Positions 1 to 43,629 of a stretch of 43,629 nucleotides of DNA are shown piece after piece. How positions within the stretch are numbered: the stretch's first letter is position 1; every line of letters starts with the position of its first letter. The stretch is from Bacteroidales bacterium (GTDB lineage Bacteria; Bacteroidota; Bacteroidia; Bacteroidales; UBA932). The stretch covers positions 1 through 43,629 of the forward strand of contig JAFZZW010000082.1 in NCBI GenBank assembly GCA_017615615.1, written 5' to 3'. The position numbers and the translations under genes are program-made. The notes beneath the pieces are model-generated. The model worked only from the letters and a program-made list of their open reading frames with translations. It was not told where the DNA came from and searched no databases.

Positions 1-858
1 AACATGCATTCGGTAATGCTGTTCTTCACGGACCAGGGCATCCGCTACTGCAAGAAGGTTTACGAGCTCCCCGAGGGCACGCGCACCAGCAAGGGCCGCG
101 CCGTCCAGAACCTCCTCTCCATCGACGCCGAGGACAAGATCCGCACCTACCTCAACATCCCCCTGCCCAAGAACGCGGACGCCGATGCCGAGCGCTACGT
201 GCTCCTCGTCACCAAGAAGGGTGTCATCAAGAAGACCGACCTGGCCGACTACACCAACTCCCGCAGCTTCAACAAGGGTATCCGCGCCATCAACATCCGC
301 GAGGGCGACGCCCTGCTCGACGCCCTGCTCACCGACGGCAACCATGAGATTATGATTGCCGCCCGCAAGGGCCGCTGCTGCCGCTTCGACGAGGCCGCCC
401 TCCGCTCCCTCGGCCGCAACAGCTCCGGTGTACGCGGTATCAACATCGACGAGGACGACGAGGTCATCGGCGCCCTCTCCGCCAACCCCGCAGATGCCGA
501 CTACTCATCCCGTACCGTGCTGGTAGTCAGCGAGAACGGCTTCGGCAAGCGTACCGACACCGAGGAGTACCGCAAGACTGCCCGCGGTGCCAAGGGAGTC
601 CGTACCATCAACATCACCGACAAAACTGGCCCGCTTGTTGCAATAAAGTCCGTAACTGAAGAAAACGACCTGATGATAATCAACAAATCCGGCCTCACGA
701 TCAGGATGCCGGTCACCGATATCAGAGTCGCCGGACGCGCCACCCAGGGCGTCAAGCTTATAAACATCCGCGAGGGGGACTCCATCGCCGCAGTCTGCCC
801 GGTACCCAAAGAAGAAGAGCAGGAATTTCCTGCTGACGGCGAAACTGCAGAAGAATAA
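1..858 (+). CDS. gyrA: DNA gyrase subunit A, C-terminal part (5' end outside window)
   Basis: This is the 3' end of gyrA; the frame is open from the first base, so the breakage-reunion domain lies upstream of the window. The visible 285 codons form the C-terminal beta-pinwheel that wraps DNA and lets gyrase introduce negative supercoils with ATP and GyrB. Repeated blades are visible as recurring motifs of the type GVRxINI, GIRAINI and GVKLINI, each followed by acidic 'EGD' or 'DED' turns. The tail after the last blade is acidic (about 20 residues rich in Glu), a common feature of gyrase A tails. A signal-peptide TPR gene follows 21 bases later on the same strand. The GyrA box itself should lie just upstream and is not visible. 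Seen: blades and tail. Known: family role. Confidence 0.96.
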   Translation, partial: NMHSVMLFFTDQGIRYCKKVYELPEGTRTSKGRAVQNLLSIDAEDKIRTYLNIPLPKNADADAERYVLLVTKKGVIKKTDLADYTNSRSFNKGIRAINIREGDALLDALLTDGNHEIMIAARKGRCCRFDEAALRSLGRNSSGVRGINIDEDDEVIGALSANPADADYSSRTVLVVSENGFGKRTDTEEYRKTARGAKGVRTINITDKTGPLVAIKSVTEENDLMIINKSGLTIRMPVTDIRVAGRATQGVKLINIREGDSIAAVCPVPKEEEQEFPADGETAEE

Positions 859-879
859 ACCAAAATACATTCAATAACG

Positions 880-2202
880 ATGAAACGAATTCTTATGGTG
901 CTGGCCTTCGTGGCCGCCTTCACCGCCGCCAATGCGCAGAGCGTGAAAAGTATCTCCGCAGCCACCTCCGCCCTGGAGAAGGCCAAGGCAGAAACTGAGA
1001 ACCCCAAGAAATCCGACAAGTTCGCAACATGGATCAAGTACGGCCAGGCCCTGATGAACGCAGAAACCGCACCTGCCGGCAACGGCTGGATCGGCGCGAG
1101 CCAGCAGGAGCTCCAGCTCGTCCTGAACGGCGAAAAGACCAGGGCATCCGAGACCGTAGTCCTCGGTGGCCAGCAGTATCAGAAGGATGTCTATGACACC
1201 CGCAACTACTATTACGTCGGACAGGGCCCTACGGCTCAGCTCATGATGATCGAGATTACGAGGCCTATCCTCGAGAACGCCCTTCCCATGGCTGCGGAGG
1301 CATATGCCAAGGCCGCATCCCTTGACGCCAAGGGCTCCAAGAACAAGGAAATCAAGACCGCCCTCGAGACCATCAACGGCAAGCTTGTCGAGAAGGCCTA
1401 TACCGCCTACACCCTCGGCAAAATGGCAAAGGCTTCCGAGCTGTTCGAGGCTGCCGCCACCGCCGCCGCATACGCTCCTCTCTGCGTGCTGGATACCAAT
1501 TCCATCTACAACGCCGGCTTTACCGCATGGGCCGCAGGCAATAACGACAGGGCCAAAACCCTCTTCTCCAAGTGCCTGGACGCAGGTTATTATTCCACCG
1601 ACGGTGAGGTTTTCGCCAAGCTGGCCGACATCGCAAACAAGGAAGGCAACGAGGCCAAGGGCGCCGAGTACCTTGAGGAGGGCTTCAAGAAGTTCCCTCA
1701 GAGCCAGTCGATCCTCGTAGGTCTCATCAACTACTATCTCACCAGCAACGGCAGCACGGACCGCCTCTTCGAGCTGCTCGACATGGCCAAGAAGAACGAA
1801 CCCACGAACGCCTCCCTGTATTACGTAGAGGGCAACATCTGCGAGAAGCTCGGCATGACCGACAAGGCCATCGCGGCATACAACAAGTGCTCCGAGATCG
1901 ATCCCAACTATGCATTCGGCTACATCGGAGAAGGCATCCTCTGGTACAACCTCGCCCTCAAATATCAGGAGGAGGCCCAGAACGAGATGGATTTCAAGAA
2001 GTACGACGTCCTCGAGGCCAAGTTCGTCGAGTCCCTCAAGAACTGCATCGCTCCTTTTGAGAAGGCTCTCGGAATGGTGAGCGACAAGTCCACCAAGGTG
2101 GGTATCGCAGAGTACCTCAAGAACGCCTGCTTCCGCTTCCGCGAGGAGCCCGGCTACGCCGACAAATATGCCACTTACAAGGCGATCGTCGACGGCAAAT
2201 AA
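880..2202 (+). CDS. Exported tetratricopeptide-repeat protein
   Basis: A 440-residue protein with an N-terminal signal peptide (MKRILMVLAF... cleaved after about residue 19 at ANAQ) followed by helical repeats. TPR-like pairs are clearest at about residues 165-200, 215-290 and 305-350 (for example 'YVEGNICEKLGMTDKAIAAY' and the following 'SEIDPNYAFGY'). TPR domains are protein-binding scaffolds, so a periplasmic or outer-membrane-associated role is inferred; no enzyme motif is visible. The gene follows gyrA by 21 bases and is probably co-transcribed with it. Its last 28 bases overlap the 3' end of the convergent CapA-like gene. Substrate and partner are unknown. Confidence 0.85.
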   Translation: MKRILMVLAFVAAFTAANAQSVKSISAATSALEKAKAETENPKKSDKFATWIKYGQALMNAETAPAGNGWIGASQQELQLVLNGEKTRASETVVLGGQQYQKDVYDTRNYYYVGQGPTAQLMMIEITRPILENALPMAAEAYAKAASLDAKGSKNKEIKTALETINGKLVEKAYTAYTLGKMAKASELFEAAATAAAYAPLCVLDTNSIYNAGFTAWAAGNNDRAKTLFSKCLDAGYYSTDGEVFAKLADIANKEGNEAKGAEYLEEGFKKFPQSQSILVGLINYYLTSNGSTDRLFELLDMAKKNEPTNASLYYVEGNICEKLGMTDKAIAAYNKCSEIDPNYAFGYIGEGILWYNLALKYQEEAQNEMDFKKYDVLEAKFVESLKNCIAPFEKALGMVSDKSTKVGIAEYLKNACFRFREEPGYADKYATYKAIVDGK

Positions 2203-3260
2203 CAGTCGATTCCGGTGGCTGCCCGGACCCGCTCCAGCGTAGCCATCATATTGTCAAAATCAGAAGGATTGAGCCATTCGCTCCGGCGGGTGGCCCATTC
2301 TTTTATAAAGACGGTAGCGTAACTCCGGGTGAGCATGTCCGGCAGCGTACACCACATCCAGTCCAGTTCCGGCTCGAGCATCAGCATTTCACCCGTTACA
2401 TGGTCGTGAACGAAACGCAGGGTGACGGCCAGCTCCAGGCGGGTGTTGGTGGCGCTCATATTGGATACGGCGTTGCCCATGGAATAGATTACCGGTACGC
2501 CGGCAATGTGCGTGGTGTCCTGTACTACGTGCGGATGTGCCCCCACCACGGCGCAACAGCCCTGCTTTGCAAGCCACCGGGCCCATTCAGCCTGGCTTTC
2601 GCTGTGCGTCAGCGAATACTCGACGCCCCAGTGGGGGAGCGCAACGATGAAATCGGCCCCACGGTCTTTTGCTTTCCGGATGGCGCGCCCGACGTCGTCC
2701 TTGCGCATGCGGAGGATGTCGGGGCTGGAGGTCTCGGGACCGATGTTGGTGCCGTAACTGAAGTTGACGAGGGCGACGCAGAGTCCGCGGCGGTGGAGCA
2801 TCAGCGGCTCGTCGCCCACGCCGGTGCAGCGGATGCCGAGCGAATCGGCCATGCGGTCGTAGACCCGCAAGGTGCGCTTGAATCCGGCAAGGCCCTTGTC
2901 CAGGACATGGTTGTTGGCGAGGAGAAAGACATCCGCGCCGCATCGGGCGACGTATTCCGGATATGAATCGGGCGTTGAAAATACCGGATAACCTGTGTAT
3001 GGCGGCCCTCCGAGAGGGAATTCCATGTTGGCCAGGCAGAAATCGGCCTGTGTCATAGCCGGGGAGATGTATTTGAGGAACCATTCCTGATCGTACTCCA
3101 GCTGGCGGCTGTGCATCATGACGTCTCCGATGATGAAGATGCTGGTGGTGTCGCGCATGCCGAACAGCGGACGGGCCTTGGGCATGGGGCAGATAAGCTG
3201 GGCGCCCGCGCTCAGTGACGCAGACAGGAATGCGAGGGCTATAATCAACTTTTTAAGCAC
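2175..3260 (-). CDS. CapA-family (PGA_cap) metallophosphoesterase-like protein
   Basis: A 361-residue exported protein of the poly-gamma-glutamate capsule synthesis/CapA family, which has a calcineurin-like phosphoesterase fold. Diagnostic motifs in order are IIGDVMMHSRQ (metal-binding Asp and His near the N-terminus), 'LANMEFPLGG', 'LANNHVLDKG' (Asn-His), 'HWGVEYS' and 'GAHPHVVQ' (C-terminal His pair), then 'YSMGN'. A signal peptide ends near SAGAQ. I chose the GTG at 3260 because it lies three bases after a TATATTTG promoter element and begins the signal peptide directly (MLKKLIIALAF); a TTG two codons upstream overlaps that element. Family members are linked to capsule or cell-surface polymer metabolism; the substrate here is unknown. 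No capsule genes lie alongside. Confidence 0.88.
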   Translation of the reverse strand: MLKKLIIALAFLSASLSAGAQLICPMPKARPLFGMRDTTSIFIIGDVMMHSRQLEYDQEWFLKYISPAMTQADFCLANMEFPLGGPPYTGYPVFSTPDSYPEYVARCGADVFLLANNHVLDKGLAGFKRTLRVYDRMADSLGIRCTGVGDEPLMLHRRGLCVALVNFSYGTNIGPETSSPDILRMRKDDVGRAIRKAKDRGADFIVALPHWGVEYSLTHSESQAEWARWLAKQGCCAVVGAHPHVVQDTTHIAGVPVIYSMGNAVSNMSATNTRLELAVTLRFVHDHVTGEMLMLEPELDWMWCTLPDMLTRSYATVFIKEWATRRSEWLNPSDFDNMMATLERVRAATGIDCYLPSTIAL

Positions 3261-3263
3261 GTG

Positions 3264-3271
3264 CAAATATA
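3264..3271 (-). promoter_or_regulatory. -7 element for the CapA-like gene
   Basis: TATATTTG on the minus strand, three bases upstream of the GTG start. It matches the Bacteroidota TAnnTTTG consensus. The expected transcription start falls at or next to the start codon, giving a leaderless or nearly leaderless message. No convincing -33 TTG is seen at the usual distance. Confidence 0.6.
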
Positions 3272-3282
3272 ATATTTTTAGT

Positions 3283-3290
3283 TAAATTTG
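3283..3290 (+). promoter_or_regulatory. -7 element for the SPOR lipoprotein gene
   Basis: TAAATTTG, six bases upstream of the ATG at 3297, back to back with the minus-strand element at 3264-3271. The expected transcription start is within a few bases of the ATG, leaving little room for a ribosome binding site. Confidence 0.6.
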
Positions 3291-3296
3291 CAGGTT

Positions 3297-3833
3297 ATGA
3301 GAAAGATGACACTTGTGATAGCGCTTGCGCTTGCGGCAAGCCTTGTCAGCGGCTGCGATTTCTTCCGCACCCTTGCCGGACGTCCTACATCCCGGGACAT
3401 CGAGGCAAAGCGCGCCCGGCTCGAGCTGGCAAGCCGGCGGGAGCAGGCCCGCCAGGATTCCCTCGCCCGCGTGAAGGCCGAGGAGGAGGCGCGCGCGCTT
3501 GCGGCGGTCGCCGATTCCCTTCATGCCATCGACACACTCACGCATATAGGCAAGCTGCACAAGGCCTCGTCGTATGTCAATATCCCGGCAAAGCGGCTTC
3601 GCAGCCCGTACGCCGTTGTCGTGGGCGTTTTCTCTACGGAGGCCAACGCCGAGCGCCTGGCAAAGCGCTATGAGGCGGAGGGCTTCGAGGCATACGTCCT
3701 CAAGTATTACAGTTCGCTCTGCGCCGTGCTGGTGTCGCCCTGCGACAAGATTGCCGACGCCCTCTCCGCATACCGCCGCGTGCGCGCACTGCCGTACGCA
3801 TCCAAAGAAACCTGGGTCCTGAGCAATGATTAA
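3297..3833 (+). CDS. SPOR-domain lipoprotein
   Basis: A 178-residue protein. A lipoprotein signal ends at Cys20 (LVSGC). A charged Ala/Glu/Arg-rich helix that may form a coiled coil spans about residues 33-75. A C-terminal SPOR domain covers about residues 102-176 ('YAVVVGVFSTEANAERLAKR', then 'YVLKYY' and 'CAVLVSP'). SPOR domains bind denuded peptidoglycan glycan strands and often mark cell-division or envelope proteins. The ATG at 3297 is chosen because it gives a clean signal peptide and sits just after the TAAATTTG element; a TTG nine bases upstream lies inside the element. Its stop overlaps the start of the next gene by eight bases, so the two are probably translationally coupled. Confidence 0.88.
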   Translation: MRKMTLVIALALAASLVSGCDFFRTLAGRPTSRDIEAKRARLELASRREQARQDSLARVKAEEEARALAAVADSLHAIDTLTHIGKLHKASSYVNIPAKRLRSPYAVVVGVFSTEANAERLAKRYEAEGFEAYVLKYYSSLCAVLVSPCDKIADALSAYRRVRALPYASKETWVLSND

Positions 3834-5154
3834 ACGCCTTACCGCCATCCTTCTTGCCCTGCTGCCCGTCGTAGCTTCCGCGCAGTTCCGTACCCCGTCG
3901 TACGGAGACCTCTCGGACAGCGAGATGGTGCGGGCGATGAAGGAAGACGTGTCCGTCCTGGCGGGTTCCGCGCTGGAGGGACGCGCCGCCGGCAGCGAGG
4001 GCGAGAACGAGGCCGCGCGCTATATGTCGGCGCGCCTCGCCGAGTCGGGCGCCGACCTTCTGTACGGCCCGGACGGAGACCTGTTCGGTCTCAAGGGCGC
4101 GGCCGGCGATACCCTGCGCTCCCATAACGTCGCGGCATTCATCCCGGGCTCGGACCCCAAACTCAAGGACAAATACCTTGTGGTCTTCGCCCGGCTGGAC
4201 AATCTCGGCACCGCCTCCGTCTGCGTCGACGGCGAGCCGCGCACCAGGATTTTCTACGGCGCCAACGGCAACGCCTCCGGCCTCGCGATGCTCATCCAGC
4301 TCGCAGGGATGCTCGAAACCAACCGCGTCCTGCTGGGGCGCAGCATTCTGCTAGCCGCTTTCGGCGCGTCCGTGCCCGACATGGCCGGCAGCTGGTATTT
4401 CCTCAACCGTTCCTTCAGCGACGTTGCCAATATAGATGCCGCCGTGGAGCTGGAGATGCTCGGTACCGGCGCTGCAGGATTCTATGCCTACACCGCGTCC
4501 AACGCAGACCTCAACGCCACCGTAACCGCCCTGTCGGCCACCCTTCAGCCGGTGCATCCCAAGCTGGTGGCTCCCGAGCCCTGCGCGGCGGACCACAGGA
4601 TTTTCTACGACCGCCGCATTCCCACCGTGATGTTCACTTCCGGAATGTACCCAGAATACAACAGCGAGCGGGATACGCCGTCCGTGCTGGAATACGACTG
4701 GATGGAGCGTGAGGTGGAGTACATATACAATTTCATCGTCGAGCTGTCGCAGCGTCAGGCTCCCGAGTTCGACCCTTCAAAAGCCGCCGCAGAGCTGTAT
4801 CTGGGCGATTCGTCCTCCGTGGTGGCTTATTACGACTGCGACGTCCGTCCCACATTCCTCGGCAGCGCAGACCCTTCGGTATTCCTCAAAAAATGGGTGT
4901 ACCAGTACCTCAAATATCCGCAGCAGGCAGTCCGCGAGGGCATCCAGGGGCGCGTGCTGGTGGATTTCGTCATCGACGAAAAGGGCCGCGTGACCGATGT
5001 CAAGGCCGTCCGCAGTCCTCACCCCCTGCTTGAGGAGGAGGCCCTGCGCGTCATCAAGGCGTCCCCCGACTGGAAGCCCGGAAGGATCAAAGGCAAGAAG
5101 GTCAAGGCCCAGATGTCCCTCAACGTTGAATTCCGACTGGAAAAGAAGAAATAA
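3826..5154 (+). CDS. Degenerate M28 peptidase-like protein with TonB C-terminal domain
   Basis: A 442-residue exported protein (signal peptide ends near ASAQ, residue 20). Residues about 30-310 follow the M28 aminopeptidase fold, with an N-terminal '[17 protein letters not shown]' segment. The metal ligands have been replaced: the HxD motif reads RLD (residues 123-125), the bridging Asp of GADDNASG is Asn147 (GANGNASG), the EE pair is absent ([10 protein letters not shown], 180-189), the Asp of the 'DM' motif is Glu210, and the last His is Asn279 (EYNSERDT). It is therefore probably a binding protein, not a peptidase. Residues about 355-437 form a TonB C-terminal domain ([20 protein letters not shown]). 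It overlaps the SPOR gene by eight bases, and leuS starts six bases after its stop. Confidence 0.82.
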
Positions 5155-5159
5155 CAGAT

Positions 5160-7889
5160 ATGGATTACGATTTCAAGTCAATCGAAAGCAAATGGCAGCG
5201 GCGCTGGGCGCAGAACAAGACGTTCGCGGCCCGCGAAGACCATTCCAAGCCCAAGTTCTACGTACTCGACATGTTCCCGTATCCCTCCGGTGCAGGTCTC
5301 CACGTAGGTCATCCCCTGGGATACATTGCAAGCGACATCTACTCCCGCTTCAAACGCCTGAAGGGCTTCAACGTCCTGCACCCCATGGGGTACGACGCCT
5401 TCGGGCTTCCTGCGGAGCAGTACGCCATACAGACCGGCCAGCACCCGGAAAAGACAACCACGGACAACATCAACCGCTACCGCGGACAGCTGGACCGCAT
5501 AGGCTTCTCCTACGACTGGGACCGCGAGGTCCGCACCTGCGACCCCGCCTATTACAAATGGACCCAGTGGGCGTTCCTCAAACTGTTCGGCAGCTGGTAC
5601 GACCCCGCCCTTGACAAGGCCCGCCCCATCGAAGAGCTTACAAGGAAGTTCGAAACCACCGGATACGAGGATGTAACCCCGGACGTCTGGGCCGCCGCCG
5701 ACGATAAGAAGAAGTCCGACATCCTGATGCGCTACCGCATTGCCTATCAGGGCGAAACCTCCGTCAACTGGTGCGAAGGCCTGGGTACCGTTCTTGCCAA
5801 CGACGAGGTCAAGGACGGCCTGTCGGTACGCGGAGGATTCCCCGTGGAGCAGAAGAAGATGACGCAGTGGCAGCTGCGCGTCTCGGCTTATGCCGGCCGT
5901 CTGCTGGAGTCGCTGGACAAACTCCAGTGGAGCGATTCGCTCAAGGAGATGCAGCGCAACTGGATCGGACGGTCCGACGGCTGCGAGGTGGTTTTCAACA
6001 CCGAATGCGACGGCCGCCAGCTGCCGATAACCATCTTCACCACCCGCGTGGACACCATCTTCGGCGTGACCTTCATGGTCCTTGCGCCAGAGAGCGAACT
6101 GGTCGATGCCCTCACATCCGAAGGCCAGCGCGCCGCCGTCGAGGCGTACGTCCGCGAGGTACGCAAGAAGACCGAGCGCGAGAGGATCGCGGAGACCAAG
6201 GCGGTCACCGGCGTCTTCTCCGGGGCGTACGGCATCAACCCTCTTACCGGCGAAAAGATTCCCGTCTGGATTTCCGAATACGTGCTTGCCGGATACGGTA
6301 CCGGCGCCATCATGGCCGTTCCCGCCCACGACAGCCGCGATTACGCATTCGCCCGCAAATTCAACCTGCCCATAGTTCCCATAATCGAGGGCTGCGACGT
6401 GAGCGAGCAGTCGTTCGACGCCAAGGAGGGCATAATGTGCAACTCCGGTTTCCTCAACGGCATGCAGGTGCGCGAGGCTATCGAGGCCGCCAAAGACTAC
6501 GTGGAGCAGAAGGACCTGGGCCGCAGGAAGACCAACTGGCGCCTGCGCGACGCCATTTTCTCCCGTCAGCGCTACTGGGGCGAGCCTTTCCCCATCTATT
6601 ACAAGGACGGCATCCCGTGCCCCATACCGGAAAGCGAACTCCCGCTGCGCCTGCCGGAAATCGATTCCTACAAGCCCACCGGCGAGGCGCCGCTTGCCCG
6701 CGCCAAGGACTGGACCTGGCACGGCTATCCCCTGGAGACATCCACCATGCCCGGTTTCGCCGGCTCCAGCGCCTATTATCTCCGGTACATGGATCCCCAT
6801 AACGACGAGACTCTCGTAAGCCGCAGCGCCAACGAATACTGGCGCAGCGTCGACCTTTACGTCGGCGGCACCGAGCATGCCACCGGCCACCTCATCTATT
6901 CCCGTTTCTGGAACAAGTTCCTCTACGACCTCGGTTACGTGTGCGAGGACGAACCTTTCCGCAAACTGGTCAACCAGGGCATGATTCAGGGCCGCTCCAA
7001 CTTCGTCTACAGGGTGGTGGGGACCAACACCTTCGTCTCCCTCGGCCTCAAGGACAAGTACGAGACCACCGAGATCCATGTCGATGTGAACATAGTCCAC
7101 GCCGACAGGCTCGACCTCGACGCCTTCCGCGCCTGGAGGCCCGAATTCGCCGACGCCGAATTCATCCTGGAGGACGGCGAGTACCGCTGCGGATGGGCCA
7201 TAGAGAAGATGAGCAAGTCCATGTACAACGTCGTCAACCCCGACCTCATCTGCGACACTTATGGCGCCGACACCCTGCGTCTGTACGAGATGTTCCTCGG
7301 TCCCGTGGAGCAGAGCAAGCCCTGGGACACCAAGGGCATCGACGGAGTAGACCGCTTCCTGCGCAAGTTCTGGCGCCTGTTCTACAACCGCAGCGAGTGG
7401 CTGGTGACCGACGAAGAGCCGTCAAAGGATGAGCTCAAGGTGCTCCACAAACTCATCGGCAAGGAGCAGGAAGACATAGAGAACTTCTCTTACAATACAA
7501 CCATCAGCGCATTCATGATAGCCGTCAGCGACCTCACGTCGCTCGGCTGCAGCAAGCGCGCTGTCCTGGAGCCCCTTGTCGTCCTGCTGAGCCCCTTCGC
7601 TCCCCATATCACTGAGGAGCTCTGGGAACGCCTGGGACACGACGGCTCCGTGGCCGATGCCTGTTTCCCCGAGTTCATCCCTGCCCTGGCGGCGGAAGAC
7701 AACGTAACCTATCCGGTGCAGTTCAACGGCAAGATGCGTTTTACCGTGGATATGCCCCGCAGTGCCTCCGTGCAGGAGGTCGAGGCCGCCGTGCGCGCCG
7801 CCGAGCTCACTCCCAAGTACGTGGGCGACCAGAGCATCGTCAAGGTAATCGTGGTGCCCGGGCGCATCGTCAACGTAGTCGTCAAATGA
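5160..7889 (+). CDS. leuS: Leucyl-tRNA synthetase
   Basis: A 909-residue class I aminoacyl-tRNA synthetase that charges tRNA-Leu with leucine in the cytoplasm. The HIGH signature appears as HVGH (residues 48-51, in [15 protein letters not shown]) and KMSKS occurs at about residue 683 (EKMSKSMYN). The CP1 editing domain lies between them, with the threonine-rich '[15 protein letters not shown]' and '[15 protein letters not shown]' motifs expected of an active editing site. Later come '[13 protein letters not shown]' and the anticodon-binding C-terminal region. The start ATG is six bases after the upstream stop. Its stop overlaps the next start as ATGA. Full length and apparently intact. Confidence 0.98.
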
Positions 7890-8809
7890 AAAAGAAGACG
7901 CTGATAACTATCTGGGAGTATATCACCCTTACCGTGGCGTGCTTCATCTTCGCCATGTCATGGGAGTGCTTCATGATTCCCAACGGCATGTCGGCGGGCG
8001 GCATGATGGGCCTTTGCACGGTCATCCAATATGCAACCGGCGGCTTCCTGCAGGCCCAGTATTCATATATAGTCATCAATGCGGCCCTGATCATAACCGC
8101 CGTGTTCGCCATGGGCATAGGTTTCGGCTTCAAGACCATCTACTGCATCGCCATGTCGACCATTGCCATGCAGATATTGTCGTCCGTGCCGGCTCTTCAT
8201 TCGGTGGCGGGAGAGTTCTTCTACATCCGCGAGACTCTTCTGATTCCCATTTTCGCCGGCGTGCTGGAGTCCGTCGGCCTGGGCCTTACCCTCCGCTACG
8301 GCGGAAGTACCGGCGGTACGGACATCATTGCCCTGATGGTCAACAAGTACTGGCCGGTATCGCTCAGCACGGTGTTCTTCATCTCCGACTTCGTGATAGT
8401 GGCGCTGCTGCTGTTCCTCCCGGACAAGAACTTCGCCGACGCCTGCTACGGTCTGGTGGAAATAGTGACCTTCACCCTCATGATAGACATGGTGGTGGGA
8501 GGCAAGAAGTCTTCCTACCAGCTCCTGGTCTTCTCCGACAAGTTCCAGGAAATTGCGGATTACATAGCGGTGCGGATGGAGAGGGGAGTGACGGTGCTGC
8601 AGGCCAGGGGATGGTACACCAAGAAGGACAGGGAGGTCCTGCTTATCCTTATCAGCCAGAAGGAGTTCCCTGCGCTTTCCAGGGTAATAAAAGACATCGA
8701 TCCGCGGGCGTTCATGTCCGTTTCTCCCACCCATAACGTCTATGGCGAGGGCTTCGAGGAGATAAAGGCCGGCATTCACACCAAGAAGAAAAACAATGGC
8801 ACTGAGTAA
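7886..8809 (+). CDS. YitT-family membrane protein (first of a tandem pair)
   Basis: A 307-residue integral membrane protein. About five or six hydrophobic segments fill residues 10-190, with the conserved YitT signatures '[17 protein letters not shown]' and '[18 protein letters not shown]'. A C-terminal soluble DUF2179-like domain covers about residues 205-295 ('[20 protein letters not shown]'). The family is widespread in Firmicutes and Bacteroidota; its transport substrate is not established. The start overlaps the leuS stop (ATGA), and the end overlaps the second YitT gene by 14 bases, so leuS-yitT-yitT is probably a single transcript. Confidence 0.9.
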
Positions 8810-9722
8810 GAAAAAAGTATTCACCTTCCTCAAGGAGTACTCCATCATGACGCTGGGAATCTTCCTGTACGTCCTTGGATGGAGCCTGTTCCTCATCCCC
8901 AACAACCTTGTCGGCGGGGGAGTGTCCGGCGCGGCGTCCATAGTGCAGTATGCGACCGGCGGCGCCATCAAGATAGGTACCACCTACTTCGTGGTGAATG
9001 CGATTTTGCTGGTCATAGGCATGATCACCCTCGGAAAGGGTTTCGGAGGCAAGACCATATATGCCGTGGTACTGGCCTCCATCGGCCTGAACGTCCTGCA
9101 GACGGTGATTCCGGCGGAGATTACCCAGATTCTTGCGGTCGACAACGGCAAGCTGATGAGCACCATCATGGGCGCAATCGCCACCGGTACCGGCATCGGG
9201 ATGGCCATGTCCCAGGGCGGAAGCACCGGCGGAACCGACATCATAGCCCTTGTGGTCAACGAGTACCGCAACGTATCTCCGGGGCGCATGATCCTGGTGA
9301 TGGACGTGGTGATAATCCTGTCGTCCATACTGGTGCCTTCCTATACGGCCGACGGCAGCCTGTTGCCTTGGCCGGAGAAGATCACCACCGTGGTTTACGG
9401 TTTCCTGCTCGTGGTAATCAACAGCACCGTGCTGGACCTTTACCTGTCCGGCAGCCGCCAGTCCGTCCAGCTGTTCATCCTCTCTCAGAAATACGCCGAG
9501 ATTGCCGACAGAATTACCAATGAGCTGCATCGCGGCGTAACGGTTCTCGACGGCAAAGGCTGGTACACCAAGCAGTCCTCCGAGGTCCTTATGGTTATTA
9601 CCCGCAGGACCGACGTGAGCCTTCTGCTGCGCATGATAAAATCCGTCGACCCCAACGCTTTCCTGTCCGTCACATCGGTCACGGGGGTTTACGGGAAGGG
9701 CTTCGACCGGATAAAAAAATAA
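8796..9722 (+). CDS. YitT-family membrane protein (second of a tandem pair)
   Basis: A 308-residue paralogue of the preceding gene with the same layout: hydrophobic segments over residues 15-200, signatures 'WSLFLIPNNLVGGGVSG' and '[19 protein letters not shown]', and a C-terminal domain with 'LHRGVTVLDGKGWYTKQSSE'. The sequences are clearly related but well diverged, so the duplication is old. The start lies 14 bases inside the upstream gene in a different frame. Two different subunits could form a heteromer; this is inference. The gene ends the leuS operon, and a regulator gene follows with its own promoter element. Confidence 0.9.
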   Translation: MALSKKKVFTFLKEYSIMTLGIFLYVLGWSLFLIPNNLVGGGVSGAASIVQYATGGAIKIGTTYFVVNAILLVIGMITLGKGFGGKTIYAVVLASIGLNVLQTVIPAEITQILAVDNGKLMSTIMGAIATGTGIGMAMSQGGSTGGTDIIALVVNEYRNVSPGRMILVMDVVIILSSILVPSYTADGSLLPWPEKITTVVYGFLLVVINSTVLDLYLSGSRQSVQLFILSQKYAEIADRITNELHRGVTVLDGKGWYTKQSSEVLMVITRRTDVSLLLRMIKSVDPNAFLSVTSVTGVYGKGFDRIKK

Positions 9723-9790
9723 GTTTCAAAACTTACGTAAACTCTTTTTCTTACCCCGCAGCGGTCCTCTTCTTTGTCGGAACCAAGATT

Positions 9791-9798
9791 TATTTTTG
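9791..9798 (+). promoter_or_regulatory. -7 element for the AraC-type gene
   Basis: TATTTTTG eight bases upstream of the ATG at 9807, matching TAnnTTTG. The predicted 5' leader is only a few bases. No well-spaced -33 TTG is visible. Confidence 0.5.
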
Positions 9799-9806
9799 GT
9801 TCCGCT

Positions 9807-10766
9807 ATGAAACAAAAATTATCTCTCCACTTTCTTGCAAGGGCCTTGTCGCTTGCCGTCGTGCCGGTGCTGCTCTTGTGTGACCTGCTGTCCTCCGGGG
9901 CGCTTGCTCCCGGGGATGTCTGTATCGATATATGGTGGGCGCTGCAGGTCCTGATGCTCTATCCCACGTCGCGCGGGCCGGTAATACCCGCCCTGCAGTT
10001 CGGCGGCCTTTCGGTGACGGCGGCCGTATGCTTCAAGCTTCTGGGTGCTCCTCCCGGCTGGCATGTCACCGCAGGCGCTGCCGTCGTAGTGGCGTCGATG
10101 CTGCTGCGCTGCAGGCTCAAGTTCGCGCAGGTGCCCCCGCTCTTCCATGTGTCGGCCGTATGGCTCGGGGTGGAAGACCATTGCTCGCTTATCCATGACG
10201 GTATTTGCCTCTGGGCCGGGATGATGGTACTGGTGCTGTCGGGGTCCGTATGGGGGTCCTGGGCTTGCGCCGGGGTGCTCGCCGGCTGGTACGCGGTACA
10301 ATACTGGCGTGTCTATACCCGTTCGACTCTCCTGCTGGGGAGGGACAAGGAGGAACTGATCCGCAAGACCCAGCGCGGCTCCGCTTACCGCCAGCCCATC
10401 CAGTATGTGGATACCGACAGCCGCTCGGGGGAACTTTTCAACGAAGTGGTCCGCATCATGGAGACGCGCCGGCCCTGGCTGCAGGACGATTTCTCCATCG
10501 AGGACCTTGCCCGCCTTACGCGCACCAACCGTATGTACCTGTCCAAGGCCATCAACTTCCATTCCGGGCGCAACTTCAATCAGCTAGTCAACTTCTACCG
10601 CATCCGCTATGCCGTCGAGCTTATAAAAAAAGACACGTCGCTCAAGATGAACGACGTGTCCGCTATGTGCGGTTTCCATACGGTGGTCTCATTCAATATG
10701 GCCTTCAAGCTCAACGAGAGGATGACGCCCACTGAGTTCCTCCAGTCGCTGAAGAAACTGAATTGA
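9807..10766 (+). CDS. Membrane-anchored AraC-type transcriptional regulator
   Basis: A 319-residue protein. The N-terminal half (about residues 8-165) has five or six hydrophobic segments and no recognised ligand domain. The C-terminal 100 residues form an AraC/XylS DNA-binding domain with two helix-turn-helix motifs: 'SIEDLARLTRTNRMYLSKAI' followed by 'RIRYAVELIKKD', then 'SAMCGFHTVVSFNMAFK' and the typical ending 'MTPTEFLQSLKK'. A membrane sensor driving a cytoplasmic AraC domain is inferred. The ATG at 9807 is preferred over an upstream TTG because of the promoter element at 9791-9798. The stop is three bases from the end of the convergent pgi gene. The target genes are unknown. Confidence 0.83.
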   Translation: MKQKLSLHFLARALSLAVVPVLLLCDLLSSGALAPGDVCIDIWWALQVLMLYPTSRGPVIPALQFGGLSVTAAVCFKLLGAPPGWHVTAGAAVVVASMLLRCRLKFAQVPPLFHVSAVWLGVEDHCSLIHDGICLWAGMMVLVLSGSVWGSWACAGVLAGWYAVQYWRVYTRSTLLLGRDKEELIRKTQRGSAYRQPIQYVDTDSRSGELFNEVVRIMETRRPWLQDDFSIEDLARLTRTNRMYLSKAINFHSGRNFNQLVNFYRIRYAVELIKKDTSLKMNDVSAMCGFHTVVSFNMAFKLNERMTPTEFLQSLKKLN

Positions 10767-10769
10767 CCG

Positions 10770-12107
10770 TCAGATCTTCTTCAGGATTTCTTCCGTGGCG
10801 GCTTCGTAGCCGGGTTTGCGCAGGAGGGCGAACATGTTCTTCTTGTAGGCCTCCACGCCGGGCTGGTTGAAAGGATTGACGCCGAGAAGGTAGGCGCTGA
10901 TGCCGCAGGCGGCCTCGAAGAAGTAGAATACTTCGCCGAGGGTGCGCTCGTTGACGGCCTCGATGCTGACCTCGAGCTGGGGTACTCCGCCGTCGATGTG
11001 GGCGAGCTTGGTGCCCAGTGCCGCCATTGCGTTGCAGTGCTCGACGTGCTGGCCTGCGAGGTAGTTGAGCTGGTCCAGGTTCTGGGGGTCAGAGCCTATC
11101 ACGACGCTTCGGCCCGATTTCTCCACCTTGAGGGTGGTCTCGAACAGGCAGCGGTCGCCGTCCTGGATGAACTGGCCGAGGGAGTGGAGGTCTGTGGTGA
11201 AGGTTGCGGATGCAGGATAGATGCCTTTGCATTCCTTGCCCTCGGACTCGCCGAAGAGCTGCTTCCACCACTCCGCCAGATAGGTGAGGCGGGGGTTGAA
11301 GGTGACGAGTATCTCAACCTTCTTGCCGAGTCCGGAATAGAGCAGATTGCGCATCGCGGCGTACTGCACGGCGGGGTTGTCCGCACTGCGTACGCTCACC
11401 GCGGCCTTGGCGTCGGCGGCTCCGCGAAGCATGGCGCGGATATCGTATCCGGCTACGCAGATGGGCAGCAGTCCTACGGGGGTGAGAACGGAAAAACGGC
11501 CGCCTACGTTGTCGGGAACAATGAAGCTGCGGTAGCCTTCCTGGGTGGCGAGTGTCTTGAGGGCGCCCTTGACGGCGTCGGTGACTGCCACTATGCGGGC
11601 GGATGCCTCTTCCTTGCCGTAACGTGCCTCAATGTGCTCCTTGACGATACGGAAAGCGACTGCAGGCTCGGTGGTGGTGCCGGATTTGGAGATGACGATG
11701 CAGGCTACGTTGCTGCGGGCGGCCAGGTCCATCATCTCGGCGAGGTATTCCTCGCTGAGGTTGTTGCCTGCGAAGACGATGCGGGGACGGCCTTCGGGCA
11801 GGATGAACTGATGGTTGAGAGCCTCAAGGGCGCAGCGGGCGCCGAGGTAGGAACCGCCGATGCCGATTACCACGACAAGGTTGACCCCGCGGGAGCGCCA
11901 GTCGTCGCGAACGGCCTCGAACTCCTGCAGGAGGGATTCGGGAGTGCCGTCGGGAAGGGCTTTCCAGCCGAGGAAGTCGTTGCCGGCGCCGGACTCGGAG
12001 TCCAGTACGTCGTAGGCCTTGAGGGCCTTGGATACATATTCGTCAAATTCTGCCTTCTTTATAAAGGAGTTGCAGCCGCTGAGATTAACTTTTACCATAT
12101 CTGTCAT
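10770..12107 (-). CDS. pgi: Glucose-6-phosphate isomerase
   Basis: A 445-residue cytoplasmic enzyme interconverting glucose 6-phosphate and fructose 6-phosphate in glycolysis and gluconeogenesis. PGI motifs visible are 'VVVIGIGGSYLGARCALEAL', the sugar-phosphate loop 'VISKSGTTTEPAVAFR', 'GGRFSVLTPVGLLP' and the C-terminal 'NPFNQPGVEAYKKNMFALL'. The length matches the shorter bacterial PGI type. The start at 12107 overlaps the stop of the upstream GDPD gene as ATGA; a second Met three codons in (12098) is also possible. The open frame extends much further upstream, but that stretch is the GDPD gene in another frame. The convergent AraC-type gene ends three bases away. Confidence 0.96.
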   Translation of the reverse strand: MTDMVKVNLSGCNSFIKKAEFDEYVSKALKAYDVLDSESGAGNDFLGWKALPDGTPESLLQEFEAVRDDWRSRGVNLVVVIGIGGSYLGARCALEALNHQFILPEGRPRIVFAGNNLSEEYLAEMMDLAARSNVACIVISKSGTTTEPAVAFRIVKEHIEARYGKEEASARIVAVTDAVKGALKTLATQEGYRSFIVPDNVGGRFSVLTPVGLLPICVAGYDIRAMLRGAADAKAAVSVRSADNPAVQYAAMRNLLYSGLGKKVEILVTFNPRLTYLAEWWKQLFGESEGKECKGIYPASATFTTDLHSLGQFIQDGDRCLFETTLKVEKSGRSVVIGSDPQNLDQLNYLAGQHVEHCNAMAALGTKLAHIDGGVPQLEVSIEAVNERTLGEVFYFFEAACGISAYLLGVNPFNQPGVEAYKKNMFALLRKPGYEAATEEILKKI

Positions 12108-12985
12108 TTGTTTTTGAATTCTTTGTTTCCGAGTATTTCGCGCACCAGGAGGGGGTTGTTGGAGGTGATGGCGTCCACTCCGACCTTGACCATTTCGCGG
12201 ATGTCGGCGTCTTTGTCGACTGTCCAGGCGTTGACGGACATCCCCAGTTCGTGGGCTTTCTCCACATAAGAGGGCTTGATGGAGAACATCTTGTAGTGGT
12301 AGTCGACTCCGTTGATTCCGCGGTTGGCGTAGATTTCCGGGTTCTCGTTCTTGGTGAAGTTGGTGGAAAGGAACTGGTTGACGAACTGAGGATGCTTTTC
12401 TGCGATGACGTCGCATATGTGGCGGGAGAAACTGATGAACAGCACCCTCTGGGGATTGTACAGGTCGAAGGCCTTGAGAGCGTCTATCGCTTTGGAGACC
12501 AGGACGTCTTCTCGGGCCTCGGCGCTCTGGGGCTTGAGCTCTATGATAAGCTTGGTGGTCTTGCACCCGGCCGCCTGGGCGAGGTACTCGTCCAGGGTGG
12601 GACGCCTTTCGCCGTTGGGCAGAAGGGCGCCGGCGAAATCGGCGAAGTCGTGGGTCGCGATCTTCTTGCCTTCGATCGTGGCGTCGTGATTGACGATTAT
12701 TACGTCGTCGGCAGTGATGTGTATGTCACATTCGCTGCCCCAAAGCCCGGCGTCCTGGGCGGCCTTGAGGGATGCAATGGAATTTTCGCTGTATCCGCCT
12801 GCCTCGCAGTTCCAGAAGCCGCGGTGGGCTACGATGGCTATGTTGCCTTTCTGGTCGACCGGGGGAAAACGGCGGCTCACGCTGTGCGGGGAGGTCTGGG
12901 CGGACTGGGCAGCCTTCTGGGGGGCGGCGCAGCCGGAGACCGCCAGGACGGCGGCGAGGGCCAGGATAATGCTGAAATGTTTCAT
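12104..12985 (-). CDS. Glycerophosphodiester phosphodiesterase-family lipoprotein
   Basis: A 293-residue protein with a lipobox ending at Cys19 (LAVSGC), so it probably sits on the periplasmic face of a membrane. GDPD motifs are complete: HRG (His54-Arg55), 'ENS' (Glu67-Asn68), the metal-binding pair ECD (Glu85, Asp87), catalytic 'NHD' (His100-Asp101), 'IELK' and a late 'VNAWTVDKDADI'. Family members hydrolyse glycerophosphodiesters from phospholipid turnover to glycerol 3-phosphate and an alcohol. The gene is divergent from glpK, which fits a shared role in glycerol use, and it overlaps pgi by four bases. The exact substrate is not shown by the sequence. Confidence 0.93.
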   Translation of the reverse strand: MKHFSIILALAAVLAVSGCAAPQKAAQSAQTSPHSVSRRFPPVDQKGNIAIVAHRGFWNCEAGGYSENSIASLKAAQDAGLWGSECDIHITADDVIIVNHDATIEGKKIATHDFADFAGALLPNGERRPTLDEYLAQAAGCKTTKLIIELKPQSAEAREDVLVSKAIDALKAFDLYNPQRVLFISFSRHICDVIAEKHPQFVNQFLSTNFTKNENPEIYANRGINGVDYHYKMFSIKPSYVEKAHELGMSVNAWTVDKDADIREMVKVGVDAITSNNPLLVREILGNKEFKNK

Positions 12986-13006
12986 CGTATCAGTCTTTTT
13001 GACCTA

Positions 13007-13014
13007 CAAATTTA
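13007..13014 (-). promoter_or_regulatory. -7 element for the GDPD-pgi operon
   Basis: TAAATTTG on the minus strand, 21 bases upstream of the GDPD ATG at 12985. Together with the glpK element at 13026-13033 it forms a compact divergent promoter. Confidence 0.6.
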
Positions 13015-13025
13015 TCAAAAAGAAT

Positions 13026-13033
13026 TATATTTG
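13026..13033 (+). promoter_or_regulatory. -7 element for the glpK operon
   Basis: TATATTTG, 11 bases upstream of the glpK ATG at 13045. Because it lies within 20 bases of the divergent GDPD element, a single regulator could act on both directions; no operator repeat was identified. Confidence 0.6.
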
Positions 13034-13044
13034 TAATCACCATT

Positions 13045-14520
13045 ATGAAAAAGTACGTTCTCGCGCTTGATCAGGGAACAAGCAGTTCCCGCGCCATTGT
13101 CTTTGATCACGAAGGCACGCCGGTTGCCGTCAGCCAGAAAGAATTCACTCAGCATTTTCCCCGTCCAGGCTGGGTCGAGCACGACCCGGAAGAAATCTGG
13201 GCCAGCGAGCGCGAAGTCATGCTCGGAGTCCTCAAGGACAACGGCATAGACGCTTCCGAGCTTGCCGCCTTGGGCATTACCAACCAGCGGGAAACCACCA
13301 TAGTCTGGGACGCCCAGACCGGCAAACCCGTTTACAATGCCATAGTCTGGCAGGACCGCCGCACTTCCGAATACTGCGACTCCCTCAAGGCCCTCGGCCT
13401 CACGGAAAAGATACGCGAGAAGACCGGCCTCCTCATCGACGCCTACTTCAGCGGCACCAAGATCCGCTGGATCCTCGAGAACGTGAACGACGCCCGCGAC
13501 CTTGCCCGCCAGGGCCGCCTGCGCTTCGGCACCGTGGACTGCTGGCTTATCTGGAAGCTCACCGGCGGCAGGGTCCATTGCACGGACGTTTCCAACGCCT
13601 CCCGTACCATGCTGTTCAACATCCACACCCTCAGCTGGGACGAAGAACTCCTCAACCTCCTGGGCATTCCCGCATCCATGATGCCCCAGGTGCGTTCCAG
13701 CAGCGAGGTGTACGGCTTCTGCGACCTTCTGGACGGGGCTCCCGTCGCAGGCGCTGCAGGTGACCAGCAGGCCGCCCTCTTCGGGCAGATGTGCACCGAG
13801 CCCGGCGACGTCAAGAATACATACGGCACAGGCTGCTTCCTCCTGATGAACAGCGGCGGCAACGCCATCGCTTCCAAGAACCAGCTGCTCACCACCATAG
13901 CATGGAAGATAGGCGACCGCGTTGATTACGCCCTCGAGGGCAGCGTCTTCGTGGCCGGTTCCATCGTCCAGTGGCTGCGCGACGGTCTCGGTCTCGTTAA
14001 GCAGTCTTCTGAGATAGAGGCACTGGCTTCCCAGGCCCCGGACAACGGCGGCGTCTATCTGGTTCCCGCCCTCACCGGCCTCGGCGCCCCGTACTGGGAC
14101 CCGTACGCCAAGGGCACCATCACCGGCATCACCCGCGGTACCACCGCCGCCCATATAGCCAGCGCCGCGCTGGAGGGCATAGCCTTCGAGACCATGGACG
14201 TCGTGGACGCCATGCGCCGCGACGCCGGCATCTCGCTGCGTTCCCTCAAGGTCGACGGCGGGGCCTCCCGCAACAACCTCATGATGCAGTTCCAGTCCGA
14301 CATCCTGGGCACCGACGTCGTCCGCCCCGTGGTTACGGAAACCACGGCTCTCGGCGCAGCCTACTTCGCCGGCCTCGCAGTGGGTTTCTGGAGCTCCCTG
14401 GAGTCGCTCAAGGCCCAGTGGAAGGCGGAGCGCGTATTCACCCCTTCCGCCACCCAGGAGTCCGTAAACGCCGCAGTGGCAGGCTGGAAGCAGGCAATTT
14501 CCCGTACATTAACCAAATAA
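13045..14520 (+). CDS. glpK: Glycerol kinase
   Basis: A 491-residue FGGY-family sugar kinase that phosphorylates glycerol with ATP to glycerol 3-phosphate, trapping glycerol brought in by GlpF. Motifs are the N-terminal phosphate loop '[15 protein letters not shown]', '[10 protein letters not shown]' with 'IVWQDRRT', '[14 protein letters not shown]', 'GTGCFLLMN', and the C-terminal ATP-site signature '[19 protein letters not shown]'. Length is normal for GlpK. It starts 11 bases after a TATATTTG element and is followed three bases later by glpF. No glycerol 3-phosphate dehydrogenase gene is present in the window. Confidence 0.98.
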
Positions 14521-14523
14521 CAT

Positions 14524-15255
14524 ATGGAACTCTTAACCAAGTGTATCTTCGAACTGGTCGGCACACTGGTGCTGATCCTCCTCGGTGACGGTGTCGTCGC
14601 CTGTTCCACCCTCAAGAAATCCAAGGGACTCGGCGCAGGCTGGGTCGTAATAACCCTGGGATGGGGCTTCGCCGTGATGTGCGGCGTCTTTATCGCCGGC
14701 CCTTATTCGGGCGCGCACCTTAATCCCGCAGTCACCCTCGGCCTTGCCGCTGCAGGCAAGTTCCCCTGGGCGGAAGTGCTCCCGTACATCTGCGCCCAGA
14801 TGGTCGGAGGCTTCCTCGGCGCCCTTCTGGTGTACCTGTTCTATAAAGACCACTTCGACGCCACCGAAGATGCAGACACCAAGCTGGGCATCTTCTGCAC
14901 CATGCCCGCCATCAGCAACCGCTGGCGCAACTTCTTCTGCGAGGCCCTCGCAAGCTGGCTCCTGGTGTTCGTCATCCTGGTCTTCGCCACGGAGGGCAAC
15001 ACCGCCGACCTCGGAATGGGCAGTCTGGGCGCATTTCCCGTCACCATGCTCATCATGTCCATCGGTATGTCACTGGGCGGAGCCACCGGGTACGCCATCA
15101 ACCCCGCCAGGGACCTCTCGCCCCGTCTTGCCCACGCCATCCTTCCCATAGCCGGCAAGCGCGACAGCGGCTGGTCCTACAGCTGGATTCCCGTGGCCGG
15201 CCCCATAGTCGGAGGCCTCCTTGCCGCCGTCTGCTTCATACTTTTGTTCCGATAA
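14524..15255 (+). CDS. glpF: Glycerol uptake facilitator (aquaglyceroporin)
   Basis: A 243-residue inner-membrane channel of the MIP family. Both half-helix NPA motifs are intact: 'HLNPAVT' with Asn67 and 'AINPARD' with Asn193 followed by Asp197. The Asp after the second NPA motif is characteristic of glycerol facilitators, as against water-only aquaporins. Six membrane segments are visible. The position immediately after glpK supports glycerol as the substrate. A pseudouridine synthase gene begins four bases downstream and may belong to the same transcript. Confidence 0.96.
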   Translation: MELLTKCIFELVGTLVLILLGDGVVACSTLKKSKGLGAGWVVITLGWGFAVMCGVFIAGPYSGAHLNPAVTLGLAAAGKFPWAEVLPYICAQMVGGFLGALLVYLFYKDHFDATEDADTKLGIFCTMPAISNRWRNFFCEALASWLLVFVILVFATEGNTADLGMGSLGAFPVTMLIMSIGMSLGGATGYAINPARDLSPRLAHAILPIAGKRDSGWSYSWIPVAGPIVGGLLAAVCFILLFR

Positions 15256-15258
15256 CGG

Positions 15259-15954
15259 ATGGAATACAGAGAACTCACCCCTGAAGAGTATTCCGACCTT
15301 CAGGGGCGAATTTTATACGAAGACAACCACCTGCTGGTGGTAAACAAGCGCTCCGGAGAGATAATCCAGGGCGACAAGACAGGTGACGAGTGCCTCGCAG
15401 ACACTTACAAGGCGTTTATCGCGCAGCGCGACGCCAAGCCCGGGCAGGTGTTCCTCGGCATTCCGCACAGGCTGGACAGGCCCGTCAGCGGCATCTGCAT
15501 CCTTGCCAAGACCAGCAAGGCCCTTGGCCGGCTTGGGTCCATGCTGCGCGAGAGCGGCATCCACAAGACCTACTGGGCGCTGTGCTGCGAAAAGCCCGAG
15601 CCCCCGGAGGGCCATCTGGAGAACTGGCTCATCAAGAACGAGCCCAAGAACAAATCGTACATAACCACCGAGCGCCCGGGGGCCAAGCTGGCCAGGCTGA
15701 ACTACCGTTTCCTGCGCAGTACGGAGAAGTATCACCTCGTGGAGGTCGAGCTGCTTACGGGCCGTCACCATCAGATCCGCTGCCAGCTCTCCGGCATAGG
15801 CTGTCCCATAAAAGGAGACCTCAAGTACGGCGCTCCACGTTCCAACCCCGACGCCGGCATCTGCCTGCACGCCCGGGAAATCCGCTTCGAGCATCCCGTC
15901 AGGCACACGGAGATGCATATCGTTGCCCCTCCGCCCGCCAGCTGGCCTCTTTAA
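15259..15954 (+). CDS. RluA-family pseudouridine synthase
   Basis: A 231-residue RNA-modifying enzyme. The catalytic motif HRLDRPVSG (Asp is the nucleophile) and the later 'LLTGRHHQIRCQLSGIG' and 'GDLKYGA' segments are typical of the RluA family, which converts uridine to pseudouridine in rRNA or tRNA. There is no N-terminal S4 domain, and the protein is at the short end of the family, so the target cannot be named. It starts four bases after glpF. A perfect 6-base inverted repeat (CCTCTT/AAGAGG, 15948-15960) spans its stop and the end of the convergent DUF2490 gene. Confidence 0.93.
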   Translation: MEYRELTPEEYSDLQGRILYEDNHLLVVNKRSGEIIQGDKTGDECLADTYKAFIAQRDAKPGQVFLGIPHRLDRPVSGICILAKTSKALGRLGSMLRESGIHKTYWALCCEKPEPPEGHLENWLIKNEPKNKSYITTERPGAKLARLNYRFLRSTEKYHLVEVELLTGRHHQIRCQLSGIGCPIKGDLKYGAPRSNPDAGICLHAREIRFEHPVRHTEMHIVAPPPASWPL

Positions 15955-15960
15955 GAGGGA

Positions 15961-16755
15961 TCAGAAAGAGAAAACATACCCCACGCCGGCAATGGTGTTG
16001 AGGGCGCGGTCCCATGTGAAGCTCTTGAGTAAGGTGCCGTCTTTGCTGACGTCGAGGTTCTTGTCGTAGCAGTAGTCCTCCATGACGTAGAAATCCAGGG
16101 CGTGACGTTTGCTGAGCTTCCATTCTGCGCCGAGGCAGGCGCGGATGCGGTTGAAGTATGTGTCGCCGTAGCCTCCGAACGAGTAGTTGCCGTATTGCTG
16201 GCTGGAGGTGCTCCAGGTGGCGTTGACGTTGGGGTCGTTGAATACGTTGCGAACCTCCGCGAAGATGTACGGCTCCACCGGCTTCCAGCCCTTGTAGGTC
16301 GCTTTGATGCGCGATTTGAGGGTGAGGGGGTCGGCGTTTTCCTGGAAGGGATTGAGGGACTCGGTCTTGTGCGTCCAGCGGAAGGTCTCCTTGATGGAGA
16401 AGTTCCAGTCGCCGGCCTTGAGAGTGTATCCCAGCTGGGCGCTTAGCCTGTGGCGGGGATTCCAGCCGCTCTTTACACCCTGATGATACATATAGCTGTA
16501 GCTCAGGCCGGCCTTGAGCCCAAAGGGCATTTTGTAGCTGATTCCTACGGTGCCGGTGTGGCGGCCTATCGCCGACAGCTTGTCCCTTGTGCGGAGTTCG
16601 TACTCCGCCTCCAGGTGCAGGCCCTTGGCGAGTCTCCAGTTCAGGCCCAGGCTGGTGCGGGTCTGGAAGTCGTACGTGAGTGTGTTCGCCGTACCCTGGG
16701 CGGCGGCGCACAGCGGCATTACGGCCGAGGCCAGCAGGATTAGCAATCGTTTCAT
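15961..16755 (-). CDS. DUF2490-family outer-membrane beta-barrel-like protein
   Basis: A 264-residue exported protein with signal peptide MKRLLILLAS ending at about residue 19 (CAAAQ). The mature part alternates polar and aromatic residues in strands typical of small beta-barrels ('RTSLGLNWRLAKGLHLEAEY', 'GVGYVFSF' as the C-terminal strand with terminal Phe). This resembles DUF2490 proteins. The ATG at 16755 is preferred because it starts the signal peptide and follows a GGAG sequence. It lies four bases after the stop of the DUF4956 gene, so it is the last gene of a four-gene minus-strand operon. Role inferred: outer-membrane component of that cassette. Confidence 0.8.
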   Translation of the reverse strand: MKRLLILLASAVMPLCAAAQGTANTLTYDFQTRTSLGLNWRLAKGLHLEAEYELRTRDKLSAIGRHTGTVGISYKMPFGLKAGLSYSYMYHQGVKSGWNPRHRLSAQLGYTLKAGDWNFSIKETFRWTHKTESLNPFQENADPLTLKSRIKATYKGWKPVEPYIFAEVRNVFNDPNVNATWSTSSQQYGNYSFGGYGDTYFNRIRACLGAEWKLSKRHALDFYVMEDYCYDKNLDVSKDGTLLKSFTWDRALNTIAGVGYVFSF

Positions 16756-16759
16756 ACTC

Positions 16760-17527
16760 CTATTGTTCCACAAAATCCTTTGCCCTGGTGAGGGTGCCGA
16801 TCGTGGCGGCTTCCCCCTTCCCAAGTGTGTAATAAATCTTGATGTAGGCGGCGTCACGCAGGAAATCCACGTGCCCGACCTCCAGGGAATTCACCTTCAC
16901 GCCGACGCGTTTCTCGATGTCCGCTATGAGCTCGGAGCGCTTTTCCGGAACGATGAGGTCGATGCGGTCGTAGAGAATCAGTTTGGTAGCTGTGTGTTTG
17001 AGCCAGCGGCCTCCTTCCAGCACCCAGATCAGGCAGACTATCAGGAGGTTGGAAAGTATCAGCACACATGTTGAACCAAGGGAGAGCTCATAATGGGGAT
17101 TTGCTCCTGCCGCGTCCGCAAGGTGATACAGCGGTGCAAGTCCGTTGACGGCGGCTATCGCGATGATGACGAACAGGTAGGTCATCTCCCGGATCGGAAC
17201 CGTCTCCGTGCGGTAGCGGATTACGCCGAAGATGGCGAAAAGGCCGAGGGTGAGGCCGACGCCCACCGCCGCGTTGCCCATCATGTACAGGAGCAGCAGC
17301 ATGGCCGACGAAAACACCATGAAGGTGAAATAATAATCGCGCCGGCGGCTCTTGCGGTAGTAGAAGAACTGGACTATCAGCCAGCATACTATTAGGTTGA
17401 GCAGGAACCTGATGGCAAGCTCCGATATGCTCTGTGACGTGATCATCATGGCGTCCGTAATGGCCTGTACGTCGATGACGTCTTCGTCGGCGAGGTTGAA
17501 TTCGCCCAGTTCGTCCGGTCCAATCAT
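16760..17527 (-). CDS. DUF4956-family inner-membrane protein
   Basis: A 255-residue protein with four hydrophobic segments at about residues 38-60, 65-85, 88-105 and 110-130 plus one near 150-170, then a soluble C-terminal tail. The conserved 'GLTLGLFAIFGVIRYRTETVPIREMTYLFVIIA'-type region, split here as GLFAIFGVIRYRTE and 'VPIREMTYLF', is the DUF4956 hallmark. DUF4956 genes commonly sit next to VTC-domain genes in bacteria. That is the case here: the start overlaps the VTC gene's stop by four bases. It is probably the membrane partner of the VTC protein; its biochemical activity is not established. Confidence 0.88.
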   Translation of the reverse strand: MIGPDELGEFNLADEDVIDVQAITDAMMITSQSISELAIRFLLNLIVCWLIVQFFYYRKSRRRDYYFTFMVFSSAMLLLLYMMGNAAVGVGLTLGLFAIFGVIRYRTETVPIREMTYLFVIIAIAAVNGLAPLYHLADAAGANPHYELSLGSTCVLILSNLLIVCLIWVLEGGRWLKHTATKLILYDRIDLIVPEKRSELIADIEKRVGVKVNSLEVGHVDFLRDAAYIKIYYTLGKGEAATIGTLTRAKDFVEQ

Positions 17528-18321
17528 ATCAATCGTTTGTTAATCTGTTTCTCTATGAGTCTTATCTTTGTCTTGAAGCGTCCGGATTTGACGGACGGGT
17601 CGGTAAGCGCCACTCCTATACAGTACTTGCTTACTCTCAACGGCTTGACACGCCTGTCCAGCAGTATTGCCTTCATTCCGCTGCCGGCCCTTCCGTCCTG
17701 CTTGACCTCGATGACGACTCCGTCCCGGAGCGAGGCCTGCCTGCCGGTACGGAGGTTGGTGAAGCATACCGACGAGTCGAGGGTTATCCTTTCCGTCATT
17801 GCGGGGTTGACCAGCGTGATGCGGCGGAACAGGGTTTCCAGGGAAGGGGAGAGCTCGCCGGCGCTGAAGGCCGAGTGGGAGGAGAGGTACGAGCAGGCGC
17901 CGGCGTTCCCGCGGAAATCGCGGAAATCCTCCTCCGGGATGCCTGTGCGTTTCTTTTTTGTGCGCCCGTGGTTGTTCTTGAGCTTGATTTCAAGGAATGC
18001 GGCCCCGGATGACATGTACTCCCGTGTGCGGACTTTCTGGCGGGTGAGGCGGCGGTTGTGGTGGTCGAGGTACATGCGGAGACCCGGGGTGTCGAAGTAG
18101 ATGGAATCGTATCCGGCGACCTTGGATCCTTCTGTCTCCAGCGCCCGGTAGCCCGCCTCGGCGGCGTCGGAAAGGATTTCCGCAAGGGTGCGTTCGTCCG
18201 TGAGGTATTTGGTGTCGATGCGGTTGAGTAGCTTTACGGAATCCATCTCCCCGAGGGTGATGGACCCGATCCGCTGCAGCTGGGGCAGGTTTTCAAGCGT
18301 TATGTGCTCTCTCTCAGGCAT
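17524..18321 (-). CDS. VTC-domain polyphosphate polymerase-like protein
   Basis: A 265-residue soluble protein with the VTC (triphosphate-tunnel) fold known from the yeast vacuolar transporter chaperone, which makes polyphosphate from ATP. Residues corresponding to the tunnel lining are present: Arg34 and Lys38 (NRIDTKY), Arg98 and Arg100 (KVRTREY), Glu111 and Lys113 (FLEIKLK), Glu205 and Lys207 (VVIEVKQ) and the Ser231-Lys232 pair (RVSKYCIG). No SPX domain and no membrane segment are visible, so regulation and membrane anchoring must come from partners, probably DUF4956. It overlaps the upstream YD-like gene by eight bases and DUF4956 by four. Polymerase activity is inferred from the residues. 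Confidence 0.87.
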   Translation of the reverse strand: MPEREHITLENLPQLQRIGSITLGEMDSVKLLNRIDTKYLTDERTLAEILSDAAEAGYRALETEGSKVAGYDSIYFDTPGLRMYLDHHNRRLTRQKVRTREYMSSGAAFLEIKLKNNHGRTKKKRTGIPEEDFRDFRGNAGACSYLSSHSAFSAGELSPSLETLFRRITLVNPAMTERITLDSSVCFTNLRTGRQASLRDGVVIEVKQDGRAGSGMKAILLDRRVKPLRVSKYCIGVALTDPSVKSGRFKTKIRLIEKQINKRLI

Positions 18322-18727
18322 CTTCCGTGATGTACTCGAACACTTTTATGGTTTTGAGACGCCCTCTGGCGTCGTAGGTGTACTGGGTTTTCTTGCGCCC
18401 GAATTCGTTGTATTCGAACTTCTTGACACTGTGGAGCTTGTTGCGGTCGTCGTAAACGAGCTCGCGGCTGACCTTGCCGCCGGCTCCGTATTCGTAGCGC
18501 TTGCGCCATTTCTGGCCCTTGGCGGAGTATTCTATCTCTTCCACCTTCTTGCCGTCGGCGTTGTATGTGGTCTGGTGGTCCAGGACGCGGGCGTTGGACC
18601 GGGCATCCGTATTCCACTCCTTGATTACAAGGTTCCTCTTGTTGATCTTGGGAGCATCCTGCTCCTGTGCGGACGCGCCCAAGGCCGTAAGCAGCACCGC
18701 AGCTGCGATCAGAATCATTCTTTTCAT
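18314..18727 (-). CDS. Small secreted protein with YD-like repeats
   Basis: A 137-residue exported protein with a signal peptide ending near GASAQ. The mature part carries short tandem units of the form 'EYSAKGQ', 'EYGAGGKV', 'VYDDRNKL', 'EYNEFGRK', 'TYDARGRL', which resemble the YD repeats of Rhs-like or wall-associated proteins and bind carbohydrate or form beta structure. No enzyme motif is visible. The ATG at 18727 is preferred over a TTG five codons upstream because it begins the signal peptide. Its end overlaps the VTC gene start by eight bases, so it is the first gene of the VTC cassette. Function unknown. Confidence 0.75.
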   Translation of the reverse strand: MKRMILIAAAVLLTALGASAQEQDAPKINKRNLVIKEWNTDARSNARVLDHQTTYNADGKKVEEIEYSAKGQKWRKRYEYGAGGKVSRELVYDDRNKLHSVKKFEYNEFGRKKTQYTYDARGRLKTIKVFEYITEDA

Positions 18728-18795
18728 GACGGGACCGGTCAAAACAATTATAAAGCCAAAAATGCAAAAAATAAACGAAAACGCGAAAATAATCG

Positions 18796-18803
18796 TATAT
18801 TTA
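18796..18803 (+). promoter_or_regulatory. -7 element upstream of rubredoxin
   Basis: TATATTTA, four bases before the rubredoxin ATG, with one mismatch to TAnnTTTG. It is the only promoter-like element seen before the long shikimate run and could drive the genes through 28588. Confidence 0.45.
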
Positions 18804-18807
18804 CGTC

Positions 18808-18945
18808 ATGAAGTATATTTGCACAGTTTGCGGCCATGTATATGACGAGGCCGTCGAAGGAAAGAAATTCGAGGATCTTCCGGAAGATTGGGTATGCCCT
18901 CTCTGCGGAGTCGGAAAAGACCTTTTCGAGCCGGAGGAGGCTTAA
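18808..18945 (+). CDS. Rubredoxin, short (45-residue) form
   Basis: A 45-residue one-iron electron carrier. Both Cys-x2-Cys knuckles are intact: CTVCG (Cys5, Cys8) and CPLCG (Cys30, Cys33). Between them '[18 protein letters not shown]' is shorter than the usual rubredoxin, which has a loop of about 8-10 extra residues (DPDNGI...GT) before 'FEDLPDDW'. A 45-residue loop-deleted rubredoxin is known from Desulfovibrio, so this can be functional. The next gene begins three bases after its stop, and a GGAGGAGG tract inside the rubredoxin 3' end provides that gene's ribosome binding site. Electron partner unknown. Confidence 0.93.
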
Positions 18946-18948
18946 GAC

Positions 18949-20196
18949 GTGAAGTCCATTGAAGACGCGCGGCTCGGGATCCGGGCCGTGGATAAGGATA
19001 TTGCCGCTCTCTTCGGGCGGCGTATGCGTCTTGTCGCCGCGCTCGCCCGCATCAAGGACGCCAGGGGCCTTCCTGTGCGGGACCCTGAGCAGGAACGGCG
19101 CGTGCTTGAGCAGGGTGCGGACGATATCGGCGACCCTGCCCTCAGGGATTATTATCTCCGTCTTCTCAATGAAGAAATGGCCCTCTCCCGGGAGTATCAG
19201 GAAGAGCTGCTGGGACTTGTCCCGGGCGTTTTCTTCGCTCCTCTCACGGATGCGGCGAAGTATTTCAACCTCTCCCGCAAAGTCCTCGTGGTCACGGAAC
19301 CCGGCGTGCCGTCCCAGTATCCGGAGGCCATCCTCCAGGCCTGCCCCGGCGGCTCGCTACTCACCGTTCCCGGCGGCGAATCCGGCAAATCCATGGACGG
19401 CGTCCAGACCATCCTTCAGGAACTGCTCCGTCTGGGATTCACCCGCGACGACGCCATAGTCGCCGTGGGAGGCGGAGTCATCGGCGACATGGCCGGATTC
19501 GCCGCAGCCTGCTATATGCGCGGAATAGATTTTTACAACGTGCCCACTACGCTCCTGTCGCAGGTGGATTCTTCCGCGGGTGGCAAAACCGCCGTCAACC
19601 TTTGCGGCGTCAAGAATATAGTTGGCGCCTTCCACCAGCCCTCCGGGGTGCTGATAGATACCGGAACCCTCGGGACCCTGAGCCCCAGGCTTTTCGCCGA
19701 AGGCATGGCGGAACTGGTCAAGATTGCCGCTGCTTGCGACGCTTCACTTTTCGGACGCATCGAGCGCAGCGCCTGTCTCCGGGACGATATAGACGGTCTG
19801 ATACGTGACGCCCTTGCCGTCAAGATGTCCATTGTCCGCCGAGACCCTCTGGAGAACGGCCTCCGCGCCGTGCTCAACTTCGGCCATACCGTCGGCCATG
19901 CCATAGAGGCGGCGTCCGGGGGACGTTTCTACCACGGCGAATGCGTCGCCATGGGCATGCTCTACACCAGTTACGGAGAGGCCCGGGAGCGGCTTGAGGC
20001 CCTTCTGAAGCGTCTCGGACTGCCCGTGGAAGACCCGTTCGACGCCGATACCCTCATGTCCTTCGCCTGCAGCGACAAGAAGAGGCGGGCCGAAGGGTTC
20101 AGGATCGTGGAGGTCTCCCGCATAGGGGACTTCTCCTTCCGTACCGTAAGCGCGGACACCCTTCGCGCCATAATAGTCAAGCGTAAGAGCCAATGA
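18949..20196 (+). CDS. aroB: Chorismate mutase (AroQ) - 3-dehydroquinate synthase (AroB) fusion
   Basis: A 415-residue protein with two domains. Residues 1-85 are an AroQ-type chorismate mutase helical domain (IRAVDKDIAALFGRRMRLV, ARIKDARGLPVRDPEQE), which would convert chorismate to prephenate. Residues about 88-415 are 3-dehydroquinate synthase: 'GGGVIGDMAGFAAACYMRG', 'VPTTLLSQVDSSAGGKTAVN', 'EGMAELVKIAA', 'NFGHTVGHAIE' and 'YHGECVAMGM', keeping the metal-binding Glu and two His. It catalyses the second shikimate step from DAHP. The start is GTG, supported by GGAGGAGG about 9 bases upstream (18932-18939). The end overlaps aroC by four bases. Fusion of these two activities joins an early and a branch-point step. 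Confidence 0.92.
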   Translation: MKSIEDARLGIRAVDKDIAALFGRRMRLVAALARIKDARGLPVRDPEQERRVLEQGADDIGDPALRDYYLRLLNEEMALSREYQEELLGLVPGVFFAPLTDAAKYFNLSRKVLVVTEPGVPSQYPEAILQACPGGSLLTVPGGESGKSMDGVQTILQELLRLGFTRDDAIVAVGGGVIGDMAGFAAACYMRGIDFYNVPTTLLSQVDSSAGGKTAVNLCGVKNIVGAFHQPSGVLIDTGTLGTLSPRLFAEGMAELVKIAAACDASLFGRIERSACLRDDIDGLIRDALAVKMSIVRRDPLENGLRAVLNFGHTVGHAIEAASGGRFYHGECVAMGMLYTSYGEARERLEALLKRLGLPVEDPFDADTLMSFACSDKKRRAEGFRIVEVSRIGDFSFRTVSADTLRAIIVKRKSQ

Positions 20197-21281
20197 AAAA
20201 CACCATAGGAACGAGTGTGACGCTCACCCTGGCAGGGGAGTCCCACGGCAGCGGGATTGTCGCCGTCCTGGACGGCATGGCCCCCGGAATCCCGGTGGAC
20301 GAAGCGTTCATAGGGATGCAGCTTTCCAAGCGCCGCCCGCGCGGGGAGGAGGAGACCGCCCGCCGGGAGGGCGACGCTTTCCGCATCGTCAGCGGCGTGC
20401 TCGACGGACGCACCACCGGGGCTCCGGTCGCCATCGTCATTCCCAATACCGACGCGCGCAGCGCCGATTATGATTCGACAGCCGGTCTCGCCCGCCCGGG
20501 GCATGCCGATTATGCCGTCCATGCCAGATACGCCGGTTGCGAAGACCTTCGCGGCGGCGGACACTTCAGCGGTCGTGTTACCGTCGGGATCGTGGCCGCC
20601 GGAGCAATAGCGCTCGCCGCTCTCAAGGCCAAAGGCATCCGCATCGGCACGCATATCCTTTCCTGCGCAGGCGTGTGCGACGAACCATTCGCCATTGACC
20701 CTTCCGCCCAGCTGGACATGCTCGAAGGGCTCGATTTTCCCGTACTGTCGGATGTGGATACTCAAATGAAGGCGCGCATCCAGCAGGCCCGGGAGGCGGG
20801 CGATTCCGTCGGAGGCGTCATCCAGACGGCGGTTACAGGACTTCCGGCAGGCGTGGGCGAGCCATGGTTCGGCTCGGTCGACGGAGTTATCGCCAACGCC
20901 ATTCTTTCCATCCGCGGTATCAAGGGTATAGAGTTCGGCAGCGGCTTCGGCCTGGCCGGAATGAAGGGCTCGGAGGCCGGCGACGAGTGGCGCCTTACGC
21001 CCGGCGGCCCCCGTACCCTTACCAACCACAACGGCGGCATCAACGGAGGCCTCACCAACGGTATGCCTTTGGTTTTCAATGCCGTAGTCAAGCCCACCCC
21101 TTCCATCTCCATACCCCGGCAGACTGTCTCGCTGGACGGGAGCAGGGAGGCTTCCATAGAGATAAAAGGCCGGCACGATCCCGCCATAGTGAGGCGTGTC
21201 TGCGTAGTGGCTACATCCATGACGGCCCTGGCAGTCTGCGACCTGCTGGCCCTTAGATACGGAACCGATTACCTGCGATAG
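20193..21281 (+). CDS. aroC: Chorismate synthase
   Basis: A 362-residue enzyme that converts EPSP to chorismate with reduced FMN. Family signatures are 'GTSVTLTLAGESHGSGIVAV' at the start, the basic 'RRPRGEEETARREGD' segment, the 'HADYAVHARYAGCEDLRGGG' segment with 'HFSGRVTVGIVAAGAIA' after it, and the late 'GLTNGMPLVFNAVVKPTPS' and 'GRHDPAIVRR' motifs. Length is normal. Its ATG overlaps the aroB stop (ATGA), and the aroE-aroK fusion begins one base after its stop, so it lies in the middle of the shikimate operon. Confidence 0.97.
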   Translation: MKNTIGTSVTLTLAGESHGSGIVAVLDGMAPGIPVDEAFIGMQLSKRRPRGEEETARREGDAFRIVSGVLDGRTTGAPVAIVIPNTDARSADYDSTAGLARPGHADYAVHARYAGCEDLRGGGHFSGRVTVGIVAAGAIALAALKAKGIRIGTHILSCAGVCDEPFAIDPSAQLDMLEGLDFPVLSDVDTQMKARIQQAREAGDSVGGVIQTAVTGLPAGVGEPWFGSVDGVIANAILSIRGIKGIEFGSGFGLAGMKGSEAGDEWRLTPGGPRTLTNHNGGINGGLTNGMPLVFNAVVKPTPSISIPRQTVSLDGSREASIEIKGRHDPAIVRRVCVVATSMTALAVCDLLALRYGTDYLR

Positions 21282-21282
21282 A

Positions 21283-22518
21283 ATGACTTACGGACTGATC
21301 GGCGAGCGCCTGGGACACAGTTTCTCACGCATAATCCACGAGTATCTCACCGGGGATCCTTACGAATTGCGGGAACTGCGTCCGGATGAACTGGGACCGT
21401 TCCTTCGCAGCGAGCCGTTCCGCGGCATAAACGTCACGATTCCTTACAAACAGGCTGTGATCCCGTATCTGGACGAGCTGGCTCCGTCTGCGCGTCTGGT
21501 AGGTGCGGTAAACGCCGTGCTGCGTGGCAGGGACGGTTGCCTGACTGGATACAATACCGATTTTGACGGTTTCCTCGCCATGGCCGCTGCCGCAGGAGTG
21601 CAGTTCGACGGGGCCGACGTGGTCATACTTGGAGCAGGCGGTGCAGCCAAGGCGGTAGAGGCCGCCGTCCGCAGCGCAGGCGCCTCGAAAGTGGCATTTG
21701 CCGTGCGGCACGACTTCGGTCCGGACCGCCTGCCGATCGACAGGCCGGAGGCCTTTGCCGGGTTCGACGTCCTGGTCAATGCCACCCCTGTGGGAATGTA
21801 TCCGGACATAAAGGCCAAGCCATTCGATATCAGCGCTTTACCCCGCCTTCGCGGAGTGCTGGACTGTATCTACAATCCCATCTGCACCCAGCTGGTGCTC
21901 GACGCTCGCGAACGCGGAATCCCTGCCGCCGGCGGCCTTATGATGGTAGTCGCACAGGCTGTGAAGGCGGCCGAACTGTTCCATGACATGAAGTTCCCGG
22001 AAGATACCGTCTTGAAGACGTACCGCCACATGCTTGCAGCCAGGCGCAACATAGTCCTCACCGGTATGCCATCCAGCGGCAAAACCACTGTGGGCAGGTT
22101 GCTCGCGGCAGAGCTTGGCCTGCGTTTTACCGATACGGACGATGTGGTCCGGACCCTGTCCGGCCTTGAGATTCCGGAATTGTTCGCCCGCGGGGGAGAG
22201 GAGGAATTCCGGCGCTGGGAAGCCGTAGCCATAGAGTCTCTGGCCGCCGAACAGGGGCTGGTGATTGCGACCGGAGGCGGTGCCGTCCTTTCTCCGGACA
22301 ACGTGCGCGAGCTGCGCCGTAACGGCATACTGGTGTTCCTGGACAGGGACCCGGCGCTCCTTCAGCCTTCCCCGGACAGGCCGCTTTCCCGCAGCCGGAG
22401 GGCGCTGGAGGCATTGTACGCTGAAAGGTTGCCGGCATACCTTAAGTCGGCGGACATCCATATTGAAAACAACGGCACCCCTGAGGATGCCGCAGGCAAG
22501 ATAATAGACAAAGTATGA
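21283..22518 (+). CDS. Shikimate dehydrogenase (AroE) - shikimate kinase (AroK) fusion
   Basis: A 411-residue bifunctional protein. Residues 1-245 are shikimate dehydrogenase: 'IGERLGHSFSRIIHEY', catalytic Lys56 (NVTIPYK), 'NTDFDGF' with Asp93, the NADP loop 'VVILGAGGAAKAVEA', and 'VNATPVGMYP'. Residues about 255-411 are shikimate kinase: Walker A 'LTGMPSSGKTTVGRLLA', 'TDTDDVVRTLSG' with Asp, 'FRRWEAVAIESL' and 'VIATGGGAVLS'. It would catalyse two consecutive steps, dehydroshikimate to shikimate to shikimate 3-phosphate. The start is one base after aroC; the stop overlaps the next gene by four bases. AroD and AroA activities are not encoded in the window. Confidence 0.94.
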   Translation: MTYGLIGERLGHSFSRIIHEYLTGDPYELRELRPDELGPFLRSEPFRGINVTIPYKQAVIPYLDELAPSARLVGAVNAVLRGRDGCLTGYNTDFDGFLAMAAAAGVQFDGADVVILGAGGAAKAVEAAVRSAGASKVAFAVRHDFGPDRLPIDRPEAFAGFDVLVNATPVGMYPDIKAKPFDISALPRLRGVLDCIYNPICTQLVLDARERGIPAAGGLMMVVAQAVKAAELFHDMKFPEDTVLKTYRHMLAARRNIVLTGMPSSGKTTVGRLLAAELGLRFTDTDDVVRTLSGLEIPELFARGGEEEFRRWEAVAIESLAAEQGLVIATGGGAVLSPDNVRELRRNGILVFLDRDPALLQPSPDRPLSRSRRALEALYAERLPAYLKSADIHIENNGTPEDAAGKIIDKV

Positions 22519-23546
22519 ATCTTCAATTCAACCGGGAACTCTTCACACCCGAGGCTCTCAAGGAGATGTATCCGGTACCGCCCGATGCGGCCCGATGCAA
22601 AGAGGCCAACGACAAGGCCATACGGGAGGTTCTTGACGGCACTTCCCGCAAGCTGCTGCTTGTCATCGGCCCCTGCAGCGCCGACCGCGAGGATGCCGTG
22701 CTCGACTATATATCCCGTCTCAGACCGCTTCAGGAAGAGGTCTCCGACAAGATAGTCATAGTCCCGCGCCTGTATTCCAACAAGCCGCGTACGACCGGCG
22801 AAGGTTACAAGGGAATGCTCCATCAGCCCGACCCTTCCGCCCGCCCGGACCTCTTCAACGGCCTTGTGTCCAGCCGCCTGCTTCATCTTCATGCGCTTGA
22901 GCGGACGGGCTTCTCCTGCGCCGACGAGATGCTCTATCCGGAAAACCATATCTACATGTCCGACCTGCTGTCGTACGTGGCAGTAGGAGCCCGCAGCGTG
23001 GAGAACCAGCAGCACCGCCTGGTGGCAAGCGGACTCGACATCCCGGTCGGAATGAAGAATCCCACCGGCGGAGACCTTGTGGTGATGGTCAATTCCATAC
23101 GCGCCGCCCAGCACGGGCATTCTTTCATCTATCGCAACTGGGACGTCCACAGCACCGGCAATCCCCTTGCCCACGCCATCCTGAGGGGCTATGTGGACAG
23201 CCGCGGCGTGTCCCATCCCAATTACCATTATGAAGACCTGCGCCGTCTGGCCGACCTGTATGCCGGAGGCGGGCTCGTCAATCCCGCAGTCATAGTGGAC
23301 TGCAACCATTCCAATTCCGGCAAGCGCTTCGAGGAGCAGGGCCCGATCGCCCTGGACGTGCTCCACAACGCCAGAACCAACAGCACCGTAGGCGCGCTGG
23401 TCAAGGGACTGATGATAGAATCGTATCTGGAAGACGGCTGCCAGGGTCCAGGAGGACAGGTGTACGGCCAGTCTATCACCGACCCTTGCCTCGGCTGGGA
23501 GAAAACGCGGGCGTTGGTCCTTAAAATCGCAGAATTATGGCAGTAA
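22515..23546 (+). CDS. 3-deoxy-7-phosphoheptulonate (DAHP) synthase, class I
   Basis: A 343-residue enzyme joining phosphoenolpyruvate and erythrose 4-phosphate to DAHP, the first shikimate step. It belongs to the E. coli AroF/G/H type. Metal ligands are visible: Cys54 in 'IGPCSADRED', His in 'VDCNHSNSGKR', Glu in 'MIESYLEDG' and Asp in 'SITDPCLGWE'. The PEP-binding 'VPRLYSNKPRTT' and 'GMKNPTGGDLVVMV' segments are present. Which amino acid inhibits it cannot be told from the sequence. The ATG overlaps the aroE-aroK stop by four bases, and the following radical SAM gene begins ten bases before its stop. Confidence 0.95.
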   Translation: MNLQFNRELFTPEALKEMYPVPPDAARCKEANDKAIREVLDGTSRKLLLVIGPCSADREDAVLDYISRLRPLQEEVSDKIVIVPRLYSNKPRTTGEGYKGMLHQPDPSARPDLFNGLVSSRLLHLHALERTGFSCADEMLYPENHIYMSDLLSYVAVGARSVENQQHRLVASGLDIPVGMKNPTGGDLVVMVNSIRAAQHGHSFIYRNWDVHSTGNPLAHAILRGYVDSRGVSHPNYHYEDLRRLADLYAGGGLVNPAVIVDCNHSNSGKRFEEQGPIALDVLHNARTNSTVGALVKGLMIESYLEDGCQGPGGQVYGQSITDPCLGWEKTRALVLKIAELWQ

Positions 23547-24769
23547 TAAAGTATCAGCCTTTCTATTCCCATGCTTCCCGGGTGTACAACCTCCCGGGGT
23601 TCGGGCCCGGGCGGATCGACAGGGAGTATCTGCGTTCGCTGGGAGTTGCGGCGGAGCCTTCCGGGAGCACGCTCCAGGGACTGGAACGCGGCAGCGAGGT
23701 GTTTGCCCGGAGGTTCTCGGAGCGGACGCTCATCCCTCTTACAGAATTCCGCCTGGAAGAGGCGGATATCGATTCCGTCGTACCGGAAATCCATAATTAC
23801 ACCGGCCGCTGCCCGGCGCTCACTTACGAAATCAACCCTGTACGGGGCTGCGGCGTCGGCTGCCAGTATTGCCTGGTGACGGACGGGGTGCACGAGCAGG
23901 AACTGGTCGCGATCGACAATTACCATCTGTACGTCCGGACGCTGCTGGAGCGTTTCAACGGCCCCGGGAGCGACAACGCCAACCATTATTACTACTTCTC
24001 GCCCAAGACGGAGGCCTTCCAGGAGGCGACGCTGCTTAGCGGTATCGCCCATCGTGTGCTGCAGGAGTTCATCGACCACTTCGAGCGTTTCCCCGCTTCC
24101 CGTGCGAGGCTGTTCGTGGCGTCCAAGGCCGGGGTCAGGCATCTGGAATACCGTTGGAACGGAGTGTCCGTGCTGGAGCTTTTCTCGCGTCTGAGCGACC
24201 GCATGCAGTTCAACACCAGCGTATCCATCATGCCGGATGCATTCCGGGACATACTTGAACCGTATGCGGCGCCCCTGAGCGAGAGGCTCGCCGCCGTGAA
24301 GCTGTGCCGTGACGCCGGCATACAGTCCAACTCCGCCCTTGTCCAGCCGATTGTCATTCCATACCTCACCAGGGAGCATATAGAGGAGTTCTTTACGGCT
24401 CTGAGCGGGGCTGGAATAATCAACTACAAGCCGGAATTCCTTACGGCCTGCATGGAGAACCTGGCTATGCTGGGGCAGTATCTGGGCTATTTCGACAAAG
24501 GGCTCGAAAAAGAACTCTACGATGCTTATCTGAGCCCGTCCAACGCCGACCACCTCAAGCAGCGCGGCCGCACCGCACCCGACAGGGCCATGAGCGTGGA
24601 CGCCATCCGCCGCATGAGCGCTTTCACCGACACGCTTGGCATGAGCGTCAGCATCTGCTACTGGGTGCGCAAGCAGCTGGGAATCAGCGAGGAAGATATC
24701 CCGCTCGTGAACCGCAACGGCTTCCAGTGCCTCGGATACCAAAGACGCCTGTTCCCGGATGTACTCTGA
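23537..24769 (+). CDS. Radical SAM protein of unknown substrate
   Basis: A 410-residue protein with a Cys-x3-Cys-x2-Cys cluster-binding motif (Cys105, Cys109, Cys112 in RGCGVGCQYCL), which binds a 4Fe-4S cluster and S-adenosylmethionine. The region after it ('YYYFSPKTEAFQEATLLSGI', 'FNTSVSIMPDAF', 'NSALVQPIVIPYL') recalls the spore-photoproduct-lyase-like branch of radical SAM enzymes, but I do not recognise a characterised subfamily. No second cluster (SPASM) motif is evident. The start ATG lies inside the DAHP synthase gene in another frame, and the end overlaps the ATP-grasp-like gene by 11 bases. No peptide precursor gene is visible nearby. Confidence 0.85.
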   Translation: MAVIKYQPFYSHASRVYNLPGFGPGRIDREYLRSLGVAAEPSGSTLQGLERGSEVFARRFSERTLIPLTEFRLEEADIDSVVPEIHNYTGRCPALTYEINPVRGCGVGCQYCLVTDGVHEQELVAIDNYHLYVRTLLERFNGPGSDNANHYYYFSPKTEAFQEATLLSGIAHRVLQEFIDHFERFPASRARLFVASKAGVRHLEYRWNGVSVLELFSRLSDRMQFNTSVSIMPDAFRDILEPYAAPLSERLAAVKLCRDAGIQSNSALVQPIVIPYLTREHIEEFFTALSGAGIINYKPEFLTACMENLAMLGQYLGYFDKGLEKELYDAYLSPSNADHLKQRGRTAPDRAMSVDAIRRMSAFTDTLGMSVSICYWVRKQLGISEEDIPLVNRNGFQCLGYQRRLFPDVL

Positions 24770-25913
24770 CCTGGCTCCATATTACCACCGCTGGTACCAT
24801 GAGCGTCCGGTCCTGATAGGGCCGGAGCGGCGCGACGAGTTGAGGCGGCTCGCCTCCGTGCTCCTCAAGTGCGCCCGGCATCTGCCGGAGGTGTGGCAGG
24901 ATTTCCTGCCTCTGGGAGAAAGGGAAAAGGATATACTTGCAGAACAGAGCCGCGTGCCGCTGCGTCTGGGTACGTGGAGGCCCGATTACATAGTGTCGCA
25001 GGACGGTTCGCTCCTGCTTTGCGAGATTACATCCCGCTTCTTCGCCCACGGAATCTTCATGTCGTGGTTCAGCCACGATCGGGCGGAACGTTTCATGCAG
25101 CGTTTCCCCGGCGTGCAGTGGGACGACCGCTTCGGCGACACGATGCGGAAGATGCTGGAAATCACCGGCGGACGGCCTCGGATGTACGTGCTCAAGAGTG
25201 CGGACAAAACGGGCGAAATACGCCTCTACAAGCGTTTCTACGAAGCCCACGGCATGAATGTCACGGTACTTGAGTATCCGGAGGTTGAGGCCAGGCGCGA
25301 CGAATGGGCCCAGCCGGACTGCTTCCTTGTGAGCGGGCTCAACCAGAATGACATAATGTCCTTGAGCGACAGGACTTTGCGTGACATGATAGAACTGGGA
25401 ATGTACAGCGACTTCCGCAATGTGTTCCTGGTCCACGACAAGCGTTTCATGAGTCTGTGGTTCAACGATTCCTTCACCTCGGGCTGCCTGACTCCGGAGG
25501 AGACGTCGTTCCTGCGTGCGCATGCCATTCCCACATGCGACGCTGCCGGCATGCTTCCTCTGGCCCTGAAGAACCGGAGGTCCTTCATCATCAAACCTTG
25601 CCGCCTTGGCAAGAGCGAGGGCGTGCTTGCCGGCCCTTTGTGCTCAGAGGGGAAGTGGAAAAAGGCCCTGGAGCACCCGGAGGGGTATATTATCCAGCCT
25701 TTCGTCACTCAGAAGACTTTCCCTGTCCGCTGGGAAGGCCGCCGATACAATGATTACATGTGCGGGATGATGCTCTGCGTGGACGACGAGTATTTCGACT
25801 CTGGCTATTTCCGCTGTTCCAGCCTTCCCGTTACCAATGTCGGGGACGACCGCAAAGCCGCCGTCATCCATAGTCCGTCTGAAGAGTTGGTCCCTTATTG
25901 CGACGTCCTATGA
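24759..25913 (+). CDS. ATP-grasp-like protein
   Basis: A 384-residue protein I read as a divergent, possibly circularly permuted ATP-grasp enzyme. Evidence: 'RPDYIVSQDGSLLLCEITSR' (residues 74-93) resembles the substrate-binding region of such ligases; 'FIIKPCRLGKSEGVLAG' (276-292, Lys279 and Lys285) resembles the ATP-binding lysine region; 'GYIIQPFV' (309-316) matches the strand with the adenine-contacting residues; and 'YFRCSSLPVTNVGDD' (350-364) resembles the Arg-containing metal-site strand. ATP-grasp enzymes form amide or related bonds through acyl-phosphates. The start overlaps the radical SAM gene by 11 bases; the end overlaps the WbqC gene by four. Family assignment is moderate; substrate unknown. 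Confidence 0.6.
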   Translation: MYSDLAPYYHRWYHERPVLIGPERRDELRRLASVLLKCARHLPEVWQDFLPLGEREKDILAEQSRVPLRLGTWRPDYIVSQDGSLLLCEITSRFFAHGIFMSWFSHDRAERFMQRFPGVQWDDRFGDTMRKMLEITGGRPRMYVLKSADKTGEIRLYKRFYEAHGMNVTVLEYPEVEARRDEWAQPDCFLVSGLNQNDIMSLSDRTLRDMIELGMYSDFRNVFLVHDKRFMSLWFNDSFTSGCLTPEETSFLRAHAIPTCDAAGMLPLALKNRRSFIIKPCRLGKSEGVLAGPLCSEGKWKKALEHPEGYIIQPFVTQKTFPVRWEGRRYNDYMCGMMLCVDDEYFDSGYFRCSSLPVTNVGDDRKAAVIHSPSEELVPYCDVL

Positions 25914-26608
25914 CCATCAGCGCCAATCAGCCCTACTTCATGCCGTATCTGCCTTACTGGCAGCTGATCGACTGCGCAGACGTTTTCCTGGTCAGCGACG
26001 ATTATTCTTTCCGCAAGGGCTCCTGGATACCCCGCAACCGCATCCTTGTCGGAGGACGGGTGCAGTTTTTCCGCATGGAAGTGGAACATCAGAGCAGCCA
26101 CCGGCTGATCATGGATACGGAGCTGGTCCCGTTCGACCCTGCGGCCAAGCTGAGGACCCTTGAGATGGCATATCACCGCGCACCCTGCTTCGTGGACGGA
26201 TATGCACTTTGCGAGCGTGTGCTGCGCTTCCCGGGGAGAAATCTGTGCGACTTTCTGACAGCCTCGATAAGGCAGGTCTGCGATTACCTGTATATCACTA
26301 CGTCCATCGGGTTCACCTCCGGCATCCCCGGGAACAGCGCGCTGAAGTTCGACGAACGCATCTATCATTTCTGCCGTCATTTCGGGGCTGATACATACGT
26401 AAACGCCATCGGCGGACAGGGATTGTACAGCTTTGACGCTTTCCGCAGCCATGGCCTGAGGCTCGGTTTTCTCAGGAGCGAAATCCCGCCGTACACGCAG
26501 GGCGCGGGCGCTTTCGTCCCGGGCCTTTCCGTAATAGACGCCATAATGAACGTCCCGCGCGAACAGCTTAGGGACATGTTGGGCAGGAGGAGTTTCATCT
26601 ATGGTTAA
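25910..26608 (+). CDS. WbqC-family protein
   Basis: A 232-residue protein with the WbqC-like pattern: 'ISANQPYFMPYLPYWQLIDCADVFLVSDD' at the start (recognisable as 'QPYFMPYLPYWQLI'), 'GSWIPRNRI', and the later 'YHFCRHFGADTYVNAIGGQG' and 'YTQGAGAFVPGLSVIDAIM'. WbqC genes occur in O-antigen and surface polysaccharide clusters next to DegT-type aminotransferases and glycosyltransferases, as here; the reaction is not firmly established. The ATG at 25910 overlaps the upstream stop as ATGA. A TTG four codons upstream is a poorer start. The end overlaps the glycosyltransferase by eight bases. Confidence 0.83.
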   Translation: MTISANQPYFMPYLPYWQLIDCADVFLVSDDYSFRKGSWIPRNRILVGGRVQFFRMEVEHQSSHRLIMDTELVPFDPAAKLRTLEMAYHRAPCFVDGYALCERVLRFPGRNLCDFLTASIRQVCDYLYITTSIGFTSGIPGNSALKFDERIYHFCRHFGADTYVNAIGGQGLYSFDAFRSHGLRLGFLRSEIPPYTQGAGAFVPGLSVIDAIMNVPREQLRDMLGRRSFIYG

Positions 26609-27503
26609 GGTCAGCGTAATATGCCTCACATACAACCATGCGGGGTGGATCCGGGACGCCCTGGAGGGCTTCGTCGCCCAGCGTACGCCGTGGCCGATCG
26701 AGGTGCTTGTGCATGACGACGCTTCCACCGACGGCACGGCGGACATCGTCCGGGAGTATGCCTCCCGCTATCCGGAAATCATCCGCGCCTTCTGCTCCCC
26801 GGAGAACCTTACGTCGAAGGGAGTCGTGATCTCGCGGGATGTGCTGTATCCCCATATCCGCGGGGAATTCGTATCCCTGTGCGAGGGGGACGATTACTGG
26901 ACCTCGCCGGACAAGCTCCGGCTGCAGGTGGAGGCCCTCGAGGCCCATCCGGAGGCCGATATCTGCGCCCATGCGGTACGCAGGCTCAGGCCCGACGGAA
27001 AGGTTATCTACGACGCCCCTTTTCACCGCGACACCGTCATCCCGGCGTCGGAAGTCATACTCGGCGGCGGGGGATACGTCGCCACTTCTTCGCTCATGTG
27101 CCGCCGCGCCGCATACATGCTGCAAACCCCGATGCGGGAGGCGCTCTACAGCGACTATACCCTTCAGATCCAGGGGGCGTTGCGGGGCGGGATGGTGTAT
27201 CTGCGCGACTGCATGTCGGTTTACCGCCAGGGACTTCCCGGCTCATGGACCAGCAGGCATCACGGCGCCGCCCACTCCGGATACAGGATATTGATACGCA
27301 ACATGCTCCGCAAGCTCGACGAATATACTGCGGGGAATTTTTCCAAGGCCGTCATCCTGCGCACCCGCCTTTACGATTCCGACGACATGGCCTTCAAAGG
27401 GCAGTTCCTTGCGATGCTCGCGCCGTCGGAGCTGTCTGTAACGGCATATCAGATAAAAAGAAACCTGCGCAAACTGTGGATGAATATCCTCTACCGCTTA
27501 TGA
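26601..27503 (+). CDS. Family 2 glycosyltransferase
   Basis: A 300-residue inverting GT-A fold enzyme. It has 'VSVICLTYNHAGWIRDAL' at the nucleotide-binding N-terminus, 'VLVHDDASTDGTADIV' (Asp39-Asp40), and the metal-binding 'LCEGDDYWTSPDKL' (Asp97-Asp98). The C-terminal part is helical and basic. It would transfer a sugar from a nucleotide donor; donor and acceptor are unknown. Its start lies eight bases inside the WbqC gene and its stop overlaps the DegT-type gene by four bases, so the three genes are translationally linked. Confidence 0.9.
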   Translation: MVKVSVICLTYNHAGWIRDALEGFVAQRTPWPIEVLVHDDASTDGTADIVREYASRYPEIIRAFCSPENLTSKGVVISRDVLYPHIRGEFVSLCEGDDYWTSPDKLRLQVEALEAHPEADICAHAVRRLRPDGKVIYDAPFHRDTVIPASEVILGGGGYVATSSLMCRRAAYMLQTPMREALYSDYTLQIQGALRGGMVYLRDCMSVYRQGLPGSWTSRHHGAAHSGYRILIRNMLRKLDEYTAGNFSKAVILRTRLYDSDDMAFKGQFLAMLAPSELSVTAYQIKRNLRKLWMNILYRL

Positions 27504-28588
27504 GTATTAAGGTTACACGTGCTTCGCTTCCGTCCTTCGGGGAGTTCTGCGAGGAGATACGCCCGCTGTGGGACAGCCATATCCTTACCAACATGGGCCC
27601 GCTGCACCAAAGGTTCGCAGCCGCCCTGAGGGAGTATCTGGGCTGTGCCGGCATTACCTTGTTCTCCCATGGACATTCTGCCCTGGAAGCGGCCCTGAGG
27701 GCGCTCCGGCTGCCTGCGGGAAGCCGCATCATCACTACGCCGTTCACCTTTGCCAGCACCGTCCATGCGATTTCGCGCCTCGGTTTCGAGCCGGTTTTCT
27801 GCGACGTGCTGCCATCGGACGGCACCCTTGACCCGTCGCGCCTGGAGGGGCTGATCGATTCCCGGACGAGCGCCGTTCTGCCGGTGCATGTATATGGCAA
27901 CGCCTGTGATGCCGATGCCATCGGGGCGATGGCTTCACGTCATGGGCTGAAGGTGGTATATGATGCCGCGCATGCTTTCGGAGTGCGTCTGGACGGCGCC
28001 CCTCTGGTCTGCCGGGGGGATGCGTCGGTCCTTAGCTTTCACGCCACCAAGGTGTTCAATACCGTTGAAGGCGGGGCAGTGTGCTTTACGGACGGGTCGC
28101 TCCGGCAGGCGCTGGACGACGAAAAGAACTTCGGCATACGCGACGAAGTCACTTGCGCCGCCGCCGGAGGAAATGCCAAGATGAACGAGCTGCAGGCCGC
28201 CATGGGCCTCTGCAACCTCCGGCACATAGACGATGAATTGCATGAACGGGAGAGGCTCGACGCCGTTTACCGCCGCATGCTTGCCGGTGCGGTGGATTTT
28301 TTCGAAGTGCGTTCCGGAGCCACCCGCAATCATTCATATATGCCGGTGCTGCTGCGGGACGGCGCGCAGAGGGATGCGGTGTACGACGCCCTGCTGGCGG
28401 CCGGTGTAAATGCCCGCAAATATTTCTGGCCGCTGGTCTGCGATGCGGAGCCTTACAGGGGCTTGCCTGCAGACGTCCCCGTCGCCCGCGGCCTGTCGGA
28501 GCGCGTCCTTGCGCTTCCGCTTTATCCCGGGTTGCCGGAAGAAGAAGTCGTGAGGATAGGCGAATGTTGCAAGAAAACAGTTGCATAA
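27500..28588 (+). CDS. DegT/DnrJ/EryC1/StrS-family aminotransferase
   Basis: A 362-residue PLP-dependent enzyme of the sugar aminotransferase family. The PLP lysine is Lys184 in 'SFHATKVFNTVEGGAV'; Asp155 in 'VVYDAAHAFGV' pairs with the PLP nitrogen; 'IITTPFTFASTVHAI' and 'VLPVHVYGNACD' are also typical. Members usually aminate nucleotide-linked 3- or 4-keto-6-deoxysugars; dehydratases are also known. The presence of WbqC and a glycosyltransferase fits amino sugar biosynthesis. Its ATG overlaps the upstream stop as ATGA. It is the last gene of the tightly packed run; the next start is 30 bases on. Confidence 0.92.
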   Translation: MSIKVTRASLPSFGEFCEEIRPLWDSHILTNMGPLHQRFAAALREYLGCAGITLFSHGHSALEAALRALRLPAGSRIITTPFTFASTVHAISRLGFEPVFCDVLPSDGTLDPSRLEGLIDSRTSAVLPVHVYGNACDADAIGAMASRHGLKVVYDAAHAFGVRLDGAPLVCRGDASVLSFHATKVFNTVEGGAVCFTDGSLRQALDDEKNFGIRDEVTCAAAGGNAKMNELQAAMGLCNLRHIDDELHERERLDAVYRRMLAGAVDFFEVRSGATRNHSYMPVLLRDGAQRDAVYDALLAAGVNARKYFWPLVCDAEPYRGLPADVPVARGLSERVLALPLYPGLPEEEVVRIGECCKKTVA

Positions 28589-28618
28589 GCTGATTACCGA
28601 TTTTATAAGCAAGTATTG

Positions 28619-28918
28619 ATGAAAGTACGCATAACTGCAGTCCGCCAGACCGTCTATCCCGATCTGTCGGCACGATACGAGAACCCCATCGAACATGCCT
28701 GCGACGTAACAGTCGGACAGGAGTGGATTTCCGTGGACGGCAAGTGCCCGGACGGAATGTGTCCCGCTGCCTGGTATTCCATGCGGGAGTATGTTGAATC
28801 GCTGTCCAGGGGAGAGGGCAATTTCTTCGACGGCTGGATGAAGGATCCGATGAGTGCGATGATCAGTTGCAACGACGGATTCCGTCCGTTCAGCTTCTAT
28901 CTGGAACTTATCGGTTGA
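28619..28918 (+). CDS. TIGR04076-family small protein
   Basis: A 99-residue protein matching the TIGR04076 pattern: 'VRITAVRQTVYPDLSARYEN', 'CDVTVGQEWISVDGKCPDGM', 'CPAAWYSMREYVESLSRGEG', and an ending with 'CNDGFRPFSFYLE'. The family is small, cysteine-containing and uncharacterised. The ATG at 28619 follows 30 bases after the DegT-type gene, so it may be the last gene of that transcript or a separate one. Its end overlaps the convergent folD gene by 11 bases. Confidence 0.8.
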   Translation: MKVRITAVRQTVYPDLSARYENPIEHACDVTVGQEWISVDGKCPDGMCPAAWYSMREYVESLSRGEGNFFDGWMKDPMSAMISCNDGFRPFSFYLELIG

Positions 28919-29756
28919 TACGTGCCTCGAAACACTCCAGGGTGTTTTCCATAAGCATCGCGACGGTCATCGGGCCCACGCCTCCGGGAACGGGGGTTAT
29001 CCAGGCGGCGACGTCTTTGGCGGATGCGAAATCGACGTCTCCGCCCAGAGTCCCTTCTGCGGTGCGTGTGATGCCGACGTCAATGACTATGGCGCCCGGC
29101 TTGACCATGCTGCCGTCCACAAGCGAACGCTTTCCGGTGGCTACGACAAGAATATCGGCCTCCCGGGTGAGGGACTTGAGGTCCCGGGTGTGGGAATGGG
29201 CTATGGACACGGTGGCGTTGCGGTCCAGCAGGAGCTTGGCGACCGGCTTGCCGACTATGTTGCTCCTTCCGACTACCACGGCACGTTTGCCCTCTATGGA
29301 CACGCCGGTGCTGTCTATCAGCCGGATTATGCCTTTTGGGGTGCAGGGGATGGTGCAGGGGCGGCCCAACTGCAGGGAGGATACGTTTGCGGGATGGAAA
29401 CCGTCAACGTCCTTGGCGGGGCTGATGGCGTCCAGGACGCGGTCGGGGTCGATCTGCGGAGGAAGGGGAAGCTGTACCAGGATGCCGTCGACGGAAGGGT
29501 CCGCGTCGAGTGCGGAAACTGCGGCAAGCAGTTCATCCTGGGGGACGCCGGCGGGAAATTCCAGCTCCTTCCCCTGGATCCCTACCAGCTCTGCAGCCTT
29601 GATCTTGGCCCTGACGTAGGTGCGGCTTGCCGGGTTGTCTCCGACAAGCACCACGGCAAGGCATGCCTTGCGTCCCGCCGCCTGAGCGAGCCTTTCCGCC
29701 CGGGGTATCAGGTCTGCCATGACCCGCCCGGCTATGGCTTTGCCGTCGATTGTCAT
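28908..29756 (-). CDS. folD: Methylenetetrahydrofolate dehydrogenase/cyclohydrolase
   Basis: A 282-residue bifunctional enzyme that oxidises 5,10-methylene-THF to methenyl-THF and hydrolyses it to 10-formyl-THF. It shows 'SRTYVRAKIKAAELVGIQ' (the catalytic Tyr and Lys), 'DGILVQLPLP', 'PAKDVDGFHPAN', 'CTPKGIIRLI', 'VVGRSNIVGKPVAKLLL' (NADP loop) and 'DVGITR'. The start ATG at 29756 overlaps the stop of the C11 protease-like gene by four bases, so the two are co-transcribed on the minus strand; longer upstream reading is the C11 gene in another frame. Confidence 0.97.
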   Translation of the reverse strand: MTIDGKAIAGRVMADLIPRAERLAQAAGRKACLAVVLVGDNPASRTYVRAKIKAAELVGIQGKELEFPAGVPQDELLAAVSALDADPSVDGILVQLPLPPQIDPDRVLDAISPAKDVDGFHPANVSSLQLGRPCTIPCTPKGIIRLIDSTGVSIEGKRAVVVGRSNIVGKPVAKLLLDRNATVSIAHSHTRDLKSLTREADILVVATGKRSLVDGSMVKPGAIVIDVGITRTAEGTLGGDVDFASAKDVAAWITPVPGGVGPMTVAMLMENTLECFEARINR

Positions 29757-30955
29757 TGGATCAGTCCTATTGCCTTGTTCCAGGCGAGCGTCTTGTAGAA
29801 ATCGTTGAGCTCGGTGAGGTTGGGATACGGTTTGTACATGGACAGGCCGCACATGTCTTCCATATAGAGACTATATTGATAGCCTGCGAAAAATTCCTCC
29901 GTATGACGGGAATAGATGATGGCGGCGTCGAGGGCCTCGTTGAGCTCTCTGAGCTCATGCTTGCTGATGCCGGCGGTTACATATATGTCGCGCAGGTCGA
30001 AGAACCAGTGGAGGTCGTTGTAGAAGTAACGTTTGACGTTGTCGTGAGGAGTGGCGGCGATGGTGCTGCGGTATTTTCTTGTCAGGGCGCCGCACACTTG
30101 TGCCAGACGTTCCAGTTTGTTGCAGTTCAGAACGGTAACCGTAGCGGACTGGTTACTGCCGCTCAGGGAGTTGTAATGGTCGAAGTATTCCTGAGCCACT
30201 TTTACTATGTCGGGGCTGCTGACGTTCATGATGAGCGGGGCTAAAGTCTGGTACATCAAACCGTCCGACATGATTTCCGTAGGGGAGAAGAGAAGCAGGT
30301 CGCATATTCCCCGCAACTCATATGCGGTTTCGATACAGCCCATCAGGCATGCGTCCAGAATCAGGTAATCCAATTTGTAAGGGATGGCCTCCGAGAGGCG
30401 GTTGACGTCGATACCGGAATCGTCGAAGTTTTCGATGCAGAGTTCGCGTGTTTCCGGCAGGGACGCGTTGAAGATCGATGACGACTTTTCTTCGTAGCCG
30501 GCCGGCAGCCATCCTTTGCCGTGGGAGGATACGATCATGCCGTAATGGGGGGCCGGGAACATATTCTGGATGTCCGTGAGGACTTTGTTCATCACTTCGG
30601 GGGTGGAACTGAGGTCGCTTGACGGATATCTTATCAGGGTGTCGCGGCGGTAGGTTCCGTTGGGGTCGCGCCATGCGCGGAAAAGGACGGGCTCGGTGGG
30701 AATCTTGTATTTGCCGTACTCTGCCGGCATATGGGAATAGACGAGGAATACGTCGCCGCTTTTCAGGGTGGGGAGATAGCCGGAGCAGAACTCTTTAAGG
30801 TCTTCCGAGATGGAAGGGGAGAGGTTGTTCATCGCGGGGGCGTACATGATGGTTACGCGGTACGGTTCCGGCGTTTCGAGCTCGAACACCGAGCACGAGG
30901 CGAGGACGAGGGCGGCTGCAGCCGTCAGGATCGGCTTTATCAGAGTCTTTGTCAT
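29753..30955 (-). CDS. Clostripain-family (C11) cysteine peptidase lipoprotein
   Basis: A 400-residue lipoprotein (lipobox ends at Cys21 in LVLASC) of the clostripain/C11 clan. The catalytic dyad is visible: His in 'MIVSSHGKGWLPAGY' and Cys in 'LILDACLMGCIETAYEL'. C11 peptidases of gut Bacteroidales cleave after Arg or Lys and are self-activated. No obvious autoprocessing site is asserted here. It begins seven bases after a TACCTTTG promoter element, divergent from xerD, and overlaps folD at its end by four bases. Substrate unknown. Confidence 0.9.
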   Translation of the reverse strand: MTKTLIKPILTAAAALVLASCSVFELETPEPYRVTIMYAPAMNNLSPSISEDLKEFCSGYLPTLKSGDVFLVYSHMPAEYGKYKIPTEPVLFRAWRDPNGTYRRDTLIRYPSSDLSSTPEVMNKVLTDIQNMFPAPHYGMIVSSHGKGWLPAGYEEKSSSIFNASLPETRELCIENFDDSGIDVNRLSEAIPYKLDYLILDACLMGCIETAYELRGICDLLLFSPTEIMSDGLMYQTLAPLIMNVSSPDIVKVAQEYFDHYNSLSGSNQSATVTVLNCNKLERLAQVCGALTRKYRSTIAATPHDNVKRYFYNDLHWFFDLRDIYVTAGISKHELRELNEALDAAIIYSRHTEEFFAGYQYSLYMEDMCGLSMYKPYPNLTELNDFYKTLAWNKAIGLIQ

Positions 30956-30962
30956 AATCGTA

Positions 30963-30970
30963 CAAAGGTA
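30963..30970 (-). promoter_or_regulatory. -7 element for the C11-folD operon
   Basis: TACCTTTG on the minus strand, seven bases before the ATG at 30955; matches TAnnTTTG and lies back to back with the xerD element at 30984-30991. Confidence 0.6.
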
Positions 30971-30983
30971 ATGTTTTTTTTGC

Positions 30984-30991
30984 TAATTTTG
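30984..30991 (+). promoter_or_regulatory. -7 element for xerD
   Basis: TAATTTTG three bases upstream of the GTG chosen as the xerD start. The expected transcription start is at or beside that GTG. Confidence 0.6.
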
Positions 30992-30994
30992 TGT

Positions 30995-31849
30995 GTGGAC
31001 CGGTTTGCATATCATCTTTCCATCGAGAGACAGTTGTCAGCCAACACCGTGGCTTCGTACAGCTCGGAGGTCGCCGCATTCCTTTCTTTCCTGCGGGTGA
31101 GCCCTCTGGAGTGCGGGTCTTCCGATGTGGAGGATTACCTCTCTTCCCGTTCCGGGGAGCTGGGCAAGCGCAGCCAGGCCCATGCGCTTAGCGCCCTTAG
31201 ATCCTACTTCGATTTTCTGGTACTGGAAGGGGAGCGCAAGGACAATCCGTGCGACGCGGTCGACGCCCCCAAGCTGGGGCGCTATCTTCCGGAAGTGCTT
31301 TCCGTAGAGGAGGTGACGGCCATTCTGGAGGCTGTTCCTCTTGACGGGGCTGTCGGCCTGAGGGACCGCGCCATGCTGGAAGTCCTTTACGGCTGCGGGC
31401 TGCGGGTTTCCGAGGCCTGCGGACTGCTTATTTCGCATATCGATTTCGAGAGGCTTTTCGTGAGGGTAGTGGGGAAGGGGGACAAGGAACGCCTGGTGCC
31501 CATAGGGCAGCCGGCGCTGGACGCCCTCCGGGCATGGTTCGAGGTGAGGCCCGTTCCGGCGCCGGAGTTTGCGGATTACGCGTTCCTCAACCGCTTCGGG
31601 GAGCCGCTCAGCCGCGTCTCGGTGTTCAATATGGTGCGTCGCCGCGCCCTGGAGGCAGGCGTGCGCAAGGCCATTTCGCCGCATACGTTCCGGCATTCTT
31701 TCGCTACCCACCTGGTGGAGAATGGCGCCGACCTTCGCGTCGTCCAGGAGATGCTCGGCCACGAGAGCGTCCTCACCACGGAAATCTATACCCACATCGA
31801 CTCCCGCACCTGGCAGTCCGAAGTTTTGTCGCATCATCCGCGGAAGTAA
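30995..31849 (+). CDS. xerD: Tyrosine recombinase XerD
   Basis: A 284-residue site-specific recombinase of the XerC/XerD type that resolves chromosome dimers at dif. The N-terminal SAM-like core-binding domain reads 'FAYHLSIERQLSANTVASY'. The catalytic set is intact: Arg in 'LYGCGLRVSEACGLL', Lys in 'VGKGDKERLVP', 'SPHTFRHSFATHL' (His and Arg), His in 'EMLGHESVLTTEIYTHI' and the nucleophile Tyr in that same motif. I chose the GTG at 30995 because it gives the usual 'MDRF' N-terminus and follows the -7 element at 30984-30991. Upstream ATG 30971 and TTG 30989 lie in the promoter. XerD versus XerC is judged on overall look only. Confidence 0.92.
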   Translation: MDRFAYHLSIERQLSANTVASYSSEVAAFLSFLRVSPLECGSSDVEDYLSSRSGELGKRSQAHALSALRSYFDFLVLEGERKDNPCDAVDAPKLGRYLPEVLSVEEVTAILEAVPLDGAVGLRDRAMLEVLYGCGLRVSEACGLLISHIDFERLFVRVVGKGDKERLVPIGQPALDALRAWFEVRPVPAPEFADYAFLNRFGEPLSRVSVFNMVRRRALEAGVRKAISPHTFRHSFATHLVENGADLRVVQEMLGHESVLTTEIYTHIDSRTWQSEVLSHHPRK

Positions 31850-32228
31850 GACGGCGGTTGCTCCCTCTCCCTGCTCCCGCTCCTTGCTGCGAGGACAACG
31901 TGGGAGCCTCTACATCGTCCTCGCGAACAGTTTTGTCGCCATTTCTGTCCTTTTCTGCGTGCGAAGACAACGTGGGAGCCTCTACATCGTCCTCGCGAAC
32001 AGTTTTGTCGCCATTTCGGTCCTTTTCTGCGTGCGAAGACAACGTGGGGCCTCTTACATCGTCCTCGCGAACAGTTTTGTCGCCATTTCGGTCCTTTCCT
32101 GCGTGCGAGGACAACGTGGGAGCCTCTACATCGTCCTCACGAACAGTTTTGTCGCCATTTCTGTCCTTTTCTGCGTGCGAAGACAACGTGGGAGCCTCTA
32201 CATCGTCCTCACGAACGGGGATGGGAGG
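31850..32228. other. Gap between xerD and the ComEA-like gene, largely a 72-bp minisatellite
   Basis: The 379-base space between two convergent stops holds the repeat array at 31891-32215. The rest is about 40 bases of unique sequence at the left (31850-31890) and 13 at the right. No promoter, tRNA or terminator with a T-run was seen. Confidence 0.8.
31891..32215. repeat. 72-bp tandem repeat, about 4.5 copies
   Basis: Copies start at 31891, 31963, 32035, 32107 and 32179 (partial, 37 bases). Each begins GAGGACAACGTGGGAG or GAAGACAACGTGGGAG and contains 'CGAACAGTTTTGTCGCC' in the middle. The unit is 72 bases, a multiple of three, and all copies are near-identical. On the minus strand it reads as a 24-residue repeat (core 'DRNGDKTVREDDVEAPTLSS') that continues in frame after the stop codon of the ComEA-like gene (TAA at 32229-32231). 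Confidence 0.93.
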
Positions 32229-33371
32229 TTATTCTATGTAGCAGCGGGCGAGGCGGCTGGCGTCTTCGGGTGGGAGGATACCGGCGGAGGAGAGGGCTTC
32301 GACGGTCCAGCCGTCGCGAGGGGTGTTTTCCCGGAAGAGGACGATGGAACGGGCTGTCTGCCAGTCTCTTATGTAGGGGTGAAGGCGGAGGCTGTCGGGG
32401 CCGAGGCTCCAGAGGCGGAAAGGCTCCGCAGGTCTGCTGCAGGAGATGAGGTCGCTGAGGCCGTCGTATTTCTGGCGGTCGAAGCGGTAGATGTCCATCA
32501 ACTGCTCTTTGTAGGAGTAGCCTCCGAGGCGCTGCCGGTAACTGACCATTTTGGCCGCGAAGTAGGGACCGATGCCCGGCAGGTCGTCGAAGGCTGCGGA
32601 GTCGGCTTTGTTGATGTCGGTTTTGGGTATGACGATCCAAGGCTCGAGACGCTTGAAGACGGAGTCGGCGACGACGTACGAGCGTGCGAAGTCGCCGGGA
32701 CGGCGGAAACGGCCTCCGGCGGCGCGGTAGTTGTCGATGGATTGGGCCTGCTTCTCAGTAAAGCCGAGGCGGACGAGGTCGTCGACGCTGACGGTGTTCG
32801 GGTTGAACTTGAAGTTTTCGATCCGGCGGGTGGCTCTCCTGACCTGTTGTACCCTTTCGCTGTGGGGGGCGTTGCGGCGGATAATCACCCGGCCTTCCCC
32901 GTTTGGAACAAAACCGTCGTTTTTGTTCCCGGAAGCCCTCTGGAGTCCCTCGTTTGGAACAAAACCGCCGTTTTTGTTCCCGGAAGCCCTTTGGAGCCCA
33001 CCGTTTGGAACAAAACCGTCGTTTTTGTTCCCGTCCCTGCCGACGGGCTCCTCCCCGGATTTGTCCCCGTCCCGACTTGACCGGCCGTCCCTGCCGCCGG
33101 GCTCCTCCCCGGAGGCCTCCGCGCCCTGGATTGGCATATCGCTCCGACTGCCAGCCTCGCTGCCAAGGAGCCGGGCGGCGAGGGCCTCGTCCACGACGAA
33201 CACGGTGTCGGGGCGGTCGCGGAGGGACTCGATGCGAAGGGTGGCGGCCTTGTGGAGGAACAGGGCCGACTGGTAGCCGATTATCAGGAATGCGAGGGCG
33301 ATTGCGCCAACTTTGAAAACGGATCCGGGTGTGCCTTCGGGGCCGTTATCCCTGGAGTTCTTCGTCCTCAT
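32229..33371 (-). CDS. ComEA-like helix-hairpin-helix membrane protein
   Basis: A 380-residue protein with one membrane segment (about residues 20-40), a low-complexity repeat linker (about 75-160) and helix-hairpin-helix repeats at about residues 186-380. HhH signatures are 'LGFTEKQAQSIDNYRAAGG' and 'INKADSAAFDDLPGIGPYFA'. The linker contains 17-residue repeats built around GNKNDGFVPN. HhH domains bind DNA non-specifically; ComEA-type proteins do this in competence, but a role here is not shown. The start at 33371 follows a GGAGGAGAG tract and begins 26 bases inside the 3' end of rsmI, so the two are coupled. The frame stays open past the TAA into the minisatellite. Confidence 0.82.
   Translation of the reverse strand: MRTKNSRDNGPEGTPGSVFKVGAIALAFLIIGYQSALFLHKAATLRIESLRDRPDTVFVVDEALAARLLGSEAGSRSDMPIQGAEASGEEPGGRDGRSSRDGDKSGEEPVGRDGNKNDGFVPNGGLQRASGNKNGGFVPNEGLQRASGNKNDGFVPNGEGRVIIRRNAPHSERVQQVRRATRRIENFKFNPNTVSVDDLVRLGFTEKQAQSIDNYRAAGGRFRRPGDFARSYVVADSVFKRLEPWIVIPKTDINKADSAAFDDLPGIGPYFAAKMVSYRQRLGGYSYKEQLMDIYRFDRQKYDGLSDLISCSRPAEPFRLWSLGPDSLRLHPYIRDWQTARSIVLFRENTPRDGWTVEALSSAGILPPEDASRLARCYIE
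32905..33031. repeat. Three 51-bp repeats each carrying a 25-bp palindrome, inside the ComEA-like gene
   Basis: The palindromes GGAACAAAACCG...TTTTTGTTCC lie at 32905-32929, 32956-32980 and 33007-33031, spaced 51 bases apart. Each is an almost perfect inverted repeat (one internal mismatch) with essentially no loop. They encode 'GNKNDGFVPN' or 'GNKNGGFVPN' on the minus strand, so the protein repeat is 17 residues. Confidence 0.9.
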
Positions 33372-34095
33372 AATCTCTCTCCTCCTTGTACTTGTTGCGA
33401 TGCTCGCGGCGCCCCTCGGAAGGCAGCCCTGCGAGGACAATTACAATTTCTCCCTTAGGCTCGACGGCCTCGAAGTGCTCCAGCACCTGCGCGAGCGTGC
33501 CACGGCGGTGCTCCTCATGCAGCTTGGAGATCTCGCGGGCCACGGAGCATTCCCGCTCCGGGCCGAAGACCTCGGCAAACTGACGCAGCGTCTGGACCAG
33601 ACGCCTTGGTGATTCGTAGAATATCATAGTCCTTGTTTCTTTGGTTAGTGATTCCAGCAGGGTGCGGCGGCCTTTCTTCAGAGGGAGGAAGCCCTCGAAG
33701 CAGAAGCGGTCGCAGGGGAGACCGGACGACACCAGCGCCGGAATGCAGGCGGTGGCTCCCGGGAGTGTCTGCACTTCGATGCCCTCCCTGGCGCATTCGC
33801 GGGCGAGGAGGAAACCCGGGTCGCTGACTCCCGGGGTGCCGGCGTCGGACACCAGCGCTACCGTGGCGCCGGAAAGAATCCTCTCCTTTATAATTCCGAC
33901 GGTCTGGTGCTCGTTGAACTTGTGATGCGCCATGAGTTTTCCCTTGATGCCGTAATGCGCCAGCAGGATGCCGCTGGTGCGGGTATCCTCGGCCAGGATG
34001 ACGTCGGCCTCGCGGAGCACGGCAAGCGCCCTCAGGGTGATGTCGTCGAGATTTCCGACCGGCGTGGGAACTATGTAGAGAATACCGCTGGGCAT
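33346..34095 (-). CDS. rsmI: 16S rRNA (cytidine(1402)-2'-O)-methyltransferase
   Basis: A 249-residue enzyme of the RsmI (YraL) group that adds a 2'-O-methyl to C1402 of 16S rRNA using S-adenosylmethionine. Signatures are '[20 protein letters not shown]', '[12 protein letters not shown]', '[16 protein letters not shown]', '[20 protein letters not shown]' and '[10 protein letters not shown]'. The ATG at 34095 is used because the frame extends upstream through the promoter region. An unusual acidic tail ([12 protein letters not shown]) ends the protein. Its last 26 bases overlap the start of the ComEA-like gene. tdk is divergent. Confidence 0.94.
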
Positions 34096-34110
34096 ATCAC
34101 AAGTTTTTCC

Positions 34111-34118
34111 TATATTTG
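34111..34118 (+). promoter_or_regulatory. -7 element for tdk
   Basis: TATATTTG, 19 bases before the tdk ATG at 34138. It lies upstream of, and close to, the minus-strand rsmI element at 34125-34132, so the two promoters overlap head-on. Confidence 0.6.
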
Positions 34119-34124
34119 TAAACA

Positions 34125-34132
34125 CAAATCTA
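34125..34132 (-). promoter_or_regulatory. -7 element for rsmI
   Basis: TAGATTTG on the minus strand, 29 bases before the rsmI ATG at 34095. It falls inside the predicted tdk leader. Confidence 0.5.
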
Positions 34133-34137
34133 AGCAA

Positions 34138-34704
34138 ATGTTTTCAGAAAACCACAAAAAATCCGGCTGCATCGAAGTAGTTTGCGGCTCAATGTTCTCC
34201 GGAAAGACGGAAGAGCTCATCAGGCGCCTGCGCCGCGCCCAGTTCGCCAACCAGAAAATCGCCATCTTCAAGCCCGCTCTGGACAACCGTTATTCCGATG
34301 TGGAGGTCGTCTCCCATGATTTTCACAAAATCACATCCCAGCCCATTGCGGACGCCTCCGAGATGCTCGGCATCGCTCCGGATGTTGAAGTGGTAGGTGT
34401 GGACGAGGCCCAGTTCTTCGGCCCCAACCTGGTGGACGTTTGCCAGACCCTTGCCAACAGGGGCGTCCGCGTCATCATCGCCGGCCTGGATACCGATTAC
34501 CTTGGCAAGCCCTTCGGCCCCATGCCTCAGCTGATGGCCGTTGCGGAGGACGTTCAGAAGGTTCACGCCATATGCGTCAAGTGCGGCAACCTGGCCAACC
34601 ACAGCCACCGCCTTTCCAAGAGCCAGGACCTCGTGGTCCTGGGAGAGAAAGACATCTACGAGCCACTCTGCCGTGAATGCTATAACAAGTCAATCAAGGA
34701 ATAA
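34138..34704 (+). CDS. tdk: Thymidine kinase
   Basis: A 188-residue type II thymidine kinase that phosphorylates thymidine with ATP in the salvage pathway. It has Walker A '[14 protein letters not shown]' (residues 17-30), the Walker B-like 'VGVDEAQFF', '[18 protein letters not shown]', and two Cys-x2-Cys zinc motifs ('CVKCG' and 'CRECY'). Length is normal. An ATG at 34138 is preceded by a TATATTTG promoter element. The upstream-extended frame covers rsmI antisense and is not used. The next gene starts four bases after its stop. Confidence 0.97.
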
Positions 34705-34707
34705 GAT

Positions 34708-35712
34708 ATGAAACGGATTACTCTTCTTCTTTTGGTCCTTTGCCTCGCATCTGCGGGCGCATGGGCACAGGGCGGAATTCTCGGCCGTCTGGGACGTGAA
34801 GTACGCCGCAGTACTGAAAGGGCGGTTGAAAATGCGGTTGACAGAGCTGTGGACAAGGCCGTCGACAAAGCAGTCAACGACGCAGTCGACAAGGCAATCG
34901 ACCAGGCCGCCGAAAAAGCGTCCGAAGAATCAGGCGTGGAGGTCGAAGCCAACCGTCCGGACAAGGCAAAAGAGGCTCCTGCCGCCGAGCCTGCCGCCGA
35001 TGGCACATGGAACTGCCCCAAATGCGGCGCCAAGGGCAATTCGGGCCGTTTCTGCGACGACTGCGGCGCCAAGGATCCATCCATCCAGGCCGCCGAGGAA
35101 GAAGTGGCGGAGGCCTACAAGCCGGGAGTCCACAGCACCTGGTTCTGCAACGACGTAGGCACCGTCCTCGGATATGAACAGACCGACGCCGACGGCAAAA
35201 CCTCCAACACCTGCCGGTATGTGATTACCGACTGGTCCCGCAAGGGCGGCAAGACCGTTATCTCGTACGATATGTACACGATGGTGTCGGAAAAGCCGAT
35301 CCCATGCAGCATATGGGCGGCTGACGGATGGTTCCACATGGATGCTGCCGGCCAGATGGGCCAGATGGGCGAAGACCTCAAGCTCTCAGGCCACGCACCG
35401 GTGCTTCCGGATAATCCCCAGATCGGAACAAAACTCAAAGACTGCACCGTCAAAATCGAGAATCTGGCAACTACGTCCGACTACACTGACATCCGCTTCA
35501 CCAAGCACGAAAAGCTCACGACTCCCGCCGGAACCTTCGACTGCTGGTGCCTTGAGTACACCAACAACACCAAGATGGCATTCATCAAGACCGTCACTAC
35601 CACCGAGCAATGGATGGCAAAGGATGTAGGTGTTGTAAAGACAGTGACGAAAGACAAGAAGGGCAAGGTACAGAGCGTCATGGAATTGATAAGCATAGAA
35701 AAATCCAAATAA
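34708..35712 (+). CDS. Exported zinc-ribbon protein, function unknown
   Basis: A 334-residue protein with a signal peptide ending near GAWAQ. Residues about 30-75 are a regular helix of 'AVDKAVDKAV' four-residue units likely to form a coiled coil. Residues about 98-122 form a zinc-ribbon with two Cys pairs, 'CPKCG' and 'CDDCG', typical of cytoplasmic rather than exported proteins. The C-terminal 200 residues ('TPAGTFDCWCLEYTNNTK' and 'EQWMAKDVGVVKTV') look like a DUF3108-type lipid-binding-like domain, though I hold this only loosely. It follows tdk by four bases and is followed by another exported gene after three bases. Function not recognised. Confidence 0.75.
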   Translation: MKRITLLLLVLCLASAGAWAQGGILGRLGREVRRSTERAVENAVDRAVDKAVDKAVNDAVDKAIDQAAEKASEESGVEVEANRPDKAKEAPAAEPAADGTWNCPKCGAKGNSGRFCDDCGAKDPSIQAAEEEVAEAYKPGVHSTWFCNDVGTVLGYEQTDADGKTSNTCRYVITDWSRKGGKTVISYDMYTMVSEKPIPCSIWAADGWFHMDAAGQMGQMGEDLKLSGHAPVLPDNPQIGTKLKDCTVKIENLATTSDYTDIRFTKHEKLTTPAGTFDCWCLEYTNNTKMAFIKTVTTTEQWMAKDVGVVKTVTKDKKGKVQSVMELISIEKSK

Positions 35713-35715
35713 CAT

Positions 35716-36726
35716 ATGAAAAGAGTTTTAATGGCGCTTTCCTGCGCAGGCCTCCTGCTGGCGGCCAGTTCCTGCACCCTTACGGACATTTTGAATTTCG
35801 ACTACGACATCAACGATCCCTGGGGCTCCTGGGAAAAGATTGATCCCGGCATCTATGAGTGCATAGACGACAGCTTCGGCAAGGGCGCCGTCATCGCCAA
35901 GGGCACCGACAACAGCCTTATCGAGTGCAACACCGACACCAGCGCCCCGGTCCCTGCCAAGTTCGCCGCATTCGACGGAACCGACACCGTGTATGATTTC
36001 AGTTATGGCGAATACGACGGCAACAAGTATCTCAAGTGCACCATCAGCAAGATGAGCAAGGAGCGGGGCGGCACGATTGCCACCGCCATGACTGACATCG
36101 AGAGTACCAAGAAGCTCTGGGGCGCCAGATGCTCCGGCATCGCATCTTTCCCCAGCAAGTACAGGAAAGTACACAAGGGCGGCAAGTTCATAGACAATTA
36201 CAAATGGATGTGCCAGAAGTATCAGAGTCTTCCTTACAAAGCTCCGGAGGACCAGCTCGTCAGTTCTTATACCGAATACGGCACCAAGTGGTCCAACGCA
36301 CGCTATCCCGCTGCAATGGACGCCCAGGGCTGGGTAATCCCTTACACCGGCAACGGTAAGTTCGAGTGGCAGGAGGTCTGCAATCAGGTTGGCTGGAACG
36401 GAGTCGGAAAGCGCAAGGTGTTCTATGCAGGCAGCTGCATCTGGGGGCTGACCACATATGTCAAAGCCTGCGTCAGCGGCCTAACGTATGAAGATGCTGC
36501 AGAGTACGTTGCCAAGGTCAAGAGCCAGGGCCACTACAACGATATCAAAGAAGATACCGCCGACGGTTCCAAGCTGATCTCCTTCGAGGCCTACAGCAAC
36601 GACGACGCCGAGAACACCGAAGGCTACTCCGGCTACATCTGCCCGGGCTACAAGATTCTCTACAGCGATCTTCTCACCCCCACCCTTACCATTGAGTTCT
36701 CCGTCTGCTATACTACGTTCGTATAG
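35716..36726 (+). CDS. Putative lipoprotein, unrecognised
   Basis: A 336-residue protein with a lipobox ending at Cys20 (LAASSC) and no family I recognise. It is rich in Gly, Asp, Tyr and Trp and has several cysteines in the mature part ('YECID', 'RCSGIASFPSKYRK', 'MCQKYQS', 'EVCNQVGW', 'AGSCIWGL', 'KACVSGL'), possibly paired. It starts three bases after the zinc-ribbon gene and is likely co-transcribed with it. A strong terminator hairpin follows 39 bases after the stop, so it ends the tdk transcript. Surface-exposed or periplasmic location is inferred. Confidence 0.72.
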   Translation: MKRVLMALSCAGLLLAASSCTLTDILNFDYDINDPWGSWEKIDPGIYECIDDSFGKGAVIAKGTDNSLIECNTDTSAPVPAKFAAFDGTDTVYDFSYGEYDGNKYLKCTISKMSKERGGTIATAMTDIESTKKLWGARCSGIASFPSKYRKVHKGGKFIDNYKWMCQKYQSLPYKAPEDQLVSSYTEYGTKWSNARYPAAMDAQGWVIPYTGNGKFEWQEVCNQVGWNGVGKRKVFYAGSCIWGLTTYVKACVSGLTYEDAAEYVAKVKSQGHYNDIKEDTADGSKLISFEAYSNDDAENTEGYSGYICPGYKILYSDLLTPTLTIEFSVCYTTFV

Positions 36727-36764
36727 CGGCGTCTTCCTGAGGCTTGACAATACGTCACACCTTC

Positions 36765-36804
36765 GGCCAATTTGGCATGGTTTTGTGCCAAATTGGCCTT
36801 TTTT
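36765..36804 (+). terminator. Rho-independent terminator after the tdk operon
   Basis: Perfect 13-base stem GGCCAATTTGGCA / TGCCAAATTGGCC with loop TGGTTTTG, followed directly by six T. It is the strongest terminator hairpin in the window. Confidence 0.88.
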
Positions 36805-36910
36805 GGCGGGTGGTCCGGGGTTTGGAGCTGTTAAAAGCGTCTCCGGTTGGAGATCCGGTAAGACGGCCCCGGCAGGGCCGGAAACCGGGACAATATAAAG
36901 TTTTTGAGTT

Positions 36911-37342
36911 ATGTTACCTGTCAGAAGAACTACTAACAGTTGGTTGCCGGACATCTTCAATGATTTCTTCGACAACAGCTGGATGGAAAGGCCCACTTAT
37001 ACCGCTCCGGCCATCAACGTAATTGAGAACGAGAAAGAATACGAAGTTGAACTTGCGGCTCCCGGCCTTACAAAAGATGATTTCCGCGTCCGCGTGGACG
37101 GGGAGAACAACCTCCACATAGAGATGGAAAAGAAGTCCGAGAACAAGGAGGGCGGCAAGCACGGCCGCTACCTGCGCCGCGAATTCTCATACGAGAAGTT
37201 CCAGCAGACGCTGCTTCTCCCGGACGACGTCGATGCAGCCGCCATCGAGGCCAAAGTCGAAAACGGCGTCCTGCACGTCAACCTTCCCAAGATCGTCAAG
37301 ACTCCCAAGCCTGATACCGTCAAGCAGATCGACGTCCATTAA
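36911..37342 (+). CDS. Hsp20 (small heat-shock) chaperone
   Basis: A 143-residue alpha-crystallin-domain chaperone that holds unfolding proteins without ATP. The core domain covers about residues 35-130: 'INVIENEKEYEVELAAPGL', 'DFRVRVDGENNLHIEMEKK', 'YLRREFSYEKFQQTLLLPDD', and 'KVENGVLHVNLPKI' (the conserved GVL motif with I/V-x-I/V-like ends). No CIRCE operator was found. The 106 bases before the ATG, after the terminator, are GC-rich with small inverted repeats (CGGCCC/GGGCCG at 36864-36880). The gene ends before the twin palindromes at 37370-37455. Confidence 0.95.
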   Translation: MLPVRRTTNSWLPDIFNDFFDNSWMERPTYTAPAINVIENEKEYEVELAAPGLTKDDFRVRVDGENNLHIEMEKKSENKEGGKHGRYLRREFSYEKFQQTLLLPDDVDAAAIEAKVENGVLHVNLPKIVKTPKPDTVKQIDVH

Positions 37343-37369
37343 TCGATCAGGGCATCGAAAACTGTTATT

Positions 37370-37455
37370 CCCGTGTGCAAAAGAGGCTTTATTTGCACAC
37401 GGGATGACTGTTTTTGGGCCCGCCGTGTGCAAAACACAACGTATTTGCACACGGG
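37370..37455. repeat. Two palindromes with shared arms between hsp20 and cysE
   Basis: Two inverted repeats share the arms CCGTGTGCAAA and TTTGCACACGG: the first spans 37370-37403 with a spacer AGAGGCTTTA-like core, the second 37423-37454. They lie between convergent genes. A T-run follows neither directly, so a simple terminator call is uncertain. Confidence 0.85.
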
Positions 37456-37494
37456 ACTATGCCAAGCGAGCTGCCGTTGTATAAACCAGGTTTT

Positions 37495-38226
37495 TCAGAT
37501 TCCGGCGCCGTCGGTGAAGTGGGCGCTGGTGGTGAACCGCCCCTGAAGGACGCGGGTGCCGGGCGGGACGTCTTCCGTGAGCCAGACGTTGCCGCCGATG
37601 ACCGCCCCCTCTCCGATGCGTACGGGCCCCAGGATGGAGGCGTTGGAATAAACGGTGACGTTGTCTTCCAGGATGGGGTGACGGCGGATGTTGAGCGGCC
37701 GGCCGTTCTCGTCGTACTTGAAATTCTTGGCCCCGAGGGTTACTCCCTGGTAAATCATGACGTGGCTGCCGATTATCGCGGTGGCTCCGATGACCACTCC
37801 TGTGCCATGGTCGATACCGAAGTAGGCCCCGATCTGAGCCGCAGGATGGATATCGATGCCGGTTGCGCTGTGGGCCGTTTCCGAAATCATGCGCGGAAGA
37901 ATCGGTACGCCGAGACGGTGGAGCGAATGAGCGACGCGGTAGAAGAGCATGGCCTCGAATCCGGGATAGCAGAGGACGATTTCCCGATGGTCTCCAACCG
38001 CGGGGTCGTTGTCCAGCAGGGCCTGGGCATCGGTGCGGAGCAGACCGGCGATTTCCGGCAGTTCGCGCAGGAACTCCTTCAGGGCAGGCTCCGGCAGAAA
38101 AGGGAGAAGGAGTTTGCCGACGTCCTCCTGCGTAACCGTCGCTCCGTATATCTCCGGAAAGAAATGGCCTCGGAGAGCGTCGAAAATATCGTGCAGCTGC
38201 GTGCGGGTGGGAAATGCCTGGGTCAT
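37495..38226 (-). CDS. cysE: Serine O-acetyltransferase
   Basis: A 243-residue hexapeptide-repeat acyltransferase that acetylates serine with acetyl-CoA for cysteine synthesis. It has an N-terminal helical part and left-handed beta-helix coils: 'IDIHPAAQIGAYFGIDHGTG', 'VVIGATAIIGSHVMIYQGV', 'ILEDNVTVYSNASILGPVRI' and 'GAVIGGNVWL'. The catalytic His region 'GIDHGTG' is intact. It resembles the EpsC-type cysE of Bacteroidales. Its ATG is two bases after the cysK stop, so cysK-cysE form an operon. The C-terminal tail that contacts cysteine synthase is not distinct. Confidence 0.93.
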   Translation of the reverse strand: MTQAFPTRTQLHDIFDALRGHFFPEIYGATVTQEDVGKLLLPFLPEPALKEFLRELPEIAGLLRTDAQALLDNDPAVGDHREIVLCYPGFEAMLFYRVAHSLHRLGVPILPRMISETAHSATGIDIHPAAQIGAYFGIDHGTGVVIGATAIIGSHVMIYQGVTLGAKNFKYDENGRPLNIRRHPILEDNVTVYSNASILGPVRIGEGAVIGGNVWLTEDVPPGTRVLQGRFTTSAHFTDGAGI

Positions 38227-38228
38227 TC

Positions 38229-39152
38229 CTATTGAGCCGGATTGTAGAGTTCGGTGGATAGGTAGCGTTCGCCGGTGTCGGGCAGGAGGGCGACTATGGT
38301 CTTGCCGGCGTTCTGCTCAAGCCTGGCGAGGCGCAGGGCGGCGGAAAAAGCCGCTCCGGAGGAGATGCCGACAAGGAGACCTTCGCGGGTTGCGAGGCTG
38401 CGGGAGCCTTCCATGGCGTCTTCGTTGGAGACGGTGAGGACTTCATCCACGACAGCGGGGTCGTATGTGGCGGGGACGAACCCGGCGCCGATGCCCTGGA
38501 TTTTATGCTTCCCTGGCACCCCGGTGGTGAGGACGGGGGAACTGAGGGGCTCGACGGCGACGATCCGGGTGGCGGGGTTATGCCGCTTGAGTGCCTTTCC
38601 GGTACCGCTGACGGTGCCGCCGGTGCCGACCCCGGCGACGAAGATATCTACCTTGCCTGCGGTTGCCGCGTAAATCTCTTCGCCGGTGGTGCGCTCGTGG
38701 GCCGCCGGATTGGCGGGGTTGACAAACTGCCCGAGGATGACGGCTCCGGGGATGCTGTCCCTTAGCGCCTCCGCCTTGGCGATGGCGCCCTTCATGCCGT
38801 CCGCCCCGGGGGTGAGTTCTAGCCTGGCGCCGAGGGCCTTGAGGAGCCTCTGACGCTCGATGCTCATTGTTTCGGGCATGGTGAGGATGACCTTGTAGCC
38901 CTTGGAAACGCCTACCCATGCGAGGCCGACGCCGGTGTTGCCGCTGGTGGGCTCTATGAGGGTGGCGCCTGGCTTCAGGAGGCCTTTGGCCTCGGCGTCT
39001 TCTATCATGGCGAGTGCTATGCGATCCTTGACCGAGCCTCCCGGGTTGAAGTACTCAAGTTTGAGGAGGATGTCGGCCTTCTGCCCTTCGAATCCTTTGA
39101 CCCTGAGCAGGGGAGTGTTGCCGATCAGTTCTGTGAGACTGTTGTAAATCAT
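38229..39152 (-). CDS. cysK: Cysteine synthase A (O-acetylserine sulfhydrylase)
   Basis: A 307-residue PLP enzyme making cysteine from O-acetylserine and sulfide. Lys42 in 'NPGGSVKDR' binds PLP; 'EPTSGNTGVGLAWV' is the phosphate-binding loop near residues 68-81; 'GVGTGGTVSGTG' and 'GISSGAAFSAAL' are the later conserved loops. The ATG at 39152 is 22 bases from a TACTTTTG element with a -33 TTTG at N20. It runs directly into cysE, the enzyme that makes its substrate. Confidence 0.97.
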   Translation of the reverse strand: MIYNSLTELIGNTPLLRVKGFEGQKADILLKLEYFNPGGSVKDRIALAMIEDAEAKGLLKPGATLIEPTSGNTGVGLAWVGVSKGYKVILTMPETMSIERQRLLKALGARLELTPGADGMKGAIAKAEALRDSIPGAVILGQFVNPANPAAHERTTGEEIYAATAGKVDIFVAGVGTGGTVSGTGKALKRHNPATRIVAVEPLSSPVLTTGVPGKHKIQGIGAGFVPATYDPAVVDEVLTVSNEDAMEGSRSLATREGLLVGISSGAAFSAALRLARLEQNAGKTIVALLPDTGERYLSTELYNPAQ

Positions 39153-39174
39153 GCCGTTCTATGTGTAGAGGGAG

Positions 39175-39206
39175 CAAAAGTATTATTTTTTCTTGAATCG
39201 CGCAAA
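39175..39206 (-). promoter_or_regulatory. Promoter for cysK-cysE
   Basis: On the minus strand, TTTG (39203-39206), 20 bases of spacer, then TACTTTTG (39175-39182), 22 bases before the cysK ATG. This matches the TTTG-N19-21-TAnnTTTG architecture described for Bacteroides promoters. Confidence 0.7.
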
Positions 39207-39218
39207 TGCCGCATTTTG

Positions 39219-39248
39219 TTGCAAAGTCAAAAAAATGTAGTATCTTTG
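39219..39248 (+). promoter_or_regulatory. Promoter for tRNA-Val
   Basis: TTG (39219-39221), 19-base spacer, TATCTTTG (39241-39248), 10 bases before the tRNA 5' end at 39259. A textbook spacing for this phylum. Confidence 0.72.
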
Positions 39249-39258
39249 CAGTCCTTTC

Positions 39259-39333
39259 AGGGGCGTAGCTCAGCTGGTTTAGAGCGTTTGAGTCACATTC
39301 AAAAGGTCATCGGTTCGAATCCGATCGTCCCTA
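39259..39333 (+). tRNA. tRNA-Val, anticodon CAC
   Basis: A 75-base cloverleaf without encoded CCA. Acceptor AGGGGCG pairs with CGTCCCT (one G-T), D-stem GCTC/GAGC, anticodon stem TTTGA/TCAAA with loop GTCACAT giving anticodon CAC (reads GTG, Val), 5-base variable arm, T-stem ATCGG/CCGAT with loop TTCGAAT, and discriminator A. A35, C36 and A73 are the usual valine identity bases. Loop position 32 is G and 38 is T, which is less common. Confidence 0.93.
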
Positions 39334-39339
39334 CTTGAG

Positions 39340-39368
39340 AGCAGTCGTTTTTCGGCTGCTTTTTTTTT
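39340..39368 (+). terminator. Terminator of the tRNA transcript
   Basis: Stem AGCAGTCG/CGGCTGCT (8 pairs, one G-T), loop of five T, followed by eight T. It lies directly before the -7 element of the histidine phosphatase gene. Confidence 0.88.
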
Positions 39369-39369
39369 C

Positions 39370-39377
39370 TATATTTG
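39370..39377 (+). promoter_or_regulatory. -7 element for the histidine phosphatase gene
   Basis: TATATTTG, four bases before the ATG at 39382; the predicted transcript starts at or next to the ATG. Confidence 0.6.
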
Positions 39378-39381
39378 CAGC

Positions 39382-40653
39382 ATGAAACTCCTGTTCATAA
39401 TTCTTCAGGTTGCGCTGGGGATATTCTCCGAGAATCCGGAACTCGCTGCCGGCAACCTTTGCGGCTACTTTCCGCAGGATACCATTGTGAGTGAGGCTCC
39501 CAGAGGCTATAAACCCTTTTATATCAGTCATATCGCCCGCCATGGCAGCCGCTTTCAGAGCGACGGAGCCGTGAAGTACTTTCAGGCTGTCGACACCCTG
39601 GAGTCCTGCGCCCGCCAAGGTTTGCTTACGGCTGACGGCCTCGCACTGATGGAAGATATCCGGATGTTTCGTGACATGTCCCAGGGCCACTATGGAGAGC
39701 TTACCGGGCTCGGTGCTCTGGAGCACCGGCAGATTTGCGGGAGAATGGTCCGCCATTACCCTGAGGTTTTTTCCGGCGGTAAACGCAACAGGGTCGAGGC
39801 TTTTACCACAAGCTCGTCGCGTGTGATGGCCAGTATGGACGCTTTCCTGTCCGAACTCTCCGAAAGGGCTCCGGGCCTTGTCGTGGATACCTTCAAGACC
39901 AATTGGGGGAAAGACATCAGGAGTCAGGAGGTGATCGGCTACATGAAAAGTATGACCGATGACCAGAAGAAGGAATCGGACCAGAAGGGTAAACAGCTGC
40001 TAAAGACCGGGCGCAAGCTCGCCAAGGGGCGGAATGACTGCCATGTCTTCGCGGAAAGGATTTTCCTGGAGCCGGAGAAGGTTCCGTCTTCCACGGTTAA
40101 GTACCTTGCGAAGGCGACCCACAGGACGTTCAAGACCGGTCGGGTGACCGAGCCCGGGACCATGCCCGGCATGGGCAAGTACCTGACTGCCGACGAGTTG
40201 TATTCTTTGTGGATTTCCAGCTGTATCCAATGGCTCAAGTATCTGAATCTGCCTGGTTATACCAGCCCTTTGCTAACCACCAGGGGATACGGGATCCTGG
40301 ACAGGATTGTCAAGGATGCGGATGATGCAATTATGTCAAAATCAAGCTCTGCGGCTACCTTGCGCTTCAGTCACGATACATACTTGCTGCCGCTGATGGG
40401 CGCCATCGGCCTGGAGGGTACCGTGATCGACTGCGACGAAATGGAGGTGCTCGACCATTTCCAGGATTTCAATTTCGTCTGCCCGGCCTGTAACGTTCAG
40501 CTTGTATTCTACCGCCGGGGCTGCAGCCCTGTCCTGGTCAAATTCCTTCTTAACGAAAAGGAAACCCTTATCCATGGTCTTGCGCCCAGGACCGGCTGTT
40601 TCTATGACTGGAATGCCGTAAAACAGTTCTGGGCGGCTTCCCGCGGAATGTAA
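39382..40653 (+). CDS. Histidine acid phosphatase family protein (clade 2)
   Basis: A 423-residue probably exported protein with a hydrophobic N-terminus (MKLLFIILQVALGIF). The catalytic RHG motif is 'HIARHGSRFQS' (Arg53-His54-Gly55) and the proton donor HD motif is 'RFSHDTYLLPLMG' near residue 333. An additional 'TTSSSRVMAS' resembles the arginine-containing motif that follows in these enzymes. Members include phytases, inositol polyphosphate phosphatases and acid phosphatases, so a phosphate-scavenging role on an organic phosphate is inferred. It is in its own transcript behind a TATATTTG element. The exact substrate is not visible. Confidence 0.88.
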   Translation: MKLLFIILQVALGIFSENPELAAGNLCGYFPQDTIVSEAPRGYKPFYISHIARHGSRFQSDGAVKYFQAVDTLESCARQGLLTADGLALMEDIRMFRDMSQGHYGELTGLGALEHRQICGRMVRHYPEVFSGGKRNRVEAFTTSSSRVMASMDAFLSELSERAPGLVVDTFKTNWGKDIRSQEVIGYMKSMTDDQKKESDQKGKQLLKTGRKLAKGRNDCHVFAERIFLEPEKVPSSTVKYLAKATHRTFKTGRVTEPGTMPGMGKYLTADELYSLWISSCIQWLKYLNLPGYTSPLLTTRGYGILDRIVKDADDAIMSKSSSAATLRFSHDTYLLPLMGAIGLEGTVIDCDEMEVLDHFQDFNFVCPACNVQLVFYRRGCSPVLVKFLLNEKETLIHGLAPRTGCFYDWNAVKQFWAASRGM

Positions 40654-40725
40654 GCTGTTTTTCGTGACGCACCTCCCGCCGGGGGTGACAAAGAGGATGC
40701 TGCGCTACGTCGGCTGCTGTTTTTC

Positions 40726-40783
40726 CATCCTCGCTTCGCTCGCCTTCCCACTTCGTGGGCCCCTCCCTCTACAAGCGAGGGTG
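40726..40783. repeat. Nested inverted repeat in the intergenic space
   Basis: An 11-base outer stem (40726-40736 with 40773-40783; arms CATCCTCGCTT and AAGCGAGGGTG, one G-T pair) encloses a 5-base hairpin CCCAC TTC GTGGG at 40747-40759. The pattern could be a dispersed repeat remnant or a structured RNA; there is no T-run after it. Confidence 0.75.
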
Positions 40784-40823
40784 CTTCGCGGAAAAGAAAT
40801 GGTCGAAATGAAGGGAAAATACT

Positions 40824-40831
40824 TATATTTG
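40824..40831 (+). promoter_or_regulatory. Possible -7 element for the BIG2 gene
   Basis: TATATTTG, about 150 bases before the ATG at 40982. If used, the leader would include the eight-G run at 40893-40900. A weaker TAACTTCG-like match lies much closer to the ATG, so the assignment is uncertain. Confidence 0.4.
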
Positions 40832-40981
40832 TGCAGTTCCATTTGCTATGGCCATCTGCTGTAATATCTCCGCTACGTGCCACCCGACCATAGGGGGGGG
40901 TGTTAACGTATTAATAATCAGCAATTTAAATAATAACTTCGCGCAAACTGCACTGTTTGTGCGGCATAACCGCATCCCATC

Positions 40982-43303
40982 ATGAAACGAATCCTCTTCG
41001 CGCTTGCGGCGCTGCTCGTCCTTGCAGCCGGCTGCACCAAGGAAGTAGACCCTACATCGGTCAGGCTTGACAAGCACGAGCTCACAATCTCCGTGGGAGA
41101 GACCATCACGCTCGTAGCCACCATCGCCCCGTCCAACGCCACCAACACTGCCGTCAATTGGAGCAGCTCCAAACCCACCGTGGCCGACGTCGACAAGGAC
41201 GGCAAAGTTACTGCTTTGGCTGAAGGCCAGGCCAGCATCACCGTAGCCACCAAAGCCGGAGGCTTCACCGATGCGTGCATCGTCACTGTTATCAGCAAGC
41301 CCGTCCCCGTTACCGGTGTCAAGCTGGACAAGACGGAACTTGAGATAACGGAGGAAGATATATACGGTCTCACCGCTACGGTGGAACCCGCAAATGCCAC
41401 CAACCAGAATGTATCCTTCTCCAGCAGCGACGATGAAGTTGCAACTGTCGATAACCTCGGGTATGTACGCGCGCACAGGGCCGGCAAGACCACCGTTACC
41501 GTGAAAACGGAAGACGGCGGCTTCACCGCAAGCTGCGAGGTGACGGTCGTCATGGAAACGATTCCCGTCTCGGGCGTGTGGGTCCTTCCCGAAGAGGTCA
41601 CGCTCCAGAAAGGAGAGACCGCCACGCTCCAGTGGTACGTGGAACCGGAAGTAGCCACCGACCGCTCCGTCAAGTTCAGCTCCAGCGATACCAAAATTGC
41701 AACCGTCTCCGACGAGGGCGTTGTTACAGCGGTCGATTATGGCACCGCCACAGTCACCATCACAACCAACGACGGTGGCTTTACCGACGAGTGCAAGGTA
41801 ACGGTAGCGGCGGTGGCCGAAAGCGTTTCCGTGCAGCCGGAGGCGGTTGAATTGGTCGAGGGCCAGACCGTTCAGCTCAGTGCGAGCGTCTCCCCGAAGG
41901 ATGCGCTGCAGGATGTTGACTGGGCTTCAGGGGATAACAGCATTGCCACGGTCGATGATGGCGGCCTTGTTACCGCGATAGCTCCCGGTACAGCAAAGAT
42001 TTACGCTCGTTCAAGGGCATATACGGACAAGCAGGGTTACTGCGAAGTGACGGTCACGGCTGAATATTCGCTCAAAGGCATCAGCCTCACTCCCTCCGAA
42101 CTCGACCTGAAGGTTGGCGAAGCCAGGACTCTTACCGTAATCTATACCCCCGAATACGCTGCCAACAAAACCGTCAGCTGGAAATCAAGCAACGGCGATG
42201 TGGCTTCAGTCTCTGCAGAAGGCAAGGTGATCGCCCTCTCGGAAGGCAGCGCCAATATAACCGCCACCTCTGAGGAAGGCGGATTCACCGCAAGCTGCCT
42301 GGTAAACGTAAGCAAAACCGAAGGCGCCAAAGTGTACTATACGCTCTGGTCGACCAACACATTGTTCTTGAACGGGGCCGAAGACCCGATGACAGGATTC
42401 TTCGACATTCGGACTGATACATACGGGTTTAGGTACGATTATCTTGAAGGCATGTGTCATGATGATACGGATATGTATTCGCTTGAGAATTATTACGAAT
42501 GGGAAAAAGGCGGTACAGACCATTCTGATCCTTATCTTTGCAAGAATCGCAAGCCTCTCCATAAGGTGAACAGAAAGAATGAGCGAGACTCGTTTATTTA
42601 CATGTCTTGCTGTCACGGTACGGCGGCCATTGTCTATAAAAGAAGCGATATCTCCTTCAGTTATTACATCGTCAAGGTCAATCCGGACGGGACAAACACG
42701 ACAATGGACATCTCCGGAAACTTCGACAAAATTTTCAACATCCATTGTGCCTCGGCGCCCAATGGAGATGTGCATGTGGTGGCAAGTGTTACCGATTCAT
42801 TCGGTGATGGATACCTGGCACATTTAAAATATGCTTCTGACGGCAGTTGCACTCGGACCATGCTGAAAAAAGTGTACTGGGTCGGGGAGTTTTGGCCGGT
42901 AGTTGGCATATCCGAAGAAGGAGATGTATTCATCCTGTCCAATGACGCGAAATCTGAAGCTATATTATACAAGAACGATAAAGAGGAATCCGTATTCGAA
43001 ACGGCGATGGGTGAAGACATGACTCAGTCTCCTCTTGCACTCCGTGTCGCAGGCGGACACGTTTATACAGCGGTCCAGTATGATAGCGACAGTCATAATT
43101 ACTGCGTTGAGCGGTGTGACGGAAAAATTATCAGGACGCTGGATATAGGCGGCCAAGCTACTCGTGAGATAAAGAATCCCATTGAAGTGTCTTCTTCCGG
43201 CGATTTTTATCTGGTAGCGACTGGTACCATCTACAAGAATGGCAATACCCTGTACACGGTTGCGGATGGTGATTCATTTACGGGGTTCTGCGTAGTGGAG
43301 TAG
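40982..43303 (+). CDS. BIG2 (bacterial Ig-like) repeat surface lipoprotein
   Basis: A 773-residue lipoprotein (lipobox ends at Cys18, VLAAGC). It carries five Ig-like BIG2 domains at about residues 25-104, 110-190, 196-275, 279-359 and 364-444; each has the 'VTGVKLDKTELEI' start and the 'SSxxxVATVDxxGxVTA' then 'GxATVTV' core. Residues 450-773 have no recognised domain and contain repeated strand-like segments, perhaps a beta-propeller-like sensor or binder. Such proteins are usually displayed on the outer membrane and bind host or food-derived ligands. Base composition shifts to lower GC from about 42340. It is followed by rpsF 95 bases later. Confidence 0.85.
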   Translation: MKRILFALAALLVLAAGCTKEVDPTSVRLDKHELTISVGETITLVATIAPSNATNTAVNWSSSKPTVADVDKDGKVTALAEGQASITVATKAGGFTDACIVTVISKPVPVTGVKLDKTELEITEEDIYGLTATVEPANATNQNVSFSSSDDEVATVDNLGYVRAHRAGKTTVTVKTEDGGFTASCEVTVVMETIPVSGVWVLPEEVTLQKGETATLQWYVEPEVATDRSVKFSSSDTKIATVSDEGVVTAVDYGTATVTITTNDGGFTDECKVTVAAVAESVSVQPEAVELVEGQTVQLSASVSPKDALQDVDWASGDNSIATVDDGGLVTAIAPGTAKIYARSRAYTDKQGYCEVTVTAEYSLKGISLTPSELDLKVGEARTLTVIYTPEYAANKTVSWKSSNGDVASVSAEGKVIALSEGSANITATSEEGGFTASCLVNVSKTEGAKVYYTLWSTNTLFLNGAEDPMTGFFDIRTDTYGFRYDYLEGMCHDDTDMYSLENYYEWEKGGTDHSDPYLCKNRKPLHKVNRKNERDSFIYMSCCHGTAAIVYKRSDISFSYYIVKVNPDGTNTTMDISGNFDKIFNIHCASAPNGDVHVVASVTDSFGDGYLAHLKYASDGSCTRTMLKKVYWVGEFWPVVGISEEGDVFILSNDAKSEAILYKNDKEESVFETAMGEDMTQSPLALRVAGGHVYTAVQYDSDSHNYCVERCDGKIIRTLDIGGQATREIKNPIEVSSSGDFYLVATGTIYKNGNTLYTVADGDSFTGFCVVE

Positions 43304-43328
43304 GGAATTTCTCCGCCGTTCAAAATAA

Positions 43329-43360
43329 TTTGGTTATTTACAAAAGAATAACTATCTTTG
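43329..43360 (+). promoter_or_regulatory. rpsF promoter
   Basis: TTTG (43329-43332), 20-base spacer, TATCTTTG (43353-43360). The expected transcription start is near 43364, at the foot of the hairpin at 43364-43379. Confidence 0.72.
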
Positions 43361-43363
43361 CGA

Positions 43364-43379
43364 CCCCAAAAATTTGGGG
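43364..43379 (+). promoter_or_regulatory. Hairpin in the rpsF leader
   Basis: CCCCAAA AA TTTGGGG, a perfect 7-base inverted repeat at the predicted 5' end of the transcript, 19 bases before the ATG at 43399. It could stabilise the message or take part in autoregulation by ribosomal proteins; this is inference from position only. Confidence 0.55.
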
Positions 43380-43398
43380 TTAATACAATTATAGTTTT

Positions 43399-43629
43399 AT
43401 GATCAAACAGTACGAAACCGTTTTCATTGCAACTCCCGTTTTGTCTGACACCCAGATGAAGGAAGCGGTTGCCAAGTACACCAAGCTCATCGCCGACAAC
43501 GGAGGTGAGGTCGTGTACGAAGAGGATTGGGGGCTCAAGCAGCTCGCGTACCCGATCCAGCACAAGACATCAGGATTCTATTACCTGATCCAGTTCAAGG
43601 CGGACCCTCAGTTCGTCAGTACTCTCGAG
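43399..43629 (+). CDS. rpsF: 30S ribosomal protein S6, N-terminal part (3' end outside window)
   Basis: The first 77 codons of ribosomal protein S6, continuing past the window edge. 'MIKQYETVFIATPVLSDTQM', then 'ADNGGEVVYEEDWGLKQLAY' and 'GFYYLIQFKADP', match the beta-alpha-beta-beta-alpha-beta fold of S6, which binds 16S rRNA with S18. The start ATG follows a leader with a hairpin and a strong TATCTTTG promoter. rpsR and rplI would be expected downstream but are not visible. Confidence 0.95.
   Translation, partial: MIKQYETVFIATPVLSDTQMKEAVAKYTKLIADNGGEVVYEEDWGLKQLAYPIQHKTSGFYYLIQFKADPQFVSTLE

Follow-up and report, generated by a model that had tools for sequence, protein, structure and literature searches.

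The ten genes at 18808–28588 of the window (the whole 43,629-nucleotide stretch of DNA that was analysed) most probably make up one composite operon in which two modules with separate functions are joined, an aromatic module and a surface-glycan cassette. The modular make-up of the run, the family assignments, the distribution of the two modules and their clade-wise linkage were observed directly. All ten open frames lie on the + strand (Table 1), and the recomputed junctions between them measure, in order, +3, -4, +1, -4, -10, -11, -4, -8 and -4 bases, which bears out the near-gapless run described in an earlier note on this DNA; its views of the run as a single operon-like unit and of two shikimate proteins as fusions (chorismate mutase (CM)-AroB and AroE-AroK) were supported. 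Pfam agreed with nine of the ten gene identities, and NCBIfam concurred for those it covered; the tenth gene, the ATP-grasp-like one, was without a match in either. The run is not due to chance, since genus member G158 carries the identical ten-gene order (locus L158) at 73-94% protein identity to the window. The radical SAM gene behind the aro genes of G158 is broken across two frames, and the genome has a second copy. The TIGR04076-family gene downstream possibly shares a transcript with the run.

Table 1. Features of the ten-gene run and its borders, with positions in the window.
Feature	Position	Strand	Evidence
Candidate -7 promoter element TATATTTA	18796..18803	+	TATATTTG stands at this place in 5 of the 6 relatives aligned
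Rubredoxin, head of aromatic operon	18808..18945	+	PF00301; found in 13 of 18 CM-headed genus loci
CM-AroB fusion (chorismate mutase-dehydroquinate synthase)	18949..20196	+	PF01817, PF01761 and PF24621 (CM_2 + DHQ_synthase); CM residues
aroC, chorismate synthase	20193..21281	+	PF01264; TIGR00033 above cut-off
aroE-aroK fusion, shikimate dehydrogenase-shikimate kinase	21283..22518	+	PF08501, PF01202
DAHP synthase (I), final aromatic-module gene	22515..23546	+	PF00793; TIGR00034 above cut-off
Radical SAM enzyme, opening gene of cassette	23537..24769	+	PF04055; CX3CX2C invariant in 44 sequences
Cp1B-like ATP-grasp ligase	24759..25913	+	PDB 9cjn, profile E=2.5e-23
WbqC-family protein	25910..26608	+	PF08889, 180.8 bits (cut-off 21.3)
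Family 2 glycosyltransferase (GT2)	26601..27503	+	PF00535
DegT/DnrJ/EryC1 aminotransferase, closing gene of cassette	27500..28588	+	PF01041
TIGR04076-family gene	28619..28918	+	TIGR04076 above cut-off; 30-base gap after DegT

Promoter signals were judged against TAnnTTTG, the Bacteroidota -7 motif. In the window only 4 bases separate the candidate element from the rubredoxin ATG, so that either the promoter could be weak or the transcript could begin without a leader; the sixth aligned relative (L158) has TATATTTA at the promoter position too. The two-part TTTG/TAnnTTTG pattern matched six times in the window and never inside 18808-28588, and a single TAnnTTTG occurs at 18814, within the rubredoxin gene. 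Sigma-70-like matches between 16000 and 33000 numbered 5 against 5.6 expected, one of them within the run at 24392, and terminator-like sites (17 observed, 14.5 expected) were close to chance.

The first five genes match the aromatic amino acid operons of the genus (L160, L162-L165, L167, L177, L182) in enzymes and order, which in relatives is rubredoxin, pheA (CM fused to prephenate dehydratase, PDT), aroB, aroC, aroE-aroK, tyrA and DAHP synthase. The window differs in having neither a PDT domain nor tyrA, in the direct fusion of CM to AroB, and in the cassette at the tail. To judge from this comparison, the aromatic module is the genus operon, worn down by loss of the PDT domain and tyrA, neither of which stands at its normal site in the window, in G158 or in G417. 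The run lacks PDT and prephenate dehydrogenase (PDH), searches of the window's bin found neither, and AroA lies on another contig of that bin; this agrees with the earlier statement that the run holds no complete amino acid pathway.

That the contig merely joins pieces of different genomes is extremely improbable. The bin (G000) is 72% complete in 92 contigs, and a single sample yielded ten other members of the genus with a more distant AroB (38-43%), both points in favour of an artefact; against this, the same ten genes stand in the same order in G158, the aro-cassette junction recurs in L056 and L057 in other assemblies, and this type of AroE-AroK is present in 29 of 300 genus genomes drawn from a larger group.

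A decaying CM remnant was considered and found no support. The aligned residues of the window's CM domain equal the AroQ-class active-site residues R11, R28, K39, D48, E52 and Q88 of E. coli, and the R51 position is Q, a change that many CM-PDT relatives share. For the pair of window and G158, dN/dS was 0.225 for CM and 0.183 for AroB (rough estimates, with dS near 1); against the more distant L166 and L160 the values were 0.37 and 0.45 for CM and 0.19 and 0.22 for AroB. The aromatic run still encodes most steps to chorismate and is predicted to encode the step to prephenate. No description of a CM-AroB fusion was found in an open-licence literature search, mostly of titles and the starts of abstracts.

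No PDT, PDH or TrpE/PabB/MenF-type enzyme was found in four related, incomplete genomes, and G000, G158 and G419 yielded none of these chorismate consumers. The same losses recur in G417, whose aro operon has no cassette next to it; this genome did not turn up in the 33 radical SAM matches from the genus search, whose draw of 300 may not include it. Chances are somewhat better than even that the genes sit in the missing parts of the bins or that chorismate is used by an enzyme outside the search, such as MqnA. The bins searched for PDT and PDH are 66-85% complete, the searches with Chorismate_bind and DHquinase_II covered four genomes with controls positive in 14/14 and 7/14, none of them a genus relative. 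On the other side, each of the three families is missing in 4/4 bins, the chance of which is near 0.002 for one gene if gaps are independent (arithmetic), and PDT and tyrA are visibly gone from their usual place. A rather doubtful but more far-reaching reading is that the shikimate pathway is kept to supply prephenate (or chorismate) to an unknown reaction. On that reading, with the known consumers searched for not found in the four bins and CM fused to AroB keeping its active-site residues under purifying selection, there would be a prephenate-consuming enzyme yet to be described, or an unrelated protein standing in for PDT or PDH. The cassette need not be that consumer, since the pattern also occurs in G417, where no cassette adjoins the aro operon.

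The cassette (radical SAM, Cp1B-like ATP-grasp, WbqC, GT2 and DegT genes) occurs in bins labelled Bacteroidota, Fibrobacterota, Bacillota and Actinomycetota. Among the best 80 of 121 related loci, all collected by their radical SAM gene, the neighbours included ATP-grasp in 77, WbqC in 64, GT2 in 42, DegT in 30 and shikimate genes in 2; the other 78 had no shikimate gene nearby, several of them lying on short contigs. In the same set, the cassette lies close to efp on the same strand in 6 loci and likewise close to rhaT in 11, with junctions about as tight as the aro junction, and the efp-linked and rhaT-linked sets each form one clade in the radical SAM tree. Within the genus, AroE-AroK and the radical SAM gene are on different contigs in five of the eight genomes with both modules (300 genomes drawn). 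By the earlier note's own account its reading would be refuted by shikimate genes conserved without the downstream genes in close relatives, and this is what was seen: besides these five genomes and the 78 cassette loci just given, 26 further genus aro loci had no cassette beside them, L171 and L179 lying too near a contig end to judge.

These distributions also bear on the earlier proposal that chorismate feeds a radical SAM/ATP-grasp product, which found no support. It is very unlikely that the cassette product is built from chorismate or prephenate supplied by the first five genes, so that the run would be a single biosynthetic pathway. The tight junctions, the linkage that every one of the clade's four loci has kept despite 40% divergence and the failure to find another chorismate consumer in G000, G158 and G419 speak for such a pathway; so does the ligase, since Cp1B and Cp2B are reported to take aromatic amino acids (PMC12568646), which makes an aromatic building block chemically possible. 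The pathway is left unsupported because the cassette mostly has no shikimate neighbours, the modules lie apart in five genus genomes and the same cassette adjoins efp and rhaT; G417, with the same losses and no adjoining cassette, also counts against it. A single chorismate-derived pathway was accordingly ruled out by the cassette distribution.

Gene order in 38 loci placed the cassette behind aro genes in the window, L158, L056 and L057. These four form a clade in the aro-gene tree (bootstrap 99) and group together in a quick radical SAM tree (SH-aLRT 99), with a different branching order within the clade, and the linkage probably arose once, in this clade. AroE-AroK of the window is 60% identical to that of L056 or L057. 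In L056 the cassette follows an aro operon that still has tyrA, and its genome (G441) has PDT and PDH; cassette and branch losses are hence uncoupled, and a tie between loss of the Phe/Tyr branch and cassette gain was rejected on this ground and on the losses in G417, whose aro operon has no adjoining cassette. That the linkage has outlasted much divergence may reflect selection to express the two modules together. Two different products whose joint expression is selected, for instance because both are needed at one growth stage, is an unlikely account, even though the linkage persists in four diverged loci and genes of both modules are under purifying selection (window versus G158): a promoter-less cassette at the tail would stay put without such selection, and the junction to AroE-AroK rather than DAHP synthase in L057 shows that a fixed partner is unnecessary.

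The cassette likely has a surface-glycan role, to judge from its families and neighbours. The WbqC protein scores far above its family cut-off, DegT and GT2 adjoin it as in WbqC surface-polysaccharide genes, flippases adjoin the cassette in L092 and L094 and sugar transferases in L104 and L105, and the glycan and amino-sugar character previously given to the downstream genes was upheld. WbqC has been proposed as a glycine transferase, a proposal that was not found in the open-licence literature search. Its coupling to a radical SAM gene is seen in loci that had been collected by that gene, and no description of a radical SAM/ATP-grasp/WbqC cassette was found in the same search, mostly of titles and abstract starts. 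The radical SAM protein matches PF04055 at 34.3 bits (cut-off 29.5), with C105, C109 and C112 as the invariant motif and three more invariant cysteines, C92, C374 and C398. Its best matches among named families, Rv2578c (NF038135) and PA0069 (NF033668), are weak, spanning some 70 residues at E 2e-9 and 9e-9 respectively, and it falls outside both because its scores of 37 and 35 bits are far below their cut-offs of 430 and 360.

The ATP-grasp protein matches the solved ligase Cp1B (PDB 9cjn) at E=2.7e-6 as a single sequence and far more strongly with a 53-sequence profile, whose match spans both halves of the protein. Cp1B is reported to be an ATP-grasp amide ligase of E-64 biosynthesis, with R139, D141, E163 and N165 surrounding the nucleotide (PMC12568646). 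With an inferred 15-residue numbering offset, R139, D141 and E163 would correspond to R74, D76 and E89 of the window protein and N165 to T91, so that three of the four nucleotide residues would be kept. Unlike Cp1B, the window ligase stands in a bacterial glycan context; the oxygenase, decarboxylase and amide bond synthetase of the cp1 cluster are not among the ten genes by Pfam or NCBIfam, and an E-64-like pathway was dismissed, the ligase being the only common element.

Other origins and products were set aside. Grasp-with-SPASM RiPP clusters have a SPASM domain on the radical SAM protein and a precursor peptide gene; here no SPASM match appeared in Pfam or NCBIfam at E up to 0.001, and the overlapping cassette junctions leave no room for a precursor gene, which could lie elsewhere. 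A phage origin found no backing, as tblastn with the ATP-grasp protein matched none of 50,697 phage records, and no foreign base composition of the cassette was visible in GC3 (0.70-0.78 for cassette genes, 0.69-0.74 for aro enzymes).

For the composite operon, the most probable course is as follows. The resident aromatic operon of this part of the genus has lost its PDT domain and tyrA, and CM now sits directly on AroB; the cassette would have come to follow the aromatic genes in a single event, in the common ancestor of the four known loci. It would be expressed by read-through, as its kin behind efp and rhaT probably are. The cassette chemistry can be sketched tentatively: DegT would make an amino sugar, the ligase would activate a carboxylate with ATP and form an amide, the radical SAM enzyme may alter the acyl or amino acid part, WbqC may assist transfer, and GT2 would attach the sugar to a surface glycan.

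Tight operon structure alone is no proof of a common pathway, because the same cassette is about as tight whether it follows an elongation factor, a sugar permease or DAHP synthase. The run draws attention to an uncharacterised cassette of a radical SAM enzyme, a Cp1B-like ligase and WbqC that many rumen and gut bins carry, and it brings out a lineage that keeps chorismate synthesis under purifying selection without a recognised user, and alternative prephenate metabolism thereby becomes a directly testable question.

The ten genes of the run were borne out in frame, strand and junctions when these were re-read in the window, and nine of them gave clear Pfam matches. The remaining gene, which had no match in Pfam or NCBIfam, had been called ATP-grasp-like in the earlier note, and that label held: its protein matches Cp1B, an ATP-grasp ligase of known crystal structure (PDB 9cjn), at E=2.7e-6 with a single sequence, 4.9e-23 with 4 sequences and 2.5e-23 with 53 sequences. 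The promoter element proposed ahead of the run coincides in position with a -7-like element upstream of rubredoxin in relatives, and no two-part motifs of the -7 promoter type were found inside the run. A TIGR04076-family gene lies 30 bases 3' of it. Elsewhere in the window, two YitT/DUF2179 membrane protein genes stand in tandem with a 14-base overlap.

Positions of features in the window and in related loci
Feature	Locus	Positions
Ten-gene run	window	18808-28588 (+)
Rubredoxin heading aromatic operon	window	18808-18945
Rubredoxin heading aromatic operon	L158, L160, L162-L169, L177, L182	
YitT/DUF2179 tandem	window	7886-9722
Aro-linked radical SAM gene	L158	6758-7890
Second radical SAM copy	G158, contig C139	782-1999
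Rubredoxin-like frame	L076	8559-8744
PF12849 family	L105	12685-13545
Same gene family as in L105	L111	4890-5792

The bin holding the window (G000) is 72% complete and has a single AroB match. AroE-AroK matches were obtained in 43 of 300 genus genomes, fused in one frame in 28, in pieces on two contigs in G194, and with the kinase part only in 14. Ten other genus members in an earlier sample carry a more distant AroB (38-43% identity), so the genus has at least two operon types, of which the window shows one. A comparison of gene order over 38 loci (the window, L158 of genome G158, L056, L057, another 26 of the genus and 8 belonging to other genera) gave as the usual order rubredoxin, a chorismate mutase-prephenate dehydratase fusion (CM-PDT), aroB, aroC, aroE-aroK, tyrA and DAHP synthase, where the gene 5' of DAHP synthase is prephenate dehydrogenase (PDH) by NCBIfam with a score under the equivalog cut-offs. 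Neither the window nor G158 has the PDT domain or tyrA any longer, and their CM continues straight into AroB; judged by gene order, the aromatic half of the run appears to be the resident operon in an eroded form. In the operons of L168 and L169, the stretch from CM-PDT to aroC showed no detectable aroB. Rubredoxin is the leading gene in 13 of the 18 CM-headed loci of the genus; chorismate synthase requires reduced FMN, and one idea is that rubredoxin might supply the electrons for it.

Genome G417 (locus L166) shows the same state as the window and G158, without PDT domain and tyrA, yet takes a different position in the aro tree, and CM and AroB share one frame in seven of the eight other-genus loci, which argues that CM-AroB fusions are of multiple origin or have been exchanged. 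Among the seven CM-AroB genomes of genus g15, PDT was present in two and PDH in six, so CM can serve tyrosine there. A genus of the family other than that of the window (L040-L045, L047; G051, G124) has CM-AroB in one frame, and its near-complete G051 and G124 have PDH, with PDT not detectable.

The cassette half of the run is, by its distribution, a separate unit. Its radical SAM gene turned up in 5 genomes when 149 of the family were searched and in 33 when 300 of the genus were, the window's genome being included in both. Among the best 80 of 121 relatives found by a named scan, carriers include bins from rumen and gut with the labels Bacteroidales, Fibrobacter, Lachnospiraceae, Ruminococcus and Coriobacteriaceae; some labels may come from mis-binned contigs. 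Neighbours in these 80 loci were ATP-grasp (77), WbqC (64), GT2 (42), DegT (30) and shikimate genes (2), counts that are lower bounds because many contigs are short, and other families in an all-against-all neighbour comparison reached at most 11 loci (a flippase-like family and RhaT). One of the 80 loci, L076, which lacks shikimate genes, has a rubredoxin-like frame (53% identity) immediately 5' of radical SAM. A polysaccharide flippase within the cassette in L092 and L094, and lipid-linked sugar transferase families close to it in L104 and L105, point to surface-glycan synthesis, and the cassette is best described as an uncharacterised, widespread glycan cassette. Near it, some loci have a further gene family, whose L105 member, the one scanned for domains, carries a periplasmic-binding-protein-like domain (PF12849).

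In the most likely scheme, DegT would make an amino sugar, the Cp1B-like ligase would activate a carboxylate with ATP and form an amide, the radical SAM enzyme would change the acyl or amino acid portion, WbqC would take part in transfer and GT2 would place the sugar. The amide step is modelled on Cp1B, which joins an epoxysuccinate and an amino acid as an amide (PMC12568646); of the Cp1B residues around the nucleotide described there, 3 of 4 are kept in the cassette ligase. The radical SAM protein carries CX3CX2C and three further invariant cysteines, and its profile matched no solved structure at E up to 0.1. WbqC had no relative among solved structures by sequence, the best hits (E 0.55 single, 0.03 profile) being unrelated proteins. 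The aro-linked copy of the radical SAM gene in G158 is split across two frames, and a second copy lies on another contig.

The cassette stands behind aro genes in four loci (window, L158, L056, L057), which group together as a single clade both in the aro tree (bootstrap 99) and in a quick radical SAM tree (SH-aLRT 99). The two trees disagree on branching order within this clade; its presence in both fits one joining event with vertical descent. The operon ahead of the cassette in L056 retains tyrA, in a genome (G441) with PDT and PDH, and in L057 the cassette directly follows AroE-AroK, so joining was independent of the loss of the Phe/Tyr branch. EF-P lies similarly close to the cassette in 6 loci (5-base overlap by assigned start) and RhaT in 11 (10-14 bases), each set being one clade of the quick radical SAM tree, and the aro operon and cassette are on different contigs in five of eight genus genomes having both (G170, G174, G193, G194, G338). 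Tight spacing is thus no proof of a shared product, and the run reads as a joining of modules, not as a new pathway.

AroA of G000 is present on a separate contig. PDT was found in five of nine genomes tested, and PDH likewise, with neither in G000, G158, G417 or G419. Type II dehydroquinase (positive in 7 of 14 controls) and Chorismate_bind (TrpE, PabB, MenF and kin; positive in 14 of 14) were also not found in these four. The CM of the window has intact catalytic residues, and dN/dS between window and G158 (0.225 for CM, 0.183 for AroB) indicates similar evolution; over longer distances CM is under less constraint than AroB. From the genes recovered, CM in the window lineage has no visible customer for its product. 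Either an alternative consumer is present, or chorismate goes to an enzyme, such as MqnA, outside the families searched, or consumer genes are absent from these assemblies only. The four bins are 66-85% complete, and the chance of missing one gene in all of them is ~0.002 (0.28 x 0.15 x 0.17 x 0.34) assuming independent gaps; gaps may be common to bins of one lineage. The lineage of the window retains chorismate and prephenate synthesis that is as yet without explanation.
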